Source: an uncultured Paracoccaceae bacterium (lineage in GTDB: Bacteria; Pseudomonadota; Alphaproteobacteria; Rhodobacterales; Rhodobacteraceae). Taken from it: a stretch of DNA of 64,000 nt. Positions 1 through 64,000 of this stretch are shown here, one piece after another. Numbering within the stretch: position 1 is the first letter of the stretch; each line of letters starts with the position of its first letter. The position numbers and the translations under genes are program-made. Under the pieces are notes generated by a model. The model did not search any database. It was not told where the DNA came from and saw nothing but the letters and a program-made list of their open reading frames with translations. The stretch covers positions 372,001 to 436,000 of the forward strand of contig CANNFE010000002.1 in NCBI GenBank assembly GCA_947503775.1. Reading direction: 5' to 3'.

Positions 1-1179
1 GAAGACCCGCTCGAGCACAGTATAAAGCCGCCGCGCGCCGATGTTCTCGACCGCCTCGTTCACCTCGGCCGCGATACGGGCCAAGGCCGCGATGCCGTCT
101 TCGGTGAAGTCGACCGTCACGTCCTCGGTGCCCATCAGGGCGGTGTATTGCCGGGTCAGCGCATTGTCCGTCTCGGTCAGGATGCGGACGAAATCCTGCT
201 CGGTCAGCGCGCGCAGCTCGACCCGGATCGGCAGGCGGCCCTGAAGCTCGGGCAGCAGATCGGACGGTTTGGCGATGTGGAACGCGCCTGACGCGATAAA
301 GAGGATATGGTCCGTCTTGACCGGCCCGTGCTTGGTCGAGACCGTCGTGCCCTCGATCAGCGGCAGCAGATCCCGCTGCACGCCTTCGCGGCTGACATCG
401 CCGCCGCGTGTCTCGGAGCGGACGGCGACCTTGTCGATCTCGTCCAGGAACACGATCCCGTTTTGCTCCACCGCCTCGAGCGCCGCGCGGTTCACCGTCT
501 CGTCGTCGAGCAGCTTGTCCGCCTCTTCCGAGATCAACAGCTCATAGCTCGCCGCGACGGTCAGGCGCTTCTTGACCGTCCGTTGGAAAGCCTTGCCGAA
601 GATATCACCGATATTCATCATCCCCATCTGGCCGGGTTGACCGGGCAACTCGAGCCCCTGCATCGGGTTCGACGTATCGGCGACCTCAAGCTCGATCACC
701 GTGTCGTCCAGCTCGCCCGTCTTGAGTTTCTTGCGAAACATCTCGCGCGTGCCCTCTCGCGCCTGATCGCCCGCGATGGCCTCGATGACGCGTTCCTCGG
801 CGGCGGCATGGGCCTTGGCCTTGACGTCCTCGCGCATATGCTCGCGGGTCTGCAGGATGGCTGTATCGACAAGGTCGCGGACGATCTGCTCCACATCCCG
901 GCCGACATAGCCGACCTCGGTGAACTTGGTTGCCTCGACCTTGATGAAGGGCGCGCGCGCCAGCTTGGCCAGACGGCGGCTGATCTCGGTCTTGCCGACC
1001 CCGGTGGGGCCGATCATCAGGATGTTTTTGGGATAGACCTCCTCGCGCAGATCGTCGGGCAGCTGCTTGCGCCGCCAGCGATTGCGCAAAGCCACGGCCA
1101 CGGCGCGCTTGGCATCCGCCTGCCCGATGATGAAGCGATCCAGCTCGGACACAATTTCGCGGGGAGTGAGGTCTGTCAT
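1..1179 (-). CDS. hslU: ATP-dependent protease ATPase subunit HslU (3' end cut by window edge)
   Basis: AAA+ unfoldase of the HslUV (ClpYQ) cytoplasmic protease; it unfolds substrates and threads them into the HslV chamber. The start ATG reads [20 protein letters not shown], the usual HslU opening, followed by a Walker A motif GPTGVGKTE near residue 57 and a Walker B segment FLDEIDKV in the second half. The reading frame stays open to base 1, giving 393 codons against about 435 in complete homologues, so only the C-terminal sensor-2 tail is missing. Its partner hslV lies 1.6 kb upstream on the same strand, separated by two other genes, whereas in many bacteria the pair is adjacent. Confidence 0.96.
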
Positions 1180-1379
1180 GAGGGCCTTCGTCTGAATGGA
1201 TCCGCGACAGATAGGCATGTGGGCAGAAAACGCAACGGGGGGGGGTAGGGGGTGCGGGCCCGCATATAGCGAAGTCAGTCAGCCGCCCGATGATCTGTAT
1301 CGCATAAAAGGCGAAGGTTGGATCGCAGTGAAGATCGGTAGATCTGTCGAAGCTCACCGGCTCCGAGCAGCGCCCTCCA

Positions 1380-1619
1380 TCAAGCGGGGCTGACGACATG
1401 CCCGACGAGGTTTCCGTCGAGGGTATATCTTCGACCGGCAGCCCAGCCACTCTCCCCCAGAACGTTCCGCACCTGATCGCTGCTGACGTACTTATCGGGC
1501 GACGACTTGTTGCAGGTGACGATCATCACCTCCTGTCGAAGCTCGGAGTTTTTCGCAAGCCAGGTCCGAAGGTCCAGCTCTGATGAGATTTTCACCCGCT
1601 TCAGTTTTGGTATGGTCAT
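1380..1619 (-). CDS. Small conserved protein of unknown function (79 aa)
   Basis: The product reads MTIPKLKRVKISSELDLRTW and ends near a GNLVGHVVSPA tail. I recognise the pattern (KLKR.KI.SE.ELR.WL, VMIVTCNK, KYVSSDQVR, YTLDGNLVGH) from small hypothetical proteins scattered through proteobacteria, but know no function. There are no membrane segments or catalytic motifs. I chose the ATG at 1619 rather than an upstream start at 1643 because GAGGGG lies about nine bases before it. It sits between a membrane-protein gene and hslU, all on the minus strand. Confidence 0.7.
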   Translation of the reverse strand: MTIPKLKRVKISSELDLRTWLAKNSELRQEVMIVTCNKSSPDKYVSSDQVRNVLGESGWAAGRRYTLDGNLVGHVVSPA

Positions 1620-1737
1620 GGCGCGCACCCCTCTAAGTTCCACTGCCCATCAATAAGGTGAAACTGACACTGGAGCAAATTTAGCTAAGAGGTCGTGTCC
1701 TTCGCCGCCAAGGTATCGAACGCAAGCTGGTCCTCTC

Positions 1738-2799
1738 TCACCCCACCGGCGGCAGCTTCGCCCTCGGTAGGAACGGCAGCATTCCCATCAGGACACCTCG
1801 GATCCTTTCCCAGAAGGCTCCGAGGAGGACGAGGACGATGCCCAGCAGCAGGATGAGCGTGGCGATGCCCATACCTTCCTCGAGCTGGGCGCTGAGGGCC
1901 ACGACATAGCCGACCGCTGCGATCAGGAAGGAGCGGCGGTCGATCACGATGGCCACGAGAGCGAGCGCTCCAAGGAAGACCACCAGAGCGAGCCGCGCGC
2001 CCGGCGCCTCGCTGGTGATGAGCGTCAGCGCCACCGTATTCACGATGGCAGGGGCCGCCACGACATGCAGCCAGAACCCGTTGGAGGCTCGCCGGGTCAC
2101 GCGGTGCGGGTCGGACATGTCGAACCACATGGCCACAGCGAAGACCCCGACCCCGAAGAGCAGCGTCGCCAGCGCGAAGGGCCCTTCGTTGGAGAGCAGG
2201 AAGAGATCCGAAAGCTCGCTCGGATCGCCTGCCTGGACAGCCAGCGCCACGGTGAGCAGGATGAAGATCCCGATGGCCACAAGCGCCAGCGCGAAGGGCA
2301 CGCGGAAGCGCACCCAGTAGATCAGCAGCGCCCCCGAGGCGAGCGCGAGCGGAACGATCGTACTCGACCAGTCCTGCTGCGCGACCATGAACGGCTCGGC
2401 ATAGGAGGCCGAAAAGCCCAGCGTCGCGTTCAGCGCCCAAAAGATCGTCAGCGTGATCGCAGGCGCCACCATCCGGCGGCGGCGGATGAAATATTCCGAC
2501 AGCGCCCAGATAATCCCGGCGGCCACGAGGCTGCGCGCGACGATCAGCGCGAAGACATTGTTGAACCCGGTCAGCGCGGCGGCGGTCGACACGCCCGCCC
2601 ATCCCGCGGCAAGGATCACGAGGCCGACAACGATGAAGATCTCGTTGAACCCTTTGAACAGCTCGAAAGGCTCCTCGTCGGGGCGGGCAGCGCTCAGATG
2701 CCCTTTGCGCTCAGCCGACAGGGTCAGGATCCGGGCGGCCTGCGCCTCGGTGATGGTCCCGGCGGCCACGGCCGCACGCAGATCATCCTTCTCAATCAC
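1738..2799 (-). CDS. Polytopic membrane protein, DUF2157-like
   Basis: 353 residues. A short soluble N-terminal part (residues 1-50, helical, [20 protein letters not shown]) is followed by roughly ten hydrophobic segments from about residue 53 ([16 protein letters not shown]) to residue 338. This layout, with an N-terminal helical domain that starts like a substrate-adaptor helix and then many short membrane spans, is that of the DUF2157 group of predicted membrane proteins, whose function is unknown. Its start overlaps the stop of hslV by four bases (ATGA), so the two are translationally coupled; whether it affects HslUV is not known. Confidence 0.75.
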
Positions 2800-3362
2800 G
2801 ATCCGCCCTTCGCGATGGTCTCAACGGTCAGGTTGCCGTTGGTGTAGACGCAGATATCGGCGGCGATCGCCATGGCCTGACGCGCCACCTCCTCGGCCGA
2901 GCGATCCCCTTCGATCAGACCGCGTGCGGCGGCGAGCGCGAAATTCCCGCCCGATCCGATGGCGGCGATGCCGTGTTCCGGTTCCAGCACATCGCCCGCC
3001 CCGGTGATGACCAGCAGCGCATCGCCGTCGGTGACGATCAGCATCGCCTCGAGTTTTTGCAGGTACTTGTCCGTGCGCCAGTCCTTGGCCAGCTCGACCG
3101 AGGCGCGCTGAAGCTGCCCGGGATGCGCCTCCAGCTTGGCCTCCAGCCGCTCGAGCAAGGCAAATGCATCCGCCGTCGAGCCTGCAAAGCCCGCCACGAC
3201 GTCATGCCCGCCGGGCGACAGTCTGCGGACCTTGCGCGCGGTCCCCTTGATGACCGTCTGGCCAAGGCTGACCTGTCCGTCGCCTGCGACGACGACCTCA
3301 TCCCCCTTGCGCACCCCGATGATCGTGGTGCCATGCCAGCCGGGAAAATCACTATCCGCCAT
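2796..3362 (-). CDS. hslV: ATP-dependent protease subunit HslV
   Basis: Threonine peptidase core of HslUV. The 188-residue product has the alphaproteobacterial form in which a short propeptide ([11 protein letters not shown]) precedes the catalytic N-terminal threonine, predicted at residue 12 ([21 protein letters not shown] begins there, split here at TTIIGV and GDGQVS). Length fits the family. The gene starts a minus-strand run hslV, DUF2157-like, small unknown, hslU. A hairpin just upstream (3415-3443) separates it from trxA. No heat-shock promoter could be assigned with confidence. Confidence 0.96.
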
Positions 3363-3414
3363 GGGGCCTCCTTGCCGCGTTCGGTTCCATATGGGCCACC
3401 TTGCGCCGGAAATG

Positions 3415-3443
3415 AAGAAGGCGCCCCGGATGGAGCGCCTTTT
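3415..3443 (-). terminator. Probable rho-independent terminator after trxA
   Basis: Inverted repeat with arms AAGGCGC (3418-3424) and GCGCCTT (3435-3441) and a ten-base loop, in the gap between the trxA stop and the hslV start. On the minus strand it is followed by a weak T-rich stretch (CTTCTTCATTT), so termination may be partial. Confidence 0.55.
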
Positions 3444-3461
3444 GCAGGGGTCAGGTTGTGC

Positions 3462-3782
3462 TTAGATCGATTCTTCGATCCAGCTTTGCAGCTGCGCCTT
3501 GGGCTTGGCGCCGGTCATGTTCGAGACGACATCGCCGCCCTTGAACATGAAGAGCGCGGGAATGCCGCGCACGCCAAGCTGGGCGGGAGAATTCGGGTTC
3601 TCGTCGACATTGACCTTCACGATCTTCACCTTGCCGTCCATCTCGGCGGACAGCTCTTCCAGAGCGGGGCCGATCTGTTTGCAGGGGCCGCACCATTCGG
3701 CCCAGAAATCGACGACGACGGGAACGTCGGACTGGCGCACTTCGGCGTCGAAGGTTGCATCGGTGACGGCGTGGGTGGCCAT
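3462..3782 (-). CDS. trxA: Thioredoxin
   Basis: 106-residue thioredoxin fold with the classic active site WCGPCK at about residues 31-36, preceded by VVVDFWAEW, and the conserved cis-proline loop RGIPALFMF. It is a cytoplasmic disulfide reductant that uses thioredoxin reductase. The ATG at 3782 is preceded by AGGAGAG at good spacing, so I prefer it to a start five codons upstream. It lies 60 bases downstream of addA in the same orientation and is followed by a hairpin terminator, so it may be the last gene of the addBA run or have its own promoter. Confidence 0.95.
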
Positions 3783-3842
3783 ATCGGCTCTCCTCAAAGG
3801 ACTGGGTTCGGATGCGGAAGGTAGGAACGCGGCCGGGTGGGG

Positions 3843-6800
3843 TCAAGCAGGTGTGGCGGTTCTGAGCGCTTCGGACACAAGATCGTGCGCAAGAGGCATC
3901 AATGCGCCCGTCGCGGTCCAGAGGATTGCGGTCTCGATCCGCCTCTCGGGAAAGATCAGGGACAGCGCGGCGGCATAGGCGCCCATCTGGCGCAGCAGAC
4001 CGTCCGGAACCGCCTCGGGCCGGTCCGGAACGGTGCGGTTCGTCTTGAAATCCACGGCGAGGATCCGGGTCTCCTCAAGGATCAGCCGGTCGATGGCGCC
4101 GTGGATCCGCCGCCCGCCAAGCGCCGCCAGAGGAGCCGTGACGGGCACCTCGGCCAGCGTGCTGGGCGCAAAGAGGGGGACCAGCGCGGGATCCTCGAGG
4201 ACGGCCGCCGCCTCGGCCAGCGCCCGATCGATCTGAGGCTGGGTGCTTTTGCCCGCCAGATAGGCCCGGCTCGCGTCCGGCCAGCGCTCCGGATCGAGCC
4301 CCGGCAAGACCTCGAGCAGGCTATGGACCCGCGTGCCGTGGGCCAGCGCCTCGGCCTCGGTCTCTCCCAACGCGCCGGGCAGGGCCTTGGCGCCGCCAAG
4401 ATCGGACGGGGAGAGCGTCGGATCCCGCCCGGACGCTGGCAGCGCGGGGCGCATCGCGAAATCCGGCAGGCTCGCCTCGGGCATCCGGGCGGGCGGTTCG
4501 GCAACCACGTCCCCCGCCGCCCAGTCGGCATGGGTCAGGCGCAGGCCGGCGCCCGTCGGCATCGCAGCCTCGACCGCCCCGACGGCGGGCATCGCATCGG
4601 CGACACGGGCGTACCAGCTGGGATCCTTCGCCTCGACCTCGCCGGCCGCGCAGCAGATCAGCCAGCTTTCGGCACGGGTCATCGCGACATAAAGCAGCCG
4701 GTTGCGCTCTTCCTCCTGTCTGTCCTTCGCCGCCTCGGCCAGAGTTGCCATCGCGGCGGGGCGGTCCTTCTTGAGCACCGACCACAAGGCCACGCCAGAG
4801 GCACCCAAAAGCTCCGGATCGCTTGGCGGTTTGCGTACTGCCATATCCGGCAGGATCACGATCGGCGCCTCGAGCCCCTTTGCCCCATGCACCGTCATCA
4901 CCCTGAGCTTGCCGCCCTGCGCGCCCATCTCGCGCTTGATTTCGATCTCGTCGCCTTCGAGCCAGCCCAGAAAGCCGGTCAGGCTGGGCACATCCATCGC
5001 CTCGTAGGTCAGCGCGAGCGACAGCAGCGCGTCGATGGCATCCTCCGCTTCGCGCCCGAGCCGCGAGAGAAGCCGCGTCCGCCCGCCATGGCGCGTCAGA
5101 AGCCGGTCGATCAGATCATAGGGGCGGCGAAAGTCGGCCTCGTTCCGCAGATCGTCCAGGATGGCCATCGTCCGGGGATGGTCGGCCCGCGCGCCCCGAA
5201 GCGCGGCCCAAAGCGGCGCGCCTGCCGGGCGGGGATGCGCCAGATCGTAAAGCTGCCCCTCGCTCCACCCGAAGAGCGGCGATTTCAGCGCGCAGGCCAG
5301 GGCATAGTCATCCTCGGGCAGGGCCAGAAACGCCAGCACCGCAAGGATATCCTTGACCGCCAGATCCTCGATCACCCGAAGCCGGTCCGCGCCCGCAACA
5401 TCGATGCCGCGCGCCTTGCAGCTTTGGATCAGCTCGGAGAACAGCGCGCCGGTCCGCCCGCGCACGAGGATCAGGATATCGCCTGCCGTCACAGGGCGGC
5501 GCACGACCTCGCCGTTCCGCATCTCGGGCAGCGTCTCTTCCTCGATCATCCGCTCGATCTCAGCGGCAATCGTGCGCGCCAACTGCACCTTGGGATCGCC
5601 AGGCGGGATGTAGTCGATGGGATCGGTCCAGTCGGGCTTGTCGTCCTTCTCGGAGACAGGCACCGGCGGCCACAAATCGACGCGGCCCGGCAGATCGGCC
5701 TTGAACGCCCTGTGCAGAACGTCCGTGCCTAGCCCGGGCGTACCGCGAAAGACCTCATCGACCAGCCGCAGGGTCGGCACCGCAGAGCGGAAGGAATGAT
5801 CGAGCGAGCTGATCTCGAGCCGCCTTCCCGCATCGTTCAGACCGCCTTCGAAATGGGCACGCATCCGGTCGAAAGCCCCCGGATCGGCCCCCTGAAACGA
5901 GTAGATCGATTGCTTCAGATCGCCGACCACGAAGATCGTCCGCTCCGCATCGACCCGCGCGCCTTCGCCTGCTGTGAATTCCTGCGCGAGGCTGCGGATT
6001 ACGTCCCATTGCGCGGGACTGGTATCCTGCGCTTCGTCGACAAGGATGTGATCGATCCCGCCATCAAGCCGGAAGAGCACCCATTGCGCGACATCCCGGG
6101 CCGTCAGAAGCTGGCGTGCCTTTCGGATCAGATCATCGAAATCGAGCCATCCGCGCCGCTCCTTGGCGGCGGCGAAGGCCCGCAGGAAATCCCGCGCAAA
6201 CCGGTGAAGCGCCCGGCTGCGGTCAAAGGCCATCAACGCCAGACGCGCCTCGCGCCCCGCCTCGACCCGCTCCATCAGCGGATTGAGCCAGTCCATCAGA
6301 TCGGGAGCGCCCTCGCGCAGATCCTTTGTCGGGAATGTATTGATCTTGGCCGAGAAGGGGGCCTTGGCGCCCTCTCCAGTCAAAAAGACGCCCTCAAGCA
6401 CCGCCATATCCGACGCCTCAAGGCGCGGCTTACGGGCAACCGCCTCCAGCTTCGCCGCCGCCTTCTGATCGGTCGATTTCCCCCTCCGGCAGAGATCGCG
6501 CAGCGCTCTGAGCTGCCCCGGATCGTCCGCGCCGACCGTCTCCTCGACCAGCCCCTCCGGCGTCGCGACCTCATCGAGACCCAAAGCGCCCCTCAAAGCG
6601 GTCTCGATCTCGCCTGCCGGAAAGAGCTCGGCCTTCGACACGATCTGCTGCATCAGGGCGTCGATATCCGCGCCTGTGACCTGCATCATCAGCGCCTCGA
6701 CGACCTCGGGCGCCTCGACGGCGAGCCGCTCGAGGACGGTCAGCCGCAATTGCCGGGCGCTCCGCTCGTCCATCTCGACAAAGCCCGGGCTTACCCCCGC

Positions 6801-7223
6801 CTCAAGCGGGAAGCGCCGCAGCAGGGCCGCGCAGAACGAATGGATCGTCTGGATCTTGAGCCCGCCGGGCGTTTCGATCGCGCGCGCAAAGAGCCGCCGC
6901 GCCTCGGCGATCCGGTCTGCATCGATCCGGCCCGTGACGCCCAGCTGGCGCAGGCTGGCTTCGAGCGCGGGCCGAGGCAGCATCGCCCACTCGCCCAGAC
7001 GGCGGAAAAGACGGTTCTGCATCTCGCTGGCAGCGGCCTTGGTATAGGTCAGGCACAGGATCCGCTGCGGCTCTACCCCGTCAAGCAGCAGGCGCGCGAC
7101 GCGGTCGGTCAGAACCCGCGTCTTGCCCGATCCCGCATTGGCCGCCAGCCAGGTCGAGGCGCGCGGATCGGCGGCGCGGATCTGGCGTTCAGTCGCTTCA
7201 TCGAGGGGCGGAACGAAGCTCAT
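3843..7223 (-). CDS. addA: Double-strand break repair helicase-nuclease AddA
   Basis: Large subunit (1126 aa) of the alphaproteobacterial AddAB helicase-nuclease, the functional equivalent of RecBCD, which resects DNA ends for RecA-dependent repair. The UvrD/Rep-type motor is visible: Walker A ANAGSGKTRVL near residue 28, a Walker B/DEAQD motif (ILVDEAQDTSPAQWD), GDLKQSIY, and VMTVHGAKGLEAP in motif V. The C-terminal RecB-family nuclease shows HGTRVHSLLE and the catalytic AVDFKTNR. The ATG at 7223 overlaps the addB stop by four bases, which fixes the start; a longer start at 7262 is unlikely. Confidence 0.96.
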   Translation of the reverse strand: MSFVPPLDEATERQIRAADPRASTWLAANAGSGKTRVLTDRVARLLLDGVEPQRILCLTYTKAAASEMQNRLFRRLGEWAMLPRPALEASLRQLGVTGRIDADRIAEARRLFARAIETPGGLKIQTIHSFCAALLRRFPLEAGVSPGFVEMDERSARQLRLTVLERLAVEAPEVVEALMMQVTGADIDALMQQIVSKAELFPAGEIETALRGALGLDEVATPEGLVEETVGADDPGQLRALRDLCRRGKSTDQKAAAKLEAVARKPRLEASDMAVLEGVFLTGEGAKAPFSAKINTFPTKDLREGAPDLMDWLNPLMERVEAGREARLALMAFDRSRALHRFARDFLRAFAAAKERRGWLDFDDLIRKARQLLTARDVAQWVLFRLDGGIDHILVDEAQDTSPAQWDVIRSLAQEFTAGEGARVDAERTIFVVGDLKQSIYSFQGADPGAFDRMRAHFEGGLNDAGRRLEISSLDHSFRSAVPTLRLVDEVFRGTPGLGTDVLHRAFKADLPGRVDLWPPVPVSEKDDKPDWTDPIDYIPPGDPKVQLARTIAAEIERMIEEETLPEMRNGEVVRRPVTAGDILILVRGRTGALFSELIQSCKARGIDVAGADRLRVIEDLAVKDILAVLAFLALPEDDYALACALKSPLFGWSEGQLYDLAHPRPAGAPLWAALRGARADHPRTMAILDDLRNEADFRRPYDLIDRLLTRHGGRTRLLSRLGREAEDAIDALLSLALTYEAMDVPSLTGFLGWLEGDEIEIKREMGAQGGKLRVMTVHGAKGLEAPIVILPDMAVRKPPSDPELLGASGVALWSVLKKDRPAAMATLAEAAKDRQEEERNRLLYVAMTRAESWLICCAAGEVEAKDPSWYARVADAMPAVGAVEAAMPTGAGLRLTHADWAAGDVVAEPPARMPEASLPDFAMRPALPASGRDPTLSPSDLGGAKALPGALGETEAEALAHGTRVHSLLEVLPGLDPERWPDASRAYLAGKSTQPQIDRALAEAAAVLEDPALVPLFAPSTLAEVPVTAPLAALGGRRIHGAIDRLILEETRILAVDFKTNRTVPDRPEAVPDGLLRQMGAYAAALSLIFPERRIETAILWTATGALMPLAHDLVSEALRTATPA

Positions 7224-10156
7224 CCGACCCGCTCCGGCACCGAAAGGTCCGACAGGTCCCACTCGCCAAACCGCGACAGGTGATCGAACTCGCCGCCATA
7301 GTCGGTCATCTCCATGGCCCGGCGCGCCGTGTAGCCTTGGGCTTCGTCAGCCCAGCGGGTCATCAACGCGATCAGGCCGTTCCAGACGTCAGCGGGCGAC
7401 ACCTCGTCCAAAGGCGCGTCGACGGTCGCGGGCGGCGTCGCCAGCCCGATATACCGGGCGAAAGCGACCGAACTGCCCGGCGGGACATCCTCGAACGCCC
7501 CGCGCTCGATCATTGCCGTCTCAAGCAGAAGTTGCTTGTCGAACGCCTTTTGCTGCGCCGCGCTCGGGGGTTTGCCAGTCTTGTAGTCGTAGATCGCAAC
7601 CTGCCCGTCGGCCAGCCGGTCGATCCGGTCCGCCCGGGCGGTCAGCGTCATCTCGAGGCCGGGCAGGGCGATCCTCCCGGTCCCCTCCAGCCGGTGCGGC
7701 GTGCCCGTTGCCTGCCTCTCCGCCTCGGTGCGGACGATCCACTCTGCCACCCGCGCAAGGCGCGCGCGCCACATCGCGCGGGTCGCGGGCCATGGCGCCT
7801 GCGCCGCGAGCGCCTCGTCTGCGATCTGCATCAACGCGGCCTCGGCTTGCCTCCCATCCGCATAGGGCCAGCCCGCCACGAACCGCTCGAGGATCCCGTG
7901 GATCACCGTTCCCCGCAGCAGGGCATCGGGGCCGGCATGGAACGGTCCAAGGGGCGAGACCCGCAGGATCCGGCTCGCATAGATCGCATAGGGATCGCGG
8001 ATCAGCGTCTGAACCCGCGTGACCGACAGCATCTTGGGCCGCGCCTTAAGCGGAGGCCGCGGGGACGGACGCGCGGCCCGCGGCACAGGGTTCACCGGGT
8101 CGAGCGCCTCGGCCCAGCCGAGATAGCGCGCGCCCCTCTTGCGCATCGCGGCCAACGCCTCGGGGCCGCCTTGATCCGGCAGTCCCTCCATCAGATTGAC
8201 CAGCCGGTTCAGCCAGCGCGAGGGCACCGCATCGGCATCGTCAAGCCGCACGGACCGCGTCAGCCACACCTGCGGCGCGCCCGCAGCCTGCTGATAGTCA
8301 TGCGCCGAAAGCCCAATTCGCCGCTCCGGCAGCAAAAGCCCCGCCTCCTGCCTGAGGGCGCGGTTGAGCCAGGGATCGGGAGCGGGCCGTTCAGGCCAGC
8401 TGCCATCGTTGAGCCCGCCAAGGATCACCAGATCTGCCCCCTGAACCCGCGCCTCCAGCGTGCCCCAGATGCGGATGAGGGGATGCGCCCCCTCGCTGCG
8501 GCGCACGTCCTCGCGCGCCAGGATCGAGCCGAAGAGCGCATCGTAATCCAGATGGCTCATCTGGCCGCCATGCTGCGCGTTCTCGCGCAGCTCGTCGCAC
8601 ACCGCCTTGGCCTTTTCGCCCGCTGCCTCCAGCCATAGCGCGCCTGCGCCGTCCTCGTCCGGGCCGCGCGCCATCCGTTCGGCCAGCGCCAGATGATCGG
8701 CGACATGCGCCTCCAGCGGCCTGTCGCCGAGGCCCGGCGCGGCCTGGGTCAAGGAGAGAACCCAAGTGACCCAGCGCAGCCGCTCGGCCGCATCGGGCCG
8801 TGTTTCGGCCCAGTCCCGCAGCTTGCCCGCGTCCGGAAAAGCCAGACCCTCGTTGCGAACAAGAAGCTCAAGCTCCCGCACCCAACGCAGATGATCGCCC
8901 CGCCCGGCCGTGCTGCCATGGGCCAACGGATGTTTGAGGCAGATCAGCAGCGCGTCAAACCGCACCGGCTGGACCAGCGCCAGAACATGGCGCAGGACCC
9001 GCCCCGGCGGGCTCAGATGAAGCGGCAGCCCCGCGCTGTCATCGGGCACCAGGCGCCACCGGTCGAGCGCTGCCGTCACCTGCCGCGCCAGCGTGCGGTC
9101 CGGCGTGATCAGCGCGGCCCGCATACCCTCATCGGCCGCCTCTCGCAGGCGCAGGGCGATGGCCGCCGCCTCGATCCGGGGGCTCGGTGCCTCGAGCAGC
9201 GTCATTCCTGCCGCTGCCTCGCGCAGATCGCCCAGCGTGGCACCGTCCCGCATCCACTGATCCGTGACCGGCGCGGGCCTGAGCGACAGCGATACCAGCG
9301 CATTACGCCGGGGCGAGGGCGGCGCGGCCCCAGTCCACCGCTCGATCTGCGCGGGTGCCAGATCCAGCGCTGCCATCAGCGCGCGGAACCGGTATTGCGG
9401 ATGATCCTCTGACGACAAGGCCGTCTCAAGCGTGGCCCAGACCGGATCGGGCAGATCGAAATCGAAGCCCGGCAGGATCACCGCCCCCTGCGGCAGGCGC
9501 GCCACCGCCTCCATCAGGAGCGCCGTCGTCCCGCGTGAGCCGGTCGAGCCTGCGATCAGCACCGGATGATCTGGCGGCGCTTCCTGCCAGCGCGCAACCA
9601 GCGCTTGCGTCGCGCGTCTTAGCCGCGCCTCGGGATCGGGCGTCTCGCGGCTCTGGGCCAGATAGCGCTCGGCGATCTCGACGAATTTCAGCGCCCGGAT
9701 CCAGTGATCGGACATGTCGGGCACCTCAAGCGTCCGGATCGCCTCGGGATCGACGCCTTCGCCCTGCATCTCGTCAATCAGCGCCACAAGACTGTCGGCC
9801 AGATCAAAGATCTTGTGCCGCCCCGCCAGATCCGGCTCGGCCTCGATCAGCCGCGCGATCAGTTGCGCAACCTCTAGCCGCCGCCGCATGCCGCCGATCG
9901 GGGGCGCATCAGTGGCAAGCTCGGGATCGGCGGCCAGATCCGTGACCAGCCGGATGCGCGGCAGCAGCGCCGCCGGGCCGTCGTCAAAGACCTCGCGGAT
10001 CCGCCGCTGCATCCGCCGCGTGTTCACGAATAGCTCGGCCCGCGCCAGATCCAGCGGGTCCGGCCATCGGTGCCTCAGACCCGCGACCAGCTCCGCCGGG
10101 AAATCCACGCCCGGCGGAAGCGCGAAAAGCCGGGCGGCGGATCCAGGGCCGCTCAC
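7220..10156 (-). CDS. addB: Double-strand break repair protein AddB
   Basis: Second subunit of AddAB, 978 aa from a GTG start. The N-terminal half is an inactive-helicase-like region (LFVNTRRMQRRIREVF, then VLIAGSTGSRGTTALLM). The C-terminal third is a RecB-type nuclease with IYDYKTGKP as the metal-binding core and QLLLETAMIERGAF as the following helix. The segment RDPYAIYASRIL has no cysteine where Bacillus-type AddB carries iron-sulfur ligands, as I recall for the alphaproteobacterial form. I place the start at the GTG that overlaps the preceding stop (GTGA); an upstream start at 10216 would overlap that gene by 64 bases. Confidence 0.93.
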   Translation of the reverse strand: MSGPGSAARLFALPPGVDFPAELVAGLRHRWPDPLDLARAELFVNTRRMQRRIREVFDDGPAALLPRIRLVTDLAADPELATDAPPIGGMRRRLEVAQLIARLIEAEPDLAGRHKIFDLADSLVALIDEMQGEGVDPEAIRTLEVPDMSDHWIRALKFVEIAERYLAQSRETPDPEARLRRATQALVARWQEAPPDHPVLIAGSTGSRGTTALLMEAVARLPQGAVILPGFDFDLPDPVWATLETALSSEDHPQYRFRALMAALDLAPAQIERWTGAAPPSPRRNALVSLSLRPAPVTDQWMRDGATLGDLREAAAGMTLLEAPSPRIEAAAIALRLREAADEGMRAALITPDRTLARQVTAALDRWRLVPDDSAGLPLHLSPPGRVLRHVLALVQPVRFDALLICLKHPLAHGSTAGRGDHLRWVRELELLVRNEGLAFPDAGKLRDWAETRPDAAERLRWVTWVLSLTQAAPGLGDRPLEAHVADHLALAERMARGPDEDGAGALWLEAAGEKAKAVCDELRENAQHGGQMSHLDYDALFGSILAREDVRRSEGAHPLIRIWGTLEARVQGADLVILGGLNDGSWPERPAPDPWLNRALRQEAGLLLPERRIGLSAHDYQQAAGAPQVWLTRSVRLDDADAVPSRWLNRLVNLMEGLPDQGGPEALAAMRKRGARYLGWAEALDPVNPVPRAARPSPRPPLKARPKMLSVTRVQTLIRDPYAIYASRILRVSPLGPFHAGPDALLRGTVIHGILERFVAGWPYADGRQAEAALMQIADEALAAQAPWPATRAMWRARLARVAEWIVRTEAERQATGTPHRLEGTGRIALPGLEMTLTARADRIDRLADGQVAIYDYKTGKPPSAAQQKAFDKQLLLETAMIERGAFEDVPPGSSVAFARYIGLATPPATVDAPLDEVSPADVWNGLIALMTRWADEAQGYTARRAMEMTDYGGEFDHLSRFGEWDLSDLSVPERVG

Positions 10157-10836
10157 GACAGGGCCAGCATGGCCTCGGCAACCGCGATCCCATCCGGATG
10201 GCCGACATCGCACCAATGGCCGTCATAGACATGACCGAACATCCGCCCCGCGGCGATCATGGGACGCCAGATCTCCCAGATCGAGAAGGCGGTTTCCTCG
10301 ATCGCGGCCAGACCGTCTGTGCGGATGATCTGCAGGCCGGTATAGATCAGATCGGGCTGTTGAGAGATCCGCCCTTCGCCGTCCAGCGCAAAGCTGCCCG
10401 CCCCCCGGTGCCCATGCGCGCGCGCCTGCGGCACCAGCAAAAGCAGCGCCTCCATCCGGCCGGGATCCCATGCGGCGCAAAGCGCCTCGACCGGGTTCGG
10501 CCCGTGCCAGACGGCGTCGGAATTCATCGTCAGCACCGGATCCGGTCCCAGCTCGGGCAGCGCATTCCTAAGCCCCCCGCCGGTCTCGAGGATATCGGGC
10601 GCCTCGGTGATCGTGACCACGCCGCGCTCTTCGAGGTAAGGCCGCAGCCGCTCGGGCCGGTAATGCAGGTTGGCAACGATATTGACGATCCCCGCCGCCC
10701 GGATCGGACCCAGCGCGTGATCGATCAGCGGCAGGCCGGCCACCTCGATCATAGGCTTGGGCTGCGCCTGGGTCAGCGCGCCCATCCGGGTGCCAAAGCC
10801 TGCGGCAAAAAGCATGGCGGAGGTGGGCCGCTTCAT
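10153..10836 (-). CDS. murU: Nucleotidyltransferase, MurU-like (N-acetylmuramate-1-phosphate uridylyltransferase)
   Basis: 227-residue sugar-phosphate nucleotidyltransferase with the N-terminal signature AAGFGTRMGALTQAQPKPM, an LTMNSDAVW metal-binding segment and a C-terminal HWCDVGHPDG. Immediately upstream, with a 4-base overlap, is an AmgK-like kinase. That pairing is the AmgK-MurU shunt that converts recycled N-acetylmuramic acid to UDP-MurNAc, bypassing de novo synthesis and the fosfomycin target. The sequence alone shows a nucleotidyltransferase; MurU specificity is inferred from the neighbour. Its stop overlaps the addB start. Confidence 0.82.
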   Translation of the reverse strand: MKRPTSAMLFAAGFGTRMGALTQAQPKPMIEVAGLPLIDHALGPIRAAGIVNIVANLHYRPERLRPYLEERGVVTITEAPDILETGGGLRNALPELGPDPVLTMNSDAVWHGPNPVEALCAAWDPGRMEALLLLVPQARAHGHRGAGSFALDGEGRISQQPDLIYTGLQIIRTDGLAAIEETAFSIWEIWRPMIAAGRMFGHVYDGHWCDVGHPDGIAVAEAMLALS

Positions 10837-11810
10837 TCGGCGGCCCCGCCCAGCTGAGGGAAGGCGCGATGGACCAGCGGCCGGATCTCGGCCAGTGCGG
10901 GGTGACCCAGCGCATCCTGGAGCCGGACCTGAACGCGCGAGACGAACCGCAGATAGGCGTCGCGTCCATCCCGTTTGGCCAGCCGGTTGAAGACGCCGAG
11001 GATCCGAAGGTTGCGTTGCAGGGACAACGCCGAAACCGTGGCGTGAAAGTCCAGCCCGTCGCGCTCCACCCTTTGGGCCATGCGGCTTTGCGCATGGCCA
11101 AGCGTATCCCGCCCGATGTCACGGCGGATATCGGTGATCAGCGACACGAAATCGTAAAGGGGATGAGCGATCACGGCATCCTGAAAATCAAGCAGCCCGA
11201 TCCGTGCCAGACCGCTCTTCCCGTCGCGATAGACAAGGTTCTCGACATGAAAATCCCGCAGGGCCGTCACGTTCGCCGCCGGAGCATGTTCCGTCAAAAG
11301 GTGCTCGAGCGCGGCCAGCGCATCCGCCTTCAGCGAGGGATCGTACACCTCGGAGCCCCAGTCGAAGGCGACATCGCAGATCGACGCCGCCTCGCGCGGA
11401 TCGAAGCGGGCAAGACCCGGCATCCGCGGGCAGCTTTGCAGATGCTCGAGCACATCGATCGCCAGATCGTAAAGCTCGGTCTCGCTGTCCGGCCGGTCCG
11501 CGATCCGGCGCGCAAAAAGGCCGTCGCCGAAATCCTCGATCAGCAGAAGGCCCGCCTCCAGATCCGAGCAGTAGATCTCGGGCGGAGAGAGGCCGTTCTC
11601 GCGAAGATAGTCCCCGACCGCGATGAAATCGGTGGTCGAGCGCGCGGGCACATTGGCCACATCCATGAGGATCTGCGTCTCGCCCGAGCGTTGCGTCACG
11701 CGCGAATAGAGGCGCCCGGACGCATCGCCCGCCATATGAGCTATCCCGGCTCCGGCCCAACCGGCCTCTTCCAGAAAAGCTGTGCGGCGCTGATCGTTAT
11801 CCAAGGGCAT
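10833..11810 (-). CDS. amgK: Aminoglycoside-phosphotransferase-fold sugar kinase, AmgK-like
   Basis: 325 residues with the APH/choline-kinase fold. The catalytic loop is DFHVENLVYRDG and the metal-binding motif is IGLLDFQDAVIAHPLYDFVS. AmgK phosphorylates the anomeric position of MurNAc and GlcNAc released during peptidoglycan turnover; the product is the substrate of MurU, encoded by the overlapping next gene. The N-terminus overlaps tsaE by 14 bases. The fold is certain; the substrate is inferred from linkage to the nucleotidyltransferase. An unrelated small-molecule kinase remains possible. Confidence 0.82.
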   Translation of the reverse strand: MPLDNDQRRTAFLEEAGWAGAGIAHMAGDASGRLYSRVTQRSGETQILMDVANVPARSTTDFIAVGDYLRENGLSPPEIYCSDLEAGLLLIEDFGDGLFARRIADRPDSETELYDLAIDVLEHLQSCPRMPGLARFDPREAASICDVAFDWGSEVYDPSLKADALAALEHLLTEHAPAANVTALRDFHVENLVYRDGKSGLARIGLLDFQDAVIAHPLYDFVSLITDIRRDIGRDTLGHAQSRMAQRVERDGLDFHATVSALSLQRNLRILGVFNRLAKRDGRDAYLRFVSRVQVRLQDALGHPALAEIRPLVHRAFPQLGGAAE

Positions 11811-12276
11811 CGGCGAGCCGCTCCTCCCAGGATCCGGTGGGCGCCCGAAAGATCGCGCGGCGCCCGTCCGCTTCGGGGGCCAGATCGACCGTCAGCGCAT
11901 CCGCCGGGCGGGTCTTTCCAAGCCGATCGGGCCATTCGATCAGGCAGATCTCCTCTCCCATGGCCTCGTCGAGCCCCAGCTCATAGAGCTCGGACAGGTC
12001 CGACAGGCGGTAAAGGTCGCAATGCCAGATCCGCGGCGGGGCATCGCCATAGGTCTGCACCAGCGTGAAGGTCGGCGACGGGATGTCTTCGGCCGTGTTC
12101 AGCCGCGCGCGGATCACCGCCCGCGCGAAGTGCGTCTTTCCCGCCCCAAGGGGACCTTCGAGGCAAACGGTATCGCCTGCCGACAGATGCGGCGCGACAG
12201 AGCGGGCCAGATCGTCGGTCGCCGCATCATCGGGTAGAAAGAGGGGGGGTGAACACCAAGACATGGTGGTCAGCAT
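11797..12276 (-). CDS. tsaE: tRNA threonylcarbamoyladenosine biosynthesis ATPase TsaE
   Basis: Small P-loop ATPase needed with TsaB, TsaC and TsaD to form t6A37 on ANN-decoding tRNAs. Visible motifs are Walker A EGPLGAGKTHFAR, the conserved SPTFTLVQTY, the WHCDLYRL segment and ICLIEWPDRLG, in family order. The start is uncertain: ATG at 12276 or 12264, or a TTG directly after the upstream stop. None has a strong ribosome-binding site, which fits re-initiation after the PAS gene, whose stop is 30 bases upstream. The product overlaps the AmgK-like gene. Confidence 0.93.
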   Translation of the reverse strand: MLTTMSWCSPPLFLPDDAATDDLARSVAPHLSAGDTVCLEGPLGAGKTHFARAVIRARLNTAEDIPSPTFTLVQTYGDAPPRIWHCDLYRLSDLSELYELGLDEAMGEEICLIEWPDRLGKTRPADALTVDLAPEADGRRAIFRAPTGSWEERLADALG

Positions 12277-12306
12277 AGGCCCGCCGCGCGGGCTCGCAAG
12301 ATCCAA

Positions 12307-13911
12307 TCAAGCGTTCGCGCGGACCGCCATCTGCGGATCGTCCGACCTGATCGCGGCTTGGCTGTCCGCAGCGGGCGGCTCGATCACCGTCGACAGGCGG
12401 CGGGAAAAGCTGCACAGCGTGTCGCCGCCGGGCAGCGGGGTGCAGGTCAGCTCCATCGAGCGGCCATCGAGGAGCTGTATCGGCGCGCTCCATTCGCTGC
12501 GATCGGCATAGAGGTCGATGAAATCGCGCAGATCCCCCCAGGCCGGTGTCGGCAGGGCCAGATCCTGCATCACACGCGTGGCATCGATCACCGTCGTCTC
12601 GGTCAGATGCTCCTCGTCGATGCCGAAAAGCCCGGTGAACGCCGCGTTCGACAGGGTCAGCCGTCCGGTCACCGAAAATACGCAAAGCGCATCGCCCAGC
12701 GCATCGATCACCGCCTGGCCCAGATCAATCTGCGACCGGAACCGACGCGTCAGCGAGATTTCGGCGCTGATATCCTCGATCAGAAAGGCCACGGCTCCAT
12801 CGGGATGGGGCCGGCCCGTGACGCGATAGGTCTGCCCGTTCGGCAGCGTCCAAACCTCGCCATAGGTGCCCGAGACGGCGGCGCTTTCCATCGAGGTGAA
12901 AGTCTCGCGCCAGGTGCCGTAATTCTTGGGCTCTGGCAGCATCCGGGCATCGCGCAGACGATCCAGAAACGCCCGCAGGCTGGGGCGGGTCGACAGAAAC
13001 TCCACCGGCAGATCGGTTAGATCATGAAGCGCCGGGTTGAAGAGAACGAGATGCCGGTCCTTGTCAAAAATGGCCAGCCCTGTCGGCAGGTTGGCGAATG
13101 TCTTGGACAGCGTCTGGACAAAGTTGCGCTGGGCCGTCTCGGCCTTGACCAGCGGGCCTGCATCCTCGGCGATAAAGAGCGTCTCGTCGCCGCGATCCAG
13201 CGCGACGACATCGAACCAAAGCGGATCGCCCTGGGGCTCTGTCTTCAGCGATACGCGGCGTTGCACCTGGGTTTTCCCGGCGGCCACCATCACCAACTGG
13301 TCAAAAAGGACCGGAGGCGGCCAAGCGCCCGCAAATTCCGCGATCCGGTCGGCCAGCTCCAGATAGGCGGCATTGGCCCAGCGGATCGATCCGGTCCGGT
13401 CCTGACGCCAGATCAGTTGCGGCGCATCTTCGGCAATGGCCCTGAGCGTCTCGATCTCGCGCGCGGTGGCGGCATCCTGAAACGATCGCAGCGTCTGCTC
13501 TCCGTCGTTTTGCAGGATCTCGATCCGGGTCAGCGTGCCCGACCGCTCTGCGATCAGGCCGCGGCAGGGGCCAGCTTCGGCGCAGGCGATATCCAGACGG
13601 TGCGCCGGGCCCAGATCGGCGAGCCGCGCGGCCAGATCCAGAAATCTCGGGCTGGCCAGATGCAGAAACCGGTCTAGGTCGGGGCAACTTCGGTCCGACG
13701 ATCCAAGCAGCGTCCGGGCAGAGGGCGTGGCGTCCACAAGCGCCTCGCCATTGAACAGAAAGACGACCCGATCGGCCGGAGGCGGTTCGAATTCGGCAAG
13801 CCGGGCCCGATCCCGCCGCCCCAGAAGTTTCAACCCCAAAAGGATGACAGCCGCCGAAAGAAGGGCCGTCAAAATCGCTAAGCCTATGGCAAGAGGCGTA
13901 AGTGCTGCCAT
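12307..13911 (-). CDS. Membrane-anchored multi-PAS protein without a recognisable output domain
   Basis: 534 residues from the ATG at 13911, with one N-terminal membrane span (LAIGLAILTALLSAAVILLG) and then several PAS-like repeats. These include LIWRQDRTGSIRWANAAYLE, GLAIFDKDRHLVLFNPALHD and DALCVFSVTGRLTLSNAAFT, each in the form expected of PAS sensor modules. The C-terminus ends shortly after the last PAS repeat with no histidine-kinase, GGDEF or EAL motif, so the domain that would pass the signal on is absent or unfamiliar. Its stop lies next to tsaE. Function unknown; it may be a degenerate or scaffold-type sensor. Confidence 0.75.
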   Translation of the reverse strand: MAALTPLAIGLAILTALLSAAVILLGLKLLGRRDRARLAEFEPPPADRVVFLFNGEALVDATPSARTLLGSSDRSCPDLDRFLHLASPRFLDLAARLADLGPAHRLDIACAEAGPCRGLIAERSGTLTRIEILQNDGEQTLRSFQDAATAREIETLRAIAEDAPQLIWRQDRTGSIRWANAAYLELADRIAEFAGAWPPPVLFDQLVMVAAGKTQVQRRVSLKTEPQGDPLWFDVVALDRGDETLFIAEDAGPLVKAETAQRNFVQTLSKTFANLPTGLAIFDKDRHLVLFNPALHDLTDLPVEFLSTRPSLRAFLDRLRDARMLPEPKNYGTWRETFTSMESAAVSGTYGEVWTLPNGQTYRVTGRPHPDGAVAFLIEDISAEISLTRRFRSQIDLGQAVIDALGDALCVFSVTGRLTLSNAAFTGLFGIDEEHLTETTVIDATRVMQDLALPTPAWGDLRDFIDLYADRSEWSAPIQLLDGRSMELTCTPLPGGDTLCSFSRRLSTVIEPPAADSQAAIRSDDPQMAVRANA

Positions 13912-14006
13912 CCGTTCACCCTCGAATCCGCCGGCAGTCCCATGCCGACTCAACCAAGAGTCGCTCGCGAAGGTTAAAGGGCCGTTAATGCAGCCAGAAG
14001 GGCCCG

Positions 14007-15371
14007 TCAGGCGATGATCAGGCGGTTCTCACCCAGCACGCCGGCCCCGTCATCCAAGGGGCTTTCGATCGTCTCGCGCGGCCATGTCACCTCGACGATC
14101 GCGCCGCGCATTCCGCCCGGGCCGCCCGCGCCTCCATTGGCGAAGACAAGCGTCGCCCCGGATCGTTCCAGAAGCGTCTTCGCGATAAAGAGCCCCAGGC
14201 CCATCCCTTCATAGCCGGGCCGCGCCAGACCCCGCTTGCGCCCGACATAAGGATCCCCGATCCGCCCGATGACATGGGGCGGAAAGCCGCGTCCGTCATC
14301 GGCGATCCGCAGGGTGATCTCATTGGCGGTCCAGCGGATGTCGACCTCGACGGTCTTGCTCGCGAAATCGACGGCGTTCTGGATCAGGTTGCGCAGACCG
14401 TGAATGATCTCGGGCCGCCGTTCGACCGTGGGGTGCCGAAGCCCGCCATCTTCCGAGCGCGAGGTGATGCGCACGGTCTTGCCGCGATCCATATGCGGAT
14501 CGGCAGCCTCTTTCAGGACCGTCTCGAGCGGCGCGCGGCGCATGTGCAGATCGTCCTTTCCGGCCCGCCCCATCGAGCGCAGGATATCGCGGCACCGATC
14601 CGCCTGCTCGCGGATCAACTCGGCATCCTCGCGCAGATCGTCGCTCTCTTTGAGCTCCTCGATCAGCTCCGAGCTTACCAGCTTGATCGTTGCCAAAGGC
14701 GTGCCCAGCTCGTGCGCCGCCGCCGCGATCACGCCGCCCAGATCGGTCAGCTTCTGTTCGCGCGCCAGCGCCAGCTGCGTCGCGGTCAGCGCGTCTGACA
14801 TGTTGCGCATCTCCGAAATGATCCGGTGCGCATAAACCCCGAGGAACACCACCCCGATCACCAGCGCCAGCCAGAAGCCGAAGATGAACAGCGTCGGAAT
14901 CTCCAGCGCCTCGCCCGACGCGGTCCGGATCGGCACATTGATCCCCGCCACCAGCGTCAGCAGGCCGATGGCGACCAGCCCCAGCAGAACCGTCTGCCTC
15001 AGCCGCAGGAATGTCGCCGCAATCGTCACCGGCGCCAGCATCAGGACGGCAAACGGATTGTGCAGACCGCCGGTCAGGAACAGCAGCAGCGTCAGCTGCG
15101 CGATGTCGAAAAGCAGCATCATCACCGCTTCGCTGCCGTTCAAGCGCTTGTTCTCGGGATAGACGAAGATCGCGATGAGGTTGCCGATGATCGCGATGCC
15201 AACGGCCAGAACGCACCAGCCCAAGGGGATCTGCAGATCGTAGAACCGCCAGGCCACGATGATTGCGGCGCTTTGTCCCACAATGGCGAACCAGCGCAGA
15301 ATAACGAGCGTGTGCAGACGGATCCAGTTCGCGGGCACCCGCCCGTGCGCGAGGTCGAGCGTAGACGTCAT
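14007..15371 (-). CDS. regB: Redox sensor histidine kinase RegB/PrrB
   Basis: 454-residue membrane kinase that senses respiratory redox state and phosphorylates RegA, controlling photosynthesis, carbon fixation and respiratory genes. Six hydrophobic segments occupy residues 20-185. The quinone-interacting motif GGLHNPF lies at residues 101-107. The phosphoacceptor is H220 in HELGTPLATIKL. The redox-active cysteine expected in the dimerisation region is present as C260 (EQADRCRDIL). ATP-binding boxes follow: NLIQNAVDFA, DDGRGF and GMGLGLFIAK. It is divergent from senC-regA across about 100 bases, the standard arrangement in this family. Confidence 0.95.
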   Translation of the reverse strand: MTSTLDLAHGRVPANWIRLHTLVILRWFAIVGQSAAIIVAWRFYDLQIPLGWCVLAVGIAIIGNLIAIFVYPENKRLNGSEAVMMLLFDIAQLTLLLFLTGGLHNPFAVLMLAPVTIAATFLRLRQTVLLGLVAIGLLTLVAGINVPIRTASGEALEIPTLFIFGFWLALVIGVVFLGVYAHRIISEMRNMSDALTATQLALAREQKLTDLGGVIAAAAHELGTPLATIKLVSSELIEELKESDDLREDAELIREQADRCRDILRSMGRAGKDDLHMRRAPLETVLKEAADPHMDRGKTVRITSRSEDGGLRHPTVERRPEIIHGLRNLIQNAVDFASKTVEVDIRWTANEITLRIADDGRGFPPHVIGRIGDPYVGRKRGLARPGYEGMGLGLFIAKTLLERSGATLVFANGGAGGPGGMRGAIVEVTWPRETIESPLDDGAGVLGENRLIIA

Positions 15372-15471
15372 TGCACAAACTTCCTATCTACCGGACAACT
15401 CAGATCGGCGATCCTGCCCTTAAAGGTAGCGCCGACCCGCCGCAATGCGACAGCAAGGAGCAATCGTACTC

Positions 15472-16065
15472 GTGCAGACCAAGACATTCGCCCGTCTCTC
15501 CGCCGGTGTCGCGACGATCTTTGTTGCGGGAATGATCACATTTGCCCTGACCCGACCCGCAGATGGCTGCGGCGGCGGACAGATCGCCGGCGGCGATATC
15601 GGCGGGCCGTTCACTCTGGTCGACGAGACGGGACAAACCGTGACCGAGGCCGATGTCATCGAAGGCCCGACCCTCATTTACTTCGGCTATACGGCTTGCC
15701 CGGATGTCTGTCCCATCGACACGATGCGCAACGCCCAGGCCGTCCAGATCCTCGAGGAGCGCGGCAAGACGGTGCGCCCGGTCTTCATCACCATCGACCC
15801 CGAGCGGGACACGCCCGAAGTCGTCGCCGATTTTACCGACAATTTTCACGATGAGATGTTGGGCCTGACGGGGACCATCGATCAGGTCGATGCCGCCGCC
15901 AAGGCCTACCGCGTCGTCTATAGCCGCGCCGATGACGATCCCGACTATTATCTGATGAATCACATGACATTCAGCTATCTTGTGGATCAAAGCGGCTTCA
16001 TCGATTTCTTCCGAAACGACGTCGGACCCGAGGCGATGGCGGACCAGATCGCCTGCCACATCTAG
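15472..16065 (+). CDS. senC: SCO1/SenC family copper protein (PrrC)
   Basis: Membrane-anchored periplasmic thioredoxin-like copper chaperone involved in cytochrome oxidase assembly and in RegB signalling. From the GTG at 15472 (AAGGAG eleven bases upstream) the product is 197 aa, with one N-terminal span (AGVATIFVAGMITFAL). The copper ligands of the family are all present: C76 and C80 in CPDVCP, and H164 in LMNHMTF. An in-frame ATG at 15445 lacks a ribosome-binding site and is less likely. It is followed by regA with a 74-base gap and probably shares its promoter. Confidence 0.93.
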   Translation: MQTKTFARLSAGVATIFVAGMITFALTRPADGCGGGQIAGGDIGGPFTLVDETGQTVTEADVIEGPTLIYFGYTACPDVCPIDTMRNAQAVQILEERGKTVRPVFITIDPERDTPEVVADFTDNFHDEMLGLTGTIDQVDAAAKAYRVVYSRADDDPDYYLMNHMTFSYLVDQSGFIDFFRNDVGPEAMADQIACHI

Positions 16066-16139
16066 GCGCCCCCATTGGACGAACCGGCATCGGGCCCTAA
16101 CTTTCCTCGTGAGAACGACAGTTTGACGAGGACAGCCCC

Positions 16140-16688
16140 ATGCCAGATCTTGCCGAGATCGGTGAAGACAAGTCGCTCCTGCTCGTGGACGACGACGAAC
16201 CCTTTGTGAGGCGTCTCGCAAAGGCGATGGAAAAGCGTGGCTTCGATGTGGAAACCGCTGAAAGCGTCGCCGCCGGCCGGGCCATTTCGACCGCGCGTCC
16301 TCCGGCCTATGCGGTGATTGATCTGCGCCTTGTCGACGGCAACGGCCTCGACGTGGTCGAAACCCTGCGCGAGCGACGCCCCGACAGCCGGATCGTGGTG
16401 CTCACAGGCTATGGTGCGATCACCACCGCTGTCGCCGCCGTCAAGATGGGAGCGACCGACTACCTTTCGAAACCCGCCGATGCCAATGATGTGGTCAACG
16501 CGCTCCTCGCCCCGCAGGGAGAGCTTCCGCCGCCGCCCGAAAACCCGATGAGCGCGGACCGCGTGCGCTGGGAACACATTCAGCGGGTCTACGAGCTGTG
16601 CGACCGCAACGTCTCGGAAACCGCGCGGCGTCTTAACATGCACCGCCGGACGCTCCAGCGCATCCTCGCCAAACGCTCTCCCCGTTAA
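16140..16688 (+). CDS. regA: Response regulator RegA/PrrA
   Basis: 182-residue two-domain regulator phosphorylated by RegB. The receiver has the acidic cluster LLLVDDDE (D17-D19), the phosphoacceptor D61 in VIDLRL and K111 in LSKPAD. A proline-rich linker (LPPPPENP) leads to a Fis-type helix-turn-helix (VSETARRLNMHRRTLQRIL) at the C-terminus; this order and length are those of RegA. The hvrA gene that follows regA in some relatives is absent; the next gene is a convergent transporter ATPase whose stop lies 10 bases beyond the regA stop. Confidence 0.96.
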   Translation: MPDLAEIGEDKSLLLVDDDEPFVRRLAKAMEKRGFDVETAESVAAGRAISTARPPAYAVIDLRLVDGNGLDVVETLRERRPDSRIVVLTGYGAITTAVAAVKMGATDYLSKPADANDVVNALLAPQGELPPPPENPMSADRVRWEHIQRVYELCDRNVSETARRLNMHRRTLQRILAKRSPR

Positions 16689-16697
16689 GGCATTGGG

Positions 16698-17465
16698 TTA
16701 GGCCGCGACCGGCGGCTCCTTGGCGCCGGTCATGAACGCCACCGCATCGGACATCGTGTAATCCTTCGGATCGATGACGGTCAGCCGCTTGCCCAAACGG
16801 TGCACGTGGATCCGGTCCGCGACCTCGAAGACATGTGGCATGTTATGCGAGATCAGGATGATCGGGATCCCGCGCGACTTCACGTCCTGGATCAGCTCCA
16901 GCACCCGGCGGCTTTCCTTCACGCCAAGCGCCGCCGTCGGCTCGTCGAGGATGATGACCTTCGATCCGAAGGCCGCCGCCCTAGCCACCGCCACGCCCTG
17001 CCGCTGCCCGCCCGAGAGCGTTTCGACCGCCTGGTTGATGTTCTGGATCGTCATCAGGCCCAGATCGCTCAGTTTCTGGCGGGCCATCTCCTCCATCTTC
17101 TTGCGGTCAAGCTGCCGCAGCCATTTGCCGCGAAAGCCCGGCTTGCGCAGCTCACGCCCCATGAACATGTTGTCGGCAATCGACAAAGCAGGCGACATGG
17201 CAAGCGTCTGATAAACCGTCTCGATCCCCGCCTCGCGCGCATCGATGGGAGAGGTGAACCGGATCTCTTCTCCCTCCAGCTTGACCGTTCCCGCATCGGG
17301 CGTCACCGCGCCGGACACTGCCTTGATCAGCGTCGACTTGCCCGCGCCGTTGTCGCCGATCACCGCCAGGATCTCTCCCGGCATCAGCTCGAAATCGCAA
17401 TGGTCGAGCGCCGTCACTCGGCCATAGCGCTTGACGAGGCCCTTGCCTTCCAGAACCGGGGTCAT
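16698..17465 (-). CDS. frcA: Sugar ABC transporter ATP-binding protein, FrcA-like
   Basis: 255-residue single-domain ABC ATPase of the carbohydrate-uptake type 2 family. It shows Walker A GDNGAGKST, Q-loop YQTLAMSP, signature LSGGQRQGVAV, Walker B VIILDEPTAALG and the H-loop ISHNMPHV. CUT2 ATPases often have two fused ABC domains; the single-domain form with this wording matches FrcA of Sinorhizobium as I remember it. The start ATG overlaps the permease stop by four bases (ATGA), which rules out a longer start at 17540. Last gene of the frcB-frcC-frcA operon. Confidence 0.9.
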   Translation of the reverse strand: MTPVLEGKGLVKRYGRVTALDHCDFELMPGEILAVIGDNGAGKSTLIKAVSGAVTPDAGTVKLEGEEIRFTSPIDAREAGIETVYQTLAMSPALSIADNMFMGRELRKPGFRGKWLRQLDRKKMEEMARQKLSDLGLMTIQNINQAVETLSGGQRQGVAVARAAAFGSKVIILDEPTAALGVKESRRVLELIQDVKSRGIPIILISHNMPHVFEVADRIHVHRLGKRLTVIDPKDYTMSDAVAFMTGAKEPPVAA

Positions 17466-18523
17466 GCCGCCACCTTCCGGATCCACTGATCGACCGCGAC
17501 CGCCGCGATGATGAGAACCCCGATCAGAAGGAAGGTCCACTGCGCATCCGCTCCCAGAAGGCGCAGCCCCAACGTGAAGACCCCCACGATCAGCGCTCCG
17601 AAGAACGTGCCCAGGATCGATCCGCGCCCACCAAAGAGCGAGATCCCCCCGATCACCACCGCGGTGATGCTCTCAATGTTCAAAAGCTGCCCCGATGTGG
17701 GAGAGACCGACCCGATCCGACCGATCAGGGCCCATCCGGCAAAGGCGCAGATCAACCCGGCCAGAGCATAGACGGAGATCAGTGTGGCCTTGACGTTCAC
17801 GCCTGACAGCTCCGCCGCCTCCGGATCGTCGCCCACCGCATAGACATGCCGCCCCCAGGCCGTGTGCTTGAGAACATAGGCCAGCACCAGCACCAGCAGC
17901 ACCATGAAGACGACCCCGAAGGTAAAGACAGCCCCGCCTATGTTGAACTTCGCGCCCAGAAGCTGCAGCAACGGCGCGTCTGATGCGATCTCCTGACTGC
18001 GGATCGTCTCGTTCGCGGAATAAAGGAAGTTCGCCGCCAAAACGATCTGCCACATGCCCAAAGTCACGATGAACGGCGGCAGTTTCATCACCGCGACGAG
18101 CCAGCCGTTGAGATACCCGATGGCCGTCCCCGCCATCAGCCCGCAGGCGACGGCGACGCTCGGCGGCAGGCCATAGCGAAATGTGAACTGCCCCATCACG
18201 ACCGAGCTGATGACGGCGATGGCGCCCACACTCAGATCGATCCCGGCGGTTAGGATCACAAGGCTTTGCGCCGCCGCCACGATCCCCACGATCTGCACCT
18301 GTTGCAGGATCAGCGTCAGCGCGAAGGGAGAGAAGAACCGGCTGCCCAGAAGTAGCCCGAAGACGATGATCGCCGCAACCAGAACGATCATCGGCACCAG
18401 CGCCGGGGTCGTATGAAGCGCGTGATGAAACTTTCCGATCAGCCCTTTGTCGTCCTCATCGAAGGCCGCGACATCGGACGAGGCTCCCGAGGCTGCACTT
18501 TCATAATCGTCCGTGCCTGACAT
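17462..18523 (-). CDS. frcC: Sugar ABC transporter permease, FrcC-like
   Basis: 353-residue CUT2 permease with a cytoplasmic N-terminal tail (DDYESAASGASSDVAAFDED) and eight to ten membrane spans. Characteristic segments are LVILTAGIDLSVGAIAVISS, the GGISLFGGRGSILGTFFGAL loop and a final span LLIGVLIIAAVAVDQWIRK. It forms the inner-membrane channel with FrcA and receives sugar from FrcB. It follows frcB after an 83-base gap holding a hairpin (18546-18571). Fructose is the probable substrate, by resemblance to the Sinorhizobium system; other monosaccharides such as ribose or mannose cannot be excluded. Confidence 0.9.
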   Translation of the reverse strand: MSGTDDYESAASGASSDVAAFDEDDKGLIGKFHHALHTTPALVPMIVLVAAIIVFGLLLGSRFFSPFALTLILQQVQIVGIVAAAQSLVILTAGIDLSVGAIAVISSVVMGQFTFRYGLPPSVAVACGLMAGTAIGYLNGWLVAVMKLPPFIVTLGMWQIVLAANFLYSANETIRSQEIASDAPLLQLLGAKFNIGGAVFTFGVVFMVLLVLVLAYVLKHTAWGRHVYAVGDDPEAAELSGVNVKATLISVYALAGLICAFAGWALIGRIGSVSPTSGQLLNIESITAVVIGGISLFGGRGSILGTFFGALIVGVFTLGLRLLGADAQWTFLLIGVLIIAAVAVDQWIRKVAA

Positions 18524-18545
18524 CTCGCATCTCCCTCCCCGGATC

Positions 18546-18571
18546 GCGGGACCCGCCTCAGCCGGTCCCGC
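18546..18571 (-). promoter_or_regulatory. Intercistronic hairpin between frcB and frcC
   Basis: Perfect 8-base arms GCGGGACC and GGTCCCGC with a ten-base loop, located after the frcB stop and before frcC. There is no T-run, so it is more likely an mRNA-stabilising or processing hairpin than a terminator. Such elements commonly keep binding-protein mRNA more abundant than permease mRNA. Confidence 0.6.
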
Positions 18572-18606
18572 TTTGGTCGGCGGAGCCTACCCCGCCGGCC
18601 CTTGGC

Positions 18607-19623
18607 CTAGCCCCAGCAGAGCTCCATACCCTCGTCGGTATCGATGCTCTCGACCCCGTCCACCGGCTGATCGGTCACAAGCGCGACGCCGGTATCGAAG
18701 AAATCCTTACCGTCGGTCGCCTCGGGCTTGGTGCCGTCTGCGGCCCAAGCGGCAATCGCCTCGATCCCTTTGGAGGCCATCAGCAGCGGATATTGCTGCG
18801 ACGTCGCCCCGATCACACCGTCTTTGATGTTCTGCACACCGGGGCACCCACCGTCGACCGAGACGATCAGAACGTCGTTCTCCCGCCCGATGGCGCGCAG
18901 CGCCTCATAGGCGCCAGCGGCGGCAGGCTCGTTGATCGTATAGACAACGTTGATCTCGGGATCCTGCGCCAGCAGGTTCTCCATGGCGCGGCGTCCGCCT
19001 TCCTCGTTGCCCTGCGTGACGTCATTGCCCACGATCCGGGGATCGTCCTCATCACCCCAGCGATCGGGATCGCCCAACTCGATGCCAAAGCCCTGCAGGA
19101 AGCCCTGATCGCGCAGAACGCCCACGGTCGGCTGGCTCACCGCAAGATCGAGCATCGCGATCTTGGCGTTCTCCGCCTCATCCCCCAAAGCGGCGACGGC
19201 CCATTGTCCGATCAGCTCTCCAGCCAGGAAATTGTCCGTGGCAAAGGTCATATCCGCCGCATCGATGGGATTGAGCGGCGTATCGAGCGCGATCACCAGC
19301 AGCCCCGCATCCCGCGCCTGCTGCACGGCGGGCACGATGGACGAGGTGTCCGAGGCCGTCAGCAGGATCCCCTTGGCGCCGTTGGCGATGCAGGTCTCGA
19401 TCGCGGCGACCTGCGTTTCGTGATCCCCGTCGACCTTGCCGGCATAGGTGTTGAGCGCGACGCCCAGCTCCTCGGCCTTGGCCAGCGCGCCTTCGCGCAT
19501 CTTCACGAAAAAGGGGTTGGTGTCGGTCTTGGTGATCAGACAGGCCGAGACTTCGTGACCTTCCGCCTGTGCCATGCCGCCCAAAGCCGTCAGAGCGAGA
19601 GCCCCGGCAAATAACGTCTTCAT
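18607..19623 (-). CDS. frcB: Sugar ABC transporter substrate-binding protein, FrcB-like
   Basis: 338-residue periplasmic binding protein with a signal peptide ([20 protein letters not shown], cleavage near residue 20). The mature part begins [19 protein letters not shown] and continues with the two-lobed sugar-binding fold: [46 protein letters not shown] and [14 protein letters not shown]. These phrases match FrcB, the fructose-binding protein of rhizobia, as I recall it. The ATG at 19623 is chosen because it begins the signal peptide; an in-frame start at 19686 would add an unlikely leader. First gene of the operon. Confidence 0.92.
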
Positions 19624-19760
19624 TATAGTCCTCCCTGGCGTTTGACGTATCAAACTCATGCCGCCCTGTTCCGGGCGTGCTGACACCTAACCAGATTTTT
19701 TAACGCAGGGTAAACACATAAAGGACCCAGAACCGCGAGGATCAGCCGATCGCCACAGGA

Positions 19761-19836
19761 CAGAATTTTCTAGAAAATTCTGACGCCAGATCCTTCCAGA
19801 AGGATCTGTTTTCCAAAATCTTCGTCGAAGATTTTG
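19761..19836. repeat. Cluster of three tandem palindromes
   Basis: Three inverted repeats stand in a row in the gap between frcB and the YjbF-like gene. 19761-19782 is a perfect 22-base palindrome with arm CAGAATTTTCT. 19787-19808 has arms CAGATCCTTC and GAAGGATCTG around CA. 19814-19836 has 11-base arms CAAAATCTTCG and CGAAGATTTTG around one T. A closely related pair occurs at 50589-50640. They could form stem-loops in transcripts from either strand and may act as bidirectional terminators or as a dispersed repeat family. Confidence 0.85.
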
Positions 19837-19857
19837 CCCGCCCGGACCCGAATGCGC

Positions 19858-20526
19858 TCAGATCCGCTCGATCTCCAGATACCCGACCGAAGGGCTGAGC
19901 CACTGGCGCGATTTGCGCACGACGCCCTGGGCATCGATCCAGTAATCGTTGGTGAAACTGTCCCGTTCGTCCGAACAGCTCTCGGTGATCCGCGCTGTCT
20001 GATACTGGATCTCGTAGATCACGACCGGCTCCCGCACCGGCGCGCTCAGCGTGCAGGTGAACCGCCGCTGCTCGATCCGGTCCTCGCCCGTCAGATAATC
20101 ATGCACCCGCACCGCCTGGCCGGTCGTGCCCAGCGCCTGCCGCACGGCCAGAGTATCGGCGCCCATCAGATCGCCGCCCAGACCGCGCGTGGATTTCAGG
20201 AACCCGGTCTCGAAGGTCAGGCTGATCCCGTCGCTGGTCACGAAAGTCCGCCCGTTCGGCGTCGCGATCAGCTCTCCCATCAGGGCCGAGACCTCGCGCT
20301 CTTCGATATAGACGACGATCGCTGTGCCTTCGACCGGCCTCAACGCCTCGCGCGTCAGGCCCGGCCTCAGATCGACCGCCTGACCTCGTCCGGTCAGCCC
20401 CTGAAACAGCGTCGTTCCGACATCCACGAATAGTGGCCGGTCGCCGGTATCGCAGCCCGACAGCATCAGCGCAGCCAGCCCGGCCACGACAGAGCGTGCA
20501 AATCCTAGCGCCAAAACCGCCCCCAA
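19858..20526 (-). CDS. YjbF-family outer-membrane lipoprotein
   Basis: 222 residues with a lipoprotein signal peptide ending in the lipobox LSGC (C25), followed by a secreted domain (ALRPVEGTAIVVYIEEREVS, NGRTFVTSDGISLTFETGFL, RITESCSDERDSFTNDYWID). It resembles YjbF/GfcB lipoproteins, which are encoded beside YjbH and contribute to exopolysaccharide or capsule export at the outer membrane. It overlaps the end of yjbH by 22 bases. The start is uncertain: no ATG is available, and TTG (20526 or 20514) or GTG (20487) are the options, consistent with translational coupling. Confidence 0.78.
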   Translation of the reverse strand: MGAVLALGFARSVVAGLAALMLSGCDTGDRPLFVDVGTTLFQGLTGRGQAVDLRPGLTREALRPVEGTAIVVYIEEREVSALMGELIATPNGRTFVTSDGISLTFETGFLKSTRGLGGDLMGADTLAVRQALGTTGQAVRVHDYLTGEDRIEQRRFTCTLSAPVREPVVIYEIQYQTARITESCSDERDSFTNDYWIDAQGVVRKSRQWLSPSVGYLEIERI

Positions 20527-22634
20527 TCCTCTGACAGGTCGGGGTTCTGCCCGCCCTTGACCGTATCATAAAGTCGCCCGCCGACCCGCACCCGCTGCCC
20601 GCCATCGCGCGTCAGCGAGCTGAGGTTCGTCGACACCGTGCGCCGCGAGGGCGTTCCGAGGAACCAGTCGACCGGAATCGAGATCCGGATTCCCTTGTCG
20701 AACGAGCCTTCGCCGAAATCCTCTTCGGTCGCATCGGTCAGCGTGAAGTAGCCCCCGACCCGGAACCCGTTGTCGAATTCCCGGTCCAGCGAGACCGTCG
20801 CCCCGGTATCCCCGGCCAGATAGCGGCCCACATCGACCTGTCCCATGAAGCCGTTATCGAAGTCGTAATAGGCGCTCACATGGCCTGTCACGACATCGTA
20901 ATCCTGAAAGCCGAAGCCCTGCTCGAATTCGCGCTGCTGCACCGCATTCACCTCGACGCCCAAGGCAAGGCGGCTGTTGACCGGCGACCAGAGAAGTTCC
21001 GAGGAGACACCGCCGAACATCCGTTCCAAATAGCCTGCCGTTACGCGGCCAAAGACCTCCTGGCCCGGCTTGAAATAGTAGGCCAGCGTCAGATCCTTCA
21101 GCGTGACCGTGTCGACTTCGTTGTAGAAACCGACATTGGTCCGCACCGGCTCCAGCCCCGAAGCGCGGATAGGATCGCCCTCTTCCAGATTGCCGCCCAG
21201 CGATTGGCGGATCGCGCCAGATACGATCAGGTTCGGCCGGATCGCATAGGAGGAGGACAGCTCCACCCCCAGCCCCGCGCGCAACGGCTCGGAGGCGTCA
21301 AATGCGCTCAGATCCAGATCGGGCGCGATATTCCAGGAAAAGCGCGGGATCTCGTAGACCTCGCGCGGCGCCAGAGCAGGCGCGGCAGCAGCGGGCCCGA
21401 TCACCGACCGGTCGTAGGAGAGCTGCGTTGCACCAGGCCGGTTCTCCAGCCGCTCCATATCGCTGCGCCGGATCTGGACGGAGGAGACGGGCAGGCCCCT
21501 CTCGACCGGCTCGAGGATGAACAGCTCGTATTCCGACGGCAAACCGTGGGTTAGGATCCGCGCGATCCGGCCCATGCCTTGTGGATAGGACCGGAAATCG
21601 TCGTTGACGTAGCGCACCCGAACCTGCCGGTCGCCGAAGACCAGCGAGACCAGCGTCATGCCCTCGCCCTTCATGGCCTGACCGATCTCGCCTGTGATCG
21701 TCTCGCGTCCGGCAGCGGTCGAGGGATCTTCCCAGCTTTCGGAGGCCAGCACATCCTGCGTGCGCACCAGAACCGGAAGCGGCGCGATATCCTGCCCGCC
21801 CACGGTCTCGCGGCTCTTGGGGTCGAGGATAAGCGTTCCGCTGATCCCCAGCTCCTCGCCGTATAGGTAGGACACCCCCAGCTCGAATTCCTTGCGCGGC
21901 CGGTAGGTCAGCCCGAAATTCACCGGAGAGGACGGCTCGAACGTGCCCAGCGCGTCCTCACGCGTATAGGCGTCGCTCGAATACTCGGCCTTGAAGGTCA
22001 GCGTATCGGTCAGCTTGACCGACACCCCGCCAAACGGCGCGGCATCCCCGCGAAAAAGCACATCGTCGTTGACCGTCCCGCCTTCGCCGAAATCGATCTC
22101 GGGCCGCACTTCGAACCGCTCGTCGATCGCGCCCAGCGGATTTTCGAACCCGCCCTGCGAGCCCAGACGCCCCCAGCCCAGACCGCCGGTGACGGCGACA
22201 CGCCCGCCGAAGGTCTTGGTCGCGACCACGTATTCGCCGCTAAGCAGGCCGGTGCCCAGAAAATCCTGCAAACCCACGGCGACCGCAGGCAGATAGCGGC
22301 TTTCATCCAGAACCCGAACCCTCAGATCGAAGCTGCGGTCATAGGTTTCGTCTTCCCCGGGGCCGAAGAACTCGTCGATCCGCGAATAGCGGAAGCTGCC
22401 CGAAATCCGCGGTGTGACCTGGAAGGTGAGCGTCGTCCGCCGCTGATCCAGCACCACGCCATAGGTCAGTGCAAGCTCTCCGTCGGGCGCGCTTTGCGCC
22501 GTGGGCATCTCGATCAGGCCGGGCGTGCCGTAAAGCGTGTAGGTCGGACTCTGCTCCTGCGCGAGGGCTGGAGCGCCCAGAACAAGGGCGAGCGCGGTGG
22601 ATCTCAGACCGGGGAAGCGGGGGAAATGGGGCAT
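20505..22634 (-). CDS. YjbH-family outer-membrane beta-barrel protein
   Basis: 709 residues with a signal peptide ending at APALAQ, then YTLYGTPGLIEMPTAQSAPD, the typical YjbH opening. Alternating amphipathic strands run throughout (LTFQVTPRISGSFRYSRID, VAYYFKPGQEVFGRVTAGY-type segments) and the protein ends in an aromatic residue pair (WGRFWR), as expected for a barrel. YjbH proteins act with YjbF-type lipoproteins in exopolysaccharide secretion. The YjbE and YjbG partners of the enterobacterial operon are not next to it. Function is by family resemblance only. Confidence 0.85.
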   Translation of the reverse strand: MPHFPRFPGLRSTALALVLGAPALAQEQSPTYTLYGTPGLIEMPTAQSAPDGELALTYGVVLDQRRTTLTFQVTPRISGSFRYSRIDEFFGPGEDETYDRSFDLRVRVLDESRYLPAVAVGLQDFLGTGLLSGEYVVATKTFGGRVAVTGGLGWGRLGSQGGFENPLGAIDERFEVRPEIDFGEGGTVNDDVLFRGDAAPFGGVSVKLTDTLTFKAEYSSDAYTREDALGTFEPSSPVNFGLTYRPRKEFELGVSYLYGEELGISGTLILDPKSRETVGGQDIAPLPVLVRTQDVLASESWEDPSTAAGRETITGEIGQAMKGEGMTLVSLVFGDRQVRVRYVNDDFRSYPQGMGRIARILTHGLPSEYELFILEPVERGLPVSSVQIRRSDMERLENRPGATQLSYDRSVIGPAAAAPALAPREVYEIPRFSWNIAPDLDLSAFDASEPLRAGLGVELSSSYAIRPNLIVSGAIRQSLGGNLEEGDPIRASGLEPVRTNVGFYNEVDTVTLKDLTLAYYFKPGQEVFGRVTAGYLERMFGGVSSELLWSPVNSRLALGVEVNAVQQREFEQGFGFQDYDVVTGHVSAYYDFDNGFMGQVDVGRYLAGDTGATVSLDREFDNGFRVGGYFTLTDATEEDFGEGSFDKGIRISIPVDWFLGTPSRRTVSTNLSSLTRDGGQRVRVGGRLYDTVKGGQNPDLSEDWGRFWR

Positions 22635-22903
22635 CGCGGTCTCGGCTCCAGCAAACAGTCAACCCTACCTAGACGGATTGTCCAAGCAATGGAAAGCCCG
22701 ACCTCCGGCGGGCTTGTGCCGATTGTGGCGCGCCCGCCACCTCTCGTCCGGTCCCCGAGGGCCGGACCAAACCGAAAGCTAATCCATGACATATCCGCTC
22801 CCGGGTAAGGGATACCTGACTGGTGCGGTCCGGCGCGCCGCGTAAACTGGCGCTGGGTAGTGAGTGAGGATGTATCGTCTTAGCGAGTGAGGGGGTTCGA
22901 GTG

Positions 22904-23560
22904 ATGAAGAAGATGACGCTCAAGGAGGCCGCCGAGCTTGCCGCGGCCTCCTATGATCCGGAACACGCGGCGGCGACGCGGGACCGGATCGCGGTCACGC
23001 ATAACGAAGACGACGTGCAGGCCTATCTACTGGACGACAACGTTCTGCTGATTCCCGGCAGCAATTCCGTCGCCGATTACCTCAAGTATAACCTGCGGAT
23101 GATGCGGCTTTTCCAGCGGCAGCTTCGGGTGCAGATCCCGGGAACCGCGCCGGGGGCAAGCGGCGCAATCTGGCATCAGGGATTTCTGGCCCATGCCAAA
23201 TCGATCTACGACAAATTCAACGGCCAGCGCCCCGATTTCATCATTGGCCATTCGCTCGGCGGCGCCTCTGCCCAGATCCTGTCGATGAGCTGGAATGTCC
23301 CTGCCGTCGCCTTCGCCGCGCCCCGGCCCCTGCGCAGCGCGGTGCCCGTCCCAAACGAAGGCAAATGCCTGACCGTCTGCGACAGCCGTGACTGGGTGAC
23401 GGACCTGCCGCCCGGGCGCTTCCGGCATCTGCATCAGGCCCAGCGGCTGAACCTCTCGGGCGGCTACGCCTTCCAGCACCCGATGAAGCACTACAAGATG
23501 CTGATCGACCCCGGCATCCGCGCCCGCGCCCTGCCGATGGTGTGGCCGATCATCGGCTAA
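22904..23560 (+). CDS. Class 3 lipase-like alpha/beta hydrolase
   Basis: 218 residues from the ATG at 22904; GAGGGG lies about nine bases upstream, and the preceding GTG at 22901 is the only alternative. The nucleophile elbow GHSLGGASAQ, the fungal lipase-type core (WHQGFLAHAKSIYDKFNGQRPD) and a probable catalytic aspartate and histidine (DSRDWVTDLPP, QHPMKHYKML) are seen in order. No signal peptide, so probably cytoplasmic. The natural substrate cannot be deduced; esterase or lipase activity is a family inference. Confidence 0.78.
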   Translation: MKKMTLKEAAELAAASYDPEHAAATRDRIAVTHNEDDVQAYLLDDNVLLIPGSNSVADYLKYNLRMMRLFQRQLRVQIPGTAPGASGAIWHQGFLAHAKSIYDKFNGQRPDFIIGHSLGGASAQILSMSWNVPAVAFAAPRPLRSAVPVPNEGKCLTVCDSRDWVTDLPPGRFRHLHQAQRLNLSGGYAFQHPMKHYKMLIDPGIRARALPMVWPIIG

Positions 23561-23634
23561 GGTCCGGACGCCGTCCCTTGCGGATCCCGATGCCGTCGCG
23601 CAGGCTCGCGCCGGACCGGACAGGAGCCAAAGCG

Positions 23635-24228
23635 ATGACCTACACCCTTTACGGCACGGCCAAAAGCAGGGCGATGCGCGTCATCTGGTGCCTGAACGAG
23701 CTGGACCAGCCGTTCGACCATATCCCCTGCGGCCCCCGCGCCAAGGAGATCCAGGCCCTGACCCCGTCCGGCAAGATCCCCGTCCTTCAGGTGGACGACA
23801 CAACCCTCACCGACTCCACCGCCATCCTCAGCTTCCTCGCCGACCGGCACGGCGCTCTGACCCATCCGCCCGGCACGACCGAGCGGGCACAGCAGGATGC
23901 CCATATGCTATTCGTCCTCGACGAGGTCGAGAGCCTCCTCTGGACCGCCGCCCGCCACACTTTCGCGCTGCCGGAGGATCTGCGTGTCCCCCAGATCAAG
24001 GACAGCTTGCGCGCCGAATGGCCGACCAGCCTCGCGCGCCTGTCCGAGCGCGTCGGAGACGGCCCCTATCTTTGCGGAGAGACCTTCACCATCGCCGATA
24101 TTGTGGCCAGTCACTGTCTCGGCTGGGCAAAAATGGCGCGGTTCGACTGGGACGATCCGGTCTTGGCCGCCTATAGCGACCGCTGCCGCGCTCGCCCGGC
24201 CTTCAAGACGTCCCAGACCGCGCCCTAA
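23635..24228 (+). CDS. Glutathione S-transferase family protein
   Basis: 197 residues with an N-terminal thioredoxin-like domain (YTLYGTAKSRAMRVIWCLNE, then LTPSGKIPVLQVDD with the cis-proline and TDSTAILSFLAD with the glutathione-binding serine). The C-terminal helical domain contains GETFTIADIVASHCLGWA, the N-capping box of the GST fold. The ATG at 23635 follows an AGGAG. Its end overlaps the end of the convergent flavoprotein gene by 26 bases. Substrate unknown. Confidence 0.88.
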   Translation: MTYTLYGTAKSRAMRVIWCLNELDQPFDHIPCGPRAKEIQALTPSGKIPVLQVDDTTLTDSTAILSFLADRHGALTHPPGTTERAQQDAHMLFVLDEVESLLWTAARHTFALPEDLRVPQIKDSLRAEWPTSLARLSERVGDGPYLCGETFTIADIVASHCLGWAKMARFDWDDPVLAAYSDRCRARPAFKTSQTAP

Positions 24229-25369
24229 GCCACTCCGTCGCGCTCGCCCCGGCCCAGCGGCCCGTCGCCAGACAGCCGGTCAGCAGATAGCCTCCCGTCG
24301 GCGCCTCCCAGTCCAGCATCTCGCCTGCGCAAAAGACACCCGGACGCGCCGTCAGCATCAGCCGGTCATCCAGCGCCTCGAACCGGACGCCCCCGGCAAC
24401 CGATATCGCCTCGTCCATCGGTGCAGGCCCCGCCAACCGCACCGGCAGATCCTTCACCAGTGCCGCGCTCCACCCTTCGGGCGGCCCGCCGAATTCCCGC
24501 ATCAAGGCCGCCTTCACCGGATCCAGCCGCAGCCCTTTGCGCAGCACCGCAGACCAGGTCTCCTTGCCGCGCCGCACCAGCCGCCGCGCGACCTCTCCCT
24601 CCGGCCAATCGGGTTTGAGATCCACATGCAACGCCGCACCCTCCCGCAAGGCGCGGCTCAACGCATAGATCCCGCCGCCTTCGAGGCCGGTCTTCGACAC
24701 GATCACCTCCCCGCGCGACACCTGATCCTCTGCGCGCCAGGCCACGCCTTTCACCGGCTGGCCAAAGACCCGCGCTATATGCGGCGACCAATCCACGCGG
24801 AACCCCATATTCGCGGGCTGAAACGGCGCGACATTGCGCAAGGCCTGCGTCCAGGCGCCGTCGGATCCCAGCCGCGCCCAGCTCGCCCCGCCCATCGCCA
24901 GCACCGTGACCTTAGCCTCCACATGAACCGCGCCGCCCGGCGTCTCGAACACCGACGCCGCGTCCTCGAACCCCGTCCACCGCCATCGCCGCTCCAGCGT
25001 CACGCCCCGCGCCTCGAGCCGCGCCAGCCAGGCGCGCAAAAGCGGCGAGGCTTTCATCGCCACCGGGAACACCCGTCCCGTCGACCCGGTGAACATCGGC
25101 TGCCCCAGCCCTTCGGCCCAGCGCACGACATCCTCTGCCCCGAACGCCTCCAACATCGGGCGCAAAGCCTCACCGCTGGCCGCCACATGATCCTGGGCCG
25201 TGCCGTCCCAAGTCAGGTTCAGCCCCGACTTGCCCGCCATCAGGAACTTGCGCGCAGGCGACGGCATCCGGTCGCAGATCACCACAGGGTGGCCAGCGCC
25301 CGACAGCACGTCCGCGGCCGCAAGTCCCGCCGGTCCCGCTCCGATCACAAGCGCCTCAATCTGCCTCAC
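24203..25369 (-). CDS. FAD-dependent oxidoreductase of the HI0933 / TIGR03862 type
   Basis: 388-residue flavoprotein with an N-terminal dinucleotide-binding motif VIGAGPAGLAAADVLSGAG, the family motif PARKFLMAGKSGLNLT, VLAMGGASWARLGSDG in the middle and a C-terminal FAD-binding GVFCAGEMLDWEAPTGGY. This order matches the HI0933-like family of uncharacterised flavoproteins. No operon partner is evident; both neighbours are convergent or divergent. Reaction unknown. Confidence 0.87.
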   Translation of the reverse strand: MRQIEALVIGAGPAGLAAADVLSGAGHPVVICDRMPSPARKFLMAGKSGLNLTWDGTAQDHVAASGEALRPMLEAFGAEDVVRWAEGLGQPMFTGSTGRVFPVAMKASPLLRAWLARLEARGVTLERRWRWTGFEDAASVFETPGGAVHVEAKVTVLAMGGASWARLGSDGAWTQALRNVAPFQPANMGFRVDWSPHIARVFGQPVKGVAWRAEDQVSRGEVIVSKTGLEGGGIYALSRALREGAALHVDLKPDWPEGEVARRLVRRGKETWSAVLRKGLRLDPVKAALMREFGGPPEGWSAALVKDLPVRLAGPAPMDEAISVAGGVRFEALDDRLMLTARPGVFCAGEMLDWEAPTGGYLLTGCLATGRWAGASATEWLRARSGTS

Positions 25370-25408
25370 CTCTTGCCTCCTGCCTGCCGCGCCGTAGCTC
25401 TGCCTGTC

Positions 25409-25705
25409 ATGACCGACGATCCGATCTGCCCCTTATGTCTGCGCCCGATCCCGCCCGAGGCGCGCCCCTCGCTTCACCACCTGATCCCCAAACTCAAAGG
25501 AGGCAAGGGCGGCCCGGTCGTGCGCCTGCACCACATCTGCCATGTCGAGATCCACAAGACCCTGACCGAAGCCGAGCTGGCCCGCGACTACGACACCCCC
25601 GAAAAGCTGCGCGCCCATCCCCGGCTCGCCAAATTCGCGGCTTGGGTCGCCAAACGCCCGCCGACCTTCCACTCCAAATCCGTGGGTCCCCAGCGAAAAC
25701 GCTGA
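25409..25705 (+). CDS. Small HNH-type protein
   Basis: 98 residues with a zinc-ribbon-like pair CPLC near the N-terminus, then HHLIPKLKGGKGG and LHHICHVEIHK, giving the HNH endonuclease pattern C-x2-C ... HH ... H-x3-H. It is about the length of stand-alone HNH proteins in proteobacterial chromosomes. It starts 39 bases from the divergent flavoprotein gene, with no clear ribosome-binding site. Nuclease activity is inferred from the motif only. Confidence 0.75.
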   Translation: MTDDPICPLCLRPIPPEARPSLHHLIPKLKGGKGGPVVRLHHICHVEIHKTLTEAELARDYDTPEKLRAHPRLAKFAAWVAKRPPTFHSKSVGPQRKR

Positions 25706-25758
25706 GTTCCGGCTTCGCGTTAACTTTAATTTCAGCTTCTCCAGGCAATCAGGTCCCC

Positions 25759-25875
25759 ATGAGACCTCTCTTCCACTCCGAAAGCAGCACCATCTGCCTT
25801 GTCTGCGAACTGACCTGCGTCGCGCTCACGATCCTGCCCAGCACGCTCGCTCTGGTGGTTGTGGCGCTGCTCTAG
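25759..25875 (+). CDS. Possible 38-residue membrane peptide
   Basis: A short frame reading MRPLFHSESSTICLVCELTC and ending in a hydrophobic helix (LTILPSTLALVVVALL). It has an ATG, no rival long frame on the other strand and a hydrophobic tail typical of small membrane peptides, but no clear ribosome-binding site. Treat as a candidate only. Confidence 0.3.
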   Translation: MRPLFHSESSTICLVCELTCVALTILPSTLALVVVALL

Positions 25876-25950
25876 AATAGATCGCTCTGCATGTAATACT
25901 GACCATCTGTTTCGCGGCGTCGATGTGTGAAGCCTTGGTTAGAAAGTGCG

Positions 25951-26967
25951 TCAGGCTCTGGGTCGCAGGACGTATAGACCGTCACCGCCTAACGTATCGA
26001 CATTGTTGCCCGGCAAGAAGGCCAAGAACGCGAGCGGCGGATTACTGGCGACCAGTGCCGGTGCCCGGTAGAGCTGAAGTCCAGTCTTGACTGAAATGCC
26101 CATTACATGCCGGGTTGCCCGCTCCCGAAATCGTAGCACTTCCCCACCGACGTCAATCCGGTAACTCGCCAGCCCGCCCATGAGGATCGGAATGTTCGTA
26201 TAGGCCAGATGTTCCGAGACGTATTTCACGTCGAAATCTTCGCGGATCAGACGGATATCGGTTGGGTATGTCATGTCATGTTCGGGCAGACGCCTGACCT
26301 TATCTCGCACCTCGCGTTCCGGATGTGCAAGATGCATGCCGGTAGGGTCGGCCAAATGATACATTCTGGAATGCTTCGTCGGATACCCGGCAATAGAGAA
26401 GCCTGTGACCCAATCGTGCTCGATGTCGATGTCTCGATGGCTCATGAAAAACAGAACCCAAGCACCATCTACTCGGAAATAGACGCGCTGGCGGTCAAGC
26501 GTGTCGTCGTACTGCCCCACGACCATCACATCCGCCTGATCATAAGCGCGGGCAAGGACATCGGCGAAGCTTCCAGCTGTCAGCGCCCTGTCGTGAAACG
26601 CATTTATTCTCTGCGTGACCGGCACCCATTCTGGTGGCTCCATCGACATGTCGAGAACCGCATCGGCGGAAAGCACGAAGGGTGAAAACGGAACGCGGTA
26701 GTCGTCTCCCTGTCGTTCGAGTGCGAAGTCCTCGATGCCCGTCGGACGAATTCGACGCCAGTGACTGTCGGCGGAGACATAAAAGCGCCCATCCCCAGCG
26801 ACGGTTAAGTCAGCGCTATAGGGGTTGGAGATCCGGACCAATTCGAAAGACGCGCTGCCAATGCCGGACCCGAGGTTCGGGATTGCAACATCTGCCAAGA
26901 GGGGGTGCGCCGCGCATGTAGCGAGGCCGATCAAGACATCGCGGCGAGAGGGATATGGCGGGCGCAT
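25951..26967 (-). CDS. Tat-exported protein of unknown function
   Basis: 338 residues. The ATG at 26967 gives a twin-arginine-type leader (PYPSRRDVLIGLATCAAHPLLA) pointing to export of a folded protein to the periplasm. The mature region has no motif I recognise; conserved-looking stretches are HRDIDIEHDWVTGFSIAGYP, YHLADPTGMHLAHPEREV and a repeated aromatic pattern. The gene is visibly AT-richer than its neighbours, and a longer in-frame start at 27204 would displace the Tat leader and is rejected. It may be a horizontally acquired gene. Possible lipoprotein or enzyme; I do not assign a function. Confidence 0.6.
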   Translation of the reverse strand: MRPPYPSRRDVLIGLATCAAHPLLADVAIPNLGSGIGSASFELVRISNPYSADLTVAGDGRFYVSADSHWRRIRPTGIEDFALERQGDDYRVPFSPFVLSADAVLDMSMEPPEWVPVTQRINAFHDRALTAGSFADVLARAYDQADVMVVGQYDDTLDRQRVYFRVDGAWVLFFMSHRDIDIEHDWVTGFSIAGYPTKHSRMYHLADPTGMHLAHPEREVRDKVRRLPEHDMTYPTDIRLIREDFDVKYVSEHLAYTNIPILMGGLASYRIDVGGEVLRFRERATRHVMGISVKTGLQLYRAPALVASNPPLAFLAFLPGNNVDTLGGDGLYVLRPRA

Positions 26968-27204
26968 GACACCATGATAGGCGGCTTGAATCGGTCGTAA
27001 AGCCTTTAACAACCGAACATTCTTACAATCCGCAGCATTCGTTAAATCGGCTCGAGAGCGGCCCTTGGCGCCGTGCTTGGGCGAATACGCGTTGGGATCG
27101 ATCTGTGCAGCAGATGGAGACCGCTTGGTGCGGAGGCCGGGCTTTAGAGATATCCGGGCCGGGGGCCGGATCTGGGGGAGCTCACGGCGGATGCCCTCGG
27201 CCAT

Positions 27205-27240
27205 GAAAAAAGGCCGCCTCGATGTTTCGGGGCGGCCTTT
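27205..27240 (-). terminator. Rho-independent terminator after the DUF2125 gene
   Basis: Arms AAAGGCCGCC and GGCGGCCTTT enclose a short loop; on the minus strand the hairpin is followed by TTTTTT. It lies 25 bases downstream of the stop of the gene ending at 27265. Confidence 0.9.
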
Positions 27241-27264
27241 AAAGGTCTCAAGAGGATCCGGCGT

Positions 27265-28779
27265 CTACTGGATGCGCTGGCCGTTGGCCAGGACGTGGCC
27301 TTCCTCGTTGATTTCGATGGTCGAGGTCATGCTGTCCTCGCCGGTGGGCGTGGTGAACATGCCCATCATCATGCGGGGGCCCATCAGCTGCTCTTCGGGG
27401 ACGATGCCCATCTGCACGAGGTTGTCCATCAGCGCGTTGATGCCCGAAAGATCGAAGGTGACCTCACCTGTCGGCTGCGGCATGCCGCCGAACTGGGGGG
27501 CGGGGTTTTCGTTGTCGAAGGTAAAGGCACCCTCGCCCGTCACCTCGGCGCCGGCAGCGGAGATGCGCAGACCGTTGAGCGTCAGAGCCTCAAGCTCTCC
27601 GGGAGGGCCCGCGAGGGTCTCCATCGCTTCGGGATCGACCAGATCGGTCGTCATCCGGGCCTGACCGGACAGATCCATGAGCACCGTGATCGGATCGCGC
27701 GGCAGGACCTCACCCGGATCGAAGATCTGCCAGATCATGTCGCTCATCGTCAGGTTCTCGAAATTGAGCAGCAGACCGATATCGCGGGCCTCCTCGGTTT
27801 CGATGACCGGGGCGCTCATGCCGAAGGCGTATTGCTCCATACCGACCTCGATCGGGAACGGGACCGCGTCGCCCGCCGCGTTGACCTGCAGGTTCGAGAC
27901 GTTCCCGGAATAGGCGAAGGCGCCGTCGACGATATCGAAATCGGTCTGCCCGCCATCGGAGCTCATCGTACCGTTGAATGCCTGACCGTCGACGAGAACG
28001 TCGACGACGTAGTTGGCCTGACCGGTCGTGTAGCCGCCCGTGGCCGAGACACCTTCCTGGTAGATCTGGGCCGGGTCTGACAGGTCGACGCCGTCCGGAA
28101 GGACCGAGTTGGAGGTGATCGCGACGCCGTCGATCGTGCCGTTGGCGCGGATAAACTCGCCCTCGACCTCGGGGCTGGGCATGTCGAAGTTGAAGGCCAT
28201 CGCATCGGCGGACAGGTCATAGGCGACAGACTGGCCGCTCTCTTCGGTCACGTTCGAGCTGCCTTCGATCCCGGTCAGCTCGATCATCGCGTCCATATCG
28301 GGGATCTCTCCGCTGCCCTCGATCGAGAAAAGCTCGATCGCATAGCGGTCGCCGGTATAGTCGAAGACCAGGTCTTCTGGCGATCCGCTGGCGACGACAT
28401 CCATGCCGTCCAGAACAATCGCTAGTCCAACGGTGAAGGGCTCACCATCGTTGCTCTCTCCGGTGACGGTGAGGGGCACGCTCGCGGGGTAGACAACCTT
28501 CACCGTGCCGTCGCCCTGTTCGGTGAAGGTCACGCTGTCCATCTCCAGCATCGTCGCGACGCTATTTTCGTCTTCGATCCTGATCGCGATATCCGAGACG
28601 GTGAGCGTGTCGCCCGATGTCTCTTCGGAGCCGATGGAGAGGGCGTTCTCGCCGTAGATATCGAGCGCTTGCTGAACGCGCTCCCATACCTGCGATGCGG
28701 TCACGTCGGCATAGGCTGTCTCTGCGGCCAAGAGGGCCAGCACGGCTGTACTGGCGCGCGCAAAAGACTTGGGTGTCAT
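27265..28779 (-). CDS. DUF2125 family exported protein
   Basis: 504 residues with a signal peptide (FARASTAVLALLAAETAYA). The mature protein is acidic and made of repeated beta-rich segments (DTLTVSDIAIRIEDENSVAT, VKVVYPASVPLTVTG, ALTLNGLRISAAGAEVTGEG), which suggests an elongated periplasmic or envelope protein resembling the DUF2125/AsmA-like bridge type. The ATG at 28779 begins the signal peptide; a start at 28908 would add 43 residues without support. Single gene with its own strong terminator. Function unknown. Confidence 0.8.
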   Translation of the reverse strand: MTPKSFARASTAVLALLAAETAYADVTASQVWERVQQALDIYGENALSIGSEETSGDTLTVSDIAIRIEDENSVATMLEMDSVTFTEQGDGTVKVVYPASVPLTVTGESNDGEPFTVGLAIVLDGMDVVASGSPEDLVFDYTGDRYAIELFSIEGSGEIPDMDAMIELTGIEGSSNVTEESGQSVAYDLSADAMAFNFDMPSPEVEGEFIRANGTIDGVAITSNSVLPDGVDLSDPAQIYQEGVSATGGYTTGQANYVVDVLVDGQAFNGTMSSDGGQTDFDIVDGAFAYSGNVSNLQVNAAGDAVPFPIEVGMEQYAFGMSAPVIETEEARDIGLLLNFENLTMSDMIWQIFDPGEVLPRDPITVLMDLSGQARMTTDLVDPEAMETLAGPPGELEALTLNGLRISAAGAEVTGEGAFTFDNENPAPQFGGMPQPTGEVTFDLSGINALMDNLVQMGIVPEEQLMGPRMMMGMFTTPTGEDSMTSTIEINEEGHVLANGQRIQ

Positions 28780-28893
28780 CGTGTAATCCTTCCGTCTGGA
28801 AATATTCGGTTGCCCCCACCCCGGGAGCGATGTCTGATTTCGTATAGGCAGCATCTGGGATGTGTACGTAACAGGGGCAAGGGGAGAAGTGAA

Positions 28894-29661
28894 ATGGTGG
28901 AAAACCATAATGCGGCTTTAAGCGGCAAGGCGGTCCTGATCACCGGGGCAAGCCGCGGGATCGGTGCGGAGGCGGCGCGGGCCTTTGCGGGGGCAGGGGC
29001 GCGGGTGGCTTTGCTGGCGCGCAGCCGGGCTGAGATCGCCGAGATCGCGGGCGAAATCGGAGAGGCGGCCATCGCCATCCCCTGCGACGTGAGCCGCTAT
29101 TGGGAGGTCGAAGCAGCGGTCGCCAAGACCGTCGAGACCTTTGGATCGCTCGACGTTCTGGTCGGCAATGCGGGCGTGATCGAGCCGATTGCCCATCTGG
29201 CCAAGGCCGATTCGGAGGACTGGGGGCGGGTCATCGACATCAATCTCAAAGGTGTGTTTCACGGGATGCGCGCGGCGATGCCGGTGATGCTGGATCAGGG
29301 CGGCGGGACGATCCTGACGGTGTCGTCCGGGGCGGCGCATGGGCCGGTGGAGGCGTGGTCGCATTATTGCGCGTCCAAGGCCGGGGCGGCGATGCTGACG
29401 CGCTGCGCCGACAAGGAGGGGCGCGCGGGCGGGATCCGGGCGATGGGCCTCTCGCCGGGTACGGTCGCGACCGAGATGCAGCGCGAGATCAAGGCGAGCG
29501 GCATCAACCCGGTGAGCCAGCTGGACTGGTCCGATCATATCCCGGCGGAGTGGCCCGCGCAGGCCCTGGTCTGGATGTGCTCGCCGGAGGCGGATGCGTT
29601 CGTCGGAGAAGAGATCTCGCTCCGGGATGAGGGGATCCGGGCGCGGGTCGGTCTGGTGTGA
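28894..29661 (+). CDS. Short-chain dehydrogenase/reductase
   Basis: 255-residue classical SDR: cofactor motif TGASRGIG near residue 17, NAG in VLVGNAGVIE, catalytic serine in LTVSSGAAHG, and the YxxxK pair in SHYCASKAG. The ATG at 28894 follows GGGGAGA. It is divergent from the DUF2125 gene. The final part (SPEADAFVGEEISL) is the common SDR tail. Substrate not deducible; NAD(P)-dependent oxidation of a hydroxy compound is the general reaction. Confidence 0.9.
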   Translation: MVENHNAALSGKAVLITGASRGIGAEAARAFAGAGARVALLARSRAEIAEIAGEIGEAAIAIPCDVSRYWEVEAAVAKTVETFGSLDVLVGNAGVIEPIAHLAKADSEDWGRVIDINLKGVFHGMRAAMPVMLDQGGGTILTVSSGAAHGPVEAWSHYCASKAGAAMLTRCADKEGRAGGIRAMGLSPGTVATEMQREIKASGINPVSQLDWSDHIPAEWPAQALVWMCSPEADAFVGEEISLRDEGIRARVGLV

Positions 29662-29814
29662 TCCGGACCCGGCGCGAGGGCGCGCTGGCCTGAAAGGGCC
29701 TTGAATGTCTGCAAGGAGCCATCAGCAACAGATGCTGTACTTGGCACAAATGTCCGATATTGGCGAAGCGATCAGAATAATAAAACGCCTGTCTGTAAAG
29801 ACCGCGCGTTCACG

Positions 29815-30456
29815 TCAACTTGGCGGACCAATTATCCTTTTCTTCACACACGCATAAGCCGCATATGAACGCATCAGTGGCACATGCGAGATATGATGCC
29901 CCTCGATCCCTGCCAAAATCATCTTGAGATCGTCGCGGGGTGTAACGTGAAACCGGGCAAGCCAATTGCGCAATCCGCGTTCAAACCACGGGGGCATGCG
30001 TGACTGGTCTCCGAAATCTACGATGTGCAGCGCGCCACCCGGTGCCAGATGCGACACCGCTTCTTTGAGTGCAGACTGCCATTGAGGGATCATCGATATG
30101 CAATACGACATGACGATGTGGTCAAATTTGGCTTGGCCAAAAAGACTTGCGGGGTCAAAATTGCATGCATCTGCTTGAGCGAGTTTTGCCCGATCCCCCA
30201 GCTTTCTGCGCGCAGAAAGCAACATTTCTGACGAAATATCGAGGCCGTAGAGATGCCTGTCGGGATAGCGCATGTCGATCTGATCGAGATTGCGCCCGGT
30301 CCCGCAGGCGATCTCCAAAATATGTGCACCTGCTTTGGCCTGTATTTGTCGCAAGGCATAGTCGCGCCCAAATAGATAATATTTCCGGGTTGCATCATAG
30401 AAAAAGCGCTGTCGGCGATAGATCTGGTCCATCAGCGCGCTGTGCGTTTCGACCAT
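29815..30456 (-). CDS. btaB: SAM-dependent methyltransferase BtaB (betaine lipid synthesis)
   Basis: 213-residue class I methyltransferase with motif I ILEIACGTGRNL and the acidic motif LYGLDISSEML. It lies five bases downstream of btaA, the arrangement known from Rhodobacter sphaeroides, where BtaB trimethylates diacylglycerylhomoserine to the betaine lipid DGTS at the membrane. The methyltransferase fold is seen directly; the substrate is inferred from linkage to btaA and matching length. The three-gene block (29.8-32.5 kb) is AT-richer than the flanks. It probably belongs to the phosphate-controlled operon beginning with plcP. Confidence 0.9.
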   Translation of the reverse strand: MVETHSALMDQIYRRQRFFYDATRKYYLFGRDYALRQIQAKAGAHILEIACGTGRNLDQIDMRYPDRHLYGLDISSEMLLSARRKLGDRAKLAQADACNFDPASLFGQAKFDHIVMSYCISMIPQWQSALKEAVSHLAPGGALHIVDFGDQSRMPPWFERGLRNWLARFHVTPRDDLKMILAGIEGHHISHVPLMRSYAAYACVKKRIIGPPS

Positions 30457-30461
30457 TTGGC

Positions 30462-31679
30462 TTATCTTTTCAAACGATAGAGATGGAACCCGCCATAGAT
30501 GGCCGATCTGTCATTTTGAAAGCCCTTGGCCGAGGCCTCAGCTTGATAGGCCCAGCGGGACAGGATCTGCGGATCCACACGGCCGGGCAGGATGTCATCC
30601 TTACCACCGGTGCGAAAGATCACTCGTGCGCCAGGGGCCGCAGTTCGGGTGATTTCGGACCAGAGTGCGTTTAATTGATCATCGCTCATCCAGTCCTGTG
30701 CATCCAACAAAACAAAGCAGTGCTTGGAGGCCGTTGGTTGGGTGGCGAGCACGTCGGTGAGCGACTTGTTCAACACCTTCACCCGTTCCGCGTTGGTGCG
30801 AACGGTCGCAAAGTTGTCAGCGTCCAGATACGGCGGGACCGCTGGTGTCGATACGGGTTCGTAGCCGCGGTAGGCCGCCTGCCACGCGAAATAGTTTTCC
30901 CTGATTGGAAAGTCGCAAAATAGCTTGCGTGTTCTTTCCTTCAGGACAGCGATGATGTCACCATCTGCATCAGCGGCGAGTTTGTCATACTGAGCAGGCG
31001 GGATGCCAAGACCAAAGAGCGAGGCGCGCCGCTTCGCCAGGAACCTCACAAAACGACTGTGATAAAGCGGAACGATCTGTTGATCATAAAAGGCCCGCTG
31101 GTCTTCCAGCGATTGGGCCGCCAGAAGCGGCGCAAAATCCACACGGGCCAGTCTTGCGACAAGGTGAACCACACCAATAAAGCGACCAAGCACCCCGTGA
31201 CGGTAAAGACCGCGCGCCAGAATAGCCTTACGCCGACCCGTCAATGTGCGGGCATTCCAATACTCACGCGTCTGGTCATCCAGAAACGGCGCGATATGCG
31301 TATCGAAGGCATCTACGTTGCTCTGCTGATCCCCACGGGCCAGCAACGCAAAAAGCGTCGCATGATCAGGCGCATGCTGCACGACCGCGAGCTTAAGCTT
31401 ATTGAGCATGACATGCGCTGGGGACAGGTCTACGGCGGTGATGGATGCCGGGTTCGCCGTCAAATATGACAGCATGTTACACCCACCCGACGCGATACCG
31501 ATGATGTTGTCCTCGGGCTGGATGTCCAGTGCCTGCATATCAACGACGGGATCCTCCCAGATCTGGGCATAGACCAACCCGTGAAACAGGCGTGCAAAGG
31601 CGCGCTCCAAAAGTCCTTCGCGGGTCATCGTTGCATTCTGGTTTACGGCGTCGTGAAGTTGCTGGGATATTGAACTCAT
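30462..31679 (-). CDS. btaA: S-adenosylmethionine:diacylglycerol 3-amino-3-carboxypropyl transferase BtaA (DUF3419)
   Basis: 405 residues, matching BtaA length. The N-terminal half carries the family pattern LVYAQIWEDPVVDMQAL and the nucleotide-binding IIGIASGGCNMLSYLT, then ITAVDLSPAHVMLNKLKL; the C-terminal half has the second Rossmann-like motif CFVLLDAQDWMSDDQLNALW. BtaA transfers the aminocarboxypropyl group of SAM to diacylglycerol, the first committed step to DGTS. AGAGG precedes the ATG. It stands between plcP (14 bases upstream) and btaB, so the three genes provide lipid breakdown and phosphorus-free replacement together. Confidence 0.94.
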   Translation of the reverse strand: MSSISQQLHDAVNQNATMTREGLLERAFARLFHGLVYAQIWEDPVVDMQALDIQPEDNIIGIASGGCNMLSYLTANPASITAVDLSPAHVMLNKLKLAVVQHAPDHATLFALLARGDQQSNVDAFDTHIAPFLDDQTREYWNARTLTGRRKAILARGLYRHGVLGRFIGVVHLVARLARVDFAPLLAAQSLEDQRAFYDQQIVPLYHSRFVRFLAKRRASLFGLGIPPAQYDKLAADADGDIIAVLKERTRKLFCDFPIRENYFAWQAAYRGYEPVSTPAVPPYLDADNFATVRTNAERVKVLNKSLTDVLATQPTASKHCFVLLDAQDWMSDDQLNALWSEITRTAAPGARVIFRTGGKDDILPGRVDPQILSRWAYQAEASAKGFQNDRSAIYGGFHLYRLKR

Positions 31680-31693
31680 GGACCTCTCCCGTT

Positions 31694-32488
31694 TCAGGTG
31701 TCTTCTTTGACAAGGTATTTGACAGACTTGCGGGTTTGCCGGCGCTCAGCGTTGGCTTTTTCTTCCCAATCAATGAGTTCGATTTCGCCAGTTGGGTGCT
31801 CTGCGATCGCGGTACAGCTTTCCACCCAATCACCGGTGTTGATGTAAGCGATATCTTTGATACAGCGGATATTGGCATAGTGAATGTGGCCGCATATGAC
31901 GCCATCATAGCCACCGCGCCGCGCCTCTTCCGCCAGTACATCTTCGTATTGACCGATAAAGTTGACGGCCGTTTTCACCTGCCGCTTGGCCCATTTTGAC
32001 AATGACCAGTATTGCCCACCCCACATTGATCGCATGCGGTTGATCTTGGGGTTCAGCCAAATCAGAAAATCATAGGCCGCATCACCGAAATGCGCGAGCC
32101 ATTTGGCATTCACAACCACCGTGTCGAATTGGTCGCCGTGTGTGACAAGATACCGTTTCCCATCAAGTCCCGTGAAATCGGCGGTTCGCTTCACTTCAAT
32201 GCCGCCAAAATGGGTGCCAAGGTAGTTCCGCATCACCTCATCATGATTGCCAGGGACAAAGATGATCCGGGTGCCACGTCTCGCCTTGTCCAGCAATGTT
32301 TGCACAACGTTGTTATGGGCCTGCGGCCAGTGCCAACCGCGCCGCGCAAGGGCCCACCCGTCAAAGATGTCGCCGACGAGATAGATCGTACTGGCGTCAT
32401 ATTTTCGAAGGAACGCAACCAGCAGATCTGCGCGGCAACCGCGCGTGCCAAGGTGAACGTCTGATAGGAACAGCGTTCTGAACAACAT
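31694..32488 (-). CDS. plcP: Metallophosphoesterase, PlcP-type phospholipase C
   Basis: 264-residue calcineurin-like phosphoesterase with all metal-binding blocks: FLSDVHLG, GDIFDGW, GNHDE, THGDQFD and CGHIHYA. It resembles UDP-2,3-diacylglucosamine hydrolase (LpxH-like) annotations, but its place directly before btaA-btaB is that of PlcP, which releases diacylglycerol from phospholipids during phosphorus starvation in marine bacteria and rhizobia; that diacylglycerol is the substrate of BtaA. The start at 32488 fits the fold; a start at 32629 is rejected because it would run through the Pho box. The lipase role is inferred from family and context. Confidence 0.85.
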   Translation of the reverse strand: MLFRTLFLSDVHLGTRGCRADLLVAFLRKYDASTIYLVGDIFDGWALARRGWHWPQAHNNVVQTLLDKARRGTRIIFVPGNHDEVMRNYLGTHFGGIEVKRTADFTGLDGKRYLVTHGDQFDTVVVNAKWLAHFGDAAYDFLIWLNPKINRMRSMWGGQYWSLSKWAKRQVKTAVNFIGQYEDVLAEEARRGGYDGVICGHIHYANIRCIKDIAYINTGDWVESCTAIAEHPTGEIELIDWEEKANAERRQTRKSVKYLVKEDT

Positions 32489-33034
32489 AGGCTGCCTCTT
32501 GCGATACTGATGTTCTCCGAGGTAGTTCGCTAGAATGACAGCAAGGTGACGCCCACAACATCTGGTCTCACAACAATTCGTCGATGAATGTGAGAGGCGG
32601 CCATTCAGTTGAGGCCAATGAATACCCACTTCGTCCGCATAGCCCGCCTCATCCTCCTAACCTGATCAGCCTCTCCCAGATCGAGAAGGTCCTTTTCAAG
32701 GCCCGAGCGCATCGCCTTTGATCCATAAGCGTCGGCTTATGGGACCGCGATGCGCCGATTTCCAAAAATATCGACAATCCTGCCGGCCAAGTGGGTACGA
32801 TCCACATCCACGACCGCACAGGCACCGTTCGCTTGGTTAACCATGGGATTGGTGCGATTTGCCTCCTCCCATATGCCGACCATTTGCCGACCGGATGCCG
32901 CAGGCCAGATTTGCGCAAAACGCGGTCGTTAACCGTCGGATCGCAGGCAGTCTGGCCCATGCTGCGGCGACGCTTCGCTTGCAGCGGCCCGCATCGCGTT
33001 CTACCTCCGTCAAGACCAAGGAAAAGGGCCGCAC
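32489..33034. other. Gene-free stretch between plcP and yaaA
   Basis: 545 bases with no convincing gene on either strand. It holds the plcP promoter region with a Pho-box-like site (32536-32553). A short hairpin, ATAAGC/GCTTAT arms around GTCG, lies near 32726. Open frames of 60-144 codons here lack ribosome-binding sites and look like chance frames. Confidence 0.6.
32536..32553 (-). promoter_or_regulatory. Probable Pho box upstream of plcP-btaA-btaB
   Basis: On the minus strand the site reads GCGTCAC-CTTG-CTGTCAT: two 7-base half-sites separated by four bases, the layout of the PhoB-binding direct repeat (CTGTCAT, 4 bases, CTGTCAT). The downstream half-site is perfect and the upstream one matches at GTCA. 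It lies about 48 bases before the plcP ATG. This would place the lipid operon under phosphate-starvation control. Confidence 0.7.
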
Positions 33035-33808
33035 ATGCTGATCGTTCTCTCACCCGCAAAGTCGCTCGACTGGGAAACGTCACATGGCCCAGTCACCACT
33101 CCGGACTTTGCCGAAGATGCCTTGCGCCTTGCCAAGACGGCCCGGCAGCTGACGCTCAAGGATCTGAAATCACTCATGAAAATCAGTGATGATCTGGCGC
33201 GTCTGAACCGCGACCGCTTTCGCGCCTTCGCGGCCGAGCCGGATCCAAAGGACCTGCGCCCCGCCGCTTTGGCCTTCAACGGCGACACCTATCAGGGCCT
33301 TTGGGCAAAGGATTTCTCCGAGGCCGACTGGGCCGAAGCGGACCGACGCCTGCGCATTCTCTCGGGCCTTTACGGGCTGCTGAAACCCCGCGACGGTATC
33401 CAACCCTACCGCCTCGAGATGGGCTCCCGACTCAAGACCCGCCGCGGAAGCTCCCTCTATGACTATTGGGGGGGCGGGATCTCCAAGGCTTTGAATTCGC
33501 AGGCAAAAGAGCAGGGGGCGGAGTATCTGCTGAACTGCGCCAGCCAGGAATATTTCGGTGCTGTCGCTCCGAAATCGCTCAAGCTAACCGTCATCACCCC
33601 GACCTTCCTCGAAGAGAAAGAGGGCAACTCAAAGACGGTCAGCTTCTTCGCCAAACGCGCCCGGGGCGCGCTGGCCCGACACGTGATCCAGAATCGCATA
33701 ACCCAGCCCGCCGATCTGGCGGGGTTCAACGCGATGGGCTACCGCTACGACCCGGCCTCTACGCCGGAAAAGCCCGTCTTCTCAAGGTCCTATCAGGCAG
33801 CCGCCTAG
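33035..33808 (+). CDS. yaaA: Peroxide stress protein YaaA (DUF328)
   Basis: 257 residues with the full family pattern: MLIVLSPAKSLDW at the N-terminus, PAALAFNGDTYQGL, LSGLYGLLKPRDGIQPYRLE, LLNCASQEYFGAV and FFAKRARGALARHVI. YaaA limits free iron and protects DNA from oxidative damage in E. coli. The ribosome-binding site AAGGAAAAGG precedes the ATG. Its stop overlaps the stop of the convergent thiolase by four bases. Biochemical role by family only. Confidence 0.95.
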   Translation: MLIVLSPAKSLDWETSHGPVTTPDFAEDALRLAKTARQLTLKDLKSLMKISDDLARLNRDRFRAFAAEPDPKDLRPAALAFNGDTYQGLWAKDFSEADWAEADRRLRILSGLYGLLKPRDGIQPYRLEMGSRLKTRRGSSLYDYWGGGISKALNSQAKEQGAEYLLNCASQEYFGAVAPKSLKLTVITPTFLEEKEGNSKTVSFFAKRARGALARHVIQNRITQPADLAGFNAMGYRYDPASTPEKPVFSRSYQAAA

Positions 33809-34974
33809 ACCCGCTCGATCGCCAGCGCGATGCCTTGACCGCCGCCGATGCACATCGTCATCAGCGCTTTCGAGCCTCCTATGCGCTCCAGCTCGTAAAG
33901 CGCCTTGACGGTGATGATCGCCCCCGTCGCGCCCACGGGATGACCCAGCGCAATCGCCCCGCCATTCGGGTTCACCTTGGCCGGGTCGAAGTCCAGCGCC
34001 CGGCTCACCGCAAGTGCTTGAGATGCAAAGGCTTCATTGGATTCGATCACGTCGAAATCGCCCACCGCCAGCCCCGTCCGCTCGAGCAAGGCCTGCACTG
34101 CCGGGATGGGTCCGATGCCCATCACATCGGGTCGCACCCCCGCATGGGCATAGCCCAGGATCCGAGCCTTGGGTGTCGCCCCGTTCAGCGCATCTTCCCG
34201 CGCCAGCACGACCGCCGCTGCCCCGTCATTGATGCCCGATGCATTGCCTGCCGTGACGCTTCCGCCTTTTTGAAAGACGGGCCGAAGGCCCGCCAGAGCC
34301 TCGGCCGAGGTCTCCTTGGGATGCTCGTCGCTATCAAAGACCGTCGGTCCCCGACGCCCCGCAATCTCGATCGGCACGATCTGATCGGCAAAGCGTCCCT
34401 CGGCCATGGCCGCCGCCGCGCGTCTTTGGCTCTCAAGCGCGAAGGCGTCCTGATCCTCGCGACTAACCCCATGTTCCGACGCAACATTTTCAGCCGTCAC
34501 GCCCATGTGACCGGTACCGAACGGACAGTTCAGCGCGCCCAGCATCATGTCCTGCGCGCCCACATCGCCCATCTTCTGACCCCATCGCGCGGCGGGCAGA
34601 ATGTAGGGCGAACGGCTCATACATTCCGCCCCGCCGGCCAGCGCGACGCCCGTATCGCCAAGCTGAAGCGCCTGCACCATTGATACGATGGCTTGCAGCC
34701 CCGACCCGCACAGCCGATTGACGTTCATCGCAGGCACCGTTTCGGGGATCCCGGCCTCCATCGCGGCAATCCGGCTGACATACATGTCGCGCGGTTCGGT
34801 GTTGATCACATGGCCGAACGCCACCTGCCCGACCTGCTCCGGAGCCAGACCCGACCGGTCGATCGCAGCCCGCGCCGCGGTTGCGCCCAAGGCCGATGGC
34901 GGCACCGAGGCAAGGCCCCCGCCAAAGCTGCCGATCGCCGTCCGCGCCCCGCCCAGAATGAAGATATCGGTCAT
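33805..34974 (-). CDS. Thiolase (acetyl-CoA C-acetyltransferase type)
   Basis: 389-residue thiolase II. It shows the nucleophile cysteine in NRLCGSGLQAIVSM near residue 88, the catalytic histidine block IALGHPVGATGAI and the C-terminal active-site cysteine in MTMCIGGGQG. It condenses or cleaves acetoacetyl-CoA or longer 3-ketoacyl-CoA; which direction and chain length cannot be read from the sequence. No phaB or beta-oxidation partner is adjacent. Assigning it to the biosynthetic phbA/bktB rather than the degradative class is not possible here. Confidence 0.92.
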   Translation of the reverse strand: MTDIFILGGARTAIGSFGGGLASVPPSALGATAARAAIDRSGLAPEQVGQVAFGHVINTEPRDMYVSRIAAMEAGIPETVPAMNVNRLCGSGLQAIVSMVQALQLGDTGVALAGGAECMSRSPYILPAARWGQKMGDVGAQDMMLGALNCPFGTGHMGVTAENVASEHGVSREDQDAFALESQRRAAAAMAEGRFADQIVPIEIAGRRGPTVFDSDEHPKETSAEALAGLRPVFQKGGSVTAGNASGINDGAAAVVLAREDALNGATPKARILGYAHAGVRPDVMGIGPIPAVQALLERTGLAVGDFDVIESNEAFASQALAVSRALDFDPAKVNPNGGAIALGHPVGATGAIITVKALYELERIGGSKALMTMCIGGGQGIALAIERV

Positions 34975-35063
34975 GGCACATCCTCCGCATCGCCGTTCGG
35001 ATGTCAGTCAATCGCGGTAAAAGACAATCCGCAACAGCGGGCTCGCCATGACGCTGGGTCGTA

Positions 35064-35528
35064 TCAGCTCCCGGGCTGCCAGATCGGCACGGTCGAGATC
35101 GACATCTTGGCCGACCCTTCCGTTAGCTCGCGCGCATGCGCCAGATAGACCAACGTCCGGTTGCTCTCGTCGTAGATCCGCTTGATCCGAAGGGATTTGA
35201 GGATAATCGACCGACGCTCGCGAAAGACCTCCTCGCCGCCTTCGCTGCGGTCAATGTCTTCGAGATGGGCAGGATCGATCGGCCCGGTCTGACGGCAGGC
35301 AATCGATGCGTTCGACGGATCCTCAAACCAGTTGCCCTGGCTCAAACGGTCCAGCACACTCCGATCGAAATAGGCGATGTGGCAGACCACACCGGGCACC
35401 TCGGGATCGGCGATCGCTTCAATCACGATATCATTTCCGACCCAGTCAACGCCAACTTTGCCCACCTCTTCGGCAAAGGCGGCAGTCGACCAAATGATCA
35501 GGCTCAGGTTCAGGAGGATGCGTGTCAT
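35064..35528 (-). CDS. creA: CreA family exported protein
   Basis: 154 residues with a signal peptide (MTRILLNLSLIIWSTAAFA). The mature part shows the CreA pattern VDWVGNDIVIEAIADPEVPG, VVCHIAYFDRS, SIACRQTGPI and RTLVYLAHARELTEGSAKMS, with two cysteines likely to form a disulfide in the periplasm. CreA is of unknown function. The ATG at 35528 begins the signal peptide; an ATG at 35546 would add six residues. It is a single gene divergent from the ABC exporter operon. Confidence 0.9.
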   Translation of the reverse strand: MTRILLNLSLIIWSTAAFAEEVGKVGVDWVGNDIVIEAIADPEVPGVVCHIAYFDRSVLDRLSQGNWFEDPSNASIACRQTGPIDPAHLEDIDRSEGGEEVFRERRSIILKSLRIKRIYDESNRTLVYLAHARELTEGSAKMSISTVPIWQPGS

Positions 35529-35633
35529 AGTCGCACAACAAGGCATTCAGCCAACGGGTTCCGGCCCTTTAGGTGGGTTTCTTGCCCAAGCGGCCCTAGG
35601 TAGCGGCGTTGAAGATGCAATCCGGATCACAGA

Positions 35634-36293
35634 ATGCTGCTAGACGTCGAGAACGTGACGAAGATCTTCGGCGCTGCCGAAGAGCGGATCGAGGTCCTGC
35701 GCGGCGTGTCCCTTAGCCTCGATGCGGGCGAAACCCTTGCACTCACGGGAGAATCCGGCAGCGGCAAGTCGACCCTCCTGCATCTGATCGGCGGGCTCGA
35801 TCATCCCGATAGCGGGTCGATCCGGCTCGATGGGACCGAGGTGACGACGCTCGATGATGCAGGCCGCGCCCGCCTGCGCCGCGATCAGGTCGGCGTTGTC
35901 TTCCAGCAGTTCAACCTGATCCCCAGCCTGCGCGTCGCGGACAATATCTCGTTTCAGGCGCGGCTCGCCGGACGCTCGGACCCGGATTGGAACGCGACCC
36001 TTGCCGGGCGCCTTGGCCTATCGAGCCAGCTTTCGAAATACCCTGAGCAGCTCTCCGGCGGCCAACAGCAGCGCGTCGCCATCGGCCGGACACTCGCGGC
36101 CAAGCCCCCCCTGATCCTCGCGGACGAGCCCACGGGTAACCTCGACGAGGCGACCGCCGATGCCGTGCTCGAGGCTATGTTGACGCTTGTGCGCGAGACC
36201 CGCTCGGCGCTTTTGATCGTCACCCATTCCGGCCATGTCGCCGCGCGGATGGATCGCCAGATCCATCTTGCCAAAGGACGCATCGCCTCATGA
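35634..36293 (+). CDS. ABC exporter ATP-binding protein of the LolD/MacB type
   Basis: 219-residue ABC ATPase: Walker A TGESGSGKST, the LolD-type Q-loop VGVVFQQFNLIPSLRV, signature LSGGQQQRVAIGRTLA and Walker B LILADEPTGNLD. This wording is the FtsE/LolD/MacB subgroup that drives extraction of lipids or lipoproteins or acts as mechanotransmission ATPases. Its stop overlaps the start of a large FtsX-like permease by four bases, and an AttH-like lipocalin follows. Cargo unknown. Confidence 0.9.
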   Translation: MLLDVENVTKIFGAAEERIEVLRGVSLSLDAGETLALTGESGSGKSTLLHLIGGLDHPDSGSIRLDGTEVTTLDDAGRARLRRDQVGVVFQQFNLIPSLRVADNISFQARLAGRSDPDWNATLAGRLGLSSQLSKYPEQLSGGQQQRVAIGRTLAAKPPLILADEPTGNLDEATADAVLEAMLTLVRETRSALLIVTHSGHVAARMDRQIHLAKGRIAS

Positions 36294-38686
36294 TGCGCGC
36301 GGGGCTTCAGGCGCTCCTGTCGCATTGGACGCGCAATCCGCTGCAGCTCTTCACCCTGCTCGCGGGGCTGGCGCTTGCGACGGCGCTTTGGTCGGGCGTG
36401 CAGGCCATCAATGCCGAGGCGCGCGCCAGCTACGATGCCGCGGCACAAACGCTGGGAGAGGCGCGCTATGCCCAGCTGCGCGGCGCGGACGGCGGCCCGA
36501 TCCCCCAGCAGACCTATATCGATCTGCGCCGCGCGGGCTGGCTTGTCAGTCCCGTGCTCGAAGGCCGGGCGCAGATCGGCGCGGTCGATCTCAGGATCGC
36601 AGGGATCGATCCGCTGACCGCCCCGCCGGGCGTCGGCACCATCGCGCTGACGAACGGAGAGATCGGAGACTTCCTGACCGGAGCCGGACAGCTCTTTGCC
36701 ACGCCGGATACCATCGCCCGCATCGGCGAGACCCCGGATCTGACCTTCCTGCCGACGGACGGCATCGCCCCGGATCTGGCGATCACCGATATCGGCATCG
36801 CCCAGTCCCTGCTGAATGCCGAGGGAGAGATCACCCGCCTCGTTGTGACCTCCGCGCAACCGCTGGGCCGTCCGCCGCTCGAGCAGATCGCGCCGGATCT
36901 GGTGCTGATGGCGCCGCAGACCGATACCGACATGGCGCAGCTCACAGACAGCTTTCACCTCAATCTCACCGCCTTCGGCCTTTTGTCCTTTGCGGTCGGC
37001 ATTTTCATCGTCAACGGCGCCATCGGGCTGGCGTTCGAGCAACGGCGCCAGATGTTCCGCACGCTGCGCGCGACAGGTTTACCTTTGCGAAACCTCATCG
37101 GGCTACTTGCGGCAGAGTTGATCCTGTTCGCGCTCGTCGCCGGAACGATCGGCATGGCGTTGGGATACCTCATCGCGGCGGCGCTTCTCCCGGATGTCGC
37201 CGCCACTTTGCGCGGCCTTTATGGCGCGGATATTGCAGGCACGTTAACGTTTCGCGGCGGCTGGTTCGTCTCCGGCCTAGTGATCGCGCTGGGCGGCACG
37301 GCTTTGGCCTCTATCGGTGCAATGTCCAAACTGGCCCGCCTGCCGATCCTGGCGGCGGGGCAGGGGCGCGCTTGGGCGATGGTCTCCTCCGCCCGGCTTC
37401 GGATCCAGGCCATTGTATCGGTCGCGCTTCTGCTCGCCGCCGCGGGGATCGCCGCCTTCGGCTCGGGCCTGATCGCGGGCTTCTCTCTTCTCGGAGCGCT
37501 GCTTATTGGCGGGGCGCTTGCACTGCCGGTGATCCTCGATCTGCTCCTGTCGGCGGGCGAGCGGCTCGCCAAGGGCGTCACCGCCCAGTGGTTCTGGGCC
37601 GATACGCGCCAGCAGCTCCCAGGCCTCTCGCTCGCTCTGATGGCTCTGCTTCTGGCGATGGCCGCCAATGTCGGCGTCTCGACGATGGTCTCCAGCTTCC
37701 GGCTGACCTTCATCGGCTTTCTCGACCAGCGCCTCGCCTCCGAGATCTATGTCAGCACCGAAACCGCCGAAGGGGGCCGGCTGCTCGAGGAGTTCGCGAC
37801 AGAGCATGCCGATGCCGTCCTTCCGATCCTCTCCGCTGAGACCGATCTGGCGGGTCTGCCCGGCACCGTTTTCGGCGCGCGCGATCATGCGACCTACCGG
37901 GACAACTGGACGTTCCTCTCAAGCATATCGAACCCGTGGGAGGCGATCCACGCCGGAACCGGTATCCTCCTGAACGAACAGACGGCCCGCAAGCGCGAGC
38001 TTTCCGTTGGCGATCCGCTGACCATCGGAGAGGCGACCTTCCCCATCGCCGGGATCTACGGCGACTACGGCAACCCCACCGGACAGGCGATCCTTAGCGA
38101 AGCGACCTTTCGCGGCCTTTTCCCCGAGGCAGAGGCCACCCGCTTCGGCCTCAGAACCTCCGACCCTGACGCGCTGCAAGAGGCGCTGATCCAGGATTTC
38201 GGCCTCGATGCCGGCGCCATCATCGATCAGGCGGGGATCAAGGCGATCTCGCTCGACGTCTTCGAGCGCACCTTCGCGGTCACGACCGCGCTCAACATCT
38301 TGACGCTGGCCGTCGCAGGCTTTGCCATCCTGATGAGCCTTCTGACACTCGCCGGCATGCGTCTGCCGCAGCTTGCCCCCGTTTGGGCGCAAGGCCTCAC
38401 CCGCCGCGCTTTGGGCCGGTACGAGCTGATCCGAGCGCTCCTTCTTGCCGCACTGACGACGCTCGTCGCAATCCCGCTCGGCATTGTCCTCGCCTGGGCG
38501 CTGCTGGCCGTCGTGAACGTGGAGGCGTTCGGGTGGAAACTCCCAATGTATCTATTCCCACTTCTTTATCTTCGCCTCACCCTGCTGGCCTGCCTCGCCG
38601 CCGCCCTTGCCGCGCTCTGGCCTGCCCGAAAGCTGGCCCGCACGCCCGCTGCCCATCTTCTCAAGGTGTTTTCCAATGAACGTTAA
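36290..38686 (+). CDS. FtsX-like ABC permease, duplicated form
   Basis: 798-residue inner-membrane permease built of two FtsX-type halves: an N-terminal span (LQLFTLLAGLALATALWSG), a large periplasmic domain, a membrane block around residues 220-400, a second periplasmic domain (YVSTETAEGGRLLEEF) and a final membrane block (ILTLAVAGFAILMSLLTLAG, LLAALTTLVAIPLGIVLAWA). This two-half layout is that of the YbbP/AttF-G type of exporter working with a LolD-like ATPase. Overlaps its neighbours on both sides. Confidence 0.88.
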   Translation: MMRAGLQALLSHWTRNPLQLFTLLAGLALATALWSGVQAINAEARASYDAAAQTLGEARYAQLRGADGGPIPQQTYIDLRRAGWLVSPVLEGRAQIGAVDLRIAGIDPLTAPPGVGTIALTNGEIGDFLTGAGQLFATPDTIARIGETPDLTFLPTDGIAPDLAITDIGIAQSLLNAEGEITRLVVTSAQPLGRPPLEQIAPDLVLMAPQTDTDMAQLTDSFHLNLTAFGLLSFAVGIFIVNGAIGLAFEQRRQMFRTLRATGLPLRNLIGLLAAELILFALVAGTIGMALGYLIAAALLPDVAATLRGLYGADIAGTLTFRGGWFVSGLVIALGGTALASIGAMSKLARLPILAAGQGRAWAMVSSARLRIQAIVSVALLLAAAGIAAFGSGLIAGFSLLGALLIGGALALPVILDLLLSAGERLAKGVTAQWFWADTRQQLPGLSLALMALLLAMAANVGVSTMVSSFRLTFIGFLDQRLASEIYVSTETAEGGRLLEEFATEHADAVLPILSAETDLAGLPGTVFGARDHATYRDNWTFLSSISNPWEAIHAGTGILLNEQTARKRELSVGDPLTIGEATFPIAGIYGDYGNPTGQAILSEATFRGLFPEAEATRFGLRTSDPDALQEALIQDFGLDAGAIIDQAGIKAISLDVFERTFAVTTALNILTLAVAGFAILMSLLTLAGMRLPQLAPVWAQGLTRRALGRYELIRALLLAALTTLVAIPLGIVLAWALLAVVNVEAFGWKLPMYLFPLLYLRLTLLACLAAALAALWPARKLARTPAAHLLKVFSNER

Positions 38687-39716
38687 GGCTCTGGCCGTCG
38701 CGATCTGCCTGGCAGCTCCCGCCACCGGCCAAGGATTCGCAGGCCTCGGAACCGAAGTGGACGGATTCTCCGTCCCTCAGCCGAACCCGGCATTCGACTT
38801 CCCTGCTGATCACGGCGCGCATCCCGATTACCGCATCGAATGGTGGTACATCACCGCCAATCTCGACGGCGCCGACGGGGTGGAATACGGGCTGCAATGG
38901 ACGCTTTTCCGCTCCGCTCTGGCCCCCGAGGACGGCACCGGATGGGACACGCCGCAGCTCTGGATGGGCCATGCCGCGATCACGACGCCCACCGATCACT
39001 TCGTTGCCGAACGCCTCGGACGTGGCGGCGTCGGTCAGGCGGGCGTCATCGCCGACCCGTTCGATGCCTGGATCGACGACTGGAGCCTCTCCGGCCCCGA
39101 TTTCGACACCCTGCGCATGACCGCCACGGGCGAGGGTTTCGCCTATAACGTGGATCTCACCGCCACCGGTCCGCTTGTCTTTCAGGGCGATCGCGGCTTT
39201 TCGGTCAAATCCTCCGAAGGGCAGGCGAGCTATTACTACTCGCAGCCCTTCTTCGAAGTTGAAGGCACGCTGACCCTGCCCGAGGGCGATGTGGCCGTCA
39301 CCGGTTCGGCTTGGCTCGACCGGGAATGGTCGTCCCAGCCTTTGGGAGAGAACCAGACAGGCTGGGACTGGTTCTCGCTCTCCTTCGATACGGGGGAGAA
39401 ACTGATGGGCTTTCTGCTCCATGAAGGCGAGGACACGTCCTACACGTCCGCCACGTGGATCGAGCCCGACGGAACCTCCACGCCCTATCCGAACGGCGCC
39501 TTCGCCGCAGAGCCGCTCGAGATCACGGATGTCGGCGGCCGGGACGTTCCGACCCGCTGGCAAGTCGCCCTGCCGGACAGAGGCGTCGACGTGACCGTCA
39601 GCGCGATGAATCCCCAGGCCTGGATGGCCACCAGTGTGCCCTACTGGGAAGGTCCCGTTCATATCGAAGGCAGCCATACCGGACGCGGTTATCTCGAGAT
39701 GACCGGCTATGAGTGA
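38676..39716 (+). CDS. AttH/CrtC-type lipocalin-like exported protein
   Basis: 346 residues with a signal peptide (MNVKALAVAICLAAPATG). The mature part has the AttH pattern HPDYRIEWWYITANLDGADG, GLQWTLFR, and WLDREWSSQPLGENQTGWDWF, which defines the two-domain lipocalin family often misnamed carotenoid 1,2-hydratase. There are no carotenoid genes nearby. In this family an ATPase, a permease and the lipocalin are encoded together, as here, where it overlaps the permease by 11 bases. A role in carrying a lipid after export is plausible but unproven. Confidence 0.88.
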   Translation: MNVKALAVAICLAAPATGQGFAGLGTEVDGFSVPQPNPAFDFPADHGAHPDYRIEWWYITANLDGADGVEYGLQWTLFRSALAPEDGTGWDTPQLWMGHAAITTPTDHFVAERLGRGGVGQAGVIADPFDAWIDDWSLSGPDFDTLRMTATGEGFAYNVDLTATGPLVFQGDRGFSVKSSEGQASYYYSQPFFEVEGTLTLPEGDVAVTGSAWLDREWSSQPLGENQTGWDWFSLSFDTGEKLMGFLLHEGEDTSYTSATWIEPDGTSTPYPNGAFAAEPLEITDVGGRDVPTRWQVALPDRGVDVTVSAMNPQAWMATSVPYWEGPVHIEGSHTGRGYLEMTGYE

Positions 39717-40266
39717 GTGGTTCGAAACCCTCGATGGCACGCTGGATCAGATCTGGTCGCGTCTCTCGCGCGGCGTCGCCGACCGCCGCGCAGCCGCGCG
39801 CCAGCCGACCTTCGCCACGGTTTCTCCCGGCGGCTGGCCCGAGGCGCGGACCGTGGTTCTGCGCCGCGCCGACCGGCAGGCGGCAGAGCTCGATATCTAT
39901 ACCGATATCTCGTCGGACAAGATCGCCAGCCTCACTGCCACGCCCCGCGCGGCCCTCCATATCTGGGAGCCGAAGCCCCGCCTTCAGATCCGCATGCAGG
40001 CCGATGTCGCGATCCATCAGGGCGACGAGGCTACCGCCATCTGGCAAAACCTCCCACCTCAGGCGCGCCTCAGCTATGGCATCACGCCGTCCCCGGGCGA
40101 TCGGATTGAGACAAGTCTCGCTTACGTCAAGGATCCCGATCCCACGCAGTTCGCGATCCTACGATGCAGCCTCGTCTCCATCGACACGGTCCATCTGGGA
40201 GACGACCACCGCAGAGCCGCCTTCCTGCGCGCGGACAACTGGGCAGGCCAATGGCGCGCGCCCTGA
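39709..40266 (+). CDS. Pyridoxamine 5'-phosphate oxidase-like FMN-binding protein
   Basis: 185 residues with the split-barrel FMN fold: FATVSPGGWPEARTVVLRRA at residues about 34-53 and ELDIYTDISSDKIASLTATP next. These are the FMN-contacting strands of PdxH-like proteins. It lacks the full PdxH C-terminus, so it belongs to the shorter Alr4036-like group of unknown substrate. The start overlaps the lipocalin stop by eight bases, so it is translated from the exporter operon. Confidence 0.82.
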   Translation: MSEWFETLDGTLDQIWSRLSRGVADRRAAARQPTFATVSPGGWPEARTVVLRRADRQAAELDIYTDISSDKIASLTATPRAALHIWEPKPRLQIRMQADVAIHQGDEATAIWQNLPPQARLSYGITPSPGDRIETSLAYVKDPDPTQFAILRCSLVSIDTVHLGDDHRRAAFLRADNWAGQWRAP

Positions 40267-40314
40267 TCGCAACGTGAGTTTCCGCCGAACGATCAACCCG
40301 CTAGACCGATCCGC

Positions 40315-42465
40315 ATGAGAGCATCCATCCCTCTGTCCCGCGAACTTGTCCTTGTCGGCGGCGGTCACACCCATGCGCTGGTGCTGCGCAAATGGGGGAT
40401 GAGCCCGCTCGCCGGCGCGCGCGTGACGCTGATCAATCCCGGGCCGACCGCGCCCTATACGGGTATGCTTCCGGGCTTCGTCGCAGGGCATTACACGCGC
40501 GAAGAGCTCGACATAGACCTTGTCCGCCTCGCCCGGTTTGCCGGCGCCCGGCTGATCCTTGGCAAGGCGAGCGGGATCGACCCCGAGGCGCGTGAGGTCA
40601 CGGTCGAGGGCCGGGTCATCCCCTTCGACGTGCTCTCGGTCGATATCGGTATCACCTCGGCCATGCCGGACCTGCCCGGCTTTGCCGAACACGGCATCCC
40701 GGCCAAACCGCTCGGCCGCTTCGCCTCGGCCTGGGAGAGGTTCCGCAGAGGCGCGGGCCGCGCCGATATCGCGGTGGTCGGCGGCGGTGTCGCCGGGGTC
40801 GAACTGGCCATGGCGATGCATCACGCGCTCGATGAGGCGGGCCGCGAGGTGCAGATCACCATCATCGATGCAGCTCGCGCCCTGTCCGGAACAGGGGCGA
40901 ACGCACGCGGCAAACTGCTGTCCCAACTGACCTCTCGCGGGATTGCATTGATCGAACAGACGGCGATCGAACGTATCACCGAAACCTCAGTCCATCTGGC
41001 GGATGGGCAGCAGATCCCGTCGACCTTCACCACCGGCGCCGCCGGTGCGCGCCCCTATGACTGGCTGGCCGGGACGGGACTGGATCTGACGGATGGTTAT
41101 CTCACCGTAGACCGCCACCTCGAGACGGCGGTCGAAGGCTTCTTCGCCGTCGGCGATTGCGCGCATCTCAGCCATGCCCCCCGCCCCAAGGCTGGTGTCT
41201 TTGCCGTGCGCGAGGCGCCGATCCTCTACGAGAACCTCGCCGCCCGCCTCAGCGGCGGCACGCTCAAGCCCTACCGACCCCAGTCCGACTACCTCAAACT
41301 CATCTCCCTCGGAGAGCGATCCGCACTGGCCGAGCGCTCCGGTCTTGCGCCCTCGGGAAAGCTTCTTTGGCGTCTTAAGGACAAGATCGACCGCGACTTC
41401 ATGGCCAAGTTCATTGATCTGGAGCCGATGCGCGTCGATCCTCCCAAACGCGCGGCCACCGATGCGGTGGAGGAGGCCCCGCTTTGCGGCGGATGCGGCG
41501 CCAAGGTCGGGCAAGGCGCGCTTACCTCCGCCCTGGCGGATACGCCCAAGACCGACCGCAGCGATGTCACTCGTCTTCCCGGCGATGACGCGGCCCTTCT
41601 GACGATGGGCTGGACCCGGCAGGTCATCACGACCGACCATCTGCGCGCCGTCACCGAAGATCCACACCTGATGGCCCGGATCGCGGCGGTCCACGCGCTT
41701 GGTGACATCTGGGCGATGGGCGCCGCCCCCCAGGCTGCGCTGGCCACGCTCATCCTGCCGCGTCTGACCGACAGGCTGCAACGGGCATGGCTGGCCGAGA
41801 TCATGGAGGCCGCAACCGATGTCTTTACCGCCGCGGGCGCCGAGATCGTCGGCGGCCACACCACGCTCGGCTCCGAGATGACCCTCGGCTTCACCATCAC
41901 CGGCTTGCTCGATGGCCCGCCCATCACCCTCGCGGGGGCCAAGCCGGGCGATCTGCTTCTTCTGACACAGCCCATCGGCAGCGGTGTCCTGCTCGCCGCC
42001 GAAATGCAGCTTGCGGCCAAGGGCGCGGACATCGCCGCGCTCCATGATGCCATGGTGCAGCCTCAGGGTGAGGCGGCGGCGCTTCTTGGCAAGGCGCATG
42101 CGATGACCGATGTCACCGGGTTCGGCTTGGCTGGTCACTGCCTCAACATCTGCGAGGCCTCCGGTCTTGCCGCCGAGATCGATCTATCCGCCATCCCGCT
42201 CTACAGCGGAGCGCTGGCCCTTTCGGAACAGGGGCTCCAATCGGTGCTCGCGCCAACCAACCGCGCCGATACCGCCGCTCGGATGAAGCTGCCCGACGAT
42301 CCGCGAACGGCTCTTCTCTTCGATCCTCAAACCGCGGGCGGCCTTCTGGCATCCTGCCCTGAAAAAACGGCCCCGACGATCCTTAGCCGGCTACGGACCG
42401 CAGGGTTCGATGCCGCCATCATCGGGCAGCTTGCGGAAGGCACTCCCCACGTGACGGCTCGCTAG
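40315..42465 (+). CDS. selD: Fusion of an FAD-dependent NAD(P)H-oxidoreductase and selenide, water dikinase (SelD)
   Basis: 716 residues. Residues 1 to about 385 form a pyridine-nucleotide disulfide oxidoreductase fold: LVLVGGGHTHALVL, the second dinucleotide motif AVVGGGVAGVELAMAM and FFAVGDCAHLSHAP. From about residue 390 a SelD domain begins with CGGCGAKVGQGALTS; the cysteine of GCGAK aligns with essential Cys17 of E. coli SelD and the following lysine is kept. Then come LPGDDAALLTMG, VHALGDIWAMGA, GGHTTLGSEMTLGF and the C-terminal FDPQTAGGLLAS. It makes selenophosphate from selenide and ATP; the flavoprotein half may supply reduced selenide. The fusion is known in other bacteria. selU lies 2.8 kb downstream. 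Confidence 0.93.
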   Translation: MRASIPLSRELVLVGGGHTHALVLRKWGMSPLAGARVTLINPGPTAPYTGMLPGFVAGHYTREELDIDLVRLARFAGARLILGKASGIDPEAREVTVEGRVIPFDVLSVDIGITSAMPDLPGFAEHGIPAKPLGRFASAWERFRRGAGRADIAVVGGGVAGVELAMAMHHALDEAGREVQITIIDAARALSGTGANARGKLLSQLTSRGIALIEQTAIERITETSVHLADGQQIPSTFTTGAAGARPYDWLAGTGLDLTDGYLTVDRHLETAVEGFFAVGDCAHLSHAPRPKAGVFAVREAPILYENLAARLSGGTLKPYRPQSDYLKLISLGERSALAERSGLAPSGKLLWRLKDKIDRDFMAKFIDLEPMRVDPPKRAATDAVEEAPLCGGCGAKVGQGALTSALADTPKTDRSDVTRLPGDDAALLTMGWTRQVITTDHLRAVTEDPHLMARIAAVHALGDIWAMGAAPQAALATLILPRLTDRLQRAWLAEIMEAATDVFTAAGAEIVGGHTTLGSEMTLGFTITGLLDGPPITLAGAKPGDLLLLTQPIGSGVLLAAEMQLAAKGADIAALHDAMVQPQGEAAALLGKAHAMTDVTGFGLAGHCLNICEASGLAAEIDLSAIPLYSGALALSEQGLQSVLAPTNRADTAARMKLPDDPRTALLFDPQTAGGLLASCPEKTAPTILSRLRTAGFDAAIIGQLAEGTPHVTAR

Positions 42466-42564
42466 CCTGATGGTCGGGGTCTTTTGCCTCGACGCGAACT
42501 CCAAGAGCCAGGGCAGACCCTCTGGATCACTCGAAGGGCGCGCCTGATCACATTCTGACAGGTC

Positions 42565-42593
42565 AAAAAAAACCCGGACCAAAAGGCCCGGGC
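42565..42593 (-). terminator. Rho-independent terminator after the CenR-like gene
   Basis: Minus-strand hairpin with arms CCCGGGCC and GGTCCGGG (one G-U pair) around a TTTT loop, followed by eight T. It is about 95 bases downstream of the response-regulator stop. Confidence 0.9.
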
Positions 42594-42688
42594 AAGTCCA
42601 ACAGGGAGGTGATGCCGTATCCCCGACACCTGGGCTTGATCGTGAACGCCGGATCTCGCGAGAGGTTCCGAACACTCTTTACTGCTTG

Positions 42689-43375
42689 CTACGCCACCAG
42701 TCTGTAACCACCGGATTCGGTCACAAGAAGGCGGGCATTGGACGGATCTGGTTCTATTTTCTGGCGAAGACGATAGATATGCGTCTCCAGCGTGTGGGTC
42801 GTCACACCGGCATTATAGCCCCAGACTTCGTGCAGCAGCACGTCGCGCGCGACCACGCCTTCGGTCGCGCGGTAGAGGAATTTGAGGATGTTCGTCTCCT
42901 TTTCGGTCAGACGCACTTTCTTTTCATCCTCGGTGATCAGCATCTTCTGCGCAGGCTTGAACGTATAGGGTCCAAGCTGGAAGACAGCATCTTCGGATTG
43001 CTCGTGCTGCCGCAGTTGCGCGCGGATCCGGGCCAGAAGGACCGGGAACTTGAACGGCTTGGTCACGTAGTCGTTCGCGCCTGCATCCAGACCCAGGATC
43101 GTATCGCTGTCGCTGTCATGACCCGTCAGCATCAGGATCGGGCATTTCACGCCCTGCTTGCGCATCAGACGGCAAAGCTCGCGGCCATCGGTATCGGGCA
43201 GGCCCACATCGAGGATCAGCAGATCGTAGTGTTGCTCCTTCGTGCGCTCCATCGCGCCCGCGCCATCCCCGGCTTCGAACACGTCGAAATCTTCCGTCAT
43301 CACTAGCTGCTCGCTCAGCGCCTCGCGCAGATCGTCGTCATCGTCGACCAGCAGGATCTTCTTGAGTTGTGCCAT
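42689..43375 (-). CDS. cenR: OmpR-family response regulator, CenR-like
   Basis: 228 residues: receiver domain with LLVDDDDDLRE, phosphoacceptor aspartate in LLILDVGLPDTDG and YVTKPFKFPVLL, then a winged-helix DNA-binding domain with VRLTEKETNILKFLYRATEG, ARDVLLHEVWGYNAGVTTHT and ETHIYRLRQKIEP. The linker RQHEQSEDAVFQLGPYTF and winged helix match CenR, an essential envelope regulator of alphaproteobacteria, as I recall it. No kinase gene is adjacent. The CenR name is a probable rather than certain match; the OmpR class is certain. Confidence 0.85.
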   Translation of the reverse strand: MAQLKKILLVDDDDDLREALSEQLVMTEDFDVFEAGDGAGAMERTKEQHYDLLILDVGLPDTDGRELCRLMRKQGVKCPILMLTGHDSDSDTILGLDAGANDYVTKPFKFPVLLARIRAQLRQHEQSEDAVFQLGPYTFKPAQKMLITEDEKKVRLTEKETNILKFLYRATEGVVARDVLLHEVWGYNAGVTTHTLETHIYRLRQKIEPDPSNARLLVTESGGYRLVA

Positions 43376-43540
43376 ATTGATATCTCCTTGAACTGACCTT
43401 TAGCGGCAGGTGAGACTTCGCGCGCCCCCGAGCAAGCAATGCTGCAACCGCCTCACGCCGACGTGTCGAATGCGGCGGGTATGTTTCAATCTTCGCAGCT
43501 CTGGCATATCTCTGGAAGGACAACCGCAGCAGGAGCGCCC

Positions 43541-44602
43541 ATGTCCTTTGCCCCCTCATTCCTGGAACAGCGCGCCCGTGCGGGGCATGATCTGCGCCTT
43601 GGCCTGCCCATCGTGCTGACCGGAGAGACGCCCGCCCTTATCCTCGCCGCCGAGACCCTGACCCCCGAGCGGTTCTCCGCCGCCCTCGCGCTGGGAGAGA
43701 CGACGCTGGCGCTGACCGATTGGCGGGCGCAGACGCTCAAGGCGCGCGCCTATGACGGTGATCTGGCGCGGGTGAACCTTCCGGCGGATGTGACGACCGG
43801 CTGGATCCGGGCGCTGGCCGATCCGTCGGGCGATCTGGCCCATCCGATGAAGGGGCCCCTGCATACCGCCCGGGACGGGGACGCGCAGCCCCACCGCGCC
43901 GCCATCGCGCTCACCAAGGCCGCGCGCCTTCTGCCTGCCGCCCTCGTCACGCCGCTGACCGAGATCCCGGATGGCATCCTCACCCTTCCGACCGACGCCG
44001 CGCTTGATCTGGCGGCGCCGCGGGTGACAAAGATCGCCAGTGCCCGCATCCCGCTATCCGTCCATCCCGACGGCAGGCTCCACGTGTTCCGCGATCCCTC
44101 CGGAGAAGAGCACTACGCCATCGAAATCGGCACCCCGTCTCGTGATGACGCAATCCTGACCCGTCTGCACTCTGCCTGTTTTACAGGGGATCTGCTGGGC
44201 TCGCTCAAATGCGATTGCGGTCCCCAGCTGCGGGCTGCCCTTGCCGCGATGGCGGGCGAGGGGGCCGGGATCCTTCTTTATCTCAATCAGGAGGGGCGCG
44301 GCATCGGTCTGGCCAACAAGATGCGCGCCTACAGCCTTCAGGACGAGGGGTTCGACACGGTCGAGGCGAACCATCGCCTTGGCTTCGAGGATGACGAGCG
44401 TGACTTCCGCCTGGGCGCCGCGCTTCTCAGGCAGCTGGGTGTCAGCCGCATCCGCCTGATGACCAACAATCCCGCCAAGATCGCCCGGATGGAAAGCTGC
44501 GATATCACCGTCACCGACCGCGTCCCCGTTCGCGTCGGCGAGACACCCGAGAATACCGCCTATCTCGCCACCAAAGCCGCGAAGTCGGGGCATTTGTTAT
44601 AA
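43541..44602 (+). CDS. ribA: GTP cyclohydrolase II with N-terminal extension
   Basis: 353 residues, longer than the 196 aa of E. coli RibA because of an N-terminal domain of about 170 residues (FLEQRARAGHDLRLGLPIVL and onward) of unknown role. The C-terminal catalytic domain has the zinc site CFTGDLLGSLKCDC (C-x10-C-x-C), LNQEGRGIGLANKMRAY, the DTVEANHRLGF segment and LMTNNPAK. It opens GTP to the first riboflavin precursor. No ribB-type DHBP synthase motif is seen. AGGAG precedes the ATG at 43541; a start at 43439 lacks a ribosome-binding site. Confidence 0.92.
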   Translation: MSFAPSFLEQRARAGHDLRLGLPIVLTGETPALILAAETLTPERFSAALALGETTLALTDWRAQTLKARAYDGDLARVNLPADVTTGWIRALADPSGDLAHPMKGPLHTARDGDAQPHRAAIALTKAARLLPAALVTPLTEIPDGILTLPTDAALDLAAPRVTKIASARIPLSVHPDGRLHVFRDPSGEEHYAIEIGTPSRDDAILTRLHSACFTGDLLGSLKCDCGPQLRAALAAMAGEGAGILLYLNQEGRGIGLANKMRAYSLQDEGFDTVEANHRLGFEDDERDFRLGAALLRQLGVSRIRLMTNNPAKIARMESCDITVTDRVPVRVGETPENTAYLATKAAKSGHLL

Positions 44603-44634
44603 GCCCGGATCGCGGTGCGCAGCCTCCTGCCAGA

Positions 44635-45261
44635 CTAATCCGCTGTCCGGCCTGACACGATAAAGAGCGCCGCACCGCCAAAGAAGATCGCAAAGATCCC
44701 CTCCATCCAGCGCCGAAACCGCAGATACGCTGCCATCAATGCGGGCGTAGAGAAGAGCAGCGCCCAGGTCGTCACCAGCATCACGTTGATCGCCATGCTG
44801 ATACCGACGATCCAGATCACCGCCGCAGAGGAGGCGCCCGGTTTTGCGCCGATCGCAAAGATCGATCCCCAGAAAAAGAGCGCTTTGGGGTTGGTCAGAT
44901 GGATCAGCGCGCCCCGAAGCGCCGCCATCCCGTACGAGCTGCCAAGATCCTTCGGGCTGAACTCTTTCTCAGGACCAAGGGCAGAGCGCGCCGCCTTGAT
45001 GCCGAGAAAGGCAAGATAGGCCGCTCCGGCATATTTGAGCGCCTCAAAAAGCCACTGGTTCGCCGTCAGAAGCGCCCCCATCCCAAGCGCGGACAACAGC
45101 GCCCAGACGGACGCGCCCGCCGTGATGCCATAGGCAACCGCAAATCCATGGCGTCGCCCGCGTGCCATGGCCGTTCCTGCAATCGCAAGCATGACAGGGC
45201 CCGGCGTGAGCCCGCCCAGCAAGGCGGCCCCGACGACAATCCAGACATTCACCTCATCCAT
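44635..45261 (-). CDS. LysE/RhtB family amino-acid exporter
   Basis: 208 residues with about six membrane spans and the LysE family pattern: LLGGLTPGPVMLAIAGTAMARG, FEALKYAGAAYLAFLGIKAA, LIHLTNPKALFFWGSIFAIG. LysE proteins export amino acids or their metabolites through the inner membrane; the substrate cannot be deduced. It follows selU with no gap (the selU stop is 45262), so it is probably co-transcribed. Confidence 0.9.
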   Translation of the reverse strand: MDEVNVWIVVGAALLGGLTPGPVMLAIAGTAMARGRRHGFAVAYGITAGASVWALLSALGMGALLTANQWLFEALKYAGAAYLAFLGIKAARSALGPEKEFSPKDLGSSYGMAALRGALIHLTNPKALFFWGSIFAIGAKPGASSAAVIWIVGISMAINVMLVTTWALLFSTPALMAAYLRFRRWMEGIFAIFFGGAALFIVSGRTAD

Positions 45262-46353
45262 CTACGCTCTCCCCGTCCCATCGGCCGTACGCGATATCAG
45301 GCCCCGGCCATTCACTAGATCCGCAATCCGGTCCGCCGCCTCTTCCCGCCCGGCCACGTCCAGCGAGGCTGCCCGCACCACGCCCAGGCGGCTCCCTCCC
45401 TTGCCCGCGCGTGACTTGGCATAGGCCGGATCATAGTGATGCTCCATCAACTCGGAGGCCAGCATCCTGAACGCCTCCTCATCGATCAGGCCCATCCACC
45501 GCTCGATCACCGCCTTGCCCCGATAAGTCCGAAGCGGCATGATCCGCGCCTTCAGAGCATCCGGATCCTTGATCATGTCGGCATAGGCATCGCTCAGATA
45601 GGCGGCCCGCGCCTCAAGCGGAGCCTCTATCGTGATCCGCGGCGCGTCCTTCATCGCCGCCCAAAGCTGCGGCGGCACGATCAGATCCCCGATCCTGCTC
45701 GATTCCGCCTCCAGAACCACGGGCCGCTCCGCGGAAACCGTGGCCAAGGCAAGCGCCAAGGCGCTCTCAAAGGCCTTCTGGCTTGGCTGTCCCCTCGCCA
45801 TCGCGCCCAGAAGCGATCCGCGATGATGCGCCAGCCTTTCGAGATCGATCACCTGAACCCCGCGCGCGCCCAGCCGTTGCAGCAGATCCGTCTTTGCCGT
45901 CCCCGTATTCCCGTCCAGGAGCACGACCTGCAGCCCCAGCGGACGATCATAGAGCCGGTCGCTCACAAGCCTGCGGTAGCGCTGATAGCCGCCTTCCACC
46001 GTCTCGGTGCGCCACCCGATCTGCGACAGGATCGATGCGAAAGACCCCGATCGCTGTCCGCCGCGCCAGCAATAGACCAGCGGCCGCCAGCCGCCGTCCC
46101 GTTCCATCAGGCGTGTCTCGATATGCGCCGCCGCATTGCGCGCCACCAAAGCCGCCCCGATCTTGCGGGCCAGAAAGGCGCTTTCCTGCACATAGATAGT
46201 CCCCACCCGCGCGCGTTCGGCATCACTCAGAACGGGCAGGCTGATCGCGCCGGGAAAATGATCCTCGGCAAATTCCGATGGCGAGCGCACATCGATCACC
46301 GTGTCGAACCCGTGCCCGTAAAGATCCGCCAGATTGTCGAAACTCTGTGCCAT
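45262..46353 (-). CDS. selU: tRNA 2-selenouridine synthase MnmH/SelU
   Basis: 363 residues from the ATG at 46353, preceded by GAGGAAAGG. The N-terminal rhodanese domain holds DVRSPSEFAEDHFPGA and the catalytic-loop cysteine in LVYCWRGGQRSGS; the C-terminal half is a P-loop domain with LLDGNTGTAKTDLLQRLG and VIDLERLAHHRGSLLG. It replaces the sulfur of 2-thiouridine at the wobble position of tRNA with selenium from selenophosphate, made by the SelD fusion encoded upstream. A start at 46395 is less likely. No selA or selB is in the window. Confidence 0.95.
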   Translation of the reverse strand: MAQSFDNLADLYGHGFDTVIDVRSPSEFAEDHFPGAISLPVLSDAERARVGTIYVQESAFLARKIGAALVARNAAAHIETRLMERDGGWRPLVYCWRGGQRSGSFASILSQIGWRTETVEGGYQRYRRLVSDRLYDRPLGLQVVLLDGNTGTAKTDLLQRLGARGVQVIDLERLAHHRGSLLGAMARGQPSQKAFESALALALATVSAERPVVLEAESSRIGDLIVPPQLWAAMKDAPRITIEAPLEARAAYLSDAYADMIKDPDALKARIMPLRTYRGKAVIERWMGLIDEEAFRMLASELMEHHYDPAYAKSRAGKGGSRLGVVRAASLDVAGREEAADRIADLVNGRGLISRTADGTGRA

Positions 46354-46437
46354 CCTTTCCTCTAACCCGTTCGGCGGATTGGCGAAATGGCTCATGCGTC
46401 TTGCCCGCGTCGCAAAAGCCGTGCCACGGTCGCGCCC

Positions 46438-48006
46438 ATGGTGACGCTTGACGATTTCAAACCGCTTGGTGCCGCAGAAGAGCGGCTGATCGCGGTCGCG
46501 CAGCTACCCGAGCGGGCGACCGTCGGAAGCGGAGACCGCCCCAGCGAGGCGACACCGGAAAACACGGTCCGCGCCGACCTGATCCGGTATCTGCTCTTGG
46601 GCGACGACATCCTGCATGACAAAGGCCTGCGCCTGCGAGGCGCCTGGATCACCGGGCCGCTCGATCTGCAAGGATGCGATATCGCGCGCGATCTGACGCT
46701 TACCCATTGCCATCTGGCCGACGCGATCACGCTGATCAATACGCGCCTGCGCGGGCTGCATCTGTCAGCCTGCTCTCTCAAGGGGCTGCCGGCGGATAAT
46801 GCAAACTTCTCCGGCTCGCTCTATCTGCGATCCGGAACCGAGGTTTTCGGCGAAATCAGCCTTGCCGGCGCGCGGATCGCGGGCGACATGCAGTGTTGCG
46901 ACGTAACCCTGCGCCCGGGCGAACAGGACGCCATCTTTGCGCCGTCCCTGCGCGTCGACGGGTCGGTTTTTCTGGGCAACTATCCCTACTCCGAAGGCCT
47001 GACCTCGCTCACCGCCGAAGGGACGCTCTTTTTATCCTCTGCCCGGATCGAACACGATTGCTTCGTTTCGAACACCGCGATTTCGCTTTCGCCCGACATC
47101 ATCGATACCGGCGTCTTCGCCCCGACCGAAGAGCATGGGCGCACCATCGCGCTCAGCCTTGCGCGCGCTCAGATCGGCGGCATTCTCTACTTTCAGGACA
47201 ACCAGATCGGGTCGGGCGGCGTGGTCAATCTGGCGGGCGCGGATGTTCGCCGTCTCAAGGACGAACCGGCTGGGCCGGGGGCTAACTACCCGATCCGTCT
47301 CGACGGGTTCCGCTATACGGATTTCTCGCGCCGGGCCGATCTGTCGCTTCAAGCGCGGCTCGATTGGCTCGAACGCCGCCCCGAGGATCTGCCTTTCGTC
47401 GCCCAGCCCTACGAACAGCTTGCTCAGGTTCTGACGTCGCTGGGCCATCGCGACGATGCGCGCACCGTCCTCTTGCGCAAAGAACGTCTGCTGCGCGCCG
47501 AAGACCGCAAGCAGCTGCGCCAGGAAAAGGGGATCACACCCCGCTACGTGGCAGCGGTCATTTCGGACGCGGCGCTCGATCTGACCGTCGCATACGGCTA
47601 TCGCCCCAGCCGATCGGTCCTCTTCGCGGCGCTCCTCATCCTGGCACTCGGTCTCTTCTTCGACGCCACCTGGAGAGCGGGGGACATGACGCCCAGCGCA
47701 GCCCCCATCCTGACCTCGGCCGCCTGGGTCGAGGCGACCGAGGCCCATCCCGAAGGCCCCGCGCTGGTCTGGTCCCAACCCGGTCAGGCCGGGCAGGACT
47801 GGGAGAGCTTCAGCGCTTTCGCCTATGCCGCCGATCTCGTCATCCCGCTGGTTGCCTTCGGGCAGGAGGACGCCTGGGCCCCCTCGACCTCCCGCTCACC
47901 TTTGGGCCGGATCGGCTGGTGGCTCAGATGGTTCGCCAAAGGTGCAGGCTGGATCGTGACCGCGCTGGCTGCCGCCGCAGTGACGGGCGTGATCCGGCGG
48001 GAGTAG
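46438..48006 (+). CDS. Beta-helix-like membrane protein of unknown function
   Basis: 522 residues. Residues 55-290 carry repeating short strands (LRLRGAWITGPLDLQGCDIA, LINTRLRGLHLSACSLKGLP, LSLARAQIGGILYFQDNQIG) typical of a pentapeptide-like right-handed beta-helix. Two membrane helices follow (FAALLILALGLFFDATW and WIVTALAAAAVTGVI). Similar proteins in actinobacteria are called membrane-associated oxidoreductases without evidence. Divergent from selU. I do not assign a function. Confidence 0.7.
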   Translation: MVTLDDFKPLGAAEERLIAVAQLPERATVGSGDRPSEATPENTVRADLIRYLLLGDDILHDKGLRLRGAWITGPLDLQGCDIARDLTLTHCHLADAITLINTRLRGLHLSACSLKGLPADNANFSGSLYLRSGTEVFGEISLAGARIAGDMQCCDVTLRPGEQDAIFAPSLRVDGSVFLGNYPYSEGLTSLTAEGTLFLSSARIEHDCFVSNTAISLSPDIIDTGVFAPTEEHGRTIALSLARAQIGGILYFQDNQIGSGGVVNLAGADVRRLKDEPAGPGANYPIRLDGFRYTDFSRRADLSLQARLDWLERRPEDLPFVAQPYEQLAQVLTSLGHRDDARTVLLRKERLLRAEDRKQLRQEKGITPRYVAAVISDAALDLTVAYGYRPSRSVLFAALLILALGLFFDATWRAGDMTPSAAPILTSAAWVEATEAHPEGPALVWSQPGQAGQDWESFSAFAYAADLVIPLVAFGQEDAWAPSTSRSPLGRIGWWLRWFAKGAGWIVTALAAAAVTGVIRRE

Positions 48007-48077
48007 GTTTGTGCCCGGCGGTGCCGCCGGGCGGTCGGGTAATATAAAGCGAGGGCATAACGAGGGATCAAGGCCGG

Positions 48078-48878
48078 CTATGCTGGCTGCAACGGACGCC
48101 GCCCGTCGGGCCAGAGCGTAAAGACCGACCCATCCTCAAACACCGCCGGGACCAGCCGATTGCCATAGCCCGCCCCGCCATCGAGATTGACCCGATTGCC
48201 ATAATGCTCGGGCGCATCAAGGGCCGTGTGCCCATGAACGACGAGCCTGCCGTGGTCCCGGGTGTCCTCCAGCCAGCCGTCGCGGATCCAGATGAGATCA
48301 TCTTCCGCCTGATCCTCCAGCGGAACGCCGGGTCGAAGCCCTGCATGGACGAAGAGCAGATCGTCGGTTTGATACCAAAGCGGGAGCGATCCTAGAAAGG
48401 TCAGGTGCGCCTCGGGCATCGCGTCCTGGGTGGCGGTCACGACATCCCGATCGGACAGCGTGCCACGAGGGGTCCACCAGTCGATCAGGCGCTCGGCCGC
48501 CTCCGCACTGGGAGGGTCGAGCGCCGGATCCTCCTCGCCTCCGACCCCGTAAGAACGCAGCGTCGCCGCGCCGCCCAAACGAGGATTCAGCCAGCTAAAG
48601 CCCGAGCTGATCCGGTCGTCGTTCTGGATGTCCTCGGTCACGAAGCGTAGGAACATACGGTCATGATTGCCCATAACGAACCGCCAGTTCCGACCCTCGG
48701 CCTGACCGGCAACCAGCCGGTCCAGAACGCCTTTGCTGTCCGGTCCGCGATCCGTGTAGTCGCCCAGAAAGACGATCTCGGCGTCCGGCCCGCCATCAGC
48801 CTCGATCAGCGCCAGCGCCCGGTCGAGCTGACCCGAAAAGCCGTGGATATCGCCGATGGCGTAGATGGGATGGGTCAT
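48078..48878 (-). CDS. Serine/threonine phosphatase-type metallophosphoesterase
   Basis: 266 residues with the PPP/calcineurin blocks: YAIGDIHGFSGQLDRAL, VFLGDYTDRGPDS, FVMGNHDRMFLRF, LLFVHAGLRPGV and LVVHGHTAL. It resembles the bacterial PrpA/ApaH-like serine/threonine phosphatases. The ATG at 48878 is preferred over a TTG at 48893. It ends 65 bases from the serA stop, in the same orientation. Substrate could be a phosphoprotein or a dinucleotide polyphosphate. Confidence 0.87.
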   Translation of the reverse strand: MTHPIYAIGDIHGFSGQLDRALALIEADGGPDAEIVFLGDYTDRGPDSKGVLDRLVAGQAEGRNWRFVMGNHDRMFLRFVTEDIQNDDRISSGFSWLNPRLGGAATLRSYGVGGEEDPALDPPSAEAAERLIDWWTPRGTLSDRDVVTATQDAMPEAHLTFLGSLPLWYQTDDLLFVHAGLRPGVPLEDQAEDDLIWIRDGWLEDTRDHGRLVVHGHTALDAPEHYGNRVNLDGGAGYGNRLVPAVFEDGSVFTLWPDGRRPLQPA

Positions 48879-48957
48879 GGGATCCTCGGTCAAGCATGCG
48901 CCCGCCGGTAGCTAACGCGATGCGCGCAACCGGCGAGCTCTTTCTTGCGGCGACCCG

Positions 48958-50553
48958 TCAGGCGACGTCGAAGGACAAGGGCTTGATCTGCCGGAACAAT
49001 CCGGTTGCACCGAGCTTTTCCATCACCGGGGCGGGGACCGGATCGTCGACATAAAGAAGCGCGATCGCCTCGCCGCCCCGATCCGACCGGCCCAGCGTGA
49101 AGTTGGCGATGTTCACGCCGTTCTCGCCCATCGTCTGACCCAGCGCACCGATGATCCCCGGTTCGTCGTTGTTGGTCGTATAGAGCATATGCCGCCCGAT
49201 CTCGGCGTCGATATTAATGCCCTTGATCTGGATGAATCGCGGCTTTCCGTCCGAAAAGACCGTGCCGCCGACACTCCGCTCGCGCTGGCCGGTGACGACC
49301 GTCACCTTGATATAGCCTTCGAAGGCGCCCGACTGGTCCTGCTTGGTGGTCGAAATCGCAATCCCGCGTTCCTTGGCGATCACCGGGGCCGAGACCATGT
49401 TCACATCCGGGTTCACCCGCTTCATGATCCCGGCGATAACAGCCGAGGTCAGCGCCTCGAGGTTCATGGCCGAGGCCTCTCCATCGTAAAGGATGTTCAC
49501 CGCCTCTATGGGCTCGTCTGTCATTTGCCCGGTAAAGTTCCCCAGATGCTCCGCCAGTTTCAACCAGGGGCCCATGACCTTGGCTTCCTCTGCGGTCACG
49601 GAGGGCATGTTGAGCGCGTTGGTCACGGCGCCGGTCAACAGGTAATCCGACATCTGCTCGGCCACCTGAAGGGCGACGTTTTCCTGCGCTTCGGTGGTCG
49701 CAGCGCCAAGGTGCGGTGTGACGACGACGTTGGGCAAGTTGAAAAGCGGAGAGGCCGTGGCCGGCTCGACGGCAAAAACATCGAAGGCCGCTCCGGCGAC
49801 ATGTCCGGATGTGAGCGCCTCCGCCAGCGCCTCCTCATCCACGAGCCCGCCGCGCGCGCAGTTGACGATCCGTACGCCCGGCTTGAGCTTGGCGATGTTC
49901 TCGCGGCTGAGGATGTTCTTGGTCTGGTCGGTCAGCGGGACATGCAGCGTGATGAAATCGGCGCGCCCCAGCAGCTCCTCAAGCTCGACCTTCTCGACGC
50001 CCATCTTGTCGGCCTTTTCTTGGCCGAGGAACGGGTCATAGGCAATGACCTTCATCTTCAGACCCTTTGCCCGGTCGCAGACGATCGAACCGATATTGCC
50101 TGCACCTATGACGCCCAGCGTCTTGCCGGTCAGCTCCACGCCCATGAAGCGCGACTTCTCCCATTTGCCCGCATGGGTCGAAGCATTGGCTTCGGGGATC
50201 TGCCGGGCCACGGCCATCATCATGGAAATAGCGTGTTCGGCCGTGGTGATCATGTTGCCGAAGGGCGTATTCATCACGATAATTCCGGCCTTAGAGGCCG
50301 CTTCGCGGTCGACATTGTCGACCCCGATCCCGGCGCGACCGATAACCTTGAGGGTCTTGGCTTTCTCGATCAGCTTTGCGGTCGCCTTGGTGGCCGAGCG
50401 GATGGCGAGGCCATCGTAATCACCGATGATCTCAGCCAGCTTTTCCTTGTCCTTGCCCACATCGGGCATGAAATCCACATCGATCCCGCGATCGCGAAAG
50501 ATCTGGACAGCGGTTTCGCTGAGTTTGTCGGAGACGAGTACTTTGGGGGACAT
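48958..50553 (-). CDS. serA: D-3-phosphoglycerate dehydrogenase
   Basis: 531-residue long-form SerA. N-terminal substrate and NAD-binding domains show LKVIGRAGIGVDNVDREAAS, LGVIGAGNIGSIVCDRA, the acidic loop IAYDPFL, INCARGGLVDEEAL-type arginine segment (VRIVNCARGGLVDEE) and the catalytic histidine in VVVTPHLGAATTEAQ. An intervening domain (residues about 320-450) and a C-terminal ACT domain with LYTTNNDEPGIIGALGQTMG follow. It oxidises 3-phosphoglycerate as the first step of serine synthesis. It is downstream of serC in the same operon, across a palindrome pair. Confidence 0.96.
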   Translation of the reverse strand: MSPKVLVSDKLSETAVQIFRDRGIDVDFMPDVGKDKEKLAEIIGDYDGLAIRSATKATAKLIEKAKTLKVIGRAGIGVDNVDREAASKAGIIVMNTPFGNMITTAEHAISMMMAVARQIPEANASTHAGKWEKSRFMGVELTGKTLGVIGAGNIGSIVCDRAKGLKMKVIAYDPFLGQEKADKMGVEKVELEELLGRADFITLHVPLTDQTKNILSRENIAKLKPGVRIVNCARGGLVDEEALAEALTSGHVAGAAFDVFAVEPATASPLFNLPNVVVTPHLGAATTEAQENVALQVAEQMSDYLLTGAVTNALNMPSVTAEEAKVMGPWLKLAEHLGNFTGQMTDEPIEAVNILYDGEASAMNLEALTSAVIAGIMKRVNPDVNMVSAPVIAKERGIAISTTKQDQSGAFEGYIKVTVVTGQRERSVGGTVFSDGKPRFIQIKGINIDAEIGRHMLYTTNNDEPGIIGALGQTMGENGVNIANFTLGRSDRGGEAIALLYVDDPVPAPVMEKLGATGLFRQIKPLSFDVA

Positions 50554-50588
50554 GTTCTGATCCTCATGAAGAAACGGTCCCGCAGGGG

Positions 50589-50640
50589 GCAGGATTTTCT
50601 AGAAAATCCTGCAAGACAAAATCTTCTAGAAGATTTTGTC
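50589..50640. repeat. Pair of perfect palindromes between serC and serA
   Basis: 50589-50612 is a perfect 24-base palindrome with arm GCAGGATTTTCT and 50615-50640 a perfect 26-base palindrome with arm GACAAAATCTTCT. They share core sequence (GATTTTCTAGAAAATC, AAAATCTTC) with the cluster at 19761-19836. Located in the short gap after the serC stop, they may act as a processing or partial termination signal between serC and serA, or may be a dispersed repeat. Confidence 0.85.
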
Positions 50641-50663
50641 CCCGCTGCGAGCGCCGGGCAGGG

Positions 50664-51815
50664 TTAGGCGGCGTTTGCCTGTGCGGAGATCTCGGTCTCG
50701 AAGGCCCATTCGATCCACGGCAAAAGAGCCTCGATATCCGAGGTCTCGATCGTCGCACCGCACCAGATCCTCAGACCCGGAGGGGCATCGCGATAGCCGC
50801 CGATATCAAGCGCCACGCCTTCAGCCTCGAGGCGCTTGGCCACCGCCTTGGCGAAGGCGGCGCCATCTCCGATCCGCGGGTCGGTGAATTTCAGGCAAAC
50901 CGACGTGTTTGACCGGGTCGCGGGATCGGCAGTGAGGTTGTCGATCCAATCGCGGCTCTCGCAGAAGTCCCAGATGGCCTGCGCGTTGGCGTCAGCGCGG
51001 GCCTGCAAGGCAGGCAGCCCGCCGACGCTCTTGGCCCAGTCCAATGCCTGAAGGTAGTCCTCAACGCATAGCATCGAGGGGGTGTTGATCGTGGCGCCTT
51101 CGAAGATGCCCTCGATCAGTTTTCCGCCCTTGGTCAGTCGGAAGATCTTGGGGAGCGGCCAGGGCGGTGTGTAGCTTTCCAGACGTTCCACCGCGCGGGG
51201 GCTCAGGATCAACATGCCATGCGCGGCCTCGCCGCCCATGACCTTTTGCCAGGAGAAGGTCGTCACATCGAGCTTGTCCCAAGGCAGATCCTGCGCGAAG
51301 GCCGCCGAGGTCGCATCGCAGAGCGTCAGGCCCGCGCGGTTCGCCGGGATCACATCACCCGACGGCACACGCACACCCGAGGTCGTCCCGTTCCATGTGA
51401 AGCAGACGTCCCTGTCCCAATCGACCGCCGCGAGATCGACAATCTCGCCGTAATCAGCCGTGTTGGTTTCACAATCGAGTTTGAGTTGCTTGACCGCATC
51501 CGTGACCCAGCCCGAGCCAAAGCTCTCCCAGGCCAGCATCTCGACCGGGCGCGCGCCCAGCATGGTCCACATCGCCATCTCATAGGCGCCGGTATCGGAG
51601 GCCGGAACGATGCCAATACGGTAGTCGCCTGGCACACCGAGGATCTCGCGCGTCGTCTCGATCGCGGCTTTTAGCTTGGATTTGCCGACACTGGCCCGGT
51701 GCGACCGGCCGAGGGCGGCATCGCTCAGCGCGGCCAGTGTGAATGTCGGGGGTTTGGCGCAGGGACCAGACGAAAAACGCGGATTGTCCGGCCGCGCGGT
51801 CGGTTGAGTGGTCAT
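50664..51815 (-). CDS. serC: Phosphoserine aminotransferase
   Basis: 383-residue class V aminotransferase in the alphaproteobacterial form: [10 protein letters not shown] at the N-terminus, [18 protein letters not shown] (split here as [11 protein letters not shown]), [27 protein letters not shown] and the PLP lysine in [19 protein letters not shown]. It makes 3-phosphoserine from 3-phosphohydroxypyruvate. Start at 51815 after AAGGATACC. It is preceded by a leader with two hairpins (51839-51876) and followed by serA. Confidence 0.96.
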
Positions 51816-52156
51816 CTGATGGTATCCTTACAGATATGCGCCCTTCGTTGGGGAAGGGTGTCCCGCCGCGGGACATACGGAACCCCAGTAAAAACAGCAA
51901 TAGGCAAAGGAACTTGCCATGCAGGTAAATGTAGCCTTTTGCAGAACGATGCAGGAACGACTGTTTCTTTCTGGCGCAAATCTGACACAAGGAAATCGCG
52001 GTTTGTTCTGTCGCTAAAGAGCGAAATTCAGGCCGTGGAAAAAGAAAAAGTCGCCGGAAGGGTTGCAGCCCTGTCCGACGACACAGAAAAGTTCATTGCC
52101 CTTCCTGCGTACCAAAAAGCAGCCAAGCTCGCAACATCGGGATGCGAGGTGCGGTC
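51816..52156. other. Junction between serC and the accessory element
   Basis: 341 bases without a convincing gene. The left part is the serC promoter and leader. From about 51890 the composition turns AT-rich (AAAAACAGCAATAGGCAAAG and onward) and the next genes are plasmid-like. No tRNA gene, integrase gene or obvious direct repeat marks the join in the bases visible. Confidence 0.5.
51839..51876 (-). ncRNA. Probable serC leader RNA element
   Basis: Two adjacent hairpins on the minus strand just before the serC ribosome-binding site: arms GTCCCG/CGGGAC around CGG, then CCCTTC/GAAGGG around CCCAAC. An element of this form, two stem-loops in the 5' leader of the serC-serA operon, is known in Alphaproteobacteria (the serC motif). 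The ligand or mechanism is not known. The second stem ends about 24 bases from the ATG, so it could affect translation. Confidence 0.7.
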
Positions 52157-53251
52157 ATGACGCAGCAGCTCACCCACGGCGGTCTGCCCGAAGGCATGTC
52201 CCGATGGCAGCTCTTGGGGTTCCTCGAAACTGCCCGCCGCCAGCTCGGGCTCAGCAAGGGCGCAATCGCCTATCTGAAGGTTGCCATATCCTGCACCATG
52301 GATGGGGACTATGCCCCCGGTCGCCGTTGCGCGTTCTGGATGTCGGTTACGAAGATCGCTGATCGGGTCGAGGTGAACAGGCGGCAGGTCTCTCGGATCG
52401 AGGCTGATTTGATCGACCGTGGCTTCCTGCTGAAAACGGCCTCGGACCACAGCCGCCGCCAAGGGGCTCGCCGAGATACCGTGATCGGCAACGACTTCGG
52501 CATCAACCTCGCGCCCCTGATCGAGCGCGCGGTTGAAATCCGGGCAGCGGCCCAGAAGGCGCTCTTCGAACGGGATGAGGTGGAGAGGCTTCGCATCCGG
52601 ATCAGGACGCTGTTCGCCGACATCCGTAAACTCGAATCGGAAGACGCCGACGAGGCAGCGCAGGAAATTCTGCCGAGCCGCCGACCGTCCACAGTGCAGA
52701 GCTACGAGCGTCTTCAGCGAGTGTCGGAAGCGCTGGAGGCCGTTATGGCGGATTTTTCAGCGGATTGCGGTGAGGGTGAAACGTCCCACGGGAAGGACAT
52801 TTTGCCCTCACCCAATACAGAGAAAGAAAAGAAGACCAGAACTTGTACCAACGAGCAACGCGCCGCGTCGTCTCCGCCGCGCACGACGCCTGCACAGGTC
52901 GCGATTCTGGCGACCGAGCAGCTACGAGATGTCATCGAGATTTACTGGAGAGCGAATGATCAAGCCGGTCATCTGAGCTGGCCCAGCATCACGGCGGCCG
53001 CACGGGAGCGCGCGCATCAGCTTGGGATTTCGGGAAAAGCATGGCAGCAGAGCTGTGGACTGTTGGGCGAGAACCGGGCGGCCCTATGCCTTGTGATCGC
53101 GGATAGGAACGCGGTCCGGGAAGACCGCTACGTGGTCAGGGACGTTGGAGCCGCCTTCGTCGGTATGGTTCGGCAGGAGGCGCGACTCGGTGCAGTCGTT
53201 GACAGTCTGCTCGGCGAGCTGACCGCATTCGACGGGAGGACTGGGCGATGA
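52157..53251 (+). CDS. RepC-like replication initiation protein
   Basis: 364 residues from the ATG at 52157, with GAGGTG upstream. The N-terminal domain has the RepC-type sequence MSRWQLLGFLETARRQLGLS, then a winged-helix-like DNA-binding region (FWMSVTKIADRVEVNRRQVS, DRGFLLKTASDHSRRQGAR) and DFGINLAPLIERAVEI, phrases of RepC and related plasmid initiators. The middle is basic and low complexity, and the C-terminus (WPSITAAARERAHQLGISGK) is a second helical domain. It marks a plasmid-derived or mobilisable element. RepC membership is by pattern, not by search. Confidence 0.7.
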   Translation: MTQQLTHGGLPEGMSRWQLLGFLETARRQLGLSKGAIAYLKVAISCTMDGDYAPGRRCAFWMSVTKIADRVEVNRRQVSRIEADLIDRGFLLKTASDHSRRQGARRDTVIGNDFGINLAPLIERAVEIRAAAQKALFERDEVERLRIRIRTLFADIRKLESEDADEAAQEILPSRRPSTVQSYERLQRVSEALEAVMADFSADCGEGETSHGKDILPSPNTEKEKKTRTCTNEQRAASSPPRTTPAQVAILATEQLRDVIEIYWRANDQAGHLSWPSITAAARERAHQLGISGKAWQQSCGLLGENRAALCLVIADRNAVREDRYVVRDVGAAFVGMVRQEARLGAVVDSLLGELTAFDGRTGR

Positions 53252-53352
53252 CGGTGTCGGTCTTTCGCGTCGCCGTGCCATGTTGGCTCATGGTAACCCC
53301 AGCAATCTTATCGCGCGCGCCCATCAGAGGGCTGGCGCAAGATGGGATTGCA

Positions 53353-53450
53353 GCCGCCAAGGGCGGCTTCGATCCGCGACGGATCGGCGGCACAGCCGCA
53401 CAGCGGGGTTCGGGGGCGCAGCGCCCTGACCGGCGAGTTGTTTACAACTC
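53353..53450. other. Hairpin-rich region before the relaxase, candidate oriT
   Basis: Four short inverted repeats stand in line: GCCGCC/GGCGGC (53353-53367), GATCCG/CGGATC (53371-53385), GGGCGC/GCGCCC (53414-53426) and GAGTTG/CAACTC (53435-53450). They lie 43-140 bases before the MobV start. MobV relaxases usually act at an inverted-repeat oriT just upstream of their own gene, so this is the most likely place; the nick site is not identifiable by eye. Confidence 0.45.
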
Positions 53451-53492
53451 AATAGTCGGTCCGTACTGCGTTACTTTTAACGAGGGGCGTCG

Positions 53493-54851
53493 ATGATGTC
53501 TGGCCCTCAATTTCTACACATTCAGAGCTACTCTTTGAAGCCCAATCCGAAAGGGCAGAGCGTTGCCCAGATCCTCGAAGAAGCAGGCCGTGCACCGCTA
53601 TACTCGATCCACGTCGATAGCCCATCGCCGCCCAAGATTATTTATGGTTTGTCACCGGGCGAGGTCGAAGAGCGGCACAAGGCAATGGTGCAATCGCGAG
53701 CTGTCGAGGTAAGGTTGGCCAGCGGAAAGACGGCCCGGCGGGGTATCCGCAAGGACAGGCACACGTTGCTCACGGCCGTCGTTTCATACCCCTTGCTGAC
53801 CAATCAAGTAGCAGAAGGATCGCAAGATCGCGCCGCATACGAGCGTTGGATCGATCTCAACCTGAAATGGCTGAGGGCGCAGTTCGGGGATCAATTGTTG
53901 TCGGTGATAGAGCACACTGATGAGAAGCATCCCCATCTCCATGTTTTTGTCCTTCCGCTCGACGACCCGGACTGCATGGCACGGCGATTGAACCCAGCCT
54001 GGAGGGTAAAGGAAGAAGCAGAGAAGCTAGCAAAACATCACGGACACCCTGCGAAGATGGCGGTAAAGCTCGGAAACCGGGCCTACCGTGCCAAGGCGCG
54101 CGAGCTTCAAGATGATTACTATCGAAATGTCGGCCTGCCCGCCGGACTGACACGGACAGGTCCGAAGCGTGAACGCCTGTCTCGCGCGCAGTGGAAGGAA
54201 CGGAAAGCCTCGGCGAAGCGTGAGGCTGAACTCCTTAGAGAGATGGACACCCGTGTTGAAGACCTAGCAGATGGTCAGGCGGCGCTGGATGCAGAAGTCG
54301 AGCGCAAAGCCGAGGAACTCGCGGCAAAGCTCGAGGTGGCAGAGTCGATCCTCGAAGATGCCGAGCGCAGACAGCGGGACGCTGAACACGTGGCGGCAGA
54401 AATCATTGAACAGGCCCGGCAAACGGCGGAAGAGGCAAACCGTAACGCTCGCCGAGAGCTGTTCCTGCGGCAGGAACGTCTTGAGGCCGAGCTGCGGCGG
54501 CACGCAGAGGCTCAGAAGGCGTTTGAGACGGAGAAGAGGCACCTTCGAGCGGAGGCTATCGTTGAAGTGGTGGGGGTGGCGGCCCGCGTTATTCTGGGGG
54601 TATTCGATGGCAGCGTTGGCCTGTCCGATCAACGGAAACGACTGAGGATCAACGATCAGTCGCTGGCAAAATCCGTGGATCGGCTCGATCTGGGTACTGT
54701 GCTGTTAAAGATCGTGACGACTGTTGAGGCGGTCTGGAGCAAGCTGACCAGCAGGTTGTCCGAAGCAGACTTGCATGTCGAACGACAGAAAGCAGAGGAC
54801 GGTTTGCGGTCAGCAATCCCGACGACCCAGCGCGGACCTGATTTCTCATGA
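53493..54851 (+). CDS. MobV-family relaxase (plasmid mobilisation)
   Basis: 452 residues. The MobV histidine motif H-x-D-E-x2-P-H-x-H is present as HTDEKHPHLHVFVLPLD, with the first histidine at about residue 141, and the N-terminal motif GPQFLHIQSYSLK precedes it. From residue 250 to 370 there is a long charged coiled coil (LREMDTRVEDLADGQAALDA, AEVERKAEELAAKLEVAE and onward). It nicks the transfer origin and carries the strand to a recipient, using a conjugation channel supplied elsewhere. Its stop overlaps the next gene by four bases. Confidence 0.9.
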   Translation: MMSGPQFLHIQSYSLKPNPKGQSVAQILEEAGRAPLYSIHVDSPSPPKIIYGLSPGEVEERHKAMVQSRAVEVRLASGKTARRGIRKDRHTLLTAVVSYPLLTNQVAEGSQDRAAYERWIDLNLKWLRAQFGDQLLSVIEHTDEKHPHLHVFVLPLDDPDCMARRLNPAWRVKEEAEKLAKHHGHPAKMAVKLGNRAYRAKARELQDDYYRNVGLPAGLTRTGPKRERLSRAQWKERKASAKREAELLREMDTRVEDLADGQAALDAEVERKAEELAAKLEVAESILEDAERRQRDAEHVAAEIIEQARQTAEEANRNARRELFLRQERLEAELRRHAEAQKAFETEKRHLRAEAIVEVVGVAARVILGVFDGSVGLSDQRKRLRINDQSLAKSVDRLDLGTVLLKIVTTVEAVWSKLTSRLSEADLHVERQKAEDGLRSAIPTTQRGPDFS

Positions 54852-55525
54852 CTGACCTCGATCAGCGTATTGCGAACCTTCGTGAACGGCGGCAGATGAC
54901 AGTCTCCATCGCGGGTCAAGAGATTGAACGGCTGCGGGGGGAAGTCGCCGCGCTGGACCGAGCCGTCCAGCAGGCCGATGAGCGGATAAGGTATCATCGC
55001 TCAGGGTCTGACCAACTCGCGACGGACTTGGATCGTCTGGCTGTGAGGCTCGTAAATCTGCGCCGCCTAGTCGTGGTCGGAATTGTGGCGGTTGTGGTGA
55101 CGGCAATAGCGATACTTTGCGTTGCCGTGTGGTCCGGAGCCATCATTCGCCAAGCAGCGGCAGAAGAAGCCGCAAACATCCGTATGCAGAATGCCGCAGA
55201 AATCGCCCAAGCGCAGCAAGAGGGCGAGGAAGCACTGACTGACCTTCGCCAACAGATCGCAGATCAGAGAGCATCCATTGAGGATCAGATTGATGAGGTC
55301 GGTGGAGACCTTGCGATGCTGGCCGAAGAGCGCGACGCCGCGCGGGAGGAGCTTGAGCAATTCAGTCGCCTGCGAGACAGGATCGGCTTCGAACTCATCG
55401 AATATCGTGGAAGCGCGGTGATCATAGTACCCGAAGGGCAAGAAGTGAGTGGCTGGCGCGCACCGGGCTTGTCCAACTTGGCGCGGTACAACGGCCGAAT
55501 TTTCCGCGTGCGTGACGCCGACTAG
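54848..55525 (+). CDS. Membrane-anchored coiled-coil protein co-translated with the relaxase
   Basis: 225 residues. An N-terminal coiled coil (IAGQEIERLRGEVAALDRAV), one membrane helix (VVVGIVAVVVTAIAILCVAVW, residues about 75-95) and a second long coiled coil (residues 120-175, ADQRASIEDQIDEVGGDLAM) are followed by a C-terminal domain (ELIEYRGSAVIIVPEGQEVS). Co-translation with MobV (ATGA overlap) suggests an accessory protein that holds the relaxosome at the membrane, like MobB-type partners. No sequence family recognised. Confidence 0.6.
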   Translation: MTDLDQRIANLRERRQMTVSIAGQEIERLRGEVAALDRAVQQADERIRYHRSGSDQLATDLDRLAVRLVNLRRLVVVGIVAVVVTAIAILCVAVWSGAIIRQAAAEEAANIRMQNAAEIAQAQQEGEEALTDLRQQIADQRASIEDQIDEVGGDLAMLAEERDAAREELEQFSRLRDRIGFELIEYRGSAVIIVPEGQEVSGWRAPGLSNLARYNGRIFRVRDAD

Positions 55526-55797
55526 GTTTGCACCGCTGGGCCTGAAGCAGTCCCGATCTTGAGTTCCGCTTCCAACGCGAGGATCAGGACGCTCATCTTG
55601 ATGCCAAGCCCGTCACATAGCCCGCGCAGTGTCGCGAGGCTCGGTTGGTGACGGCAGCTTTCCAGAAGCGATACGTAGCGCATGCTCTTGCCCGCCCGAT
55701 AGGCCAGTTCTTCCTGTGACAGACCCGCTTTCTGACGCTCCCGCCTGAGAACGGTCGCGAATGCCGATAGCAGTTGTTCATCTGTTTTCTCGTTCAT
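55522..55797 (-). CDS. XRE-family transcriptional regulator
   Basis: 91 residues with a Cro/CI helix-turn-helix: RRERQKAGLSQEELAYRAGK, MRYVSLLESCRHQPSLATLR and GLCDGLGIKMSVLILALEAE. It is convergent with the membrane protein gene (4-base overlap of stops) and divergent from the ParA-like gene. Two direct repeats in the shared 87-base gap (55832-55847 and 55851-55866) are its probable operator, so it likely represses itself and parA. Confidence 0.88.
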   Translation of the reverse strand: MNEKTDEQLLSAFATVLRRERQKAGLSQEELAYRAGKSMRYVSLLESCRHQPSLATLRGLCDGLGIKMSVLILALEAELKIGTASGPAVQT

Positions 55798-55831
55798 GCC
55801 CCGACAGGCGGGCAGAACGGCGATTGCCTCT

Positions 55832-55866
55832 ATGAAGTATTCTGTGAATAATGAAGTATACTGTGA
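55832..55866. promoter_or_regulatory. Direct-repeat operator between the XRE and ParA-like genes
   Basis: Two 16-base copies, ATGAAGTATTCTGTGA at 55832 and ATGAAGTATACTGTGA at 55851, differ at one base and are spaced 19 bases start to start, so about two helix turns. The first copy also forms TATTC-TGT-GAATA, a small inverted repeat. The position suits binding by the XRE protein. Confidence 0.7.
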
Positions 55867-55884
55867 GTTTCTTGGAGCCAGCCG

Positions 55885-56646
55885 GTGCTCGTCATCACAT
55901 TCTTTTCGTCAAGAAGCGGAAGCGGCCGGACCACGGCGGTGCTGGCCTTAGCACCTGCGATGCGGGTTCTGGGTATGCGGGTCATGATTATTGAAACCCT
56001 GCGCAGTATCGAGCGTCCGACGCGCCTTCAAGATTGGGAGAAATTGGCGGCGAGGGTGGGGTCTGCAAGCCTTAGAATGAGCGTCTTGCCGGTGGAGGGC
56101 GCAGATTGCTTTTCGCAGGCGCTGGCAACCGCAAAGCAGACCGAAGTGGACATGGTTCTTGTCGATACATCCGAAGCGTCGAACGAGCAACTTGCGGAAG
56201 CGCTTAGCCGCAGCAGCCTCGTCATTGCTCCAGCGATCAGCGTCATGCAAGCCGTTTTCTCCAGCGCGTCGATCCGGCCGCATCTGCGCCGCCCAACGCC
56301 GGTGGTGGGGCTCGTGACGAACGCCGAGAATCATGAAAAGGAGCAGCAGGTTCGATCCGCTTTTTTGGACATCATACCCGTGCTGAGGTCTGCGCTTCCC
56401 CAAAGAAAGCTCTTCGAGCAGCAGGTCGATAAGGGCGGCTTGTTCAAGATAGCCGGGCATGGAGAGTCAGACCAGACCGCGTGCGCGGCTGCCCGCGATG
56501 TCGCGGAAGAAATCATGTCGATTGCGGAATACCCGACAGGCGTTGAGCCTCTCGCCAGAGATCGGAACACGCGCGAACCGGATGAACAGGCATCAATGCT
56601 CGCCACTTTGCTCGAAGAGTTAAAGGAGGCAGCATCGAATGAATGA
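55885..56646 (+). CDS. ParA/MinD-like ATPase with altered Walker A
   Basis: 253 residues from a GTG start after TTGGAG. The N-terminal P-loop reads SSRSGSGRTTAVLALAPAMR: relative to the usual KGGxGKTT, both lysines are arginine. Walker B-like VDMVLVDTSEAS and the ParA C-terminal pattern (VVGLVTNAEN, LPQRKLFEQQVDKGGLF) are kept. ParA family proteins segregate plasmids or position complexes; the arginine replacements may change or remove ATP hydrolysis. No ParB gene follows. Co-located with the relaxase genes of the same element. Confidence 0.75.
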   Translation: MLVITFFSSRSGSGRTTAVLALAPAMRVLGMRVMIIETLRSIERPTRLQDWEKLAARVGSASLRMSVLPVEGADCFSQALATAKQTEVDMVLVDTSEASNEQLAEALSRSSLVIAPAISVMQAVFSSASIRPHLRRPTPVVGLVTNAENHEKEQQVRSAFLDIIPVLRSALPQRKLFEQQVDKGGLFKIAGHGESDQTACAAARDVAEEIMSIAEYPTGVEPLARDRNTREPDEQASMLATLLEELKEAASNE

Positions 56647-56689
56647 CGTTGAACAAGAGATCGACGCCTCGTTGGACAGCCGCCCGTGA
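56639..56689 (+). CDS. Possible 16-residue leader peptide
   Basis: ATG at 56639 follows AGGAGG by nine bases and encodes MNDVEQEIDASLDSRP before a stop. It begins within the last codons of the ParA-like gene and ends at the start of the next gene. It may couple translation of the two. Its small size means it may be a chance frame. Confidence 0.3.
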   Translation: MNDVEQEIDASLDSRP

Positions 56690-56691
56690 CG

Positions 56692-57336
56692 ATGGTGGGT
56701 CGGGCACAATCAGGCCAGAAAAGAGCGCAGAACTACGACGTGGTTCGCTGCACCGTGCTTAATGTGGTGCAGCGGGAGAGCCGGGATGTTGATCGGAAGA
56801 CCTACTTGACGGTCGCCGGTTCGCAGCGAACGTGGCGCGAGATCGAGGTCAAAGACGAGAGCGGCAGAGAGTTCTGGGTGGCGGGCGAAGTGGTGTACGA
56901 GGCGCGCGTCGGTGAAAATATCGCGCTGGTGCTTGACCCCCGTGGCCGCGAGCCGCTGGCAATGGCGCATATCTCGGACGGCACCTACGTCGTTCACGGC
57001 TCGGCCAGCCCGGATGCAAAGGAAGGCAAAGGCGTCCTGGCTACCGCGTTCCTGATCGCCGTTGTGGCGGCGCTGCCGGGTCTGATCATCTATTTTGCTA
57101 TCCTACTGACCATCGCGCCCGAGTGGACTGAATCGGCGTCAAGCCAGCCGTTGCAGTACTACCCGTTCTTCCTGATCCCGCCGTCGATCTACGCGGCGGT
57201 CCGCTTGGACCGTTGGGGCGTCGCCCGCGCCAAGCGTGTACATGGCGAGATCATGGACGCGCTGCGGGCAGCAGGCGTGACCGGCGAGGGGCAGACGGAT
57301 CGGCGGCCCAACCAACCACCGCCGGTTCCGGTCTAG
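56692..57336 (+). CDS. Membrane protein of unknown function
   Basis: 214 residues from the ATG at 56692; a GTG six bases upstream is the alternative. Residues 1-110 form a soluble beta-rich domain (YDVVRCTVLNVVQRESRDVD, VGENIALVLDPRGREPLAMA), followed by two membrane helices (ATAFLIAVVAALPGLIIYFA and a second around residues 155-175). It carries no motif I know. It follows the ParA-like gene in the same orientation and probably belongs to the mobile element. Confidence 0.6.
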   Translation: MVGRAQSGQKRAQNYDVVRCTVLNVVQRESRDVDRKTYLTVAGSQRTWREIEVKDESGREFWVAGEVVYEARVGENIALVLDPRGREPLAMAHISDGTYVVHGSASPDAKEGKGVLATAFLIAVVAALPGLIIYFAILLTIAPEWTESASSQPLQYYPFFLIPPSIYAAVRLDRWGVARAKRVHGEIMDALRAAGVTGEGQTDRRPNQPPPVPV

Positions 57337-57407
57337 AGACCGAAGCCGGGAATCTGCTATCGGCGCGCTTACTCGACCGAGTAGGAGAGGGTAAAGGCAC
57401 CTGACTT

Positions 57408-57971
57408 ATGGCGAACTGGTACACTGCTGATACCCACTTCGGGCACGAAAACATTATCCCAGCTTGCGGACGGCCGTTCCGCCATGCCGGTCACATGGAC
57501 TCCGTGCTGATCGAGAAGATGTGGGAAGTCGTTCAAGAGGATGACGACCTCTGGATCATCGGCGATTTCGCCTTCGGGCCAAAGGCCAAGGACGCGGAAT
57601 ATCTCAACATCCTTTTCAGCCAGCTTCCCGGTGTGCGGAAGCATCTGATCGTGGGCAATCATGATCTCGCGCCGACGCTAACCTTGCCGTGGGACAGCAT
57701 CGCGCACCTGACCGACGTTCAGGAAGGGCCAGACGGACTACGCCATACGCTTTGCCATTATCCGATGATTACATGGAATGGTGCCCGGAAGGGTTCACTC
57801 CAACTCTTCGGACACGTTCACAACAACTGGCAGGGGTCAAGAAACGCGGTGAATGTTGGCGTCGATCAGTGGGATTTCATGCCAGTATCGTTTGGACAGG
57901 TGGTTGAACGGGCTGACCGCTTGTCAGTGAATGCTCACTGGAAGGATGTCGAGCATTTTCACCTGTTATGA
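57408..57971 (+). CDS. Calcineurin-like metallophosphoesterase
   Basis: 187 residues with compact metallophosphoesterase blocks: YTADTHFGHENII, LWIIGDFAFG, LIVGNHDLAP, TLCHYPMITWN and LFGHVHNNWQG. This short form is common on phages and plasmids. The ligands D, H, N and H are all present, so it should be active. Substrate could be a nucleotide or nucleic acid. It stands alone between the element's backbone genes and the cargo module. Confidence 0.85.
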   Translation: MANWYTADTHFGHENIIPACGRPFRHAGHMDSVLIEKMWEVVQEDDDLWIIGDFAFGPKAKDAEYLNILFSQLPGVRKHLIVGNHDLAPTLTLPWDSIAHLTDVQEGPDGLRHTLCHYPMITWNGARKGSLQLFGHVHNNWQGSRNAVNVGVDQWDFMPVSFGQVVERADRLSVNAHWKDVEHFHLL

Positions 57972-58156
57972 AGGTTGGGTATGCGGGGGTTTCTATTGCT
58001 TACGAGAATTTGCGGACTATTGAATGTGACTGGAAAAGTTGACGATCCGCATGTAACCCTCTGCAAACGTACAAGAAACGTGCGAGTGCTGTGGTGAGAG
58101 CGTTCTTTGGGCGTAAAGCTCGTTTGCCACTTGAGCTGCAATGGCGCTCGGAGCAG

Positions 58157-58858
58157 CTAGACGAAGAGATCATATTGCTGCCCTTTGGGAGCCGTGTCTA
58201 TCGCATTCTCCCAAGCCGACCGCACAGCAATATCCGCCTCGAGTCTGGCGAGGCCCTCGGTTGCCACTACGATTGGTGCTTGGAGCGCGATGATGTAAGG
58301 CGCTGCAAGCTCGACCATCATCGCCGCGCGATACACAGGGCCAGACTCGCGTCCGGAGTAGCCACTTCGGACGATCGCAGTGACCTGAGAGGCTCCGATT
58401 GGACGGCCAGTGCGCAAGTTAGCTAGTTCGGACATTCGAAACTGGGGCGTGTCGTTGCTCAAGCTGAGCCGTCGGTCTGAACGGCAGACGAGTGCGTAGT
58501 GTTGCCCTGTCGCACGTCCGGCATGGCTTGTGACCATCGACCCAGCCGGCAGGGTCCATCCGCAACCGTCAGCCGTGCGTGCGCGCGTCCAGATAGCTAC
58601 CGCACCTGGTGCCACGTCGATTTGGCGAGGCTTGGAGAGGATGGGACTGAAGATGGCCTGCGGTACGGATGCAGTCCGCAATAGATACGGCAGAGAGGGC
58701 AGCACACTGTTCCCGATGCCCCACAAGAAAATGCCGCCGTTGGCACTACGCTCACGTTCTTTTCGAGCGAAGATCACATTAACGTCCTGCCCGGCCTCAA
58801 CACCGAACCGCGTCCAGCAGAAGGTATTGGGGAGGGTAATGCAGGTTTGGCTAGCCAT
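58157..58858 (-). CDS. Unknown protein A, paralogue of the protein at 60852-61442
   Basis: 233 residues from the ATG at 58858 (in-frame starts at 58882 and 58984 run into the facing promoter). No known domain recognised. Key stretches are IFARKERERSANGGIFLWGI with G-N following, QHYALVCRSD and a C-terminal AAPYIIALQAPIVVAT. The same pattern in the same order, ARK-x-RE, WG-x-G, YAL and APY, is found in protein B of this module, so the two are divergent relatives. It is divergent from the XRE gene, with start codons 28 bases apart, so one operator can control both. AT-richer than the core chromosome. Function unknown. Confidence 0.65.
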   Translation of the reverse strand: MASQTCITLPNTFCWTRFGVEAGQDVNVIFARKERERSANGGIFLWGIGNSVLPSLPYLLRTASVPQAIFSPILSKPRQIDVAPGAVAIWTRARTADGCGWTLPAGSMVTSHAGRATGQHYALVCRSDRRLSLSNDTPQFRMSELANLRTGRPIGASQVTAIVRSGYSGRESGPVYRAAMMVELAAPYIIALQAPIVVATEGLARLEADIAVRSAWENAIDTAPKGQQYDLFV

Positions 58859-58873
58859 ATCGCACCATTCGTG

Positions 58874-58901
58874 ATTATTCATTATTATGCAAGTGAATAA
58901 T
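58874..58901. promoter_or_regulatory. Inverted-repeat operator in the divergent A / XRE promoter
   Basis: Arms ATTATTCA (58874-58881) and TGAATAAT (58894-58901) around 12 bases. The start codon of the XRE gene (58887) lies in the spacer, so a protein bound here would block its own translation start region or a leaderless transcript. The 11-mer GTGAATAATGA also occurs at 55844-55854, in the other XRE operator. Confidence 0.6.
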
Positions 58902-59210
58902 GATGAACTTCGCGAGTATATGGATAAGCACGGGCTCAACCAAGCGGCGACAGCGGCTCGGTTCGGAGTTAGCCAAGCCAGCATTCACAGGGCTTTGTCT
59001 GGAAAGGGTATGCGTAGCGGCCCTGCGCAGCGGAGAATCGCCGAAGGTCTTACGACCAGTCCACTTGATAAAGGTGAATATTCATCATTGAGGCTGCCGC
59101 GTGACTTGGTTGCGAAGTTAGCGCAAATGTGTGCTGACAACGGCGACGCTGAAAGGCTCGCCGCTATTCTTGATGCCGTAGCAGCCTATCGCGGGAGGGA
59201 CGTGACGTGA
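58887..59210 (+). CDS. Helix-turn-helix regulator of the cargo module
   Basis: 107 residues. The DNA-binding domain is DELREYMDKHGLNQAATAAR with FGVSQASIHRALSGKG, a Cro-like helix-turn-helix. The C-terminal half (LRLPRDLVAKLAQMCADNGD) is helical and may bind the next protein. No ribosome-binding site precedes the ATG; a second ATG at 58920 would cut the helix-turn-helix. It overlaps the ImmA-like gene by four bases (GTGA), an arrangement usual for regulator-peptidase pairs in which the peptidase removes the repressor. Confidence 0.8.
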   Translation: MQVNNDELREYMDKHGLNQAATAARFGVSQASIHRALSGKGMRSGPAQRRIAEGLTTSPLDKGEYSSLRLPRDLVAKLAQMCADNGDAERLAAILDAVAAYRGRDVT

Positions 59211-60232
59211 GCATCTTCAAGCAGAACTCCGCAGGCTTCCGGCAATCGATTGAGCGCATGGGCTATCCGCGCAGTACCGTTGAGGCTGTTTGGCCAGAAT
59301 GGTGGAGTGCGGAAGCTGAACACTCAAAGACTGCGCAGACTGAGCTTCGCCTAACCGTGGCCCGCCGCCTAGGCCTTCGGCCGACGACGCTCTTCGAAAC
59401 CGACGTTCCGGAGTTCGTCTGGCAACACGAGGCAAAATTTAAGGGTTTGGCCGCCTTCGATGACAGAGAACGCGGAGCGCTTACCTCCTTCGGGCAGGCC
59501 TTTGCGCAATCGCTCTTACCCTTCGTAGAGCCGTTCTCCCGGGCCGCGTCGATCGCTGCGCTGACTGCCGCAGGGCTCCGCACCCGTCTGCTCGCTAACG
59601 ACCGCCCCTTCGTCGACATCGTCGATCTTTGCGCTCTTTGTTGGGGTCTAGGAATTCCAATCGTCCATCTCCGAGTCTTCCCACTTCCAGCCAAGCGCAT
59701 GGCTGCCATGGCAGTACGTGTGGGTGAGCGCTACGCGATCTTGATTGGACGCGATGCTTCGTTCCCCGCACCAATAGCCTTCCACATCGCCCATGAGCTA
59801 GGCCATATCGTGTTAGGACATCTCGAAGATGCCACCGCTATCGTAGATGCTAAAATCCTCGAACGAGATGAAACTGACGAAGAAGAAATCGCAGCTGACG
59901 CTTTCGCACTATCACTCCTAACCGGGAGCGAGCGACCAACCTTTACAATGGATGCAGATGCAGCTTCGGGCATACAACTGGCGCGCGCCGCCTTCGAAGG
60001 ACTTCAAGCTGGGCGCCATCAAATCGAACCGGGTGTGCTCTGCCTCTGTTACGGCTTTCAGACCGGGGATTGGAAGGTCGCGAACGCGGCGCTCCATTCG
60101 GTCTATACGCAGCGCGGAGAGGTCTGGAAGATGCTCAATAAGACTGCCACGCGCGAGATCAATTGGGAGGCAATCTCACCAGGAGGGCAGGCTTACATCC
60201 GTGCTGTTCTGGGAGCGGCTGATCTTGCCTGA
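59207..60232 (+). CDS. ImmA/IrrE-family metallopeptidase
   Basis: 341 residues, GTG start overlapping the regulator stop. The zinc-binding site is HELGHIVLGH near residue 196, with EEIAADAFALSLL supplying the third ligand; both are the ImmA/IrrE pattern. The N-terminal 150 residues are helical (TAQTELRLTVARRLGLRPTT) and may be a sensing part. In ICEBs1 and Deinococcus such peptidases cleave an XRE repressor under DNA damage. Here the partner repressor is probably the gene just upstream. It overlaps the PIN-like gene by 32 bases. Confidence 0.88.
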   Translation: MSIFKQNSAGFRQSIERMGYPRSTVEAVWPEWWSAEAEHSKTAQTELRLTVARRLGLRPTTLFETDVPEFVWQHEAKFKGLAAFDDRERGALTSFGQAFAQSLLPFVEPFSRAASIAALTAAGLRTRLLANDRPFVDIVDLCALCWGLGIPIVHLRVFPLPAKRMAAMAVRVGERYAILIGRDASFPAPIAFHIAHELGHIVLGHLEDATAIVDAKILERDETDEEEIAADAFALSLLTGSERPTFTMDADAASGIQLARAAFEGLQAGRHQIEPGVLCLCYGFQTGDWKVANAALHSVYTQRGEVWKMLNKTATREINWEAISPGGQAYIRAVLGAADLA

Positions 60233-60869
60233 GACCTTTGTTGACAACGATATCGTCCTTAAGCTCCTGCGCATCGGCTATTTAGACGATCTTGCGACTT
60301 GCTTGGGGCACGGCGATGCAGAAATGGCAGTTTTGGAGACGCTGCGCTTTAAGATTGGGGGAATGCTCGCGGGCGAACCCGACGCGCTTACAGTATTTAT
60401 CGAGTTTATTGCGCGCGTCGCCGAACCACAACCGACGGATGCTGAGGTTCTCTTGGCGGCCCGCATGGAAGAGGCAGCACTTCTGGCAGGCCACGCCGTT
60501 GATGGGGGAGAGAGTGTACTCTTTGCGATGGCGGCTTCGAGAGGCGCACGCGTGGCGACTGGCGACAAGCGCGCGGTGATAGGACTTGCGTCTCTCGCAG
60601 AAATCGAGATGGCCTGCAAAGCGCTCGCAGGCACGGTCTTAACGCTCGAATGGCTGACCTGTGCACTTTTGGAATGGCACGGCGTGGATGCAGTTCGCGA
60701 TGCAGTTTGCGCGGCCAACGAGATCGATCGCACACTCGGGATATGTTTCGCGTGCCATCGAGAAGAGTGTCCAGTTGACGACATCCGAGCAGCGCTTTCG
60801 AGTTACCAGCGTGATCTGTCCAACCGAACAAACGGCTTTGTCTCTCCAGCCTTACCCGCCCCCACTTGA
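60201..60869 (+). CDS. PIN-like domain protein (putative nuclease)
   Basis: 222 residues from the GTG at 60201 (AGGAGG 14 bases upstream); a TTG at 60225 is the alternative. The fold is suggested by an acidic N-terminal strand ETFVDNDIVLKLLRIGY, EMAVLETLRFK, then MEEAALLAGHAVDGGESVLF and RVATGDKRAVIGL, giving the four acidic positions of PIN ribonucleases such as VapC. It is longer than a typical VapC toxin (about 130 aa), with an extra C-terminal helical part carrying cysteines (ICFACHREECPVDD). Co-translated with the ImmA-like peptidase. Toxic or RNA-cleaving activity is an inference. Confidence 0.7.
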   Translation: MLFWERLILPETFVDNDIVLKLLRIGYLDDLATCLGHGDAEMAVLETLRFKIGGMLAGEPDALTVFIEFIARVAEPQPTDAEVLLAARMEEAALLAGHAVDGGESVLFAMAASRGARVATGDKRAVIGLASLAEIEMACKALAGTVLTLEWLTCALLEWHGVDAVRDAVCAANEIDRTLGICFACHREECPVDDIRAALSSYQRDLSNRTNGFVSPALPAPT

Positions 60870-61442
60870 TCGAAGGAACACGGCATATGGGGCTTTCAGC
60901 TTGGCTGTGTAACCGATAGAGATCGAGCGAGCGTGCTTCTCGTCATTTACGCGCATTGGCTCGTCGCGAACCACCAGACATGCTTTGTCCACTCGGCCCT
61001 GAATGTAACGGCCGCCTACCCGCCCCGCGCTCGGACCCACGGCTACTTCTGTTTGGCCAAGTGGTAAATCGAAGGCGTCCTCTTTCAGGTCCTCTATAAG
61101 TAAGGCGTATCGTGATCCGACCGCATTTATGCGGGGGTCGATTTTCTCCCAAGTTTGTCCGTCAGCAGAGTACTCGTCAGCTCGAACTGCTGGAGCGAAG
61201 TGGTTCGATACCATGGGCTCCATGCAAAGTACGATCGAGCTCCCTGCTTCCATCCGATCGGCCGCAAAAGGCTGGACCATCGTTGTGGGATGGCAGGTAT
61301 TGCCCCCATAGCCCCACATAGCGAAGCCCGCATCATCAATTTCCCGGCGCTTTCGCGCGATGATGTCATCTAGGTCCTCATTCGCATGTGTGCCAATCTT
61401 CATGAAGAGCACGCCCTGACCCGGACTAATAATTCCACTCAC
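60852..61442 (-). CDS. Unknown protein B, paralogue of protein A
   Basis: 196 residues from a GTG that overlaps the stop of the upstream transferase gene (GTGA), with GGAGG seven bases before it. The family pattern IIARKRREIDDAGFAMWGYG, SRYALLIEDL and KLKAPYAVFL parallels protein A, in the same order. Protein B keeps a CHP motif after WGYGGN that A lacks. No catalytic motif is recognised. It is translationally coupled to the BpsA-like transferase, so the two probably act together. Its end overlaps the end of the PIN-like gene by 18 bases. Confidence 0.65.
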   Translation of the reverse strand: MSGIISPGQGVLFMKIGTHANEDLDDIIARKRREIDDAGFAMWGYGGNTCHPTTMVQPFAADRMEAGSSIVLCMEPMVSNHFAPAVRADEYSADGQTWEKIDPRINAVGSRYALLIEDLKEDAFDLPLGQTEVAVGPSAGRVGGRYIQGRVDKACLVVRDEPMRVNDEKHARSISIGYTAKLKAPYAVFLRSSGGG

Positions 61443-62272
61443 TTTTTTACCTCCAGGTTGATTAAGGCATAACTGCTGTCAGCAGCCTTGTTGTAGTCCA
61501 TTGGCTGCATGTCTCGGACGTAACGGACACGCGGCGCCTGAGAGCGCCCGTAAAAATCTTCGAGCTTCTTAGGGTCCACAATGGGTTGGCTATCTCGTGT
61601 TTTCCGCGTTTCGGGAAGGGACTGAATCACCAAGTTACACGACCGCAGTTCGGGGGCGTCGTCGAGATGGTAGAGATGAAGATTGGGCTGCATTCGACCG
61701 ACAAAGAATCCGTGATCGGCGGCGTTGCGCTGTACGTTGGCCAGCACTTTCGCAGACCATGCCAACTCGAGGTCGCCTGCGATGACAATTAGTCCTTCGC
61801 CAACATTTGAGATTGCCTCCATACCGCGACCTACAAAAGCATTCACACTGCGGCCTTCATTATACTGGCCCCAAGGCGGGTTTGTGTAGAAGCAGTCGAA
61901 TTCACCGAGATCGTCTGGCAGCGGGTCAATTACATTGTATAAACGCGCATCAAGGCCATCGATGCCCTCCCTGTCCGCGATGCGCTTGACGGAGTTGACG
62001 ATCCGCTCATCGAAGTCCAAGACCATAACCTCACGTGGCCCATAGCCGTAGATTTCGCGGTGTTTGAGAACGGCCGTGCAGATACTGATCCCGTCTCCAT
62101 CGCCTATAAAGCATAATCGCTTATCATCTGCCCATTGTGCGACGAACTCACTCTGCATTACCATATCGCCCGCCTTCATGAAGATCTGATCGAACTGGCG
62201 CAGCGGCAGCGGGCGGTTCGCAATAACGTCGGAGATCGCGTTCATCGTCTCCTTAAGATCGATTTGAGTCAT
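61439..62272 (-). CDS. BpsA-like Rossmann transferase (possible methyl- or aminopropyltransferase)
   Basis: 277 residues. It begins with RPLPLRQFDQIFMKAGD, then LCFIGDGDGISI (motif I), VMVLDFDERIVNSV, RLYNVIDPLPDDLGEFD and FYTNPPWGQYNEG. This order is that of BpsA, the branched-chain polyamine synthase (N4-bis(aminopropyl)spermidine synthase). The NPPW motif is also used by N4/N6 DNA methyltransferases. So it could modify a polyamine, a nucleotide or DNA; the sequence does not decide. No polyamine genes are nearby. Coupled to protein B. Starts on the minus strand with the helicase gene 130 bases upstream. Confidence 0.75.
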   Translation of the reverse strand: MTQIDLKETMNAISDVIANRPLPLRQFDQIFMKAGDMVMQSEFVAQWADDKRLCFIGDGDGISICTAVLKHREIYGYGPREVMVLDFDERIVNSVKRIADREGIDGLDARLYNVIDPLPDDLGEFDCFYTNPPWGQYNEGRSVNAFVGRGMEAISNVGEGLIVIAGDLELAWSAKVLANVQRNAADHGFFVGRMQPNLHLYHLDDAPELRSCNLVIQSLPETRKTRDSQPIVDPKKLEDFYGRSQAPRVRYVRDMQPMDYNKAADSSYALINLEVKK

Positions 62273-62401
62273 GCAATACCTACAAAAACACTAGGCGACC
62301 GGTTTGCCGCAGAACAGAACTAGCCACAATAGGCGGGGCCATATGGAATGATCGAGGCTTCTTAGATAACGACGATAATTTTCCGCAATTACCACGGAAT
62401 T

Positions 62402-64000
62402 TCAACATTTTAGACCGTCAAGAACTCGCCCAAATACCTCCTTCGGGTCGCCGCGCTCCATCGTGGCCATCACAAACACCGCCTTGCCGCCTGACGCCTT
62501 CGCCCACTGCTGGCCGATCAGCTCCTTCTCACGGCTGTCCCGGCTTTCCTCGGGCGTCCGGTCCTTGCCTTTGTACTCCACCACCAGAAGCCGTTCGTCC
62601 TCCATCATCGCCACGAAGTCGGGGTAGAACTTATCGGTCGAGGTCGGCAGGCTGAACGAGTTGCGGTGACGGGCGACGTTGCGGGTCCAGAATTTCAGGC
62701 CGGGCAGGCCGTCTATCACCAACGCGCACTGTTCTTCCTCGCCGCCCTCGGCCCCGTCGAAAGCGGGCACTTCATCCGGCCCCATGAAGTGGTTGCGAAA
62801 GGCGAACTTGGTGCCGCGATACTTGGGCACGTCGGCGTACATCTCATCGAAGAACTTGAAGCCCTCATCGAACGAGACTTCCAACCGCGCCTCGGGGCCA
62901 AATAGGTTGAGCTGATAGACTTTGTCCCGCTCCTTCTGACGGAAGCCCTTGATCTTCTCGCCCAGCTTGCGGGCCAGGATGAACTTGCAACGCATGAGCT
63001 GCGCCAGCGGGAGGCTACGGTCGCGCGTCAGGTAGGTGATAACATCGCCAAGCCACGCCAGCAGCTCGGTCTGTGAAATCCACGGGTCGCGCACCTTGCT
63101 GTCGAGCCACCCGACAAGGCTGGCGGGTGTCCAGTCATACACCTCCACGTCTTTGAGCATGCCTTCGGATGAATCCCCGGCCGCGATCAGCAGGCGGTTA
63201 CCATCGAGGTCGATCTCGAAGGTATTGGTGGTCTCCACGATCTTGAACTCGTCAGGCTCCAGTCGCGCGGGGTGATCGGCCAGCGACCAGTCGTGGTATT
63301 CCATCAGAACGTCGGTATCGCCGAAGATTAGATCGCCCTGCACGTGCGCCATCAAACGCGGGATGGTGAAGGTCTCGCCGCGATGGGCAGGGGCGACCTC
63401 GCGCGCGTGCTTTTCTTCCCATTCCTTGATCTTCTCGCGGAATGCGCCGTGATGCCGCTCAGGCGCTTGAGCGTACAACGCTTCTTTTTCGCTAGGCTTT
63501 AGGAAGCCCTTGATCTGCACCGTCGCCTTGCCAGACGCATCCGGCGCAATCGTGATCTTGCCGGGGGCGACCCGTTCGATGCCCTTGGCTTCATCCGGCG
63601 TCGCGTCGATCTCGACCGTGAGCGTCGGGCGCGGGCGCGACTGTCGCCCGAACAAACCATCGGCCAGGTCGGGCTGCTCCGCCTCGATGTTGGTCTCAGC
63701 CTCGCCTTCGGTGAATCCCATGTCCACCAGCTTGTCGCGCAGGTTTCCTGCCGCCTCGGCGAAGCGCTTGGACACCAGCTTGGCGTAGGATTTGTTCAGC
63801 GCCGTCGCCTTGCGACGCGTGGCGTACGGCATCCGCAAGACGCGGCCCAGAAGTTGTTCGGCGTCTGTGCTGCTGCTGATGTTCGCGACCGAGCAGAAGA
63901 CATAGGCGAAGGAGCAGTCCCAGCCTTCCTTCAGCGCCTCTATGGTGATGACGTACTCGATGGCGCAGGCCGGATCGAACAGGTTGATCCCGTCCAGTTC
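62402..64000 (-). CDS. SF2 helicase with PD-(D/E)xK nuclease, type III Res-like (5' end beyond window)
   Basis: The frame is open to the right edge, so only the last 533 codons or so are present. They begin within the helicase core: EALKEGWDCSFAYVFCSVAN and AEQLLGRVLRMPYA are motifs V and VI of restriction-type SF2 helicases. A long middle region follows. The C-terminus has FYPDFVAMMEDERLLVVEYK, that is PD and ExK of a PD-(D/E)xK nuclease, followed by GQQWAKASGGKAVFVMA. This architecture matches Res of type III restriction-modification and similar defence helicases. Whether a Mod methyltransferase lies beyond the edge is unknown. Confidence 0.85.
   Translation of the reverse strand, partial: ELDGINLFDPACAIEYVITIEALKEGWDCSFAYVFCSVANISSSTDAEQLLGRVLRMPYATRRKATALNKSYAKLVSKRFAEAAGNLRDKLVDMGFTEGEAETNIEAEQPDLADGLFGRQSRPRPTLTVEIDATPDEAKGIERVAPGKITIAPDASGKATVQIKGFLKPSEKEALYAQAPERHHGAFREKIKEWEEKHAREVAPAHRGETFTIPRLMAHVQGDLIFGDTDVLMEYHDWSLADHPARLEPDEFKIVETTNTFEIDLDGNRLLIAAGDSSEGMLKDVEVYDWTPASLVGWLDSKVRDPWISQTELLAWLGDVITYLTRDRSLPLAQLMRCKFILARKLGEKIKGFRQKERDKVYQLNLFGPEARLEVSFDEGFKFFDEMYADVPKYRGTKFAFRNHFMGPDEVPAFDGAEGGEEEQCALVIDGLPGLKFWTRNVARHRNSFSLPTSTDKFYPDFVAMMEDERLLVVEYKGKDRTPEESRDSREKELIGQQWAKASGGKAVFVMATMERGDPKEVFGRVLDGLKC

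Follow-up and report, generated by a model that had tools for sequence, protein, structure and literature searches.

The window analyzed here, a 64,000-nt stretch from an uncultured Paracoccaceae bacterium (GCA_947503775.1, contig CANNFE010000002.1, positions 372,001–436,000), contains a run of minus-strand genes, plcP, btaA and btaB, separated by intergenic gaps of 14 nt (plcP-btaA) and 5 nt (btaA-btaB). Orthologues of plcP are present in Rhodobacteraceae, and the window PlcP shares 68–69% identity with the Phaeobacter homologues L043, L046 and L053; no NCBIfam model matched it above its cut-off. The DUF3419 domain (PF11899) of the btaA product represents what we take to be the BtaA family, the diacylglycerol homoserine transferase of DGTS synthesis. 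The gene order plcP-btaA-btaB given in the original prediction was borne out by ORF positions and domain matches. Because the next gene beyond btaB, encoding a short-chain dehydrogenase, lies on the opposite strand, the run consists of three genes. On the other side, the divergent plus-strand gene yaaA starts at 33035, leaving a 546-bp gap (32489–33034), and the predicted Pho box lies within the last 64 bp of this gap. An alternative plcP start proposed by the ORF caller, GTG at 32629, would place the box inside plcP; in the nearest relatives, L031–L035, a start codon is aligned with the window ATG at 32488. Positions of all features are collected in Table 1.

Table 1. Genes and predicted promoter features of the plcP-btaA-btaB locus, in window coordinates
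Feature	Position	Strand	Size	Basis
btaB, SAM-dependent methyltransferase	29815–30456	−	213 aa	PF08242, E 3.9e-18
btaA, DUF3419	30462–31679	−	405 aa	PF11899, E 1.7e-105
plcP, calcineurin-like phosphoesterase, phospholipase C by kinship	31694–32488	−	264 aa	PF00149, E 3.6e-14
Putative Shine-Dalgarno-like AAGAGG	32495–32500	−		Direct sequence reading
Predicted transcription start, about this A; leader ~23 nt	32511	−		A-rich columns
Predicted −10 element TACCTC	32519–32524	−		TA 28 bp from box start, 10 bp past box end
Predicted Pho box, half-sites GCGTCAC and CTGTCAT, spacer cttg	32535–32552	−		Pattern match and conserved place in relatives

Upstream of plcP, the minus strand reads GCGTCACcttgCTGTCAT at 32535–32552, with 46 nt between the end of the repeat and the plcP ATG. 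The original prediction had the sequence of the repeat right, GCGTCAC-CTTG-CTGTCAT, and its coordinates, 32536–32553, off by one base. Compared to CTGTCATnnnnCTGTCAT, a direct repeat of two 7-mers spaced by 4 nt, the window repeat has 3 mismatches in 14 positions under strict reading (11/14) and 2 in 14 (12/14) when C or T is permitted at the last base of each half. Both strands of the window contain 5 matches to this consensus at no more than 3 mismatches, with 3.14 expected and 18 of 100 shuffles reaching 5, and a lone 18-mer match in the window is not beyond chance. Across the whole genome, the pattern CTGTCAYnnnnCTGTCAY yielded 755 matches at the same tolerance versus 378 for the reversed control pattern, so many of the loose matches must be accidental; the stricter GTCAYnnnnnTGTCAY yielded 8 matches versus 1 for its control. 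What sets the plcP repeat beyond chance is its position and conservation, and not match quality alone.

To describe this conservation we used the best 80 of 301 relatives kept from a scan of the relatives' contigs. Fifty-five of the 80 constitute the bta-type set, comprising 54 loci with btaA directly 3′ of plcP and a single exception, L052. In 52 of the 54, btaB follows btaA, the contigs of L044 and L079 being too short to tell. The remaining 25 loci, many of them Hyphomicrobiales by title and some on short contigs, differ in having no btaA match after plcP. The window and the 55 bta-type relatives together gave 56 promoters, L052 being kept although it has neither btaA nor a clear box. A PhoB motif scan over relatives was the check put forward with the original prediction, and its outcome favors the prediction: 53 of the 56 promoters keep the repeat at a comparable distance from plcP, with a clear site 60–89 bp upstream of the plcP start. 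Between −85 and −50, the best site matched at least 9/14 positions in 56 promoters, at least 10/14 in 49, at least 11/14 in 37 and at least 12/14 in 20, while 200 dinucleotide shuffles gave means of 12.9, 2.9, 0.4 and 0.1 (maxima of 22 promoters at 9/14 or better and 2 at 11/14 or better); since the loci come from related species, these promoter counts are not independent events. At the same four thresholds the opposite strand of this region gave 27, 7, 0 and 0 promoters, and two regions further upstream gave 8 and 13, 3 and 3, 0 and 1, and 0 and 0.

De novo expectation maximization (EM) on 54 upstream regions, which excluded the window and its closest relative L031, returned TGTCACGGTTCTGTCACA, i.e., a Pho box, with a log-likelihood of 326 (60 restarts) compared to 73–83 for five shuffled sets (25 restarts each). 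Scored with this motif, the window has its best site, at 15.5 bits, where its nearest neighbors have theirs, and its next best position reaches 1.5 bits. The exceptions among the 56 are L052 (plcP located elsewhere) and L064 (degraded), in which EM found no site, and L066, which has a weak one (7.7 bits). All three score below the 9-bit threshold of the column analysis and were left out of it. In the 53 promoters anchored on the box, the 30 columns 5′ of the box look random (pairwise identity 0.24–0.29), whereas the half-site columns after the first range from 0.39 to 1.00, with 0.85–1.00 for the GTCA core of the first half. With the flanks diverged and the box kept, common ancestry does not easily account for the conservation of the box.

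The conserved place of the box extends to a second element. Counting from the start of the box, 43 of 54 anchored promoters, the window included, have a TA exactly at +28, and 49 have one within +28 to +30; no other offset exceeds 12. The count used a threshold of 8 bits, 17 of the model's 18 columns and 54 rows. In the 53 promoters of the column analysis, T has a frequency of 0.87 and A of 0.83 at +28 and +29. This TA likely marks the −10 element, which would put the box in the usual −35 place. In E. coli, PhoB stands in for the −35 element, and a box about 10 bp before the −10 is the expected spacing. Apart from the TA, the other four bases of TACCTC fit TATAAT poorly, and no sigma-70-like promoter was found in 32300–32900, a result that fits this reading but has low weight given that shuffles yield 0.2. 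The predicted transcription start coincides with columns +40, +41 and +42, counted from where the box begins, which are rich in A (0.55, 0.79 and 0.55 in 53 promoters). Of the 25 loci that do not belong to the bta-type set, 14 have a site above 8 bits somewhere between −160 and −40, with TA at +28 in 1 of the 14 and at +31 in 4; the spacing rule is thus not shown beyond the bta-type group. An accidental pair of TGTCA-like words 11 bp apart upstream of plcP would agree with the chance-level number of matches in the window and with a comparable, unconserved box that precedes a DUF6356 gene elsewhere in the genome. Nevertheless, we find such an accident barely credible, because motif and approximate position are kept in 53 of 56 promoters between random-looking upstream flanks and a conserved TA at a fixed distance; comparison of the sequences already contradicts it.

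The genome encodes a PhoB protein at G000:C1:47463–48131, which scored 345 bits against a cut-off of 296 and was the sole one of 26 matches to the PhoB model to exceed it; many of these matches are other OmpR-type regulators. Neighboring genes include a histidine kinase, PhoR by position, a PstS-like protein below the cut-off of that model, and ORFs that by eye resemble PhoU, PstB, PstA and PstC. The pstS gene is a core target of PhoB, and its promoter in the window genome is CTGTCATaaaaCTCTTACaattCTGTCAC. Of 61 genomes searched, 57 had a pstS match; in the 30 loci with the best matches, the motif trained on plcP promoters reached at least 12 bits 5′ of pstS in 29. The plain consensus reached 11/14 in 25 of the 30, compared to 1 of 30 further upstream. 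The same element therefore precedes a core Pho gene in the family.

Binding to direct repeats of about 10–11 bp is common among OmpR-type regulators, and most of the 26 matches to the PhoB model are regulators other than PhoB. The repeat might hence be read by another member of the OmpR/PhoB family that uses a similar 11-bp repeat and conveys a different or additional signal. We judge this very improbable, given that a motif built from plcP promoters alone finds the promoters of pstS and that plcP transcription is phosphate-controlled in Phaeobacter MED193 (PMC4796936). The predicted Pho box ahead of plcP-btaA-btaB is supported by its conservation in 53 of 56 promoters, by a genomic PhoB beside pst genes and by the motif shared with pstS. 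We consider it very probable that the repeat is a PhoB-binding Pho box in the promoter of a single transcription unit, plcP-btaA-btaB.

A survey of sampled family genomes addressed the linkage of these genes. A plcP gene of any kind was found in 30 of 198 genomes and its high-identity form (at least 63%) in 12, of which 11 have btaA adjoining plcP. In 10 of these 11 loci the highest-scoring consensus site within 200 bp is found between −61 and −78, and in L010 it is at −109; several of the genomes also belong to the larger bta-type set. A btaA-like match occurred in 28 of 197 genomes, with at least 49% identity in 15, and 4 of the 15 lack a close plcP directly ahead of btaA. Two of these separate btaA genes (L255 and L265) are preceded by a box of their own with TA at +28, and no box was found ahead of the other two (L266 and L267). 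This pattern suggests that, in some members of the family, Pho control goes along with the DGTS genes. The 18 loci of a low-identity plcP class (33–51%, L013–L030) have no btaA match within their 1.5-kb flanks and only scattered weak box sites.

These data also bear on whether the box could drive plcP alone, with btaA and btaB served by an internal promoter or largely cut off by termination. A scan of 29600–32600 revealed one weak sigma-70-like match inside btaA (31528–31501, minus strand), with shuffles yielding more (2.0), and btaA also contains three minus-strand terminator-like matches, the total on both strands being 5 compared to 2.7 (sd 1.5) in shuffles. However, the gaps of 14 and 5 nt are too small for a promoter between the genes, btaA directly follows plcP in 54 of 55 bta-type relatives, and box and TA precede btaA itself in two of the four loci where it does not directly follow plcP. 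Separate expression of plcP thus appears very unlikely.

In the mechanism that we propose for this promoter, phosphate shortage would cause PhoR to phosphorylate PhoB, and a PhoB dimer occupying both half-sites would substitute for the missing −35 element and set RNA polymerase on the weak −10 (TACCTC) 10 bp downstream. PlcP would convert phospholipids to diacylglycerol, from which BtaA and BtaB would form the phosphorus-free betaine lipid DGTS. With one Pho promoter for the three genes, lipid breakdown and lipid replacement would be switched together.

The gene arrangement itself is already known. Sebastian et al. (PMC4796936) describe type 1 plcP clusters, e.g., that of Phaeobacter sp. MED193, in which btaA and btaB lie downstream of plcP, a definition that applies to the window cluster as well. 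The same study reports putative Pho boxes in plcP gene clusters, transcription of MED193 plcP under P depletion with repression 2 h after re-feeding, and loss of DGTS upon plcP deletion (PMC4796936). MED193 shares the gene order but is a different organism. In Sinorhizobium meliloti, PhoB-controlled lipid remodeling involves plcP, btaA and btaB, and plcP and the DGTS genes are activated by PhoB, according to a review (PMC3972451). A Pho box has likewise been predicted in the promoter region of the plcP-agt1 operon of Pseudomonas aeruginosa (PMC8528852); the partner gene in this operon, however, encodes a glycosyltransferase for glycolipids instead of btaAB. The passage of PMC9457565 covered here contains no regulation data. 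The excerpts covered by our limited literature search made no mention of a fixed TA spacing or of the half-site contrast described below, which is weak evidence on what is in print. For one more Rhodobacteraceae genome, the present analysis links the breakdown of phospholipids and the synthesis of betaine lipids to a single probable phosphate switch, and the tested motif, with its TA at a fixed 28 bp from the start of the box, offers a means of predicting such promoters in carriers of plcP-btaAB.

The number of half-sites differs between promoters. At three 11-bp registers, recognizable half-sites occur in 28, 29 and 23 of 29 pstS promoters, compared to 50, 46 and 8 of 53 plcP-btaAB promoters; ppk (polyphosphate kinase) promoters have two half-sites (14/17 and 14/17). 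The score accepts TGTTA besides TGTCA and has a background of ~3%, and for plcP L052 was left out beforehand, and 53 of 55 promoters pass. As the first two registers are set by the anchoring, the third register is the only independent count. Counted from the first half-site, pstS promoters have a conserved TA at +50, which is 28 bp from their third half-site (T 0.90, A 0.86; n = 29). A half-site at register +33, which would complete the last pair, was recognizable in 0 of 29; the plcP spacing is therefore shared only in its 11-bp register and not as an intact proximal box. It is possible, though we offer it tentatively and with some doubt, that the Rhodobacteraceae Pho response is staged by half-site number, with three half-sites at pstS and one pair at plcP-btaAB. 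The single pair at plcP would perhaps give a later or weaker response than that of pstS, and what it might mean for affinity and timing is a guess. If true, lower PhoB affinity would let the cell scavenge phosphate first and dismantle its membrane phospholipids only when starvation is deeper or longer. The difference in half-sites between pstS and plcP offers a way to test in what order the starvation response unfolds.

Two plcP loci were observed to lie in other gene contexts. In L052, from a metagenome-assembled genome of an uncultured Rhodobacteraceae bacterium, plcP (3778–4530; 66–67% identity) has neither btaAB nor a clear Pho box and lies downstream of two ORFs resembling, by eye, RNase HII and a DNA methyltransferase. 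In L006 (G094), plcP starts at about 1494, has no btaA match and carries a strong predicted Pho box, GTGTCACagctCTGTCAC; the preceding ORF (191–1408) resembles a glycerophosphodiester phosphodiesterase by eye.

Among the 8 strict-pattern matches in the genome, one is the plcP site in the window, and of the other seven, those at ppk and at the DUF6356 gene alone seemed worth testing. The predicted Pho box of ppk, CTGTCACcaccTTGTCAC, is located at G000:C6:211135–211152 (L128), 22 bp before the start. A ppk match was present in 55 of 61 genomes, and the 30 loci with the best matches were scored: 17 reach 8 bits or more close to the gene start, and the other 13 fall short; the plain consensus reaches 11/14 in 8 of the 30, and in 1 further upstream. 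We note this putative Pho box without claiming it.

The DUF6356 gene (PF19883) was considered as a new Pho gene on account of a 12/14 box at G000:C5:61951–61968 (L127), and it was rejected. Across 27 DUF6356 loci from 120 genomes searched, with the gene start taken from the match in 10 of the 27, no other locus exceeded 10 bits, the nearest being L170 (9.2) and L180 (8.5), and the box is likely an accident. It provided the conservation test with a negative control: equal in quality yet unconserved, it indicates that even a good match may arise by accident. The DUF6356 loci (L166–L192) have a feature of their own, a palindrome of the form TTGGGATAATATCCCAA, ~90–140 bp upstream of the matched stretch. 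GGGA(3–9 nt)TCCC had no match at L166, the window genome's own DUF6356 locus, and was present upstream of the gene in 13 of the 27 loci, compared to 1 of 27 in a far control and 0.7 expected from mononucleotide shuffles.
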